Source of the DNA: a virus
DNA length: 36,706 nt
Virus record (IMG/VR): IMGVR_UViG_3300042555_003025
Coordinates: 1-36,706 of that record
Strand: one strand, 5' to 3'
The notes beneath the pieces are model-generated. The model was given only the letters and a program-made list of their open reading frames with translations. It made no database searches and was not told the DNA's origin. Positions 1 through 36,706 of the stretch are shown in pieces; position 1 is the first letter of the stretch, and each line of letters begins with the position of its first letter. A program made the position numbers and the translations under genes.

Positions 1-127
1 CAATATCCTTCAGCGGGTCCACCCACGCCCAGCGGCGGCCTTGCCAGACGTGGCGCATGGCCTCCCCCCGATCCCGAACGGACAAGGGTATGCCGCGATC
101 ACTAAGAATCAGGCCCTTCAAAATCGC
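1..127. repeat. Direct terminal repeat, left copy (circular contig join)
   Basis: The first 127 bases are identical to bases 36580-36706. The repeat lies inside the portal gene, whose reading frame continues through it from both ends, so the contig closes into a circle of 36,579 bp. An exact overlap of 127 is a common assembler k-mer size, which makes an assembly overlap more likely than a real terminal redundancy. Confidence 0.95.
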
Positions 128-1351
128 GATGTCCAGCCATGCTTCGTAAACAGGGATTAAAAAAGCCTCAGCAAACCAGTTTTGCAGCAGCATCCAGTTG
201 TCGCGCTCTTCCAAAACGCCAGCCCGAATGGACGAATAATTGACCCCCTCCAGATCGTTCGCCAGTGTGGCATAGGACACCCCAAGACCCGAGGCCGCCG
301 CCTGCAAAAACGACTTTACAAAGGGGCCATAGTTGGCCTCGGGATATGTTGGGTCAAAAGACTGGAATGTTGTTCCCGCGGGCAAAGAATCAATCACGCC
401 CGCCTCCACCGTTGTTATCGATCGCCCTTGGCTGTCTTGGCTATCGGCCAAACCCAGTGATGATCCTTCGGCTGTTGTGAAAAACCCCATCTTGGCGGCC
501 CCCACGTTGGCCGCAATCAGGGCCGCATCGTGAAAAGTCCCCAGCTTTTGCAGGGTTTCCATGGCCGTGTGCATCCATGGCACCCCCCGCACTTGCTCGG
601 GCTCTAGGGGCAAAAAGATATGCAGGATCTGATCCGCGGGGATACGCTCGGTTTTCTGTTGCAGGGCGTTGCCCGTGTAGACCTCGGCGGGGTTGGATCC
701 CTTGAAATGGTACGCCACAGGCCGCCCCACGGCGTTCAATTCCACGCCCATTTTGATGATGCCGCCGTTGTCCAAACGCTTATTCAGCCCCGTGTCCAAA
801 CGGTCCACGGCCAAAACCTGCAGGGCAAAATCCCAAGCGTTGCCCGCCGCGGTGCCCTTAATCTTTTTCACAATGGCCTCGCCGTCACGGACAAGGGTTT
901 TCACCAGCAATTCCTGCACACCCACAAAAGACAAATGGCCCGTGGATTCACACACCCCGCGCCGCGCCCATTTGTAAAAACTATCTTCGATCAGATCGTT
1001 GGTTTTCTGATTCAGCTTGCCCCCGCGCCGCCCTTGCACGTTTAACAAAAACCCGTTGGGCCCCACGATGTGGGTGGCACACATTTGGATAAACCGCTTA
1101 GCGTGGTTATTGTCCCGCATCAGGGACCGCGACCGCGCCCGCATCAGTTCCAGTTGCCCCATCAAATCACTGTTGACGGTTCCAAAAGACCCCGTAAACA
1201 CATCGTTTAAACGGGTGACAACCCCCGCGCTGAAATTGCGAATTTCACGAAAAAAAGGCACCAAAGCGTGATAGCGGGGAAAAAATACGGGTTGCGCAGG
1301 CGCGGGCTGGGGCGTAGGGGTAGGCGGCTGTTTTTTCCTAAAAAACCCCAT
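1..1351 (-). CDS. Portal protein, N-terminal part (lambda gpB family)
   Basis: Portal protein of the lambda gpB type (Phage_portal_2). It forms the dodecameric ring at the capsid vertex through which DNA is packaged and to which the connector and tail attach. Translation from ATG 1351 begins MGFFRKKQPPTPTPQP and gives about 450 residues before the window edge. The gene continues at the other end of the window (36706 down to 36383, ending QEDNTP-stop). Joined across the 127-bp overlap it is 515 residues, close to the 533 of lambda gpB. Recognisable portal stretches include RMRARSRSL-like basic segments near the N-terminus and a WMHTAMETLQKL region. Its start lies 1 base after the stop of the gpW-like gene. 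Large-terminase, joiner, portal and capsid order supports the call. Confidence 0.93.
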   Translation of the reverse strand, partial: MGFFRKKQPPTPTPQPAPAQPVFFPRYHALVPFFREIRNFSAGVVTRLNDVFTGSFGTVNSDLMGQLELMRARSRSLMRDNNHAKRFIQMCATHIVGPNGFLLNVQGRRGGKLNQKTNDLIEDSFYKWARRGVCESTGHLSFVGVQELLVKTLVRDGEAIVKKIKGTAAGNAWDFALQVLAVDRLDTGLNKRLDNGGIIKMGVELNAVGRPVAYHFKGSNPAEVYTGNALQQKTERIPADQILHIFLPLEPEQVRGVPWMHTAMETLQKLGTFHDAALIAANVGAAKMGFFTTAEGSSLGLADSQDSQGRSITTVEAGVIDSLPAGTTFQSFDPTYPEANYGPFVKSFLQAAASGLGVSYATLANDLEGVNYSSIRAGVLEERDNWMLLQNWFAEAFLIPVYEAWLDIAILKGLILSDRGIPLSVRDRGEAMRHVWQGRRWAWVDPLKDI

Positions 1352-1352
1352 C

Positions 1353-1913
1353 TTACCGCATCCTAACATACAAACGGTTGTGGGTGGGCAGGCCCTTGGC
1401 CAGTCGCTCGGCCTGCTGATCGGCAAAGGCCTCGCGCTTATAATGATCACGCCACTGCATCAGTTCCAAAATTGGGATATATTTCAGGGACCGCGTCCCG
1501 ATGGTGTATTCTTGCTGTTCTTTGGTGGACCGGTTTTCCAGCATGGCCTCGATGGCATCCAGCATCCGGCGGGCGTGGGTTCGCGCCTCAAAGGTGCTGT
1601 TGGCCGTGGCCAAGTTGGGGGTCACGGTCAACGTGCCTGTTTCCAGCGTCACCCGCACGCCCGTTTTTGTGGCATAGCTGGCCCATTGGTAAACCCCAGC
1701 AGGCAACCCCGCCGACTGCACCGCCGTGATGGTGCTACTCCACCCCGTGCCCGAGGTGGTGGCGGTCACATCCAAACTGCCCCCCGATCCGCGAAAACTT
1801 GTGGCCAACGTATATGCGGCGGAATCAATCGGCAATCCGGTGACAGTATCCACACCCGCCGCCGTCAGCCACGTCAAAGAATCGCCGGAAATCAGGGTGC
1901 TAGGGATACTCAT
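1353..1913 (-). CDS. gpW-like head-tail joining protein with N-terminal beta domain
   Basis: A 186-residue protein with two parts. Residues 1 to about 100 are rich in Thr, Ser, Gly and Val and look like an all-beta domain. Residues from about 108 (ARTHARRMLDAIEAMLENR) to the end are helical and resemble gpW-like joiners, with the pattern IGTRSLKYIPILELMQWRD. gpW plugs the portal and prepares the head for tail attachment. Lambda gpW has only 68 residues, so this is a longer form; similar two-part proteins occur next to portal genes in other phages. It lies between the methyltransferase and the portal, with 1 base before the portal start. The start ATG at 1913 has a G-rich stretch just upstream and a regulatory-looking 19-mer at 1931-1949. 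Confidence 0.72.
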   Translation of the reverse strand: MSIPSTLISGDSLTWLTAAGVDTVTGLPIDSAAYTLATSFRGSGGSLDVTATTSGTGWSSTITAVQSAGLPAGVYQWASYATKTGVRVTLETGTLTVTPNLATANSTFEARTHARRMLDAIEAMLENRSTKEQQEYTIGTRSLKYIPILELMQWRDHYKREAFADQQAERLAKGLPTHNRLYVRMR

Positions 1914-1930
1914 ACCCCCAGCATGGCGTA

Positions 1931-1949
1931 GGCAACACCGCTGCCAAGG
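1931..1949 (-). promoter_or_regulatory. Sigma-54-like -24/-12 element, copy A
   Basis: Read on the minus strand this is CCTTGGCAGCGGTGTTGCC. It fits TTGGCA-N6-TTGC, the spacing of RpoN promoters, with an A-run just upstream. It matches copies at 21421-21441 and 36421-36441 with one difference over 18 bases (against copy B). The predicted start would be near 1920, only about 7 nt before the gpW-like ATG. Promoter activity is inferred; the repeat itself is seen directly. Confidence 0.45.
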
Positions 1950-1955
1950 GTTTTT

Positions 1956-3236
1956 TTAGGGGGTGGGCAAAATGTACCCATCCTCTAGCAAAGGGGCCTC
2001 TTGCCTCTTTTTTTCCTTTTCGTGTTCAATCCTACGCTTGGCGATTTCAAGATAGCCATTATCCATCTCAATCCCTGTGAACGAAAAACCCGCTTGAACA
2101 CACCCTTTCCCTGTGGACCCGCTCCCCATAAACGGATCCAAAACATGACCGTCTGGCGGCGTGACCAACGTCACCAAATACCGCATCAAGTCTGTGGGCT
2201 TTACGGTGGGATGATGGTTTTGATCTTTGCTTGGGGTGTCCGGTTCTTTACCTTCACCAATGCCCGCATTGTACCGGTGAACATCTTGTAAGGGCATATT
2301 ATCCAAACCATCATTGCGATCCCGTTTACTGGCTTTAGCGCAATAAAAAAAACGGGCGGCAGAACCGCCGTCGTCAGTTACGCCCAGAGAGGGATATCTT
2401 ACGCTAACGTTAAAGGTGCTAGGTTTATTGTTCCGCGGGTGGCCGCTACTTTTACCTGTTTCAGGGAACAACCCCAAAACCTCTTCGCTGCCATCGTGGA
2501 TCAGGTTTGCGGGCCAGCGGCCTTGTACTGGCCTTGCATCTAGGTTTTGGTCTAACCTACCGGAATATCCGTTACTGGGACTCCCACCCCAGCCTGTTTC
2601 TTTTTCGATTTGGATCCGTGTTTCATCTATATTAAACCCCCCCGTGCCCCACGCTAACACATTCCCCGTCACGGTCCCCACCAGCGGCTTGCGGGCCACG
2701 GTGATGGGTTCCAAAGCGGGCTTCAGGGCAGTGCCCCAGCCTTGCCATTGGCGGCCAGCTTCGGTGACGGGTTTGTCTCCATCAACTTCTGTGTAGCCGA
2801 GTTCCTGCGCCCGCTCCATCCATGGGCGAAAATTGCCTGCCGCGCTGCTGTATGCGGTGGCCGCACTTGGTCTGCGGATTTTCTCCCGCTCCGCACCCGC
2901 CGCCTTGTCGATAGCCTTGCTCACGTCATGCGACTTTGGAAACCCCGACCCATACACCCATGCGATCATGTCCCTGATTTCAAAGCCTGCTTCCTCAATC
3001 CGCACAGCCATGCGATGTTGTGTACGTGTACCCGCAAAAGCGAGCAAGTGGCCTCCGGGCTTTAGGACTCGAAAACACTCGACCCAGATTTCAACACTTG
3101 GGACATCGTAATCCCATTTTTTCCCCATAAAAGATAGGCCGTATGGTGGATCCGTCACAATGGAATCAAAACTGTTGTCATCAAACGTTTTCAAAACATC
3201 AAGGCAATCGCCGAGAAAAAAATTGGTTTTTTGCAT
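1956..3236 (-). CDS. DNA methyltransferase, beta-class (N6-adenine or N4-cytosine)
   Basis: A 426-residue DNA methyltransferase. The catalytic motif DPPYG is at residues 29-33 and the AdoMet-binding motif DPFMGSG is at 367-373, so the catalytic motif comes first, as in the beta class. A VKPTDLMRYLV stretch precedes motif I, as is usual for this group. DPPY favours adenine-N6 methylation; the roughly 200 residues in the middle would hold the target-recognition region, and the site cannot be read from sequence. No restriction partner is visible, so it is an orphan enzyme that may protect packaged DNA from host restriction or mark it for another purpose. The start ATG 3236 follows a good GGGAG ribosome site. 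It lies between terminase and the gpW-like joiner, an unusual place. Confidence 0.9.
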   Translation of the reverse strand: MQKTNFFLGDCLDVLKTFDDNSFDSIVTDPPYGLSFMGKKWDYDVPSVEIWVECFRVLKPGGHLLAFAGTRTQHRMAVRIEEAGFEIRDMIAWVYGSGFPKSHDVSKAIDKAAGAEREKIRRPSAATAYSSAAGNFRPWMERAQELGYTEVDGDKPVTEAGRQWQGWGTALKPALEPITVARKPLVGTVTGNVLAWGTGGFNIDETRIQIEKETGWGGSPSNGYSGRLDQNLDARPVQGRWPANLIHDGSEEVLGLFPETGKSSGHPRNNKPSTFNVSVRYPSLGVTDDGGSAARFFYCAKASKRDRNDGLDNMPLQDVHRYNAGIGEGKEPDTPSKDQNHHPTVKPTDLMRYLVTLVTPPDGHVLDPFMGSGSTGKGCVQAGFSFTGIEMDNGYLEIAKRRIEHEKEKKRQEAPLLEDGYILPTP

Positions 3237-3239
3237 TTT

Positions 3240-5156
3240 TTATCTCCCTAAAACTCTATCCGTAAACGCACTGCGCCGCGTGTGGATGGCCGGTGCGCGT
3301 GTGGTCTTTGTCGAGGCAGGTGCCGACGATGGGGCAGCAACAGTCGCCTCAGCCTTGGGCTGCAACCGATCCGCAAAGACCTTCCAAATCTGGGTCCGAT
3401 CCGCGTGCATGTACAGGACGTGCAGGGCGGCGTAGGCGTAAACCTCGCAGTCAAGGGCCTCGTTGCGGTCCGTGCTTTTTTTCGTCCATTCCTTTTTGGG
3501 ATACCCGTTGCGGTAACGAATGATCTGTCTTTCTGACGTCAGCTGTTTAAAATACTCTGGCCCAACCCCATGATAAAAGTGGTACTGGCCTTCCCCTTCA
3601 GCAGATTTCAGGCGGGCGTAAATGGTGCTTTTTATGGTATCGGATCCCACCGGATACAGCTCCGCCCCCTTTTTGATCGCCTGCCCCTTGTAGTTCAAAT
3701 CCACTTTCACAGGCCGACCCACGGGGGACTTGCCCGCTTGCGATTGCCCCTTGATCGCCACGGCCCCCAAGGTGCGCTTGTGATCGCGGCAAAAGGCATA
3801 CACTTGCTGCGTGTGGTGTCCACCGCTGTCAATGGCCACAATGCGGGGGGTCAGGGTCGCCCCCAGTTCGTGCTGGATCGGGGACTGTAGCAGGGATTTC
3901 AATTGGACCCACACGTTGGACAGGGCGGGGTCGCCGTAAATCTCGGTGTGGTAAATCAGCCACGATTGTTCCCCCGCGCCCCAGCCCCGAATCACCACCG
4001 CCAGACGATCGTCCTGCACGTCCACCCCCGCCGTGGCCAGACACACTGGCTCGGGGGCCGTCATGGGGTCGTAAAATTCACAGCGACTGGCCAGATTGTC
4101 AGAATCCAAAACCGAGGTGTACTCATCATCAAACGATTCTGCCAAAACCGTGTTGACCCACGTTTTCAGACGCTCGCGGTTGCTCTTGGCATCCAAAAAT
4201 CCCCCCACAATATCCGCCCAAGACCGCCAACCCACGGGGCAGTACAGGGCATTCAGATGATACCCCACCGTCTTTTGTCTTTCCGCCTCTGCTGTGGCCC
4301 GCCACTGCCCCGCCGCCAACATGGCGGTTTTGTGATGTTCCTCGATCCGGCCCGCGCATTGCTCGCAGTCATACCAAACATCGCGGGTGTTTTCTTTGTG
4401 CCACTTAATCCCCGCCCAAACCAAGGTTTGTTCATGCCCGCAATGGGGACAGGGCACAAAATAAAACCGCTGATCGCTGGCCTTAAATTCCGTCTCAATG
4501 CGGGAAAGGCCCTTGATTGTGGGGGTCGATGTCAGCAGGATTTTCCGCCGTGAAAAGGTGTTGGTGCGTTGCTCTGCCAGCAACACAGGGTCGCCTTCCT
4601 CTTCCACGTCGGCGGGGTAACGGTCCACTTCATCCAAAAACAGATACCGCACCGGCATGGATGACAACGCGCTGGCCGAATTGGCCCCCGTCATAATCAA
4701 AAACCCGCCCCGAAACTCTTTCACCAGCATCGTATTGCTGGCATCCCGCGCCCTTGGGGCCGACACCAACCCGCGCAAGGCTGGCGTTTCGTCAATCATA
4801 GGGGCGATCCGCTGTTTGGATAGCCGCTTGGCCATATCCACCGTGGGCTGCACTGCCAGAATGGGGCCGGGGGCAAAGTGCATGATGTAGCCCAGCCAGT
4901 TATTCCCCGTTTCCGTTTTTCCGGTCTGACTGGCAAACATCAAAACCACCCGCTGCACAGGGCTTGACGGCGAAAGATCATCCATAGGGTCTTTCAGGTA
5001 CGGGGTCCGAGACGTTCGCCACGGACCCGCCTCACTGGCCCCCTTGCTGGACAAAAAGCGGTAGGTATCCGCCCACTGCGACACCGTCAAATCAGGATCA
5101 GGCCGCCACCCTTCACGGTAAAATTCATCATACAAAACCGCCCCATCTTGCATCAT
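3240..5156 (-). CDS. terL: Terminase large subunit, lambda gpA family
   Basis: A 638-residue packaging motor and nuclease of the GpA family (lambda gpA is 641). The Walker A-like motif FASQTGKT is at residues 74-81 and the Walker B YLFLDE at 171-176. A zinc-ribbon pattern, CPHC followed later by CEQC, is typical of this family. The C-terminal part holds GVDVQDDR and, near the end, NEALDCEVYAYAA, both expected in the nuclease domain. GpA-type terminases normally cut at cos sites, so this phage probably has cohesive ends. It overlaps the small subunit by 4 bases (start 5156; the second ATG at 5153 is also possible). Confidence 0.95.
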   Translation of the reverse strand: MMQDGAVLYDEFYREGWRPDPDLTVSQWADTYRFLSSKGASEAGPWRTSRTPYLKDPMDDLSPSSPVQRVVLMFASQTGKTETGNNWLGYIMHFAPGPILAVQPTVDMAKRLSKQRIAPMIDETPALRGLVSAPRARDASNTMLVKEFRGGFLIMTGANSASALSSMPVRYLFLDEVDRYPADVEEEGDPVLLAEQRTNTFSRRKILLTSTPTIKGLSRIETEFKASDQRFYFVPCPHCGHEQTLVWAGIKWHKENTRDVWYDCEQCAGRIEEHHKTAMLAAGQWRATAEAERQKTVGYHLNALYCPVGWRSWADIVGGFLDAKSNRERLKTWVNTVLAESFDDEYTSVLDSDNLASRCEFYDPMTAPEPVCLATAGVDVQDDRLAVVIRGWGAGEQSWLIYHTEIYGDPALSNVWVQLKSLLQSPIQHELGATLTPRIVAIDSGGHHTQQVYAFCRDHKRTLGAVAIKGQSQAGKSPVGRPVKVDLNYKGQAIKKGAELYPVGSDTIKSTIYARLKSAEGEGQYHFYHGVGPEYFKQLTSERQIIRYRNGYPKKEWTKKSTDRNEALDCEVYAYAALHVLYMHADRTQIWKVFADRLQPKAEATVAAPSSAPASTKTTRAPAIHTRRSAFTDRVLGR

Positions 5157-5647
5157 AACGCCCCCTTATCGTCCCCAGCCCGTGACAATTCGTCACACAC
5201 TGCCCTGATTTCCTGCATCAAAATCTCATGGCACGCACGCTCGCTGCTTTCCGCCGCCACCAGCCCCGCTACGCGGTCGGGGATATTCATCAATCGGTCC
5301 CGCGCCTCTCTTGCGCTGGCAAAGGCTTGTTTCTTAACGGTATCCGCCAACACCAGCGTCCCAACCTTTTCGTCATAGTCCACCTTGGCCATCTTGGCCC
5401 GATAGGCCTCCAAAATGGTGCGGCTTTGATTGATGCTAGGGCCCTGCACCCCCCGCATCTCTTCCTGAATCGGGGTGCGCTTTTGCGTGTTGGCGATCCA
5501 TTCCGCCTTGGCCTTTTCCGCGTCAATCCGAACCTTGCCGCCCACCTCTTTCCACGATTTCACCCGACCCGCTTTGATGGCCTTTAACACCGCTGGCGAC
5601 GACACGCCCATCATAGCTGCGAATTCTGCCTGTGAAACCAAGGTCAT
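5153..5647 (-). CDS. terS: Terminase small subunit, Nu1-like
   Basis: DNA-recognition subunit of terminase. The protein of 164 residues begins MTLVSQAEFAAMMGVSS, a winged helix-turn-helix as in lambda Nu1, and continues with a basic linker and a helical C-terminus that would bind the large subunit. A GTG at 5671 would add 8 residues, but no ribosome site precedes it; GGTGG about 8 nt before ATG 5647 favours the shorter start. Its stop overlaps the start of the large subunit (ATGATG), implying coupled translation. It is shorter than lambda Nu1 (181). Confidence 0.85.
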   Translation of the reverse strand: MTLVSQAEFAAMMGVSSPAVLKAIKAGRVKSWKEVGGKVRIDAEKAKAEWIANTQKRTPIQEEMRGVQGPSINQSRTILEAYRAKMAKVDYDEKVGTLVLADTVKKQAFASAREARDRLMNIPDRVAGLVAAESSERACHEILMQEIRAVCDELSRAGDDKGAL

Positions 5648-5686
5648 ACCTTTAACCACCCTTGAATCCACTGGCTAAATTTTTTT

Positions 5687-5707
5687 CGCGCTGGTTACCG
5701 AGGCGCG
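5687..5707. other. GC-rich inverted repeat upstream of terS (possible cos site)
   Basis: The arms CGCGC and GCGCG are separated by 11 bases containing GGTTACC. It sits in the gap of about 108 bases between the gpZ-like gene and terS, where cos is found in lambda-like genomes with a gpA-type terminase. The assignment is positional only; no recognised cosN or cosB sequence is seen. Confidence 0.22.
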
Positions 5708-5755
5708 GCTGAACCTCTGGGTAGGACCCGTGAATTGTGTGGGGGCGCATGGGGG

Positions 5756-6340
5756 TCACCTGTAGGCTCGGGGGGCTGGCACCTTGCCTGTGGCCCGCAG
5801 CAATTGGTAGTTAAGCTCGGCAAGGATGCGTGGGGATAGCTCCTCGCCTATGGCTTTCAGCACGGCTTCGTTCACTGACTTGGCACTGAGCATCTCGGGG
5901 ATGGATATGGTGTAAAGCTGTTGGATTGGCAGCCTTGCCTTGCCCTCACGCTTGGCCACGGCTTGTTTGGATTGCAGGGTGGTTAGGAAGGCGGATGGGA
6001 TCATCTTGCGGGCCTTCTTGATCTTGACGGTGGTGCCGACGGCGTTCTGTTTTGGGGCAAAGTAACCAAAGGGCAAGCGTCGTCCTTTGGATTCGAGGAT
6101 GATCCCGATGGTGTTGCCGACGCTGTTGCGGCGTATGCGTATCGTGGCCTTGATGTCCCTTGCTGCCACGTTGTAGTCCTTGCGCACCTCGCGGGTCATG
6201 ATGGTCCGAGAGCGTTCCCCTGTGCGGCGCATGGCACGGGCAAGGGCCTTACCTTTCATCTGGGTGGTGAGTTGATCAAACTGTTTTAAAACATCATCCA
6301 AATTGCTTTTGACGGTGATGAAGGTCTGGGATTTGGCCAT
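5756..6340 (-). CDS. Z: Minor tail protein Z-like
   Basis: A 194-residue basic protein resembling the Minor_tail_Z family (lambda gpZ, 192 residues). Shared features are the helical start with KALARAMRRTGERSR, the basic middle, a segment ending in IPSAFLTTLQS and the run SIPEMLSAKSV before a helical end. gpZ acts late in lambda tail completion. Here it lies just upstream of terS rather than beside the tail terminator, so it would be transcribed ahead of the packaging genes. A ribosome site AGAGG precedes ATG 6340, and the upstream gene ends 3 bases away. The family call is from residue pattern only. Confidence 0.75.
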   Translation of the reverse strand: MAKSQTFITVKSNLDDVLKQFDQLTTQMKGKALARAMRRTGERSRTIMTREVRKDYNVAARDIKATIRIRRNSVGNTIGIILESKGRRLPFGYFAPKQNAVGTTVKIKKARKMIPSAFLTTLQSKQAVAKREGKARLPIQQLYTISIPEMLSAKSVNEAVLKAIGEELSPRILAELNYQLLRATGKVPAPRAYR

Positions 6341-6343
6341 GGC

Positions 6344-6556
6344 TTATGCCTCTTGTGGTGCAGGGTTAAGGGCCTCACGGGTGCGTGTTAAGGCATAAAA
6401 GGCCCATTCGGCGATTGACTCGAACAGGAAGGCGCACCATCCGTAGTGTGATATGGCATGCTCTATCTCTGGTATAGAATACCCATGGTTGGCTGCCAGA
6501 TAGGTAAGGGATAGGTCTTGGGTGTTTTTTGGTAGTGTGGTTAAGGTCTGGGTCAT
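6344..6556 (-). CDS. Hypothetical protein, 70 residues
   Basis: A small protein that I do not recognise. It has a good AAGGAGA ribosome site 6-7 nt before ATG 6556 and sits between a replication-region gene and the gpZ-like gene with short gaps on both sides, so it is likely real. The sequence includes NHGYSIPEIEHAISHYGWCAF followed by a helical end rich in Ala and aromatic residues. No signal peptide or clear membrane segment is seen. No function is assigned. Confidence 0.65.
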   Translation of the reverse strand: MTQTLTTLPKNTQDLSLTYLAANHGYSIPEIEHAISHYGWCAFLFESIAEWAFYALTRTREALNPAPQEA

Positions 6557-6595
6557 TTTTTGTCTCCTTGGTTAAATTTTCGGGGTTGGGGTGGG

Positions 6596-7138
6596 TTAAA
6601 CTCTGGCCGTTGCGCCTTTGGCAGAAATGAAAATGATTGTTTTTTGGGTAAAAATGCGCCGCATAAACCCCCCGTACTTGGCCACCATGAAGGCCGCTGG
6701 GGCTTTTTCGGGGTGAATTTCCACCGTGTCTGGCTTAAAGACCAGCTGCACAGCGCGGAAATTCACCTCGGCCTGCCAGCGGTCCACCTCGGCAGGGAGA
6801 AGAGCATAGAGTTTGGTTAGCATCTCGTTACCCGTTAGGCTTTGCCCTGTTTTCTGGGATTTGGCATAAAGGCATGTTTCGATTTCGTCCTTGATTTCTA
6901 GCCATGTGGGATAAAATTTAATACGGGCCTTTAGGCGTTGAATCGCCATAAGGACGGCATCTTGCGGGAATCCTTCCAGCTTGATTAATCGGCAATACTC
7001 GTTGATTTTCAGCTCCATTGTGGACTGATCAGATGAGGACACGTTCACCACAAATGACAAGGTAATCAATGCCTTCCTTAAGGTCTCCTCCTGTGTCTTG
7101 GAGGTTAAGCATGGCTCTGACGGGGTTATATTTTGCAT
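6596..7138 (-). CDS. Hypothetical protein beside replication initiator
   Basis: A 180-residue protein of the replication region, starting at ATG 7138 after a strong AAGGAGA site. Its first 110 bases overlap the end of the replication gene in another frame. The middle has FPQDAVLMAIQRLKARIKFYPTWLEIKDEI, a pattern like helicase-loader or primosome-accessory proteins encoded after replication initiators in other phages, where a short conserved FxPxWxE segment follows a helical bundle. By position it corresponds to lambda P. The function is inferred from place and this weak similarity. Confidence 0.5.
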   Translation of the reverse strand: MQNITPSEPCLTSKTQEETLRKALITLSFVVNVSSSDQSTMELKINEYCRLIKLEGFPQDAVLMAIQRLKARIKFYPTWLEIKDEIETCLYAKSQKTGQSLTGNEMLTKLYALLPAEVDRWQAEVNFRAVQLVFKPDTVEIHPEKAPAAFMVAKYGGFMRRIFTQKTIIFISAKGATARV

Positions 7139-7904
7139 AGGGATCTCCTTGGGTTGCGTAGTTTTTCATCCATCCGTAATCACTGAGCCATCGCTGGCAT
7201 CCTTGGCTGTAATCGCCTGATCCTTCGGGGCTGTTGGCGTAAATAAGGCAGCCTCGCAGGATGTCTTCGGGGTGGGCCTCTTTGGCCAAGATCAGCTCTT
7301 GCCACGTCTTGTAGGCCGCATGGGGATCGCCTCTGCGTTTTCTGGGATATTGTTCCCAAAAGCGCATAAATTCCGGATCGTCTCGGTATCGGGGTTCTTT
7401 GGGTGCGCTTTTGACGACTTTGGATCGCGTGGCAATGGGAACAGGGAGGGTGTGGTTTACCACGGCGGGTAAATGGGCTTTTGTTTTTTCGGTTTCTTGG
7501 GAAACCGTTTTCATTCCCAAATCGGGTTTTTTGCCTTGGGGGATTATAGGGGGTTCTTCCTCTGTCTCTGTCTCTGTCTCTGTCTCTGTCTCTGGCATAG
7601 CATGTTGCTTGCATGATGCTAGCGCGTTGCTATCATCTATTAAAAACCCTTTATCAATCAATTCTTTAAAGTTTATCTCACCCTTAACGCCGATCTGATT
7701 TTTTATAAAATTTGCATCGGCTGGGATCTGATTATCCATCTGACTTGCGAGCAGCCAAATGAGCATCAGGTGCAACTTGCTAGCATCTTGCAAGCATGCA
7801 AAGTCATAATCCCGCAGCAGGTCACGGTGCAGTTTTATCCATGGCGGCGAACGGTCCTTGTAGTGCTGGAAATTCTCCCAATTCTTAACACGTAGGTATT
7901 GCAT
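7029..7904 (-). CDS. Replication initiator / replisome organiser-like protein
   Basis: A 291-residue protein starting MQYLRVKNWENFQHYKDR. The N-terminal 90 residues match the phage replisome-organiser type: a Trp/Lys-rich start followed by a winged-helix region with LHLMLIWLLASQM and NFIKNQIGV. A linker containing an ET dipeptide run comes next, then a C-terminal block (FMRFWEQYPRKRRGDPHAAY and following) typical of phage replication proteins. ATG 7904 is preceded by AAGGAGGA at good spacing; a start 12 codons upstream lacks this site and overlaps the previous gene. Origin repeats like those in lambda O could lie inside the gene, but I could not identify them beyond the hexamer run. Confidence 0.72.
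   Translation of the reverse strand: MQYLRVKNWENFQHYKDRSPPWIKLHRDLLRDYDFACLQDASKLHLMLIWLLASQMDNQIPADANFIKNQIGVKGEINFKELIDKGFLIDDSNALASCKQHAMPETETETETETEEEPPIIPQGKKPDLGMKTVSQETEKTKAHLPAVVNHTLPVPIATRSKVVKSAPKEPRYRDDPEFMRFWEQYPRKRRGDPHAAYKTWQELILAKEAHPEDILRGCLIYANSPEGSGDYSQGCQRWLSDYGWMKNYATQGDPYAKYNPVRAMLNLQDTGGDLKEGIDYLVICGERVLI
7561..7594. repeat. Hexanucleotide microsatellite inside replication gene
   Basis: Five tandem TCTGTC units plus a partial sixth. On the coding strand they encode alternating Glu-Thr in the linker of the replication protein. Changes by whole units keep frame and would only alter linker length. Confidence 0.95.
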
Positions 7905-7908
7905 GGCC

Positions 7909-8202
7909 CTATTCCTCCTTTTTCCGTAAAAACACCACATTCCCCTTTTGTTCCTGCACGGGATCGGTTTCTGGTGGGCTTTGGGGCGGCGGCCATAGGC
8001 CAGCGGTTTCCAGCATGGTGCGTATGGGGTAAATCAGGCGGTTGGCCCATTTGGCTTGCCGGTCTGTCAATCCGTCGTTGCTTAGGGCATAATTCAGCAG
8101 GCCCACCACAAAGACATAATCCTCGCCGTCACGGTCCATGATCTGGGCCATGTAGCCCAGCCATTCTTTGAACGATTCGTCTTTGGGGGGTTTAGGTGGC
8201 AT
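7909..8202 (-). CDS. Hypothetical protein of replication operon
   Basis: A 97-residue protein starting MPPKPPKDESFKEWLGYMAQ. I do not recognise a named domain; it is helical with a Lys/Glu-rich end. ATG 8202 has a GGAGG site 6 nt upstream, better than the longer start at 8271. It overlaps the end of the preceding gene by 11 bases and ends 5 bases before the replication initiator start, so it is translated as part of a tight operon. A role in replication or its control is possible from position only. Confidence 0.62.
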   Translation of the reverse strand: MPPKPPKDESFKEWLGYMAQIMDRDGEDYVFVVGLLNYALSNDGLTDRQAKWANRLIYPIRTMLETAGLWPPPQSPPETDPVQEQKGNVVFLRKKEE

Positions 8203-8767
8203 GGGGGGCCTCCAAAATGCGGACGGTGTAGTTTTTTGGGTTGTCCCCTTGGGTTGGGGGCATGTGGGCAATTTTTCTTTTAAAAAACAGGTGATTCAGG
8301 GCGGCCATAACAATGTGTTGGTGTCCAAAGGCGACAAGGTCATCAAGGTTGAAGGAAACAACACTGCCTTTTTTTGCTTTGCCCGTTAAATGGGCAAGAA
8401 GCGGCCCCGAGCATTCATAGGGGTCACGATAGCCTGTCAATTCAGGAAGGGGCCTGTACCCCTCTTTTTCTGGCCGGTGCGCGGTGACCCTTACGGCCTT
8501 TTTGGATCCCACCATGGGGGTAAAAATGGGATTGATACGATCGACGCGGCATAACATGGTGGCCACGCTGGCGCGGGACACGTTTTCGATGGCACCGTAG
8601 AACGCCAAGCGGGTCAGGCTGCGGTTAAGGGAGTCCTTGGTTATGGAGAGGGTTTCCTGAGCGTCGCGCAATCGGTAAACGGCAATCCCATCGCTGCCCG
8701 CACGCTGGCACAGCCATTCATGCAGCCGGACAAGGTTTTCATAGGGGGCGCATCGTTCATGCGTCAT
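8192..8767 (-). CDS. Hypothetical protein with HTH-like region
   Basis: A 191-residue protein beginning MTHERCAPYENLVRLHEWL. Residues of about 10-70 (helix, then LRDAQETLSITKDSLNRSLTRL) could form a winged helix, suggesting DNA binding, but I cannot name a family. ATG 8767 lies inside the end of the DUF1064 gene (11-base overlap) after a G-rich site, so coupled translation is likely; a start 45 codons upstream runs through the neighbour in another frame and lacks support. By position it could be a replication or regulatory factor. Confidence 0.58.
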   Translation of the reverse strand: MTHERCAPYENLVRLHEWLCQRAGSDGIAVYRLRDAQETLSITKDSLNRSLTRLAFYGAIENVSRASVATMLCRVDRINPIFTPMVGSKKAVRVTAHRPEKEGYRPLPELTGYRDPYECSGPLLAHLTGKAKKGSVVSFNLDDLVAFGHQHIVMAALNHLFFKRKIAHMPPTQGDNPKNYTVRILEAPHAT

Positions 8768-9164
8768 GGCTGCCCCCCATGATGGCCTGTTGCAAATCGG
8801 TCCATGACGTGAACACCGAAACGCCGTATTTGTCCTGCACGATGGCGCGTTTAAGTTTGGACTCGGCTGTATCAAAGCCCTTGCAATCCGCCACAAGGGC
8901 ATGGCCGTTTTTGAGAAAGATCAAAAAGTCTGCCGTGTAGGTGGGGGGCCTATCTTCGTGGGTCAGGGGGAATTTGGGGCACTGGGGCAGCCACGATAGG
9001 ATCGCGCCCGTGGATTGCAGGGTGTCCAAACGCTGGGCCCATTCGGCCTCGGCGCGGCTGTGGTACATGCGGCCCTTATAGGGGGTGCGGGTGTTTCCGT
9101 ATTTGCTTCGGCTTTTGGTCTTTATCAGTTTTTTATAGGCGGCGGCGGTTATACGGTCATTCAT
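8757..9164 (-). CDS. DUF1064 protein, PD-(D/E)XK nuclease-like
   Basis: A 135-residue DUF1064 protein, a phage family with a PD-(D/E)XK nuclease fold. The hallmark KYGNTRTPYKG start (residues 21-31), an acidic residue in HSRAEAEWAQRL (39 or 41), Asp79 in YTADF and the DCK motif at 93-95 fit the catalytic set. Probable substrates are branched or single-stranded DNA intermediates in phage replication or recombination, by family analogy. It overlaps the Cro-like gene by 8 bases and lies at the head of the leftward operon. Confidence 0.82.
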   Translation of the reverse strand: MNDRITAAAYKKLIKTKSRSKYGNTRTPYKGRMYHSRAEAEWAQRLDTLQSTGAILSWLPQCPKFPLTHEDRPPTYTADFLIFLKNGHALVADCKGFDTAESKLKRAIVQDKYGVSVFTSWTDLQQAIMGGSHDA

Positions 9165-9405
9165 GATGACCCTCAGCGGTGGCGTTTTTTTTCCGTTTTT
9201 GCCGCTGAATATGTAACCAATGTATCAATAAATCTTCGCCCTTAACCGCCCCGCCGGTGACTTTTTCGATTTCTTCGATGCTTTCCATGCGTGGTAACGC
9301 CACGCCCCGAATAAACCGATTCAGCTTGGCTTGATTGATGCCAACCTGTCGCGCGAATTGGGCGCAATTTTTTTCAGCCAGTTGTAGCCAGACGTGAAGT
9401 TTCAT
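9157..9405 (-). CDS. Small HTH regulator, Cro-like
   Basis: An 82-residue protein starting MKLHVWLQLAEKNCAQFARQ. Residues of about 12-50 form a helix-turn-helix of the YdaS/Cro type (QFARQVGINQAKLNRFIRG). The first gene of the leftward operon, divergent from the repressor, it fits the place of cro. ATG 9405 has no ribosome site; a GTG at 9435 lies within the operator region and is less likely. Transcription would start near 9432 from a promoter with TTGACG. It probably competes with the repressor at the AGTAC operators, which is inferred from layout. Confidence 0.72.
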   Translation of the reverse strand: MKLHVWLQLAEKNCAQFARQVGINQAKLNRFIRGVALPRMESIEEIEKVTGGAVKGEDLLIHWLHIQRQKRKKNATAEGHHE

Positions 9406-9428
9406 AGGACTTATTGGGTGATGTATAA

Positions 9429-9443
9429 AGTACACCTAGTACT
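9429..9443. promoter_or_regulatory. Operator candidate, left (AGTAC-N5-GTACT)
   Basis: A perfect inverted repeat AGTAC-ACCTA-GTACT overlapping the -10 region of the leftward promoter. The same dyad, with spacing five, recurs on the other side of the repressor gene. Repressor or Cro-like binding is inferred. Confidence 0.65.
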
Positions 9444-9467
9444 AAAGCACCTTTCCTAATTCGTCAA
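9439..9467 (-). promoter_or_regulatory. Leftward early promoter candidate
   Basis: On the minus strand a -35 TTGACG (9467-9462) is followed after 17 nt by TAGTAC (9444-9439). The -10 match is weak, but it is covered by the operator, as expected for a repressed early promoter. It would drive the Cro-like, replication and possibly later genes. Confidence 0.45.
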
Positions 9468-9474
9468 TAGGGAA

Positions 9475-9503
9475 TTGCAAAGCCCAACAAAATAATGTAT
9501 TTT
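9475..9503 (+). promoter_or_regulatory. Repressor maintenance promoter candidate
   Basis: TTGCAA (9475-9480), 17-nt spacer, TATTTT (9498-9503). The predicted start falls at about 9510-9512, so the message would begin at or within two bases of the repressor ATG (9512). No ribosome site precedes that ATG, consistent with a leaderless message. Confidence 0.5.
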
Positions 9504-9511
9504 GTGGTATT

Positions 9512-10102
9512 ATGAAAATTGATATTGGAAAAAACATTCGTCTTTTGAGAGGCAACGCGGGCCTAACTCAACAGCAACTGGCGGATAAAATCGGTATGTC
9601 TCAAAGCATTGTCGGGAAACTGGAGATGGAGACCCGATCCCTGAAAATTGATGTTTTGGAAAAAATTGCCGAGGCACTGGACGTTAGCCTTTCAGAATTG
9701 ATTTTTAAGGCCCACCCCTTTCCCTATCGTCATGTCCCCATTCGCGGGGTGGTGAATGCGGGGGAACCTATGGTCACGTTTGATGATCTCACAGATTATG
9801 AAACGGTGGCTTTTGACACCGAACGCGGGGACTTTTTTGCCCTAAAGGTGCAGGGGCATTCCATGGACAAAGTGGCCCCCGACGGCTCCACCATTATTAT
9901 TGATCCCAAACAAACCGACCCCCAAGCCCTGCATAAACAAGCCATTGTGGCCATTCAGGATGGAGAAGTCCTCTTTAAAATGTGGGACAACAGCCTGAAA
10001 CTGTTTCAGCCCAAATCGACGCGGGACGATTATGACCCCATCCCCGCAAAGTATGGGGCCCAAATCCTTGGCAAGGTCGTGGCGTTTATCGTCCGCTGTT
10101 AG
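9512..10102 (+). CDS. CI/LexA-like phage repressor (S24 peptidase)
   Basis: A 196-residue repressor that keeps the prophage silent. Residues 5-64 are an HTH_3 DNA-binding domain (LTQQQLADKIGMSQSIVGKLE). The C-terminal half is an S24 self-cleavage and dimerisation domain: probable cleavage at Ala83-Gly84, nucleophile Ser117 in GHSMD, and general base Lys156 in VLFKMW. All parts for RecA-stimulated cleavage are present, so the prophage should be induced by DNA damage. It is divergent from the Cro-like gene and followed by a terminator and a second operator group, resembling lambda immunity but with the right operator on the far side of the repressor. Confidence 0.93.
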   Translation: MKIDIGKNIRLLRGNAGLTQQQLADKIGMSQSIVGKLEMETRSLKIDVLEKIAEALDVSLSELIFKAHPFPYRHVPIRGVVNAGEPMVTFDDLTDYETVAFDTERGDFFALKVQGHSMDKVAPDGSTIIIDPKQTDPQALHKQAIVAIQDGEVLFKMWDNSLKLFQPKSTRDDYDPIPAKYGAQILGKVVAFIVRC

Positions 10103-10134
10103 ATTCCTTTTGATTTTTTGGTGCAAGGCCCAAA

Positions 10135-10162
10135 CGCCTGTTTACAGGGGCGATTTATTTTT
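10135..10162 (+). terminator. Terminator candidate after repressor
   Basis: A hairpin with CCTGT and ACAGG arms around a TT loop, extended by a CG pair with a bulge, then a T-rich tract (ATTTATTTTTC). It lies 33 bases after the repressor stop and would insulate the rightward operon. Confidence 0.5.
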
Positions 10163-10190
10163 CATTTTTGCAAAAAAACATCTTGCGCTC

Positions 10191-10221
10191 TAGTACGCCT
10201 TGTACTATGCTCCTAGTACTA
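10191..10221. promoter_or_regulatory. Operator group, right
   Basis: TAGTAC-GCCTT-GTACTA at 10191-10207 has the same AGTAC-N5-GTACT dyad as the left operator. A TAGTACTA palindrome follows at 10214-10221, its centre 18.5 bases further; an AGTACTA half lies at 10256-10262. The TAGTACTA octamer also occurs in the left operator. These sites precede the rightward early operon. A clear -35/-10 pair could not be assigned here. Confidence 0.62.
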
Positions 10222-10274
10222 AGCCAAACAATAAAAGTCTTTAAATGGGCAAATCAGTACTAGGGAAGCCAACC

Positions 10275-10463
10275 ATGTCCACCCACATCATCATCCTATA
10301 CATCGTCTGCTTTGGCCTTGTGCTGTGGCAGTTTTTCGCCATCAGGCAAGAGCAACGGCAGATTGAAGCCTTCGACCACCTGCACGAACGTTGCGCTGAA
10401 AATGGTAAGGCGTATTTGCGGCTTGAGGCCCGCGTGTCTCTTTTGGAAAAGGAGGGCAAGTGA
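10275..10463 (+). CDS. Small membrane protein with coiled-coil tail
   Basis: A 62-residue protein, first gene of the rightward operon. After MSTHI comes a membrane helix (IILYIVCFGLVLWQFFAI), then a charged, heptad-like tail ending LEARVSLLEKEGK. AGGGAAG precedes ATG 10275; the ATG at 10245 lacks a ribosome site. Its stop overlaps the next start by one base (TGATG). The arrangement recalls an inner-membrane spanin but it is not in the lysis region. Function unknown. Confidence 0.6.
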   Translation: MSTHIIILYIVCFGLVLWQFFAIRQEQRQIEAFDHLHERCAENGKAYLRLEARVSLLEKEGK

Positions 10464-10624
10464 TGCGTTTGGTCTTTTTATTTTTGACCCTGTCCACGGG
10501 TGCGTTTGCCGCGTCGGACTGTGAAATGGCGGGCAACAACCCCGTTTTGTGTAACGACGGCGAAGTGACCACGGGCGTGGACCCGCTGGACGTGGATGCT
10601 GTGGTTTTGGCCAGTAACGAATAA
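10463..10624 (+). CDS. Small exported protein with signal peptide
   Basis: A 53-residue protein: MRLVFLFLTLSTGAFA is a short, typical signal peptide, probably cut after AFA. The mature part of about 37 residues is acidic and holds two cysteines (20 and 30) that could form a disulfide. No lipobox is present (ASDC has Asp before Cys). Translation is coupled to the membrane protein upstream, with an AGGAGGG site inside that gene. An envelope role in the lysogen, such as superinfection exclusion, is possible; this is inference. Confidence 0.6.
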   Translation: MRLVFLFLTLSTGAFAASDCEMAGNNPVLCNDGEVTTGVDPLDVDAVVLASNE

Positions 10625-10642
10625 TAAAAACAAGGAGGCACT

Positions 10643-11008
10643 ATGTTGAAAATAGGTGAAAAATTAAAAGACGGGACCATCTACGCGGGGGAACATCCCA
10701 CGGAAGATGGTTATCTTGTGTGTAAAGCAAAGGATGGCCCAGAGCTTGTGCCATGGGAGAAAGCTGTTTTAAAATCAGGATTGTTTCGCTGCCCTGATCC
10801 GGAAGAGTTACGACTTTTGTATGTTTACCGACGTCAAATCGGTGGCTTTGCCAAGGCTTTGTATTGGTCTTCGTTGGAAATTAGAGAGCTTGAGGCGTGG
10901 AGGCAGGGATTTGCCACTGGGAACCAGCACCGCCACGACAAAACTTATGTGGGCCGCGTCCGCTATGTCCGGACTGTAACGCAAAAAGAGCTGGAGGACT
11001 TATGCTAA
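10643..11008 (+). CDS. DUF1566 (Lcl C-terminal-like) protein
   Basis: A 121-residue protein. The start IGEKLKDGTIYAGEH and the later pattern PDPEELRLLYVYRRQIGGF, ALYWSSLE, AWRQGF and VRYVR match the DUF1566 fold also found at the C-terminus of Legionella Lcl and in many phage proteins. The domain is compact and often surface-associated; its job here is unknown. AAGGAGG precedes ATG 10643. It overlaps the exonuclease start by 7 bases. Confidence 0.7.
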   Translation: MLKIGEKLKDGTIYAGEHPTEDGYLVCKAKDGPELVPWEKAVLKSGLFRCPDPEELRLLYVYRRQIGGFAKALYWSSLEIRELEAWRQGFATGNQHRHDKTYVGRVRYVRTVTQKELEDLC

Positions 11009-11904
11009 CAGCACAACAACTCGAAACCCGCCGGCACGGCATTGGGGGCAGTGACATTGGGGCCATTTGCGGCCTGTCACCCTACAAAACCCCTGTGGAT
11101 GTGTATTTGTCCAAGGTTGAACCTGCAGAACCCTATAGCGCGTCACCACAGGCCCACTGGGGCAGCCTGATGGAGCCTTTGCTGGCCCAAGATTATGCCA
11201 TACGTCACCAAGTGGCCCTTGACCACCCCGAACAGCGCAGCCATGCGGTGTATGATTGGGCTTTGGGCAACGTGGATGCCTTGGTGCCCAAACAGGCGGT
11301 GGTGGAGTTTAAAACCGTCTGGCCCAATTCCCCGACAGAATATCAATTTGGGGAAGAGGGCACGGACCGCGTCCCTGATTCGTATTTGGCGCAGGTTTTG
11401 TGGTATTTGGCTATCTTTGACCTGCCCCGCGCCCACATCGTGGCCATGTTTATGCGCTCGGCCACGGTGCGGGAATACGTGATCGAGCGTCAGGCCCCTC
11501 TCGAATCCATGCTGCTGGAGCGGGGCCGCCTGTTTTGGGAAAACCACATTGTCATGAAACAGCCACCGGCACCCACCAAGTTGACCGATGTGGATCGTCT
11601 GTTTAAACGGGGGGATGAGGGGTTATCCATTGAGGCCACGCCTGATCTTTTCGAATTGTGCGCCCAGCTGAAGGTCCGGCGGGATGAATTGAAACGCATC
11701 ACCAAGGAATCCGAGGATCTGGAGATTCAGATCAAGGCCGAAATGGGCAATGCCGCCACGCTAACGTGGGAAAGCAAGCCCATTGTCACGTGGAAAAACA
11801 GCACATCCAAGGTGTTCGACCAAAAGCAATTCGCCGCCGACTACCCGGGAATGGCTGAAAAATACAAAGTGCCCCGCGAAACGCGGCGGTTCCTTGTGAA
11901 GTAA
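11002..11904 (+). CDS. YqaJ-type recombination exonuclease
   Basis: A 300-residue exonuclease of the YqaJ/lambda-exo type, which resects double-strand ends to single strands for the annealing protein. Marks are RRHGIGGSDIGAICGLSPYKTP at residues 10-31, the GNVDAL segment with an active-site Asp and VVEFKTVWP with the Glu-x-Lys pair of the PD-(D/E)XK core. ATG 11002 follows GGAGG; a longer open frame from 10897 runs over the previous gene and is rejected. RecT is encoded two genes later, the usual partner. Confidence 0.93.
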   Translation: MLTAQQLETRRHGIGGSDIGAICGLSPYKTPVDVYLSKVEPAEPYSASPQAHWGSLMEPLLAQDYAIRHQVALDHPEQRSHAVYDWALGNVDALVPKQAVVEFKTVWPNSPTEYQFGEEGTDRVPDSYLAQVLWYLAIFDLPRAHIVAMFMRSATVREYVIERQAPLESMLLERGRLFWENHIVMKQPPAPTKLTDVDRLFKRGDEGLSIEATPDLFELCAQLKVRRDELKRITKESEDLEIQIKAEMGNAATLTWESKPIVTWKNSTSKVFDQKQFAADYPGMAEKYKVPRETRRFLVK

Positions 11905-11929
11905 ACCACAACAAAAAGAGAGAAAAATT

Positions 11930-12205
11930 ATGGATTTGCAAAGCGAAGAATGCGCTGAATTTCTTGCCAGAGATGGATGTGATTTTTTAATCAAAGTTAG
12001 CGCGTTTTGTGAGCACAACCCAATGGCGGAGCAAAAAATTTTAGCGGCAACAATAGCTATGTATTTAGCATCAACGCTAAATGCACCCATAAAACCAGAG
12101 TACACACTGCAAATGTCTGCAAAAATTTGGTTCAGAGAGTTTTTAAAACACGCGCACCAGTTTTTACGGCTACTAAAAAAACAAATCACTAACAACGAAA
12201 GGTAG
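11930..12205 (+). CDS. Hypothetical protein between exonuclease and RecT
   Basis: A 91-residue mostly helical protein starting MDLQSEECAEFLARDG, with a basic end (FLRLLKKQITNNER). It is more A/T-rich than its neighbours, which suggests separate acquisition. GAGAG lies upstream of ATG 11930, and RecT begins 7 bases after its stop. I do not recognise the family. A role in recombination is possible from position only. Confidence 0.6.
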   Translation: MDLQSEECAEFLARDGCDFLIKVSAFCEHNPMAEQKILAATIAMYLASTLNAPIKPEYTLQMSAKIWFREFLKHAHQFLRLLKKQITNNER

Positions 12206-12212
12206 ACAAACC

Positions 12213-13007
12213 ATGACTGAATCCACCGCCATTGCCACAAAACCAAAAACCCTACAGGGCGTTTTGGAATCCATGAAAACGGAAATCGCCCGCTGCCTTC
12301 CCAAACATATCACGGCGGATCGCATGACCCGCGTGGCCCTAACAGAGGTCCGCAAAAACCCAAAACTTGGCCTTTGTGATCAAGCCAGTTTCTTAGGGGC
12401 CATCATGCAGTGTTCCCAGATGGGGCTGGAGCCCGGGGGTGTTTTGGGCCATGCGTATTTGCTGCCGTTTAATAATAAAGACACAGGCAAAAAAGAGGTC
12501 CAGCTGATTATAGGTTACAAGGGCCTGTTGGATTTGGCCCGTCGCTCTGGCCAGATCAAATCCATGGAGGCCCGCGCGGTGTATAGCAACGACAAATTCC
12601 GTGTCGCCTATGGTTTAAACCCCGAATTGATGCACGAGCCCAATTTTGCCGCTGGGGATCGCGGGGCCCTAACCCACGTTTACGCCGTGGCCCAGTTGGT
12701 GGGCGGTGGTACCCAATTTGATGTACTCAGCGTGGCTGAGGTCCAAAAGGTGCGCCAACAAAGCAAGGCGGGCAACAGTGGCCCATGGGTGACGCATTTT
12801 GAGGAGATGGCCAAAAAAACGGCCCTGCGACGCCTGTTTAAATACCTGCCCGTGAGTTTGGAAATCCAACGCGCCGTTATGGTGGACGAATCCAGCGAAC
12901 GTGGCCAGATCATTGATGGGGAATATACGGAAAGCCCCGTGGACATCTCCTTTGGCGGCGTGGATGCGCTACATGAAAGACTGCAAACCGAAGAGGTGGC
13001 GGCATGA
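12213..13007 (+). CDS. recT: RecT single-strand annealing protein
   Basis: A 264-residue RecT-family recombinase. It coats single-stranded DNA made by the exonuclease and anneals it to homologous strands. Family marks include LTEVRKNPKLGLC, SFLGAIMQCSQMGLEPG, ELIIGYKGL-like QLIIGYKGLLDLA and the block around GPWVTHFEEMAKKTALRRLFKYLP. E. coli Rac RecT is 269 residues, so length is normal. It overlaps the GapR-like start by 4 bases (ATGA). Confidence 0.95.
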   Translation: MTESTAIATKPKTLQGVLESMKTEIARCLPKHITADRMTRVALTEVRKNPKLGLCDQASFLGAIMQCSQMGLEPGGVLGHAYLLPFNNKDTGKKEVQLIIGYKGLLDLARRSGQIKSMEARAVYSNDKFRVAYGLNPELMHEPNFAAGDRGALTHVYAVAQLVGGGTQFDVLSVAEVQKVRQQSKAGNSGPWVTHFEEMAKKTALRRLFKYLPVSLEIQRAVMVDESSERGQIIDGEYTESPVDISFGGVDALHERLQTEEVAA

Positions 13008-13378
13008 CCTTAGAATCCGAAACGTTAAAAATATCCCACGACAGCGGATCCTTGACCTTTACGGGGGACGAGGTCAAAGCCGTGACCGCCAGCTTGCGGT
13101 CTTTGGCAGAAACGCCGGAGGATTTTCCTTTAAAGGCTTTGGCAAACCGCGTTCTGTTTTTGAGAAACGAAATGCGGGCGATTCGGGAAGACATTGCCAC
13201 CCTTTACAACGACGCCAAGGGGGACGGTTACAACCTCAAAGCCCTGCGCTTGCTCGTGAAAATCATGGAGGCGCAGGCCGATGCTAAAAAAAGGCAGGAG
13301 ATGCTGGAGGTGTCGGGCTGTTTGCAGCTTTACGCCCACCATGTAGGACAGCCACTGTTACCGGGGATGGCGATATGA
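13004..13378 (+). CDS. GapR/DUF2312-like DNA-binding protein
   Basis: A 124-residue protein. Residues of about 48-113 resemble GapR (DUF2312), the nucleoid protein of Caulobacter and other alphaproteobacteria that encircles overtwisted DNA: LRNEMRAIREDIATLYNDAK, GDGYNLKALRLLVKI and the helical end with LQLY. The first 45 residues are an added N-terminal part. It is coupled to recT before it and to the excisionase-like gene after it (both ATGA overlaps). It might affect supercoiling during recombination, replication or integration. Similarity is judged by eye. Confidence 0.68.
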   Translation: MTLESETLKISHDSGSLTFTGDEVKAVTASLRSLAETPEDFPLKALANRVLFLRNEMRAIREDIATLYNDAKGDGYNLKALRLLVKIMEAQADAKKRQEMLEVSGCLQLYAHHVGQPLLPGMAI

Positions 13379-13755
13379 CCAGCCAAGCCCTCCCCGAAAT
13401 CTGTACCCCCGAAGAGGTGGCGGCGTTCCTGAAAACCACGCCAGCCCACATCAAAACCTTGGCCAGAAAACGGCGGTTAAGGGCCTTTCAGATTGGCAGC
13501 CGCTGGCGGTTTCACCAAAAGGATATTTACGATTATATAGAGGAAACAAAGACATGCCCAGAAAAAACACAGGACCGCGCCTTGAGTGGCGGCAAGACCG
13601 AAGCGTTTTTGAAATCGTCTGGTTCGAGCGGGGAAGCCGCCGCCGCCAAAGCACGGGCACAAGCGACGCTGAGACGGCACGAGAGTATTATCAAGGATTC
13701 CTTGCACAGAAACCCGCCGACAACCGGCCAAGTCATCCCGATGCACGCTATATAG
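13375..13755 (+). CDS. Excisionase-like HTH protein
   Basis: A 126-residue protein. Residues 10-58 (CTPEEVAAFLKTTPAHIKTLARKRRLRAFQIGSRWRFHQKD) form the MerR-like winged helix of the helix-turn-helix-17/excisionase family. It probably binds attachment-site DNA and directs Int toward excision, or regulates int. The C-terminal 66 residues are read from DNA that also encodes the integrase N-terminus in another frame, a 202-base overlap. Lambda xis and int also overlap, but less. The distal part is low in complexity and might be dispensable. Confidence 0.72.
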   Translation: MTSQALPEICTPEEVAAFLKTTPAHIKTLARKRRLRAFQIGSRWRFHQKDIYDYIEETKTCPEKTQDRALSGGKTEAFLKSSGSSGEAAAAKARAQATLRRHESIIKDSLHRNPPTTGQVIPMHAI

Positions 13756-14597
13756 GCGACGTTTTGGCCTGTTATCTTGACGAAAAGGGGCCTGATATGA
13801 CGATTAAGGGGTTAAGAACCTTGAAAGGGGCCTTAAAGCCCTTGATTGATTGGTGGGGCGATAAACCCGCGGGGATTGTGAATGAGCGGGCCTGTCGCCT
13901 GTACGTCAAAACCCGCGCCACAAAAACCACGGCGGCCCCCCGCTGTGAATTGGCTTATTTACGCGCCGCCCTGAATTATGATTGGCGCATGGGGCGGCTG
14001 CTGCAAAAAATACCCGTATGGGTGCCTGCCCTGAATAAACCCAAGGATCGCTTTTTAACCCGCAGCGAGGCCGCTCGATTGTTGTGGGCCAGCCGCAAGG
14101 GCCTGTCGCGGGAATACCTGAGCCTGTTTATCCTTTTGGGACTGTATACCGGCGGACGGAAAACGGCCTTGCTGACTCTGAAATGGGGGCAGGTAGATTT
14201 TAAAAACAACCTGATTTATCTGAAATCCGACTCAGGGGCCGAAAACAAAAAGCACGCCACCATCCCCATCACGCGCCGCTTGCGGACGTTCCTGCTGTTG
14301 GCACGGAAACGGGGCACGCCCTTTGGGCCCGTGATCCACGATAACCAAGCCGCCATTGGGGATATCAAGGGCAGCTTTAAGGCCGCCTGCAAGCGAGCGG
14401 GTTTAGAGCGCGTTACGCCCCACACGCTGCGTCACACCGCCGCCAGCTGGATGGTTCAGGCGGGGGTGCCTGTCTTTGACGTGGCACGGTACCTTGGCCA
14501 TACATCCAGCGCCATGGTGGAGCGCACCTATGGCCACATGGCACCCAACCACCTGCACAAGGCGGCAGCGGCGCTGGATCATCGGAAAAAGCAGTAG
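13554..14597 (+). CDS. int: Tyrosine integrase
   Basis: A 347-residue tyrosine recombinase that integrates and excises the phage. Residues 1-50 look like an arm-binding domain (FEIVWFERGSRRRQSTGTSD), 60-155 a core-binding SAM-like domain, 165-340 the catalytic domain. Visible catalytic residues: Arg202 (GGRK), His290 and Arg293 (PHTLRH), His316 (YLGHTSS) and Tyr326 (ERTYGH). GAGGAAA precedes ATG 13554. It overlaps the excisionase-like gene by 202 bases. The candidate attP is 7 kb away rather than adjacent. Confidence 0.94.
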   Translation: MPRKNTGPRLEWRQDRSVFEIVWFERGSRRRQSTGTSDAETAREYYQGFLAQKPADNRPSHPDARYIGDVLACYLDEKGPDMTIKGLRTLKGALKPLIDWWGDKPAGIVNERACRLYVKTRATKTTAAPRCELAYLRAALNYDWRMGRLLQKIPVWVPALNKPKDRFLTRSEAARLLWASRKGLSREYLSLFILLGLYTGGRKTALLTLKWGQVDFKNNLIYLKSDSGAENKKHATIPITRRLRTFLLLARKRGTPFGPVIHDNQAAIGDIKGSFKAACKRAGLERVTPHTLRHTAASWMVQAGVPVFDVARYLGHTSSAMVERTYGHMAPNHLHKAAAALDHRKKQ

Positions 14598-14605
14598 GAG
14601 ACACC

Positions 14606-14698
14606 ATGCAAAACGAAGTTAAGAAATTGCGACAGTTGCGACGGGTTTTGTTTGTCGTGTGGTTTCTTACCGCCATTTTATGGGGGTTTTATGATTGA
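14606..14698 (+). CDS. Very small membrane protein, 30 residues
   Basis: ATG 14606 has GGAGA 5 nt upstream and the frame gives a basic start (EVKKLRQLRR) followed by one membrane helix, VLFVVWFLTAILWGF. The stop overlaps the next gene by 8 bases. Positive-inside rule predicts a cytoplasmic N-terminus. Short length keeps this tentative. Confidence 0.45.
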   Translation: MQNEVKKLRQLRRVLFVVWFLTAILWGFYD

Positions 14699-15017
14699 CC
14701 CATCCTGCCTTGTTTCAGACTGGGACGGTTACGGGGCCCATGCCATTCGTGAGAGGTCCATTGGGTATGCCAAACGCTTTTTGGCCATGTTGCCCAAGGA
14801 TATCTCGCGCCCTGATCTTGTGCCCGAGCCCACGGGGGATTTGACCATGGTCTGGCGCAAAAACGGGTACCACCTGATCGTGGGCATCAGTGACACAGGC
14901 AGGGCCATCTGGGGCGGCACAACGCCCCAAGGTCACGTCCACAACGATGCTGCCTTTCATAGTCGCGTGCCCAAAACCTTGCTGTCTTTGCTGTATAAAA
15001 TCGAGAGACCTATATGA
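14691..15017 (+). CDS. Hypothetical protein with WDGYGA motif
   Basis: A 108-residue protein starting MIDPSCLVSDWDGYGAHAI. The pattern WDGxGA followed by a helix, then PDLVPEPTGDLTMVW and a beta stretch GISDTGRAIWGG, resembles an uncharacterised group of bacterial and phage proteins of similar size; no function is known to me. ATG 14691 has GGGGG upstream. It is coupled to its neighbours by 8-base and 4-base overlaps. Confidence 0.62.
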   Translation: MIDPSCLVSDWDGYGAHAIRERSIGYAKRFLAMLPKDISRPDLVPEPTGDLTMVWRKNGYHLIVGISDTGRAIWGGTTPQGHVHNDAAFHSRVPKTLLSLLYKIERPI

Positions 15018-15361
15018 TCCAAACACTCCCCGAAATCCTGAAAGAGCGCGGCGAACGCTATGGCACCTTTTGCATGAATGCCACGCTGTCCCAAAGCCTG
15101 AAAAACACCATGGCCGGTCACGATAACTGGCACCTGCTGGCCCCTCACCACAAAGAGGCCCTGCACATGATCGTCCACAAAATCGCCCGCATCCTCAATG
15201 GGGATCCAAACTATGCCGATTCTTGGCACGATATCGCGGGCTTTGCCATGCTGGCCGCGGAAGGATGCACCGATGCCCCAACCATAACCAAAGACGTCTG
15301 GCAGAGGACCGAAACGGGCTGGTTTAATCAAAGTTTGAAGGAAAGGTTGGATAAGGTTTAA
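15014..15361 (+). CDS. DUF6378-like phage protein
   Basis: A 115-residue protein beginning MIQTLPEILKERGERYGTF. The sequence has the pattern RYGTF, LAPHHKEALHMIVHKIARIL, NGDPNYADSWHDIAGFAML, which matches a widespread phage family annotated DUF6378. The His/Asp-rich helical core recalls MazG-like folds, but catalytic activity is not shown. It is the last gene of the early operon, before a bidirectional terminator region. Confidence 0.72.
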   Translation: MIQTLPEILKERGERYGTFCMNATLSQSLKNTMAGHDNWHLLAPHHKEALHMIVHKIARILNGDPNYADSWHDIAGFAMLAAEGCTDAPTITKDVWQRTETGWFNQSLKERLDKV

Positions 15362-15362
15362 T

Positions 15363-15376
15363 CCCCCAAACGGGGG
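15363..15376 (+). terminator. Terminator candidate, end of early operon
   Basis: CCCCC-AAAC-GGGGG hairpin directly after the DUF6378 stop, followed by TGTTTAAA. Its U-run is short. Together with the palindrome at 15386-15401 it separates convergent genes. Confidence 0.5.
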
Positions 15377-15385
15377 TGTTTAAAG

Positions 15386-15401
15386 GGGTCGAATTCGACC
15401 C
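15386..15401. terminator. Perfect 16-bp palindrome between convergent genes
   Basis: GGGTCGAATTCGACCC can fold as a 6-bp stem with an AATT loop in either strand. It lies between the converging DUF6378 and DUF2628 genes, so a bidirectional terminator is the simplest reading; a protein-binding site is the alternative. Confidence 0.45.
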
Positions 15402-15412
15402 AATTAAAAAGA

Positions 15413-15787
15413 TTATTTACCAAAAACCGTGGCCAAAATCCACAACACAAGACCAATAGCGGCAATGTAAAATATGTCTTGCGCATTAATCTTATTAATG
15501 TTCCCAAGAACAGGGTCTGTGTTTTGCGCCGGTTTGGCCTCTACCCAACCTCTGCGCAGGTAAGAGGACTCGACAATGGATGAAGCAAAGAAAGCGTAAA
15601 CGATCCAAACAAAGATGGGTGAAAAAGTGTGAACCTTAAACGCCATCAATGAAGCGAGTGAACAGAAAATAATGAAATGCCCCAAAATCTCTTTAAAAGC
15701 AAAGTACAAGGGACCAAAAAGCAAAGCCCATAAAAAGGGAACGCTGGAAGTTTCAACATAATCATTCTGGGGATTTTTAAACTTCAT
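15413..15787 (-). CDS. DUF2628 membrane protein (likely moron)
   Basis: A 124-residue membrane protein with a PFLWALLFGPLYFAFKEILGH start, two to three further hydrophobic stretches, YLRRGWVE after the second, and a last helix (IFYIAAIGLVLWILATVFG). This is the DUF2628 pattern common in bacterial inner-membrane proteins. It is alone on this strand between two plus-strand units, has GAAAGG before ATG 15787 and its own terminator region, so it looks like an independently expressed lysogen gene. Function unknown. Confidence 0.72.
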   Translation of the reverse strand: MKFKNPQNDYVETSSVPFLWALLFGPLYFAFKEILGHFIIFCSLASLMAFKVHTFSPIFVWIVYAFFASSIVESSYLRRGWVEAKPAQNTDPVLGNINKINAQDIFYIAAIGLVLWILATVFGK

Positions 15788-15858
15788 GGCATACCTTTCG
15801 TTTCAATTTAAAGGAGAAAAGCATATAGAAATGTAAGGCGCAATAAAATTTTCTTTAC

Positions 15859-15885
15859 TTGACTTTAACCTTTCCCATGTATAAC
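15859..15885 (+). promoter_or_regulatory. Promoter candidate for antirepressor unit
   Basis: TTGACT (15859-15864) and TATAAC (15880-15885) with a 15-nt spacer, shorter than the optimal 17. The predicted start is near 15892, about 190 nt before the BRO-family ATG. Confidence 0.45.
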
Positions 15886-15891
15886 GCTAGG

Positions 15892-16081
15892 TAAGGTGCT
15901 ACAAACACCAAGCAAGCGTGACTACTACGAAAAGTTAGAGCCCACATTTTGGTTATGTCGGGAGTCGGATAATACAATACCCGCAAGGGGAATACTCCGG
16001 CAGCACTTGTTTCTGTTTGTAGCTCCTGACGTTAAGTGGCCACGTCCTATGGGCCTCTGTTTACAAGCAGGAAACAAGACT
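15892..16081 (+). promoter_or_regulatory. Structured 5' leader of antirepressor gene
   Basis: This stretch of about 190 bases has no credible gene. It holds nested pairable segments: GCCCA (15940-15944) with TGGGC (16050-16054), GGAGT (15961-15965) with ACTCC (15994-15998), GACGT (16028-16032) with ACGTC (16042-16046), and CTTGT (16006-16010) with ACAAG (16063-16067), the last directly before the AGGA ribosome site at 16069. The final pair conflicts with some of the others, so alternative folds could control translation. Confidence 0.4.
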
Positions 16082-16828
16082 ATGACTCAATCTCTCACTT
16101 TAAAAGACAACCTTCACTTCAATGACACCCGTCTTGAAATCTACGATATGGACGGCCAACCGTGGTTGCTATGTTTAGACTTAGCGAAAGCTCTTGGCTA
16201 CCAGGACGAACGAAGCGTCCACCGCATTTTTGACCGTAACAAAACTGAATTTTCAAAAGGAATGAGCTGCGTGGTCAAAATGAACACGCAGGGTCAAAAG
16301 CGTGATGTCCGTGTGTTTTCTCTCCGTGGTTGCCATTTAGTGGCCATGTTTTCTAAAACCCCAAAGGCAAAACATTTTCGTAAATGGGTTTTGGATATTT
16401 TAGACAACTACGGAAAGCAATCGGCCCAACCCTCCCCCTTGTCCATTCAGGGAACGGTCTACGCCAAAAGCCTACTGGAAGACGGCACCGAGGGCAACCC
16501 CGCCACGACGAAACAGGTGGGGCGTGTTTTGGGCGAATTGTCAAAGCTGGGGAAAATTCTGGATGATTTAGACGGCCATCTGTCCATTTTGAACGGGGGC
16601 ATGCAGTCCCTGAACGAAACCATGAACCGTGTGGACGAGAAAATCCGCGTTTACGCCGTGGATTCCGACACCATCGCGGCGGTGGACTGGATTTTCAGCC
16701 ACACCGCTGACACCCTGATGAAACACAAATCGTACAAAGACAGCACGATTCAGCGTCTGAAAGAGGAAAACGCCTCTTTGAAAAAGTCCATGAGTCTGGT
16801 CATCGCCAACCAGAACGCTGCACAGTAG
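16082..16828 (+). CDS. BRO-family antirepressor
   Basis: A 248-residue protein. Residues of about 8-110 are a BRO N-terminal domain: FNDTRLEIYDMDGQPWLLCLDLAKALGY and VFSLRGCHLVAMFSKTPKAKHFRKWVLDIL. The C-terminal half is coiled-coil-like (GRVLGELSKLGKILDDL and a heptad end with IQRLKEENASLKKS) and probably oligomerises. Phage proteins of this type often antagonise repressors or regulate lytic genes. ATG 16082 follows AGGAAA; a longer GTG start at 15896 would use the structured leader and is rejected. Confidence 0.85.
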   Translation: MTQSLTLKDNLHFNDTRLEIYDMDGQPWLLCLDLAKALGYQDERSVHRIFDRNKTEFSKGMSCVVKMNTQGQKRDVRVFSLRGCHLVAMFSKTPKAKHFRKWVLDILDNYGKQSAQPSPLSIQGTVYAKSLLEDGTEGNPATTKQVGRVLGELSKLGKILDDLDGHLSILNGGMQSLNETMNRVDEKIRVYAVDSDTIAAVDWIFSHTADTLMKHKSYKDSTIQRLKEENASLKKSMSLVIANQNAAQ

Positions 16829-16839
16829 GGGGGTGGATC

Positions 16840-17160
16840 ATGTTAGAACCATTCCAGTGTATCTTTATTCTGGCCTGCGCCCTATGGGCGGTGGGTCAGG
16901 TACTGCCGGGCGGCACGATCCAAAACAAACTGCAAGCCACAGGCGGCATGGTCATGATGTTGATCGGGGTTATCGTCACGGGGATCATCACCGTTCCCCA
17001 ATTCGATGACAAAGACACCCCCGTAACCACGTATCAGGCCACCAAAGCCTCTGTCGAGGTCGAGGACCGCGAGGCCCTAAGCCAAAGGATGCGGGAACAA
17101 CAGGCCCGTTACGTCATGGACGAACTGGCCCGCCCCATGCCAGAAGTGGGGAGGCGGTAG
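16840..17160 (+). CDS. Two-helix membrane protein
   Basis: A 106-residue protein with two predicted membrane helices (FQCIFILACALWAVGQVL and GMVMMLIGVIVTGIITVP) and a charged tail (VEVEDREALSQRMREQQARYV). I do not recognise the family. GGGGTGG precedes ATG 16840. It follows the antirepressor with an 11-base gap and precedes the lysis genes, which are on the other strand; a lysis or envelope role is possible but not shown. Confidence 0.6.
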   Translation: MLEPFQCIFILACALWAVGQVLPGGTIQNKLQATGGMVMMLIGVIVTGIITVPQFDDKDTPVTTYQATKASVEVEDREALSQRMREQQARYVMDELARPMPEVGRR

Positions 17161-17162
17161 TC

Positions 17163-17225
17163 ATGGATATCTTACAAGTGTTTGCTGTCATCGGGCTGGT
17201 GGTGTTCACGCTGGCCCAACAATAA
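17163..17225 (+). CDS. Very small hydrophobic peptide, 20 residues
   Basis: MDILQVFAVIGLVVFTLAQQ, preceded by GGGGAGG at 10 nt and lying 2 bases after the previous stop. It would be a single membrane helix. Its short length makes the call tentative, but placement and ribosome site are good. Confidence 0.38.
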   Translation: MDILQVFAVIGLVVFTLAQQ

Positions 17226-17230
17226 AGGGG

Positions 17231-17256
17231 AAGGCCCTGCCAAGTGGTGGGGCCTT
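17231..17256. terminator. Terminator between convergent units
   Basis: AAGGCCC and GGGCCTT arms of 7 bp around 12 bases. It overlaps the lysozyme stop codon and lies 6 bases after the small peptide, so it can serve both the late minus-strand and the antirepressor plus-strand transcripts. T-runs are weak. Confidence 0.55.
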
Positions 17257-17710
17257 AATCCCGCAAAAACAGCTCCCGCTCGGCCCGACGGCGTCGGATC
17301 AGTCCCTCAAGGCGTTTTCCGCCCGCATGAATCCAGCGGTTAAATTCCAAAGCCGCCTCGTCATACTTGCCTTTATTGAGGAGGCGCAGCAGGGTAGAGG
17401 CGGCAAAAGCCCCCTCCCCAATATTAAACACAAAAGACACGAGGGCATCAAATTGGTTTTGGGTTAGGGGCACCTTAACCAACCGATCCACGGCCTGCTG
17501 GGCGTAGGTCATATCCATCATCAAAATTTGGCTTGCCCGTTGTTCTGTGATGGGTTTTTCAAAATCAGAAATATGGGCTTTGGTGATCACGTGGCCATAG
17601 CCTATGGTCAGCTTGCCCCCCGAGCAGACGTAGCGCGTGGGGGAAAAGCCCTCGAACCGTTTAACCAGAGCAAGGGCTGTGTCACTGATAGGACGCAGGG
17701 TTTTTGTCAT
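17255..17710 (-). CDS. Endolysin, GH24 lysozyme (R21 type)
   Basis: A 151-residue glycoside hydrolase family 24 lysozyme that cuts peptidoglycan at lysis. The catalytic triad spacing Glu20-x8-Cys29-x5-Thr35 (RFEGF, YVC, KLTIGYGH) is that of the phage 21 type, with Cys in place of the T4 Asp. The C-terminal block NRWIHAGGKRLEGLIRRRRAE is typical. No signal or SAR segment is seen at the N-terminus, so release should depend on the holin gene, whose stop overlaps this start (ATGA). Confidence 0.93.
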   Translation of the reverse strand: MTKTLRPISDTALALVKRFEGFSPTRYVCSGGKLTIGYGHVITKAHISDFEKPITEQRASQILMMDMTYAQQAVDRLVKVPLTQNQFDALVSFVFNIGEGAFAASTLLRLLNKGKYDEAALEFNRWIHAGGKRLEGLIRRRRAERELFLRD

Positions 17711-17880
17711 TTTTTGGCCTTGATTTTTTTGTCCAGCACCGAGAGGCCCGCGCCAACGATCACCGCCGCCGCGCCTGCCAGCGTCTGCACGCCGCTTTCG
17801 TCAACATAGCCAGAGGTCACCAAAACGCCCCCCATGGTGGTGACGGTGTGGCGAATCAGCCCGAGGATAATGTCTTTCAT
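17707..17880 (-). CDS. Small holin-like protein
   Basis: A 57-residue protein, MKDIILGLIRHTVTTMGGVL at the start, a Gly/Ala/Val-rich membrane stretch (TLAGAAAVIVGAGLSVL) and a basic end (DKKIKAKK). It matches the small holins placed before lysozymes in alphaproteobacterial phages (Pam3 gp28-like). Holins form the membrane lesions that release lysozyme. AAAGGAAA precedes ATG 17880, and the stop overlaps the lysozyme start by 3 bases. Confidence 0.75.
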   Translation of the reverse strand: MKDIILGLIRHTVTTMGGVLVTSGYVDESGVQTLAGAAAVIVGAGLSVLDKKIKAKK

Positions 17881-17901
17881 AGTCGTGTTTCCTTTCTTTG
17901 G

Positions 17902-18201
17902 TTATTTTAGGCCGTATTTGGCCATCAGCGCACCGCCCATGATGGCGAGCGTGACTTTGAGAACCTCAAACATAATCCCCATGGTGGTTTGCCGGTGGGA
18001 TGTGAGGTGTGTTTCTAAGCGGTCGTTCATGGCCTCCACCGCTTCTTTCAGGTGCTTTGTTTCCCGCTGGATCAGGGCAATTTGGACCGCATTATCGGCC
18101 AGCTTTTCAAGGGCTTCGGTCTGGCGGGACAAATGCTTTTCAATGCCGCCCAGCCGTTCTTCCAAAACCGCCACGGTGATGTGAATGTCGTTTGTTGTCA
18201 T
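17902..18201 (-). CDS. XhlA-like coiled-coil membrane protein
   Basis: A 99-residue protein: about 70 residues of coiled coil (VLEERLGGIEKHLSRQTEAL onward) and one C-terminal membrane helix (VLKVTLAIMGGALMAKYG). The layout resembles hemolysin XhlA-type proteins that accompany holins. It lies 21 bases before the holin. It could help lysis or anchor a complex at the membrane. The start overlaps the previous gene by 4 bases. Confidence 0.65.
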   Translation of the reverse strand: MTTNDIHITVAVLEERLGGIEKHLSRQTEALEKLADNAVQIALIQRETKHLKEAVEAMNDRLETHLTSHRQTTMGIMFEVLKVTLAIMGGALMAKYGLK

Positions 18202-18512
18202 GGCTGTTCTACCCGAAATTCAAAGGCTTGCACCAAAGTTTGCCCGCCGGTTGTGGTGATGGTGTTGGTGATTTTGAACGTCTGCCCCGCCGTGCCTCCG
18301 GAAAAGAGGGCTTGGGCCGTGCCATTCACGGCGTCAAAAGAGCTGTTACTGATGGTGATACCCGTTTGGCCTGTCCACGTGCTGGTGGCGATGGGATCCG
18401 ATGCCCCCGTGGCCAGAATCAAACGATCGGACCAGTCGATATAACGGATCACGGCCTCGGTTGGGTATTTTTCGGTGAACAGGGTATTATGAATGTCTGT
18501 GCGAAAGGTCAT
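18198..18512 (-). CDS. Ig-like virion protein (fibre-tail adaptor-like)
   Basis: A 104-residue protein starting MTFRTDIHNTLFTEKYPTEA. The pattern with STWTGQTGITISNSSF, FSGGTAGQTFKITNTITTTGG and a final beta strand resembles small phage proteins with one Ig-like beta-sandwich, some annotated as fibre-tail adaptors. It lies in the distal tail region and is overlapped by 4 bases at both ends. A virion location is likely; exact role is not shown. Confidence 0.6.
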   Translation of the reverse strand: MTFRTDIHNTLFTEKYPTEAVIRYIDWSDRLILATGASDPIATSTWTGQTGITISNSSFDAVNGTAQALFSGGTAGQTFKITNTITTTGGQTLVQAFEFRVEQP

Positions 18513-19210
18513 AGAATCCTCATGGGTTGGGTTTGGGGTTTTTTGTAGGGGCGGTTTCTGCCCAAGACGTAAGGCCGCCTTTGGGACAACAGAACGCCGT
18601 CACTGGCCAGCGGCGGAATGTATCCCGTGGCCAACAGTGTTCCTGTGGCTGTTCCGGTGACGGGGCCAAGGGTTGCGGTGGCCGTGCCTCTGATGGCCAG
18701 CGTTGCGGTGGCAACCGATGTTACGGATCCCAAAGTGACACTGCCTGACCCTGTATTGGGACCGCCGGAAAGGCTGCCTGTTCCACTGCCGGTGACAGCA
18801 CCAAGGGTCTGATCCCCCGTGCCTTTGATCTGTAGGGCCCCTGTGGAGCTGCTGGTTATGGCCCCTAGGGTGACATTTCCTGATCCCGTGATAGGCGGCG
18901 TGCCTAAAGCACCCGTGCCTGATCCTGTGAGGCTCTCAAGGGTTACAGACCCTTGCCCCTTAATCTGCAAAGCCCCTGTCGCCGTACCCGTCAATACCCC
19001 AAGCGCAACGCTGGCCGCGCCTGAAATTGATAGAGAGCCTGTTCCTGATCCTGTTATGGCCCCAAGAGTGACATTCCCCACCCCTTGGATAGGAACATTT
19101 CCTAAAGTGCCAGTGCCTGTTCCTGTTAAATCCCCAAGGGTGACGCTACCCGTTCCCGTTATGCCGCCCGTTGTAACCGCATCAATTCTGGGAACCCGAA
19201 CCCGCAACAT
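18509..19210 (-). CDS. Repeat-rich beta protein (eight 21/24-residue repeats)
   Basis: A 233-residue protein. After a short start (MLRVRVPRIDAVTTGGI), residues 19-195 consist of eight tandem repeats of 21 or 24 residues with the core GxGxVTLGxLTGxGTGxL. The three extra residues are inserted near the end of units 1, 4 and 6. Such Thr/Gly/Val repeats suggest a stacked beta fold in a virion fibre or adaptor. The last 38 residues are basic. It lies among distal tail genes. No named family is recognised with confidence. Confidence 0.7.
   Translation of the reverse strand: MLRVRVPRIDAVTTGGITGTGSVTLGDLTGTGTGTLGNVPIQGVGNVTLGAITGSGTGSLSISGAASVALGVLTGTATGALQIKGQGSVTLESLTGSGTGALGTPPITGSGNVTLGAITSSSTGALQIKGTGDQTLGAVTGSGTGSLSGGPNTGSGSVTLGSVTSVATATLAIRGTATATLGPVTGTATGTLLATGYIPPLASDGVLLSQRRPYVLGRNRPYKKPQTQPMRIL
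18626..19156. repeat. Tandem 63/72-bp coding repeats
   Basis: DNA-level counterpart of the eight protein repeats (lengths 24, 21, 21, 24, 21, 24, 21 and 21 residues in reading order). They are diverged but in register, and could recombine to change repeat number. Confidence 0.8.
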
Positions 19211-19212
19211 AA

Positions 19213-20082
19213 TCAGTCACCAATATTAGGGGGGCGGTTACGGAACGGGTGATTGGCAACTATAGAGTTTTGCAAGCCCCATTTCCAAGCAAAATAACCT
19301 TCAACTTGTTGCCGCACCACGCCGCTGGCAATAGAGGCAAGGACGACGATTTCAGCGATGTAGCCGGTAAGCGGCAGCACATTATTGCCACATGCGCCGA
19401 TCTGCAAAGCGAACGAAGCATCGGTGGCAACCGGAGCGCTCGTATCCACGTTGGTTTGGATCAGCGTTCGGTTAATCCGAAGGAAACCCCTGTTCGCAGC
19501 CGTGCCGTTGTTCGGGTCGCTAATAAACGAAATGATTGTAGGCACATTCGCTGGATGTGCGCCATCTACCGTCTGAACTTGTACTGCTGAGTTACCGCTA
19601 ACCCCCCTTGAGACTTGGGTAAGCACCCTGTCGTTTCGGGAAGAACTAACCCTGTCGTCATATACGATATAAAAGCCAGTGTTCCCGGAAACGCCCGCAT
19701 TGTTCCCGAGCAAGGTATAAATCGCATTCGGATCGCTGCTGTTTCCAGCCTTCCACACGGCAAAGACACTTGAGCCGTTTGCGTTATGCAGGAAGTTCCA
19801 CATTGATGCCGCAGCGGGCGAGGTCAAGTATTGTGATCCGTTAAATGAAAGCACGGGCCTTCCATTTAAACCGTTTGGCGTAAAGGTAGGTTGAGTTCCA
19901 CCAGTTCCCTGCGTAAAATTTCTTCCGTTCCCGCTTTTGTCACGCCATTCACTGACGCCCGTGGCAGTGCTAATCGTGGGCAGGTCATTCGCGTCCAGCC
20001 ACAAAGCGGTGCGCAGCAAGTTAGGTGTCCAAAGCCTTCTTTGCAACACAGCCTCATCGTAAGGATTTAGGCCGCGTGGCAT
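19213..20082 (-). CDS. LamG/concanavalin-like lectin-fold virion protein
   Basis: A 289-residue protein starting MPRGLNPYDEAVLQRRLWTP. LWLDANDLPTISTATGVSEWRDKSGNGRNFTQ and later GYIAEIVVLASIASGVVRQQVEGYFAWKWGL are typical of LamG/concanavalin A-like domains in phage and surface proteins. It may bind host surface carbohydrate. It follows the preceding gene directly (TAA then ATG) and has no separate ribosome site, implying translational coupling. Confidence 0.78.
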   Translation of the reverse strand: MPRGLNPYDEAVLQRRLWTPNLLRTALWLDANDLPTISTATGVSEWRDKSGNGRNFTQGTGGTQPTFTPNGLNGRPVLSFNGSQYLTSPAAASMWNFLHNANGSSVFAVWKAGNSSDPNAIYTLLGNNAGVSGNTGFYIVYDDRVSSSRNDRVLTQVSRGVSGNSAVQVQTVDGAHPANVPTIISFISDPNNGTAANRGFLRINRTLIQTNVDTSAPVATDASFALQIGACGNNVLPLTGYIAEIVVLASIASGVVRQQVEGYFAWKWGLQNSIVANHPFRNRPPNIGD

Positions 20083-20496
20083 TTAAACAATGTCCTCGTT
20101 CCAAGTGCGCGTGTAAACCGCATTTCCACTGGCTGCACTTGTCACACCTAAATTGTTTGTCCAGTAAAGACCAAATGTTCCCCCATGAGGAATCCTCATA
20201 ACCGCCGCTAATTCAACAACCCGCGCACCCGTACCATTTGTAGCAGCCACATATTGCTCTAAAGTGTTTTCTGCATACGTTGGTGATCGTTTTTGCCGCA
20301 ACTGTAATGTAACGCTAGAGCCTGCGGTAGGGGTAATGCTACCCATGGTCATCCATACGTTAAGATACAAATCTTTGTCGGTTGTATTCGTTATATCCGC
20401 AATAAACGTTGTTGTACCATTGGCTTTACTATCAAGGGCGGTTCCAGCAATGTTGCTTGATTCCGTGCTAAGAGCGGTCCATTTTGCTACAGACAT
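20083..20496 (-). CDS. Hypothetical virion-like beta protein
   Basis: A 137-residue protein starting MSVAKWTALSTESSNIAG. It is rich in Thr, Asn, Val and Gly, with no cysteine and strands alternating with loops (TTTFIADITNTTDKDLYLNV). GAGAGGAGC precedes ATG 20496. By position and composition it is probably a distal tail or fibre accessory, but the family is not recognised. Confidence 0.6.
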   Translation of the reverse strand: MSVAKWTALSTESSNIAGTALDSKANGTTTFIADITNTTDKDLYLNVWMTMGSITPTAGSSVTLQLRQKRSPTYAENTLEQYVAATNGTGARVVELAAVMRIPHGGTFGLYWTNNLGVTSAASGNAVYTRTWNEDIV

Positions 20497-20497
20497 A

Positions 20498-20959
20498 CTA
20501 TGATGCTCCTCTCGCTAACCCTACATCACGCGATGTGACGGGTGATAAATTATTGGCTTCTGCCCATGAAGGGCGGCGGTTGGTTAAAGCAATCAAAGCA
20601 TCGTATGTGCTTTGCGTAATAACCTCTGCACCCAAAAGGCCACTTAAAACCGCGTTAGTTTGGGTGTAAATACCAGAAAGAGACGTTCGAATTGTATTTG
20701 TCTCCTTAAAAGTGTCACGCACAACAATACATGCGCCCCTCAAACTTTCAGGGGCCGACGTATTATCAGCCGTTAAAACAATGGCCGCCCATTCACCACT
20801 GGAAAGTAAAACCTCTTTTATATCAGAGGTGGCAACATCCTGCTTAACATAAGCCAAAGACGCATCGGGCGCATTTAACGCATCTGCGACCTCCGATTCC
20901 GTTAGGTTGTCAAACTGCGATTCCGCGACCTTGTCGATAAGGATTTGGGGGACAGACAT
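20498..20959 (-). CDS. Hypothetical phage structural-region protein
   Basis: A 153-residue protein with ILIDKVAESQFDNLTESEVADALNAPDAS at the start and a later GACIVVRDTFKETNTIRTS and SWAEANNL. A similar combination is seen in uncharacterised proteins beside phage tail genes. The body is mostly helical. AGAGGG precedes ATG 20959. Function unknown; virion assembly is likely from location. Confidence 0.6.
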   Translation of the reverse strand: MSVPQILIDKVAESQFDNLTESEVADALNAPDASLAYVKQDVATSDIKEVLLSSGEWAAIVLTADNTSAPESLRGACIVVRDTFKETNTIRTSLSGIYTQTNAVLSGLLGAEVITQSTYDALIALTNRRPSWAEANNLSPVTSRDVGLARGAS

Positions 20960-20970
20960 GGCAATGCCCT

Positions 20971-21378
20971 CTAAGCGTTAGCATCGGTCAAAGAAAATGA
21001 TGTGATGGTAAATTGCTGGCCAGTGGCAAAAGAGACGTTATCGACGGTAATATCACCGCCACCGCCCGTAGCCGTCACGCTGCCTTGAAGGTGACAGGTT
21101 GTTCCCGAACTGTCGTAAATACGGTAATGGGCAGCCGTTCCTGTGGCATCCGCTGCTGCATCCTGCCATGTGCCAAGAAGAGATTTAACACCGCCAGAGG
21201 CGGCCGACATCCAGTCACTGGGCAACGTCAATGTCGCCAATACTGTGCCAGAGTCTGCGGTACCACAGTTTGTTGGGGCGGCTCCTGTACGAATTCGGAG
21301 AATTGCTGAAGCCCCAATTGTGCTTTCAATAACATCAAGACGCCCGTTGCGAACAGCTACCGATAATTGAATCGCCAT
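20971..21378 (-). CDS. Conserved phage virion-region protein
   Basis: A 135-residue protein starting MAIQLSVAVRNGRLDVIES. The pattern IRTGAAPTNCGTADSGTVLATLTLPSDWM and HYRIYDSSGTTCHLQGSV recurs in many phage genomes as a small conserved protein of unknown role, often near tail or head-tail genes. It is mainly beta. A sigma-54-like element lies 43 bases upstream, giving a predicted 33-nt leader. It is the first gene after the attP region on this strand. Confidence 0.72.
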   Translation of the reverse strand: MAIQLSVAVRNGRLDVIESTIGASAILRIRTGAAPTNCGTADSGTVLATLTLPSDWMSAASGGVKSLLGTWQDAAADATGTAAHYRIYDSSGTTCHLQGSVTATGGGGDITVDNVSFATGQQFTITSFSLTDANA

Positions 21379-21420
21379 AAAAACCCCATGAAAATGTTAC
21401 CTTTATAAAAAGCGTAACGT

Positions 21421-21441
21421 GGGCAACACCCCTGCCAAGCG
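21421..21441 (-). promoter_or_regulatory. Sigma-54-like -24/-12 element, copy B
   Basis: On the minus strand: TTGGCA, six bases, TTGCC, after an A-run. It differs from copy C (36421-36441) by one base in 21 and from copy A (1931-1949) by one in 18. The predicted start is near 21411, 33 nt before the 21378 start codon, where the leader has a G-rich site. Confidence 0.48.
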
Positions 21442-21509
21442 GTTTTTTAAAATGCCAAAGGTCATACCTCAAAGGCATACTTTGTAGACACACCAATTTC
21501 ACCATTTAC

Positions 21510-21527
21510 GGGTCAGTTATGGGGCAG
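21510..21527 (+). repeat. 18-bp repeat left of attP core
   Basis: GGGTCAGTTATGGGGCAG, identical and in the same orientation to 21697-21714. The pair flanks the tRNA-like core and may be arm-type integrase or Xis sites. Confidence 0.6.
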
Positions 21528-21612
21528 CAACGGGGTCAAAAAGGCCCTGTTTGTTTCGATAGGGAAACAAAAAAAGACGGGTATTGCCGGATAAATTGTG
21601 CTAGGAATAAAA

Positions 21613-21657
21613 TTCCGAATCTGAGGGTCGTTGGTTCAAGTCCAATCGAGCGCACCA
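21613..21657 (+). other. attP core candidate: 3' part of a tRNA-Arg gene
   Basis: These 45 bases read as the anticodon loop TTCCGAA, stem, variable loop, a full T-arm (GTTGG-TTCAAGT-CCAAT), the acceptor 3' strand CGAGCGC and ACCA. There is no matching 5' half: neither GCGCTCG nor a D-arm occurs upstream, so it is not a working tRNA. Many phages carry such a fragment so that integration rebuilds the host tRNA. The loop would make the target tRNA-Arg(CCG), if the loop is inside the shared segment. The integrase gene is 7 kb away. Confidence 0.72.
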
Positions 21658-21696
21658 AGGTTTCCCGCCATATTTTCAATTTGCGCTTTTTTTAAG

Positions 21697-21714
21697 GGGT
21701 CAGTTATGGGGCAG
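21697..21714 (+). repeat. 18-bp repeat right of attP core
   Basis: Second identical copy of GGGTCAGTTATGGGGCAG, 40 bases after the tRNA-like core. The surrounding non-coding stretch, 21379-21745 (367 bases), holds the sigma-54-like element, both repeats, the core and T-rich tracts but no gene. Confidence 0.6.
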
Positions 21715-21745
21715 TTACCTTTTTTTAGGGGGCCCTTGGGATAGG

Positions 21746-22135
21746 TCAAAACGGCATTTGGATTAAGGCGCGGCGGGCGCGGGGTATGACTCCACCGAGC
21801 AAACCAAGCCCAAACACGCACACGGCCGCCCATGCCGCAATCTGATCTTGTGTCATCAAGGCCATGGCCAGAACGCCACCAAAGCCCTGAAAAGCAAAAT
21901 CCTGTGCAGAATCTTTGAAACGTCCACCTTTGGCCAGATCATACCCTTCTTTGGTGGCGGCAAGGGCCAGAACAATGCCAAGGGCGACAAAGGGCAACAC
22001 CAGCCCCATGATAACCGCAACGCCTGCCACCCCTAACAACCCATGACTCATCTGGTTTGTTGCCCACCCATACCAATCACGGCCTTGATCGTCGGGGCGT
22101 TCCAACTCTTTTAAGATTGCGGTCAACCATGTCAT
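21746..22135 (-). CDS. Membrane protein after tail fibre genes
   Basis: A 129-residue protein starting MTWLTAILKELERPDDQGRD. Hydrophobic segments follow (LLGVAGVAVIMGLVLPFVALGIV, MALMT and AAWAAVCVFGLGLLGGV) with a basic end. Two or three membrane helices are likely. It overlaps the previous gene by 4 bases and is the last before the attP region. No family is recognised; lysis or superinfection roles are possible. Confidence 0.6.
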   Translation of the reverse strand: MTWLTAILKELERPDDQGRDWYGWATNQMSHGLLGVAGVAVIMGLVLPFVALGIVLALAATKEGYDLAKGGRFKDSAQDFAFQGFGGVLAMALMTQDQIAAWAAVCVFGLGLLGGVIPRARRALIQMPF

Positions 22136-22551
22136 ATCAAGGCTGCCTGTCTGAAAAAATCGTCAATTTCCTCTGGTGTTTTGTTAAAGACTGGGCCCAA
22201 AGCGTCCACCATAGGATCATTGCGGGGAACGGATGTCATCATAGCCCACGTGATACGGGCGGCGGCGGCACCGCTTGGCGGCAATGTCCCAAACACCGCA
22301 TCAATAGCCAAAGGGATTGTGTTACGATCGCGGGCTTCGGCTTCGGTGATCATGCCATTAAGGTGCAAACCGATCATAAATTGCCGCACTGTTAAATCCG
22401 GCACGGGATCCGGTGGGGCAACGTAGGGCTCAATAGTGACATTATCCGCAATCAGTTTTCGGTATTCCGCGATAGTTTCGTCAACGGGAATGGACGAACC
22501 TTGTCCGTCTGTGATACGGGTGTTTTGTGGGTTGGCGTAAGTGTAAGTCAT
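22132..22551 (-). CDS. Tail fibre accessory/assembly-like protein
   Basis: A 139-residue protein directly after the tail fibre gene. It begins MTYTYANPQNTRITDGQGSS and has a helical second half with LTVRQFMIGLHLNGMITEAEARD and WAMMTSVPRNDPMVDALGPVF. The position and helical end fit a fibre-assembly chaperone or a small fibre accessory. No firm family. Confidence 0.55.
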   Translation of the reverse strand: MTYTYANPQNTRITDGQGSSIPVDETIAEYRKLIADNVTIEPYVAPPDPVPDLTVRQFMIGLHLNGMITEAEARDRNTIPLAIDAVFGTLPPSGAAAARITWAMMTSVPRNDPMVDALGPVFNKTPEEIDDFFRQAALI

Positions 22552-22553
22552 GA

Positions 22554-23840
22554 TTAAAGCTCCGATGATGCTAGAAAATCAAAATCAACAACAAAATTTC
22601 CTGATGTTGTCGTCGTAACGCGAGCACCAAAAAAAGTAGAATCTACTTGTTCGACGACCAATGTATTTGCACCCGCTCCTGCATAAGTGATGTTTGACAC
22701 AATCACAGCTGGTGACACAGTCCTTTTGCGACTTCGAAAAGAACGGTAGGCGGCCCTAGAGTTTCCTGCGCCACCTGCAATGCCATAACCATAAACCCTT
22801 CCAGTTTCAAGATACCATTCACACAAACCAATTTCTGTAGGTATTGGTCTATACTCAGGACGTGGCGGCGCATTATTTAACCCCAAAGGCGCATCTGGGG
22901 TAACACGAATGTCCGCTGCTGAAATATAAACGTTTTTCCCAGCGCCATTGAGTTGCGCCCCAAAATTAAGATCAAAGCCATACCCACGGCTACCAAGAAA
23001 GTGTGTGTTAAACGTATAAGAAACTGTTGCTGTTGCGCCAGAGGCAATGGTTTGCAACGATGTAAGGCCAAGATCACCAACGACTGATGTATAATTATCC
23101 GTTGCCGTTGGGTAATAAGTGGCTATTGTGGGCGTTATAGATGCCCCTGTTTGGTTTGAAATTACAAACTGAACCGTTACCCGTCTTCCAGAAATCTGTC
23201 CCGCCATATTGCTTTCAATACGTTGGTACATTCCGCATGCAGTCAATCCCGATGACCCCAAAAGGCCAAGTGAGGTTGTACTATACGTAGAGCCACTTAA
23301 AACGGACCCAGCTTGCTGCCAAGACACGCTTCCCCCAGAAGCCGTTACAGCCCAACCGTCTAAAGTATAAGCTCCTGTGCCCGCTGTAATGGTTCCTGAC
23401 GTTCCTCTTTGCGCAACTTCCATAAATGGATTGCGAAACATGTTCACAAGCCCCGACCGATGACTGTTTTGAATGTCTACACCCCCCACCCGAAACACCC
23501 CCGTCACATTCACATCCCCTGACACATCTAGGGCGTAGGCGGGGTTAGATACCCCAACCCCTAGGCCCGTGTCATTCAGACGCGCCCGCAGCGCGTTGGC
23601 GATGTACATATCGACGCTGGTATCGGCGGCAGGGTTGCCGATGGTGATCCACTGGCTGTTTCCGCTGTTTCTGATTTTGAGCAGGCTGTTTGTGGTGTCA
23701 TACCAAAACTGATAAGCATAGGTTGTGGTGGGGGCGGTTGGGCCAGAGGATAACGTGGCCAACGCCTGAATTTGACTATTCAGCTCTGAGAGAAAACTGG
23801 CCCCGGGCTGATCGGCGATAGAAAAATCATTTTGTGACAT
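22554..23840 (-). CDS. Tail fibre / receptor-binding protein
   Basis: A 428-residue fibre protein just after J. The N-terminal 90 residues (SFLSELNSQIQALATLSSG, then AYQFWYDTTNSLLKIRNSGNSQWITIG) form the usual phage fibre-attachment module. RARLNDTGLGVGVSNPAYALDVSGDVNVTG is a common fibre repeat unit. The C-terminal 250 residues, Thr/Gly/Tyr-rich, form a different domain with a PRPEYRPIPTEIGLCEWYLETG pattern seen in phage tail tip proteins, and probably set host range. Confidence 0.85.
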   Translation of the reverse strand: MSQNDFSIADQPGASFLSELNSQIQALATLSSGPTAPTTTYAYQFWYDTTNSLLKIRNSGNSQWITIGNPAADTSVDMYIANALRARLNDTGLGVGVSNPAYALDVSGDVNVTGVFRVGGVDIQNSHRSGLVNMFRNPFMEVAQRGTSGTITAGTGAYTLDGWAVTASGGSVSWQQAGSVLSGSTYSTTSLGLLGSSGLTACGMYQRIESNMAGQISGRRVTVQFVISNQTGASITPTIATYYPTATDNYTSVVGDLGLTSLQTIASGATATVSYTFNTHFLGSRGYGFDLNFGAQLNGAGKNVYISAADIRVTPDAPLGLNNAPPRPEYRPIPTEIGLCEWYLETGRVYGYGIAGGAGNSRAAYRSFRSRKRTVSPAVIVSNITYAGAGANTLVVEQVDSTFFGARVTTTTSGNFVVDFDFLASSEL

Positions 23841-23852
23841 AGTCTGCTCCTT

Positions 23853-26800
23853 TTAGAGTTTGCGGCCTGCGCCTTTGGCCAAATAATCAAAGGTCCGTGC
23901 AATGCCCGAACCGGCGGCGTTAAAAAAACGAATGGTGAACCCTGTGGCACTTTGGGCCGTCAAGGTATAATAATCCCCCGTAGCCATGTTGTGGGCCGTG
24001 ATGCCGATGGCGGGGGTTTGCCAAAAGGCATTGGGGAACGTGACGGTATAGGCCGCTGTGGTGGTGGTGAGATTGCGGCCCGTTTCCACACGATCCGGCA
24101 TATCCACGACAACAACGGCCTGTTTCACGGCGATATTGTTTGCCGTGTTTTGGGATGTCAATGCCAAACGAAACCGATAAGCGCGGGCTTCGTACTGGCC
24201 AATAAAGAAAGGGGCATAATCGGTCCACACGGGACTGCCAGAGGGGTTATCGTTGGTGACGCTGACTTGCAAGATTGCGTTTACGTCATCAATCACTTGG
24301 CCCGCAATCGATGGCCATGTGCTGACATTCTCTGTTCTGGCGCCGATGTAATCATTCAGTGTGAACCCCTCTGCTGTCACAGCCGCCGTGACTTGGGAAA
24401 CGTACACGTTGCCCAAATCAATAATGCTGGCAAAATCATAGGTCCCTGTGGGGACAACCGTCACACCGCCAGAAAGGATTAAGGCCGTCAAACCAGAATC
24501 ATAGGCCGTATTGGTTTTGGCCCCTGCAAATGGGGCGGCTTCCGTGATGGTTTGAACAGCGTTATAATTCATGGTGTTGGCCACATTTGTGATCACGGAA
24601 ACAGCATTTATGCTGCTGTTGCCGCTAGAATCCACAAACTTGGCAAAATACGTCCCATCCAAATGCGCCACGGTGGCCGTTGTGGATGACCCGGGCAAAG
24701 CGGGGCCAATATCAATGGCCTTGCTCCACGTCACGCCGGTGGTGTTTGGGCTGTGGCGAATCCGTATAGACCCCCCAACCTGAACGTCCAAATCTTCGGC
24801 GGGATCCCACGTCAGGTTGGCCACGCCCCCTGCAATGCTGGATAAGGCAAACGAGGCAACATCCTTTGGCGGCGCGGTTTTTCCATAGATCGTTTTTTGC
24901 AAAGCGTTGGTGACAGACCGTTTGCCAGTATCCGATATGGCCGTGACATAAACCGTATACACCCCGGGTGATGCGTCACGAATTTCGGCAAAATTGCTGC
25001 CTGTTTCTGGCAAGGTCACACGGTTGCCCGCATCTTTGGCATATTGCACACTATACCGCGCGGCGCGGGGGACGGCCTGCCAAGACACCGACACCAACAC
25101 CCGAATGTCGGTCGGTGTTTGGTATAGGCTTTCCTCGATGGTCAGGTCTTGTGGGGGGTCTGGTGGTTGGGTTAATAAGGATATTGGCGTGGGGTTAAGG
25201 CTCAGATCATTTTCGACAAAGGCATATTTTTGGGGATCATGCTTTAGGGCATTAATGGCAAAAGTGCCATCTTGGCTTTCCTCGATAGACACCACCCGAA
25301 ACAGCTGTGCTTGCACGGCCCCACTTGTAACCATCCATGACGCACCTGCAACAGGGGCTTGGGCCAAAGCCGGTGACAGCGTTAAAACAGCCCCTGCCAC
25401 GGATGCCACGAGACTGGTTCCTACAGCTCCATTGGGCAATGTGGCATACAGGGTGTAGCCGGTACCCGCGGCCGGCACAAAAGATGAATCCACCGTCACG
25501 CTGGTGGTGGTGGCAGCGGCCACACGTCCCCCCAGCCGCTGGCCCACACGATCTGCATCATGCACGCGAATGATCTGACCCGGACGCACAACAATCCCAT
25601 CCAACCCCGTGCGAAAACTGACCGTTTCTGTTTCATTTGTCTCACTGTACAGCAACCACTTCCCAACGCGGTGGGCTTGGCCACGGCTGGTGCAGCCCGT
25701 AGCCACAATGTTGGATTCGATCACACCGTATCGGGCAATCCCCGCCATGTCTTCGACGTATTCGATTTTTTGCCTGTAAAAATCGTTGGGATCATTCCAT
25801 GCCACCAAGGCCACGGTGTGACGGGTTTTTAGGCTGCTGCCTGTATAGGTAAACGCGCCATCCACGACATTGCTGTTGGTATAAAGCGCGATGGGGTCGC
25901 TGGGGGCATCCTGCACCGGCACGACTTGACCGCCTGCCCAGTAGGTCATGCCGCGAAAAATCGACGCCATATCTTGCAGGACTTGATATGCCTCTGCGCG
26001 TGTTTGTAAATACAAATTGCATGTAAATCGGGCCTCGACTCCACCAAATCCTGTAGGGACAAGATCATCACAGTACCGCCCGATGGTGTACAAAGACCAC
26101 TTGTCCACTTGGCTTTCGTCCACAAACGCCCCAAGACCATAGCGATCATTAGTCAGCATGTCATAAAAACACCACGCGGGATTGCTGGACCATGCAATTT
26201 TAAAGGTGCCATCCCACGAACCGCTATAGGTCAAGGTGCCATCCGGTCGCACGTTTGCGTTGGTGGGAATTTTAATACGCAGCAGCTTCATGTCAAAGCC
26301 GCGGTTGGGGATGCTGGAAAATTGCTCGGCATCAATCAAAAGAGCCACCAAGGCACTGTTGGGATAGCGCAATTTTTCGTCGGTGATTTCGGTGTAGGTG
26401 TCCCAATACACGGCATCTTGTAAAGCTGATGATGTGCTGTCTGGGGTGATCCGTTTCACGCGGATGTTCCACGGGGCCGTCCCTGTTAAGGGCACACGAT
26501 AAGACCGCTGGTAACGGCTGGTGGTTTTGCCAGTGATGGTATCGCGCAAAACCTCAGTGTAAGACCCGCCGCTGGGTTGGACCTCAACGGCCATGGTGAC
26601 AGATGATCCCGTGATGTCCCCGTTGCTGGTGTTTTGTTGGGTCAATCGCGGAATACCAATGGTCACGCGGGCATGGGTGTAAACAGAGTCTAAAACGCTG
26701 CGGGTGATGGGGGTGGAGGCTTTGACCTCAACACCCACAACGTTTTCGGATTCTACGCTGGGAAAGCCGGAGATGTAGCCTTGCGCTTGCGTTCCATTGC

Positions 26801-27053
26801 GGGTGTCCATGGTGATGCCCGTAAAATTATAGGCCCCGTTGGTGCTAACCACTGGGGTTTCATCCAAATACACCGAGCGCAAATCCCCCGTGGCCAGACC
26901 CTCAATTTCACCTTCGCACACCAAATCAAGGATGCGGGCCATGGACCGTGAACGCAATGTATCGGGTGATTCTTGGGCAACGCGCTGGGACCCACCGCCG
27001 GATTTACCACCGCCCCCTGCCCCTGCAATCAAAAGGGTGTTTGTCTGGGTCAT
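23853..27053 (-). CDS. J: Tail tip host-specificity protein J
   Basis: A 1066-residue homologue of lambda gpJ (1132). It forms the central tail tip and contacts the receptor. The N-terminus GAGGGGKSGGGSQRVAQESPDTLRSRSMARILDLVCEGEIEGL is diagnostic. Domains follow the usual order: J-type hub domains up to about residue 600, two fibronectin type III-like modules at about 600-800 (PQDLTIEESL and VSWQAVPRAARYSVQY) and a C-terminal fibre part with VDMPDRVETGRN and a beta end. It overlaps gpI by 4 bases. Confidence 0.95.
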   Translation of the reverse strand: MTQTNTLLIAGAGGGGKSGGGSQRVAQESPDTLRSRSMARILDLVCEGEIEGLATGDLRSVYLDETPVVSTNGAYNFTGITMDTRNGTQAQGYISGFPSVESENVVGVEVKASTPITRSVLDSVYTHARVTIGIPRLTQQNTSNGDITGSSVTMAVEVQPSGGSYTEVLRDTITGKTTSRYQRSYRVPLTGTAPWNIRVKRITPDSTSSALQDAVYWDTYTEITDEKLRYPNSALVALLIDAEQFSSIPNRGFDMKLLRIKIPTNANVRPDGTLTYSGSWDGTFKIAWSSNPAWCFYDMLTNDRYGLGAFVDESQVDKWSLYTIGRYCDDLVPTGFGGVEARFTCNLYLQTRAEAYQVLQDMASIFRGMTYWAGGQVVPVQDAPSDPIALYTNSNVVDGAFTYTGSSLKTRHTVALVAWNDPNDFYRQKIEYVEDMAGIARYGVIESNIVATGCTSRGQAHRVGKWLLYSETNETETVSFRTGLDGIVVRPGQIIRVHDADRVGQRLGGRVAAATTTSVTVDSSFVPAAGTGYTLYATLPNGAVGTSLVASVAGAVLTLSPALAQAPVAGASWMVTSGAVQAQLFRVVSIEESQDGTFAINALKHDPQKYAFVENDLSLNPTPISLLTQPPDPPQDLTIEESLYQTPTDIRVLVSVSWQAVPRAARYSVQYAKDAGNRVTLPETGSNFAEIRDASPGVYTVYVTAISDTGKRSVTNALQKTIYGKTAPPKDVASFALSSIAGGVANLTWDPAEDLDVQVGGSIRIRHSPNTTGVTWSKAIDIGPALPGSSTTATVAHLDGTYFAKFVDSSGNSSINAVSVITNVANTMNYNAVQTITEAAPFAGAKTNTAYDSGLTALILSGGVTVVPTGTYDFASIIDLGNVYVSQVTAAVTAEGFTLNDYIGARTENVSTWPSIAGQVIDDVNAILQVSVTNDNPSGSPVWTDYAPFFIGQYEARAYRFRLALTSQNTANNIAVKQAVVVVDMPDRVETGRNLTTTTAAYTVTFPNAFWQTPAIGITAHNMATGDYYTLTAQSATGFTIRFFNAAGSGIARTFDYLAKGAGRKL

Positions 27054-27646
27054 AATTGATCCGCCTGAATGCCAGCACTGATAACAGCACTGCCCACAAT
27101 CAAACGTCCATAGCCAACGGGGACGGGCTGGCCTTGCGCGGTGGTGTTGACAGCACCGTTGAACGCATAGGACGGTTTGTTTTCTGGGGCCTCTGCAGGG
27201 TCGGTTGCTTTAGGCTGCGGTGCCAGCAAGGACCCCACACCGGTTAAGGCCATACCAACACCAACCGCAAAGGAAATGCCTGCCAAAGACACGGCAGACC
27301 CCGCCACGGTAAATAGGGCTGCCCCTGCCCCCGGAATAAAGGCCGCCCCAATCAAGGCCGCCCCGATCAGAATAGAGGCAAAGGCACTTTTGGCCCCACC
27401 CACCACGGGCACAATATGGACCTGACGGGAAAAGGGATTGTGAAGGCCGTCCAGCCCCACGTCCTCTTTATCCACCACAACGCGATAGCCCACGTTTCTG
27501 GTTTCACTTTCGGATACAAAGGAAGCAAAGCCGTCATGATTCGCGGCTAGGGCGCGTATGGCCTCTGCGGGGGTGGCAATACATAGACGATGGGTTTTAC
27601 CGTATCGTTTGGCCAGTTCCCCGTGCAAGACAATGTGACGCATCAT
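27050..27646 (-). CDS. I: Tail assembly protein I-like
   Basis: A 198-residue lambda gpI-like protein starting MMRHIVLHGELAKRYGKTHRL. It has the features IATPAEAIRALAANHDGF and a later Gly/Ala-rich hydrophobic stretch (FTVAGSAVSLAGISFAVGVGMA) and ends with VPVGYGRLIVGSAVISAGI. Lambda gpI helps to start tail tip assembly. The start ATG 27646 overlaps the K stop (ATGATG); a longer start at 27685 runs back into K and lacks a ribosome site. Confidence 0.88.
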   Translation of the reverse strand: MMRHIVLHGELAKRYGKTHRLCIATPAEAIRALAANHDGFASFVSESETRNVGYRVVVDKEDVGLDGLHNPFSRQVHIVPVVGGAKSAFASILIGAALIGAAFIPGAGAALFTVAGSAVSLAGISFAVGVGMALTGVGSLLAPQPKATDPAEAPENKPSYAFNGAVNTTAQGQPVPVGYGRLIVGSAVISAGIQADQL

Positions 27647-28350
27647 GGCGCGTACCTCACCACTTTGGCTGTGTGTTTTTTCCAATACCCACCGTAGGGC
27701 TCACGGGCAGACAGGCGGTTTTGCAAATGATGCAGCATCAGATCGTCGCCCAAATAAACCGCCGCATGATTGGGAACGTCAGAAAGAACCTGCATCAAAA
27801 TCACATCGCCGCGCTGCAAAAGACCCTCAGCCTCCACAAACCCAGCATCACCAAAATGATCCAGATACAAATTGCCCCCCTTTTTCCACCACTCCACGGC
27901 GCGGGGGAAATGGGGCAGGTGAACCCCAATCTCTTCAAAATACCAATCCTGAATCAGGGTGTAACAATCCAAAATCCCATGGACAAACGAACGGCCAATC
28001 AAAGGGGCCTTGTATCCCGCAGGCGCAAAGGTATGCCAAGTTGGCGGGGCGGCATTGGTGATGCCCACAATGCACCATGGCAAACCGCTGGCCTCACATG
28101 CCACGCGGTCTGCCTCGGATGGCGCGGCATCGGCATCGGGATGGGAATGCACAATGGTGGTGATCTGGCCCTGTTTTTCCGCTGCCAAATAATCCTCAGG
28201 GTGAATCACAAACATGGCGGGGTCTTCGCTGATGTTGCGACAGGGCATGTACACACCATCCTTTTTTTTCAAAACAATCAATCCGCAAGCTTCTTTGGGG
28301 TATTCAGCCTGTGCGTGCTCCAAAATCGCCGCTGTGATAATGCTGTTCAT
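27643..28350 (-). CDS. K: Tail assembly protein K-like (JAMM + NlpC/P60)
   Basis: A 235-residue lambda gpK-like protein with two enzymatic domains. N-terminal JAMM: Glu20 (YPKEACG) and HSHP at 68-71 with Ser78 and Asp81, the metal-binding set. C-terminal NlpC/P60: Cys129 (ILDCYTL) and His195 (NHAAVYL) as the catalytic pair. It probably processes tail tip proteins and/or cuts peptidoglycan at entry. Length and domain order match lambda K. It overlaps L and I by 4 bases each. Confidence 0.93.
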   Translation of the reverse strand: MNSIITAAILEHAQAEYPKEACGLIVLKKKDGVYMPCRNISEDPAMFVIHPEDYLAAEKQGQITTIVHSHPDADAAPSEADRVACEASGLPWCIVGITNAAPPTWHTFAPAGYKAPLIGRSFVHGILDCYTLIQDWYFEEIGVHLPHFPRAVEWWKKGGNLYLDHFGDAGFVEAEGLLQRGDVILMQVLSDVPNHAAVYLGDDLMLHHLQNRLSAREPYGGYWKKHTAKVVRYAP

Positions 28351-29546
28351 CGTGATACCCCCGCGCCCGGAAAGCCGCCAAAGGGCAATTCACCGCTTGT
28401 GCCCCTGCGTTCCTGCGTATTGTGAAACCTTTTCTTGCAGCTACTGATCCGCTTGCCACAGACGTCCGCATCAAACAAGGTTCCCGAATAAGGCAAGGCG
28501 GCGCTGGCATTGTTATAATTTGTTATTGCCGTGGCTTCTGCTGAAACAGCCCCATTATACGTTGCCAAGGCATTGTTATAGGCCGTTTGTTTGGCCGTTT
28601 GATCCGCGGTATTGACGCCCCACCTTTGGATTCTATAAAACTTTTCCCAAGCCCCGTCGGACACCAAGGGCCCCTGCCTATAAGTGGCATTGAAAGACAC
28701 GCGAGAACCATTCCAAAAAATATACGTGGCCCATTCATAACGACCCGTGCCCACCTTATAACGAAAATGGTACACCCAGTTTCCCGACGAATACCGCTCT
28801 TCCAACAACACGGGTTCGCCTGCGGCATTCAGAGCATTTTGGGCAGGGCCTAGGGCATTGCGCGTGACAGCGGTATTGGTTATGGCGTTTCTTAATGCAT
28901 CACGGGCATTGATAAAATTCTGCTGCAGCGTCGTGGATGCGTTGGCTAGGGTTAAATCATTATCCCCTTCGGTGGCCACGGGCGGCCCCGCGTATCCACA
29001 TTCAGACCCGCGATACCGAAAGGCGCATAGGTTTTGAATGATCTGGCGGCGCGGCAACTGGACCCCCGCAATATCAAACGCGGCGGCCAGTTCAAATTCC
29101 ACAACGGTTTTGGTTTCCGAGACCTTGCGATCAATCACATACAAATCGTCAGGAAAAAAGGCGTTACTGTCCGCCGTCGCATTGACACCACCCGCAAAAT
29201 TGACGGCATCCAAAAATTTCACCAACGTCCTTTTGCGGGTGACTTTGCCCCCGACGCAATCCTTGGTGGCCAAAATCAAAGCCGTTATGGTGCCCAAAAC
29301 ATTGGACAAAACCAGCTTGGGCCGTGGTAGCTGGCCATTGGTGGACAGATCAAAGCCCGTCGCCTGACAAGGGAAAGGGGTGTAGGTCTGCCCCTGCCAC
29401 ACCACGGCGGCTTGCAGGGCGTTTGTCCCCGCATGAAACCGGTAAACCGAATCTCCCAAAGATGTCAAATCCACAACAAACAATTCCACCACCGCTGTGG
29501 GGGACAGGCTTTGAATTTCTGTGGCCAAAGCAGTGGTGATGGTCAT
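28347..29546 (-). CDS. L: Minor tail protein L-like with large internal insertion
   Basis: A 399-residue gpL homologue (lambda L is 232). Residues 1-170 match well: EIQSLSPTAVVELFVVDLTSLG, ATGFDLSTNGQLPRPKLVLSNV and RRQIIQNLCAFRYRGSECGY. Four cysteines, 174, 183, 363 and 370, have the same pairwise spacing (9 and 7) as the iron-sulphur-binding cysteines reported for lambda gpL. About 157 extra residues lie between the second and third cysteine; they include helical, Ala/Asn-rich parts (GAVSAEATAITNYNNASAA). It overlaps M and K by 4 bases each. Confidence 0.9.
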   Translation of the reverse strand: MTITTALATEIQSLSPTAVVELFVVDLTSLGDSVYRFHAGTNALQAAVVWQGQTYTPFPCQATGFDLSTNGQLPRPKLVLSNVLGTITALILATKDCVGGKVTRKRTLVKFLDAVNFAGGVNATADSNAFFPDDLYVIDRKVSETKTVVEFELAAAFDIAGVQLPRRQIIQNLCAFRYRGSECGYAGPPVATEGDNDLTLANASTTLQQNFINARDALRNAITNTAVTRNALGPAQNALNAAGEPVLLEERYSSGNWVYHFRYKVGTGRYEWATYIFWNGSRVSFNATYRQGPLVSDGAWEKFYRIQRWGVNTADQTAKQTAYNNALATYNGAVSAEATAITNYNNASAALPYSGTLFDADVCGKRISSCKKRFHNTQERRGTSGELPFGGFPGAGVSR

Positions 29547-29881
29547 AAATCAAACACCCGCTTAAACGTGGCCGTTACGCTTTGACTGTTGGCGGTATTG
29601 ATGGTGCGGGACCATTCCTTGCAGATATACTTGCCCTCTGTGCCCGACGGGGGGGTCCACAAAAAATACTGCGTCCCACCAAGGCCGCTTAAAAACGTGT
29701 CAATGCTCATGGCATCCGTCGGCGAAATGTTATTAAACGCCATAGACCAAACGTCGGTAAACACATTGATGCCATCCGGCTGCCGCTGTTCGTATCCATC
29801 CCCAAAGGTGACGGACTTGACCCGTGGCGTGCGGGTGACGGATGTTCCATAGCTTGCAGGAAAGGTGAACGTTGACGGCAT
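29543..29881 (-). CDS. M: Minor tail protein M-like
   Basis: A 112-residue lambda gpM homologue (lambda M is 109). It starts MPSTFTFPASYGTSVTRTPRV, has FGDGYEQRQPDGIN and ends with SRTINTANSQSVTATFKRVF, all typical of gpM. It takes part in tail tip assembly between tape measure and L. It ends in a 4-base overlap with L. Confidence 0.93.
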   Translation of the reverse strand: MPSTFTFPASYGTSVTRTPRVKSVTFGDGYEQRQPDGINVFTDVWSMAFNNISPTDAMSIDTFLSGLGGTQYFLWTPPSGTEGKYICKEWSRTINTANSQSVTATFKRVFDL

Positions 29882-29883
29882 GG

Positions 29884-31902
29884 TTACGACAGCAGCCCCC
29901 CGGGTCTTTTTTCACTAATCAGGGTGGATCGCACGGCGGCGGCAATGGTTTTGCCTAGGGCCTCTGCGTTTTGCCCACTGCTGGTTACGTTTTGGGATCC
30001 AGACTCCACATTGACATGCACCACAACGCTGGTATTGCCCCCGCCCTGCATGGCCACAGGAATGCGGCGGCCATCAGGCAGGGGGACAAATGCCTCGGGT
30101 GTGCGGCCTTCGCCAAACAGGGCAAGCTGGGGGCGGTTGGCAATGCCCCCCATGGAATAACGGTTTAATGGCATGGAACCGTCGCTGGTCATAATGCCGC
30201 CAAGGGCGTTGGGTGTAACATTGACAAAGCCGCTGGGGCTCATGGCCTTGCCACCCGATCCGGCCATACTTGCAAAAAAACTGCCAAAGCCGCCCCCAGA
30301 GGATGCCCCCCCGCCCCCAGAAAACGCCCCCGATAACATCCCCGCCAAAGGCCCCGTGATGCTTTGCCGGATGGCGATGCGGGCAATGTCTGCGATAATA
30401 GAATCGGCCAAATCTCGAAAAGATAGCTTGCCCGTGGTGGCCAAAGTGACAAAGGCATCCTCCACCCCGCGCAGGGCATTGCCCACCGCATCCCGCGCCG
30501 CCGTGGCGCGATCTTGAATGTCGGTCAAATAATCTTGGAAACCTTCTTGAATCCCCACATTGATGTCTTCCCGTTTCTTGCGAAAATCATCCAGCAGGGC
30601 CGTTGTTCTGGCTTTGGTGGCCTCAGCCTCGGCGGTAATCTGGGCGGCATATTGCCCCGACAAATCAATGGACCGCTGTTTGGCCTCGTTATCAATATCC
30701 CGCAGCATGACCATTTTTTCTTGCTCGGCCACGCTTTTGCCAATCAGACTGATCTCAAATTTCAGGGATTCTTCTTTTTCGCGGCTGCTGGCCAAAAAAT
30801 CAGACACGGCACTGCGCTGGCGTTCGTCTTCCCGCGCCCGCTCTTGCGCCAATTGCTTTAACGCGCGGGCCTCTTCGGCAATCTGGCGCTGGCGTTCGGC
30901 GGCATAGCTACGCTGGGCTTGGGCGGCTTTGTCGGCGGCGGCTTGCGCAGCGGCTTTTTCTGCCTCTAAAGCCTTAAACCTTGCCTCAGCATCCCCGCCC
31001 GAAATAGGTGACATTAAGCCACTAACAGTAGACATTTGGGGGTTATTGATGGGGGCTTTTCCAAACGTCGGCGTATAATTCATTTTTTGCCGCTGCTGTT
31101 CTAGCAATCCAGCGTTTCGTAAGGTATACCCAATCGTATTGTTCAAAAATTCTACAGATTCCAAAAGGCCGGAAACCGTAACCTCTGTAACGGAGGCCGC
31201 CATACCCTTAAATGCCTCGCCTAACCTGTTGAGTTTATCCCCAAAATCATCAAGGTTTTTAATCCCTTCTTCACTAAAACGACTCTGAAACTTTCTCATG
31301 CCCTCGTCGCCTTCTTCCAAGAGCGGCAACAGGCTGGCGAAGCCACGCCCCATAATTTTAGTGCCTTGCTCAAAAATGGCGGCATTGTCAGGGGCTGCGC
31401 GGATTTTTTGGGCCAGTTCTTCAAAAATATCCGACGTGGCCCGAATGGACCCATCATTGTTTGTCACGGCAATGCCTAAATCCTTAAAAGCCTTGGCGGC
31501 GTCTTGATTGCCCGACGCAGCGGCGGCAATGGTTTTGTTTAATTTACCCAAACCCCCCACGATGGTTTCAAAGGACACCCCCACCTGTTCACCCGCTTGG
31601 CGGTATTGATCCAGCCTCGTGGCCGCAACCGTGGTGGCAACGGCGGCGTCGTTTAATTTTCCGGCCAAGTCCACAGCACTTTTCCCAAGGCCCAAAAGAC
31701 CGGCCACAGAAACGCCGATACCCAAAGTCGCCAAGCCCCGAGACATACCAGCAATGCCAGAGGTCAAGGCCCCAATGCCGCCCGTGGACTGTTGCGCGGA
31801 CCGGCCAATGCCATCCACCCGTTTGCGGAAATCATCCAGCAAGGCCACATTGTTGGTTTGGGCATTGACGGCAAACTGGACGGTGCTTTCAAACCTAGCC
31901 AT
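29884..31902 (-). CDS. H: Tail tape measure protein
   Basis: A 672-residue tape measure (lambda H is 853), so the tail should be shorter than lambda's, other things equal. It starts MARFESTVQFAVNAQTNNVA and contains long helical and coiled-coil stretches (such as KALEAEKAAAQAAADKAAQ and REEDERQR-like segments), hydrophobic helices near residues 50-75, and the common end GRTPEAFVPLPDGRRIPVAM. ATG 31902 has GAGGGAGG upstream. A start 8 codons further up lacks this site. It overlaps T by 8 bases. Confidence 0.93.
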   Translation of the reverse strand: MARFESTVQFAVNAQTNNVALLDDFRKRVDGIGRSAQQSTGGIGALTSGIAGMSRGLATLGIGVSVAGLLGLGKSAVDLAGKLNDAAVATTVAATRLDQYRQAGEQVGVSFETIVGGLGKLNKTIAAAASGNQDAAKAFKDLGIAVTNNDGSIRATSDIFEELAQKIRAAPDNAAIFEQGTKIMGRGFASLLPLLEEGDEGMRKFQSRFSEEGIKNLDDFGDKLNRLGEAFKGMAASVTEVTVSGLLESVEFLNNTIGYTLRNAGLLEQQRQKMNYTPTFGKAPINNPQMSTVSGLMSPISGGDAEARFKALEAEKAAAQAAADKAAQAQRSYAAERQRQIAEEARALKQLAQERAREDERQRSAVSDFLASSREKEESLKFEISLIGKSVAEQEKMVMLRDIDNEAKQRSIDLSGQYAAQITAEAEATKARTTALLDDFRKKREDINVGIQEGFQDYLTDIQDRATAARDAVGNALRGVEDAFVTLATTGKLSFRDLADSIIADIARIAIRQSITGPLAGMLSGAFSGGGGASSGGGFGSFFASMAGSGGKAMSPSGFVNVTPNALGGIMTSDGSMPLNRYSMGGIANRPQLALFGEGRTPEAFVPLPDGRRIPVAMQGGGNTSVVVHVNVESGSQNVTSSGQNAEALGKTIAAAVRSTLISEKRPGGLLS

Positions 31903-32188
31903 GACGGGCCTCCCTCTTGCGGGCAAAATATGCCAACGTTTCGTCTTCCATGGTTTGAATATCCTTTAACAGCCCCAAACGCTCTTTTTTGGGGATCCCC
32001 ATGCTGCCCATAACCACAAACACAACGTTATAATCCAGCCCCAGCCGCGCCCCTTCCACAGCACGCCACTGAGTCTGCACCAGCAAAAACAGCTCGACGG
32101 CTTTTTCATTTTCGCCCATCAAATCACAGGTCAGGCTTTCCAGCCGCTCCTTGGCATCCGCTGCGCTCAAAGACCCATCTTGCCGCAT
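31895..32188 (-). CDS. T: Tail assembly chaperone T part (DUF1799-like)
   Basis: The open frame from ATG 32188 gives 97 residues with ELFLLVQTQWRAVEGARLGLDY, a DUF1799 hallmark in proteins placed just before tape measures. More probably it is made as an extension of G by -1 frameshifting: the frame is open back to the slippery site at 32251-32257 with no stop, giving 118 residues and a G-T product of about 225. No convincing ribosome site precedes ATG 32188. The pair acts as chaperone for tape measure. Confidence 0.8.
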   Translation of the reverse strand: MRQDGSLSAADAKERLESLTCDLMGENEKAVELFLLVQTQWRAVEGARLGLDYNVVFVVMGSMGIPKKERLGLLKDIQTMEDETLAYFARKREARHG

Positions 32189-32247
32189 ATCGAGAACCTC
32201 ATAGGCTTTGGATAGGCTGCCACCGACAATATGCAGGGCAGCCTGCC

Positions 32248-32571
32248 TTAGTTTTTTCTTTTAACCAAACTCCACGATTCATGGAACGCCTGAAAAAATA
32301 GCGTCATGATTTCGGGAAACTCGGTGATAAAATCCAGCAAAGCCTGATCGCTAAAGGGCACGTCGTTGCCGTCAACGTCTTTGCAACCCCGCCAACCCAC
32401 AACAATGGCCTTGATCTGGTCCACGGGTGGCAGGGCCTCAATGGTGGCAATCTTGTCTAGGGCGTGCCGTTTAAATTCCGCCTCAAACAGCGTCTTTTCA
32501 ACGATCTGGCCATTCTCGGCCACGTGGGCCACAATTGGCCAAAAGTAGGTTTCGGGGAGAATTCTAAACAT
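32248..32571 (-). CDS. G: Tail assembly chaperone G-like
   Basis: A 107-residue protein starting MFRILPETYFWPIVAHVAENG, with FEAEFKRHALDKI, VVGWRGCKDVDGNDVPFSDQALLDFITEFPEI, the pattern of lambda G-type chaperones in many siphophages. It coats tape measure before tail tube assembly. The last codons read Lys-Arg-Lys-Asn-stop over AGA AAA AAC TAA, which forms the slippery A AAA AAC. AAGGA precedes ATG 32571. Confidence 0.88.
   Translation of the reverse strand: MFRILPETYFWPIVAHVAENGQIVEKTLFEAEFKRHALDKIATIEALPPVDQIKAIVVGWRGCKDVDGNDVPFSDQALLDFITEFPEIMTLFFQAFHESWSLVKRKN
32251..32257 (-). other. Programmed -1 frameshift slippery site (A AAA AAC)
   Basis: On the minus strand the heptamer A AAA AAC lies in the required phase (AGA AAA AAC) directly before the G stop TAA. 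Slipping back one base continues into the T frame (CTA AGG CAG...), which is open to 31895. The heptamer is among the most efficient in bacteria. Gene order and the G/T families agree with the lambda G-GT model. Confidence 0.88.
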
Positions 32572-32580
32572 AACAATCCT

Positions 32581-33531
32581 TTAGTTCACCAAAATGCGGA
32601 TTTCATCATTGCCCGCGGTGGCCGATGGCGTCAAACGGGCGTTAAATTGGGTTGTGGATATGCCCTGCACGTCCCCATACTGGGGCTCGGTGACCTGTAC
32701 TGCGGGGGCAGAAATCACCACACGGTTGCCCGCTGTGGTGCCATGGGTGATGGTAAAGTTGCCTGTGACAGCATCCCGCACGTTCGCCCAATAATCTTTC
32801 TCGGCCTGCGTTGCGGATTCGATGGTGATCTGGCCCGTCACCTCGCGGTTGGTGATCAGGATGCTTTCACCCCCTGTACCCACAAAGGACCGATATTCCA
32901 CTTGATTCCCAGCATCAATGGTGATGCTGGACAAAACGGCGTTGGCATAGGATTGTAGGGTAAAGGCACTGCTGTTTTGGTTATTGAACACCAAGGGCGT
33001 CTGCCATCCCGTGTAAACGGCGGTTCCGGGGGTCACATCGGTGGGGGACTGATAAAGACCTGTAAAGGTAAAGTTCATCACAGGACGCTCGCGGTTGTTC
33101 ATGGCAATGGTAAATGTGCCACGCGCCCCACGAATCACGTGACGCACACCATCCCGAAAGGCATAAATCGTGACGCTGGCAAACGTTGGCCCACTGACAG
33201 GATCATACTGGACACTGACACCAGCGTTGACCGTTTCCGCAAACCCGCAAGCCCGAATCAAAGGGGCCCATTTGGGGGCTGTTCCTGCTGCGCCTGATCC
33301 TGCCAATTCGACAGAAAAGGACACCTCGGACCGAATGGCCGCAGGCAGCTGTTGACTGGCCCCCAAATAGGGGCGGATCAAATCCCGATTGACGTATTCC
33401 GATTGTGCGGGATTCATGCTTAAATCACTGATCAACATGGCATCCGTGCCCACAACAGGGACGGAATCCGTGCCATAGGTGGTTTCAATCTTTGCCAAAA
33501 TCAGCTGTTTACGGGTGAACAGTTGGGCCAT
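32581..33531 (-). CDS. Major tail (tube) protein
   Basis: A 316-residue tail tube protein starting MAQLFTRKQLILAKIETTYGT. Residues 1-60 with NRDLIRPYLGASQQLPAAIRSEVSF are typical of siphophage tube proteins, which stack as hexamers. The next 150 residues are all-beta. The end (about residue 230 on: TGQITIESATQAEKDYWANV and following) may be a separate domain. AAGGATG precedes ATG 33531. It lies between tail terminator and G, as expected. Confidence 0.88.
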   Translation of the reverse strand: MAQLFTRKQLILAKIETTYGTDSVPVVGTDAMLISDLSMNPAQSEYVNRDLIRPYLGASQQLPAAIRSEVSFSVELAGSGAAGTAPKWAPLIRACGFAETVNAGVSVQYDPVSGPTFASVTIYAFRDGVRHVIRGARGTFTIAMNNRERPVMNFTFTGLYQSPTDVTPGTAVYTGWQTPLVFNNQNSSAFTLQSYANAVLSSITIDAGNQVEYRSFVGTGGESILITNREVTGQITIESATQAEKDYWANVRDAVTGNFTITHGTTAGNRVVISAPAVQVTEPQYGDVQGISTTQFNARLTPSATAGNDEIRILVN

Positions 33532-33533
33532 GG

Positions 33534-33998
33534 TTACATCCTTTGTTGCCAGTTATCATAGGGGGTGCGGTAATTGATCTGGTATTCCAGCTGCGTTTCA
33601 CAGGCGGTGCCTTCGGAAAATTCCAGCGCATAGGTCACGTTGGTGCCGGTGATTGACAGCGCAAGGCCGCCCAGTTGGCCGTCTGCCATCAGGGCACTAT
33701 GGATCTGGGCCGCGAGGGCCTCGCTGGCCACATCGGGCGCATCTCCGCGTGTGAACAGACGCACGGAAACCAGCAGCTGCCAATCCTGATAAATCGTTGT
33801 GTTGTCAACTTCGCCGCTATCGGATACGGGCTCAATGATCACAGCGGGCAATTCCAAACGGCCAAGGGCCGCGCGGCGGGACCGGAATACCTTTAAACCC
33901 GTATTGCTCAAACCCCGAACACGCTCCACCACTGCTTGCAGGATGGACTCCCGCACGCTCAGGATATATTTGGGGGTGGCTTGGGATTTTTTGATCAT
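33534..33998 (-). CDS. Tail terminator-like protein (U-like)
   Basis: A 154-residue protein starting MIKKSQATPKYILSVRESIL. An initial helix, a strand segment (RRAALGRLELPAVIIEPVSD) and a beta core (DWQLLVSVRLFTRG) followed by a helix resemble tail terminators that cap the tube and join it to the connector. It overlaps the connector gene before it (ATGA) and ends 2 bases before the tube protein. Family from pattern and position. Confidence 0.7.
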   Translation of the reverse strand: MIKKSQATPKYILSVRESILQAVVERVRGLSNTGLKVFRSRRAALGRLELPAVIIEPVSDSGEVDNTTIYQDWQLLVSVRLFTRGDAPDVASEALAAQIHSALMADGQLGGLALSITGTNVTYALEFSEGTACETQLEYQINYRTPYDNWQQRM

Positions 33999-34300
33999 GA
34001 TTCGTCATCCAGCGGCGTGACCGTGGCCTCGGACAATAGGCCATCGTCAATCTGGCGCACAGTTTCCACGCGATAATCCTCGCCCTTAATGGTGACAACA
34101 TCACCGTGGCTCAAAAACGAAAAACTGGTGGTGGCAAAGGTCACCTTGCAGGACCGCCCAATAGACATACCGCCAAAGGCATCTTCGTCGGGCTTGTCAA
34201 AAATCACAGTCCCTGTTTTGCGGCCACCATTGCCTGTCACAACGGTGGCCGTTTCGCCCATGTCATCAAAAAACGCGCTCATGCGCTCGACAAAGGGCAT
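33995..34300 (-). CDS. Head-tail connector protein (FII-like)
   Basis: A 101-residue protein starting MPFVERMSAFFDDMGETATVV. It has DKPDEDAFGGMSIGRSCKVTF, GDVVTIKGEDYRVETVRQIDDG and a strand end, the beta-barrel pattern of gpFII-like head-tail joiners. AGGTGA lies before ATG 34300. Position between capsid-region and tail terminator genes agrees with lambda FII. Confidence 0.75.
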   Translation of the reverse strand: MPFVERMSAFFDDMGETATVVTGNGGRKTGTVIFDKPDEDAFGGMSIGRSCKVTFATTSFSFLSHGDVVTIKGEDYRVETVRQIDDGLLSEATVTPLDDES

Positions 34301-34307
34301 GGGTCAC

Positions 34308-34511
34308 CTACTTTTTAGACGTTTCTTTGGCGGATTCGTCTTTGTCGGGGATGCGGTAAGGGGCTTCTTTGGTGTAAACGCCGCGATTGGAGCCTATCAA
34401 GGAATCGGCGTCTTCTTGGTTTAACGCGAACACTTCCCCAATCTTGGCGTGGACGGTTTCATTGGAAGGCGTGATAACGATGGTTGCTTCTTTGATTAAA
34501 ACGTTAGGCAT
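34308..34511 (-). CDS. Small protein downstream of capsid
   Basis: A 67-residue protein starting MPNVLIKEATIVITPSNETV, with AKIGEVFALNQEDADSLIGSN and a highly charged Lys-rich end (DESAKETSKK). AAAGGAAAA precedes ATG 34511. It lies between the capsid fusion and FII-like genes; lambda FI has this place but no sequence similarity is seen. It may help head completion or DNA packaging. Confidence 0.62.
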   Translation of the reverse strand: MPNVLIKEATIVITPSNETVHAKIGEVFALNQEDADSLIGSNRGVYTKEAPYRIPDKDESAKETSKK

Positions 34512-34547
34512 AAATTTTCCTTTCAGGTTAATGGTTTAGATCTCAGA

Positions 34548-36386
34548 TTAAGGGGTTAAAGCGTCATCCATAACGGCAAAGGCCGCAGCTTGGCGAATCC
34601 CAAAATCCGCGTATTGATTGATGGTGATGCGCACCTGTCCATTGGTAGCCAAGGTGTAGGGGTCAATGGTGATTTCTGGGGAATCAAACAAAGCCAAAAC
34701 CGCCATGTCCCACATGCTGGAGAAAATCACCGATGAACACACACCGTTGGATGACCCTTTGGTGAGGTTACTGGGCACGTTATTGGACACCGCCACACGG
34801 TAGTCGTTCAATGGCTGCGCCCCACCATCCCACAAAAATTGTAGGTTTGTGGCCTTTTGTGTGCCTTTGGCCGTGCCACGGGTTTTGGTGTTGATCAGGT
34901 AACCCGCTGTCCCATCGGGCTCTGCGTTGGCGTTGGCCACGGCAGATTCCAAGCCAATGACGTGGGTCCAAGCAAAGTTAGCCCCGTTAGTGCCACCCAC
35001 AACAGATCCCACGCCGGACGTGTTCCGAATACCCCGCATGGCAGGGGCCGTACCACTTCCATTGATACACTCGTTTTCAATGGTCACAGCCAAGGATTGT
35101 AACAGATCATCCCGCAGCATAGCCTCAATGGAAATGCCCGATTGCAAAATGGCCTGCTTTGAATACTCCACAAACGCGCTTTTTCTCCGAGGCGTCAAAG
35201 ACAATTTGGCCGTTGTGGGCTGGGTTTCCGTTGCCGCTTGAACCTCTGTCACGTTACCAATGGATGAAGCGACCGTTTTGCGGGGGATATCGATATTGCC
35301 GGAAAGGCCCGTTAAAAACCGAATTCCCAAGCTGCCCATAACCAGATTGTTACGCAAAACATCGGTAAACATGTCATATCGGGTGTCTGTGGCCACAAGG
35401 TTTCCGGCCTCAGAGGCTGTTGCCACATTAAAATCACGACGGAAAATGTCGAAAGGCACAAAAAATCCACCCTCGGACACAGGCTTGCCCGTTCTTTTGG
35501 CCGCCGCCGCAACCGCTTCCCGCTCAAGGCCCGCCTGTGACCAATCGCCGGTCAGTTTGGCTTGGATTAAGCGTACCAAGGAAAAGTTCCTGACTTCTTT
35601 TTGGGTCATGCCAATGTGAAGGCTGCTGGTGTCCATGTGCTTTGTGGACATTTTGGCCATGATGGTGTCTTTGAATTGCTCCACGGTGTGGCCGCTACGG
35701 ATGGCGGTTTCAACATCTTTTTCCGTGACATAACCGCTGAAGGCATTTTTCATTTCATAAATGCCATTAATGCGGGCTTGGGGGTCGTGTTGGGTCAGGG
35801 CTTCGGTCATTTTAGGTTCCTCTTTCGTGATGGTGATTTGGGGTTGGGCTTTGGTTTGAATGTCAGGCTGGGGTTCAGGGTCAAGGGTGGGGGTATCATC
35901 CGACCGCCCCACACCGACGCCAATATCAGCGGGGATGGCCACGAGGGAGATTTCATAGGGCTGCCAGTCCGTGGCCCTGTAAACTTTGGTTTGGCCTTGG
36001 CCCTTAACCTCTTCAAATGTATGCACGACGTAACCGACAGACACAGACCGGCGGATGCCGTCCAAAACATCCTGATAAATTTCTTCGGCCCGTGCGCTAC
36101 GGCCAAAACGGACAACGGCCCTTGCCAGACCGTCGCCCTCGTCAACGGTGACGCTGTCCACAACACCGATCACATCGTTTGGGTCATGATTGACCAACAA
36201 ATTGGCCCCGCTTTCCAAACGATCCAAACGAATCTCTTGGCTGCGGTGGCCCAAAATCTCCATGCCAAAGGTGCGCTCGTAGGGAACATCCGAGCTAAAG
36301 GCCAGCGTGACGGTGCGATCATCCGACGGCTGTAAATCCGCGGTTTTGATTTGCAAGGTCCGTGTGTATTTTACGCTTGTTTTCAT
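34548..36386 (-). CDS. Prohead protease-major capsid fusion (HK97 type)
   Basis: A 612-residue protein joining two functions. Residues 1-160 are a U35 prohead protease: His67 (LLVNHDPNDVIG), Ser116 (RRSVSVGY; Ser114 is next best) and Glu145 (PYEISLVAIP) make the expected triad. A linker rich in Pro, Lys and Asp (155-200) leads to the scaffold-like delta region and then the HK97-fold capsid from about 300, with GGFFVPFDIF, SGNIDIPRKTV and NECINGSGTAPAMRGI. Cleavage after assembly would free the capsid. The start overlaps the portal stop (ATGA) and follows AGGAGG. Lambda uses a different protease, so the head module is a mosaic. Confidence 0.93.
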   Translation of the reverse strand: MKTSVKYTRTLQIKTADLQPSDDRTVTLAFSSDVPYERTFGMEILGHRSQEIRLDRLESGANLLVNHDPNDVIGVVDSVTVDEGDGLARAVVRFGRSARAEEIYQDVLDGIRRSVSVGYVVHTFEEVKGQGQTKVYRATDWQPYEISLVAIPADIGVGVGRSDDTPTLDPEPQPDIQTKAQPQITITKEEPKMTEALTQHDPQARINGIYEMKNAFSGYVTEKDVETAIRSGHTVEQFKDTIMAKMSTKHMDTSSLHIGMTQKEVRNFSLVRLIQAKLTGDWSQAGLEREAVAAAAKRTGKPVSEGGFFVPFDIFRRDFNVATASEAGNLVATDTRYDMFTDVLRNNLVMGSLGIRFLTGLSGNIDIPRKTVASSIGNVTEVQAATETQPTTAKLSLTPRRKSAFVEYSKQAILQSGISIEAMLRDDLLQSLAVTIENECINGSGTAPAMRGIRNTSGVGSVVGGTNGANFAWTHVIGLESAVANANAEPDGTAGYLINTKTRGTAKGTQKATNLQFLWDGGAQPLNDYRVAVSNNVPSNLTKGSSNGVCSSVIFSSMWDMAVLALFDSPEITIDPYTLATNGQVRITINQYADFGIRQAAAFAVMDDALTP

Positions 36387-36706
36387 GGGGTATTATCCTC
36401 CTGTGGTTCAACCGTATCTTGGGCAACACCCATGCCAAGCGAAAAATTCAGGCCCAAACTTTTTGCGTCATCCTGCTCTTTTTGCAGCTGCGCCCAGACG
36501 TCATACAGGTCGCGGCCTTGTTGGGCGGCGGCCTCTGTTCTGCTCATCAGGCCGTTATTGATGGCGGCAATGGTGGCCTCAATATCCTTCAGCGGGTCCA
36601 CCCACGCCCAGCGGCGGCCTTGCCAGACGTGGCGCATGGCCTCCCCCCGATCCCGAACGGACAAGGGTATGCCGCGATCACTAAGAATCAGGCCCTTCAA
36701 AATCGC
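36383..36706 (-). CDS. Portal protein, C-terminal part (continues at 1)
   Basis: This frame is the end of the portal gene that begins at 1351; the two parts share the 127-bp repeat and the same codon phase. From residue 409 or so it reads AILKGLILSDRGIPLSVRDRG, ATIAAINNGLMSRTEAAAQQGRDLYDVWAQL (the conserved portal helix region) and ends QEDNTP. The stop overlaps the capsid fusion start. Confidence 0.93.
   Translation of the reverse strand, partial: AILKGLILSDRGIPLSVRDRGEAMRHVWQGRRWAWVDPLKDIEATIAAINNGLMSRTEAAAQQGRDLYDVWAQLQKEQDDAKSLGLNFSLGMGVAQDTVEPQEDNTP
36421..36441 (-). promoter_or_regulatory. Sigma-54-like -24/-12 element, copy C (inside portal gene)
   Basis: On the minus strand: TTGGCA, six bases, TTGCC. 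It matches copy B over 21 bases with one difference. Lying within the last codons of the portal, it would start a transcript near 36411, 25 nt before the capsid fusion ATG and just ahead of its AGGAGG site. Confidence 0.48.
36580..36706. repeat. Direct terminal repeat, right copy (circular contig join)
   Basis: Identical to bases 1-127. When the copies are merged, the portal frame is continuous and the total is 36,579 bp. Confidence 0.95.

Follow-up and report, generated by a model that had tools for sequence, protein, structure and literature searches.

A 28-bp element repeated ahead of three virion-gene groups in an uncultured temperate phage: a candidate set of late promoters

Small phage activators that read short repeated half-sites at several promoters are familiar from lambda CII, whose sites have the form TTGC-N6-TTGC, and from P2 Ogr, on which the P2 late promoters depend. 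The promoters activated by the Mor and C proteins of Mu have weak -10 elements, and the proteins act on them from -35 or farther upstream (PMC4390567, PMC4461284). The dyad bound by Mor stands in for the -35 element and adjoins an A/T-rich site for the alpha-CTD (PMC4390567).

Here we describe a temperate phage, known from metagenomes alone, in which the starts of three virion-gene groups have a signal of ~28 bases in common. The window (the whole stretch analysed, 36,706 nt) begins and ends with the same 127 bases (1-127 and 36580-36706), so the genome is circular, with a length of 36,579 bp; the portal gene crosses the record junction. As with the Mu promoters, several putative activator sites lie ahead of lytic or virion units; they are bipartite with a G/C-rich centre and a possible short-armed dyad, with an A-tract next to sites 1 and 2 and a putative weak -10, and diverged relatives have a Mor-like gene close to their first element. 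Unlike Mu, the phage shows no detectable Mor/C protein in the window, where the sites are also dissimilar to the elements of those relatives, and it encodes an integrase and RecE/RecT-like proteins, not Mu-type transposition. The short half-sites repeated at several putative promoters also recall CII and Ogr, with a half-site spacing of 12 as opposed to 10 in lambda CII sites; family searches of the phage reported no CII- or Ogr-like protein.

A three-copy element ahead of virion genes

An exact search for TTGGCA-N6-TTGCC returns three copies in the record and no others (1947-1931, 21438-21422 and 36438-36422), the same minus-strand sites that the initial annotation had singled out. All are oriented with transcription and each precedes a virion gene (Table 1), at distances of 17, 43 and 35 nt from the start codon for sites 1, 2 and 3, in agreement with the 17-43 nt given there. 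Allowing up to one mismatch, the window holds 7 matches, compared with 2.3 +/- 1.5 in shuffled genomes, a control that the annotation had proposed. Its near-identical pair, differing at one position over 21 bp, corresponds to sites 2 and 3, and the copy it had placed within the portal coding sequence is site 3, which falls within the last portal codons.

The common element is longer than first described, extending to ~28 bp with the consensus TTGGCAnnGGTGTTGCCYAmGnyAYGsT. A 28-bp matrix scores the three sites at 49.4, 45.3 and 45.0 bits; the next-best site in the window reaches 6.4, and the maximum across 20 first-order Markov random sequences is 14.9. The element contains a partial dyad with short arms, TnGGCA-N7-TGCCnA, and an A-tract adjoins its upstream side at sites 1 and 2.

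Table 1. Positions of the three sites and of neighbouring features in the window
Feature	Coordinates	Strand	Context or profile match
Site 1, TTGGCAGCGGTGTTGCCTACGCCATGCT	1920..1947	-	ahead of gpW-position gene (ATG 1913)
Site 2, TTGGCAGGGGTGTTGCCCACGTTACGCT	21411..21438	-	ahead of virion structural gene 20971-21378
Site 3, TTGGCATGGGTGTTGCCCAAGATACGGT	36411..36438	-	inside portal gene 3' end, ahead of capsid fusion gene (ATG 36386)
A-tract directly upstream of site 1	1951..1957	-	survives replacement of DNA farther upstream
Head-tail joining gene, gpW position, first after site 1	1353..1913	-	phrog_5774, E 3e-39
Variable cassette slot, TerL to site 1; DNA methyltransferase in the window	1956..3236	-	phrog_67, E 2e-75
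Terminase large subunit (TerL), fixed gene upstream of the slot	3240..5156	-	phrog_15, E 4e-245
Virion structural protein gene, first after site 2	20971..21378	-	phrog_3758, E 3e-33
Capsid protease-major capsid fusion gene, first after site 3	34548..36386	-	phrog_617, E 2e-131
tRNA-Arg(CCG)-like 3' half ending in CCA	21614..21657	+	about 180 bp ahead of site 2

Retention in close relatives

In IMG/VR, the 28-bp form is found in the phage group of the window, with seven other matches that do not have the flanking signature (L222, L224, L228, L229, L231-L233). The motif core alone was dropped as a query, since chance matches dominate among the matches listed. Close relatives carry the element at every readable place, the conservation that the initial annotation had put forward as a check, and variation within the group falls almost wholly in the N6 spacer.

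Site 1 is kept in L005, L008, L012, L018, L019, L022 and L220, although the slot between it and TerL differs among these phages: L008 has ParB/methyltransferase-like frames there, L019, L022 and L220 have a BRO-N-type gene, and in L012 the slot is empty. Across these contents the A-tract and site 1 are essentially unchanged, apart from one spacer base in L008. Because the upstream DNA is exchanged or lost, site 1 is the most telling of the three for retention. Within the methyltransferase gene of the window there is also a minus-strand terminator-like hairpin with eight T (2369-2355).

Site 2 is unaltered in L023-L028, and L044 has it with one change. Relatives gathered by the 21378 protein were tried as a further comparison and set aside, the distant ones having no site. 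The tRNA-Arg(CCG)-like piece is held at the same place in relatives and is probably attP. The integrase gene is about 7 kb away, and a search of 84,980 genomes gave neither an exact nor a degenerate match to it.

Site 3 is kept in L004-L008, L012, L018, L019, L022 and L220. The four bases following TTGGCA (36429-36432) occur there as TGGG, GCCC, AGGG or GCGG, which alters two codons, in contrast to the invariant blocks on either side and the nearly unchanged surroundings; the last three of these bases are G or C in every allele. Over 5.9 kb around this site, L005 differs from the window at these four adjacent bases and at two single positions besides. Such a cluster could suggest a block mutation, which we rejected: alleles of the L005 type are present in other strains, making recombination the simpler explanation. 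In comparisons of L006-L009 and L016 with the window, the capsid block (34561-36386) is diverged, at about 82-85% DNA identity, and its neighbours are better conserved. Since close relatives are similar overall, we take retention at sites 2 and 3 as only moderate evidence of selection.

Mosaic breakpoints coincide with site 1 and come close to site 3, and the phage encodes RecE- and RecT-like proteins, as would be expected if the copies were conserved linkers that steer homologous recombination between modules and have no regulatory role. Many breakpoints occur without the motif, however, and a linker would not explain the bipartite conserved pattern, the variable centre or the orientation. 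We consider this reading highly improbable.

A sigma-54-like core and other readings

The initial annotation had noted that the spacing of the core equals the RpoN -24/-12 signature, and this is so at all three sites, each of which has the GG-N10-GC core within TGGCA-N6-TTGC. The sites might accordingly be host sigma-54 promoters, with TGGCA as the -24 block and TTGC as the -12 block, which an enhancer-binding protein of host or phage would fire. The confinement of nearly all variable bases within the group to the N6 spacer is consistent with this, as are the leaders of 25 and 33 nt that sigma-54 geometry yields at two sites. The 25-33 nt leaders described earlier thus hold at those two, but they presuppose the geometry, which leaves site 1 with a 7-nt leader and no usable ribosome site.

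Several further observations argue against sigma-54. First, with a matrix built from 29 intergenic sites of Salmonella (PMC3844500), which may not suit the host of this phage, the three sites score 6.6, 9.6 and 12.8, compared with 16.2-23.5 for the training sites. They rank 24, 12 and 2 within the window, and random sequence yields 30, 8.6 and 2.3 sites per genome at these scores, placing them at chance level and below the range of true sites. Second, conservation reaches well past the core: 11 of the 19 positions outside it are identical in all three sites (p about 3e-9). Moreover, the -11 base is C, and the base after TGGCA is G, G and T, or A in relatives. Third, no sigma-54 activator domain was found among the phage proteins. 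Finally, the element of distant relatives (see below) has GG-N9-GC, whereas GG-N10-GC is obligatory for sigma-54. Our literature search found no report of sigma-54 late promoters in phages. Host sigma-54 as the late switch, one of two options in the initial annotation, is therefore unlikely, and a divergent host sigma-54 would have only core and spacing in its favour. The other option, a phage protein that binds the motif, fits better, and the comparison corrects a sigma-54 call to which a match of the core by itself would have led.

The shared columns reach as far as a putative -10, and TTGGCA matches TTGACA at five of six positions. Both features would suit ordinary housekeeping promoters that use no phage activator, with TTGGCA as -35, 16 bp, and YAYGST as -10; site 1 would then give a leaderless gpW mRNA. 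Yet this -10 is poor, the conserved TGTTGCC would fall unexplained in the spacer, and capsid would be made constitutively in the lysogen, at a cost, so we regard such promoters, too, as unlikely.

All copies lie on the sense strand 17-43 nt ahead of starts, where they could equally act in the late mRNA as operators or as processing or antitermination sites. The RNA of site 1 folds well (z -3.3), but a common fold is absent (z 0.2 at site 2 and 1.2 at site 3), the phage holds no complementary copy of the motif, and Rfam has no family at the three sites. A role in RNA is thus quite unlikely. Elsewhere in the window, an Rfam match to sRNA-Xcc1 (15957-16038; 54.5 bits, gathering threshold 53) overlaps the 5' part of a BRO-N gene.

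Paired elements in distant phages and a candidate late switch

In distant phages with the gene order TerL-gpW-portal-capsid, the two corresponding places are taken by paired elements that differ in sequence from those of the window. These diverged relatives show 29-50% amino-acid identity to the window in gpW, portal and capsid. One of them, L021 (capsid 40% identical), has an identical 26-bp dyad, GGACATTTTTTGCCTTAACAATGTCC, before its gpW-position gene and before its capsid gene. Using the dyad core as a query, we obtained a family of sites, 26 of which, chosen by eye out of 66 stretches, align as GGnCAyTTTTTGCCTTAAC-N18-CATyCT, in which the distance to CATyCT is almost constant, resembling a promoter and its -10. 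No paper containing this element was found in the literature.

Two copies at ≤1 mismatch are present in 8 of 10 records; G006 has a second copy with two mismatches, 15.7 kb off, and G005 has one copy. Wherever both genes were mapped, the copies stand before gpW and before capsid, the first lying 2.2 kb ahead of gpW in L272. The same slots hold two further paired classes: the element of L389 is a 32-bp palindrome, and that of L402 a TGCAAC/GTTGCA dyad. Uncultured phages (L257, L269, L279, L284, L290, L389, L402 and others) thus combine paired promoter-like elements, of at least three sequence classes, with a Mor-like gene after TerL. The cultured relatives VP882, CRP-811, CRP-821, FoX2 and Persinger proved unsuitable for comparison because their portal and capsid genes overlap, leaving no room for an element.

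Of the 13 loci examined, 12 have the Mor-like gene in the interval from TerL to the first element. Its distance to the element varies: 6-28 nt separate the two, counted from the stop codon, in most loci, and 96-605 nt do so in L274, L238, L284 and L265. L245 has no such gene within the 700 nt read, and one farther upstream on its contig (L394). The proteins are about 84-98 aa long (a few with a longer open frame) and have a Mor/C-like GGERVYI motif and a C-terminal helix-turn-helix. Pfam Mor matches five records, one of them above the curated cut-off, and one of the proteins had no match in a cultured phage. Among the analysable loci of a wider survey, a pair was detected where a Mor-like gene is present and not where it is lacking, with the window's group as the exception.

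The window phage carries its element ahead of both the gpW-position gene and the capsid gene, the arrangement by which we define a pair here. It has in common with the relatives (L257, L269, L284, L290 and others) the two slots, the orientation and the near identity of copies within a phage. It differs in that the sequence is unrelated, there are three copies where the relatives have two, and variable cassettes, not a Mor-like gene, lie between TerL and the first element in its group. Neither Pfam Mor nor a profile of the relatives' proteins detects a Mor-like protein in the window or its close relatives. Motif positions 23-28 read CATGCT, TACGCT and TACGGT, a good match to the relatives' -10 at site 1 only; when the relatives' -10 matrix was carried over to the three sites, a joint test did not favour this offset.

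Given paired elements at the same two places in distant phages, mostly with a Mor-like gene, sites 1 and 3 are best read as this lineage's version of the paired activator-dependent late promoters, and site 2 as a third copy beside attP. We consider it probable (roughly 0.6) that all three copies are phage-specific late promoters that depend on an activator and are read by the host housekeeping RNA polymerase; their identity as promoters, their need for an activator and their start points we infer from sequence comparison. A hypothetical phage-encoded DNA-binding activator would recognise TTGGCAnnnnTGTTGCC, just downstream of the A/T tract, and let that polymerase start three late units: the gpW-portal unit from site 1, the structural/lysis cluster 21378-17255 from site 2, and the capsid and tail unit from site 3. 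In the integrated prophage, attP would part the site 2 cluster from the other late genes and, cut off in this way, the cluster would need a start of its own.

No regulator was identified in this analysis, and the earlier remark that no Q-like one is visible stands. The 70-aa gene at 6344-6556 was rejected as too variable (59% in L220) to read a conserved site. An early 191-aa protein (8192-8767) probably has two winged-helix domains, according to a low-confidence model (pLDDT 51), and is possibly a regulator or a replication protein. The genes at 9157-9435 and 13375-13755 are further candidate regulators.

Tentatively, a broad family of uncultured phages may have preserved a late-promoter slot, before gpW and before capsid, and swapped the sequence and the activator that go with it. 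In several members a Mor-like activator would act on dyads that differ from phage to phage. The lineage of the window may have lost the Mor gene, acquired exchangeable cargo genes in its place, and had its two promoters and a third copy, by the prophage end, rewired to a new activator.

Beyond the lambda, P2 and Mu models of how temperate phages switch on virion genes, the three copies would provide, for one lineage, a late-promoter set defined by sequence. For the family, the comparison suggests a rule that phages from metagenomes could put to the test: elements stand in pairs, one ahead of gpW and one ahead of capsid, and a Mor-like gene is often close by.
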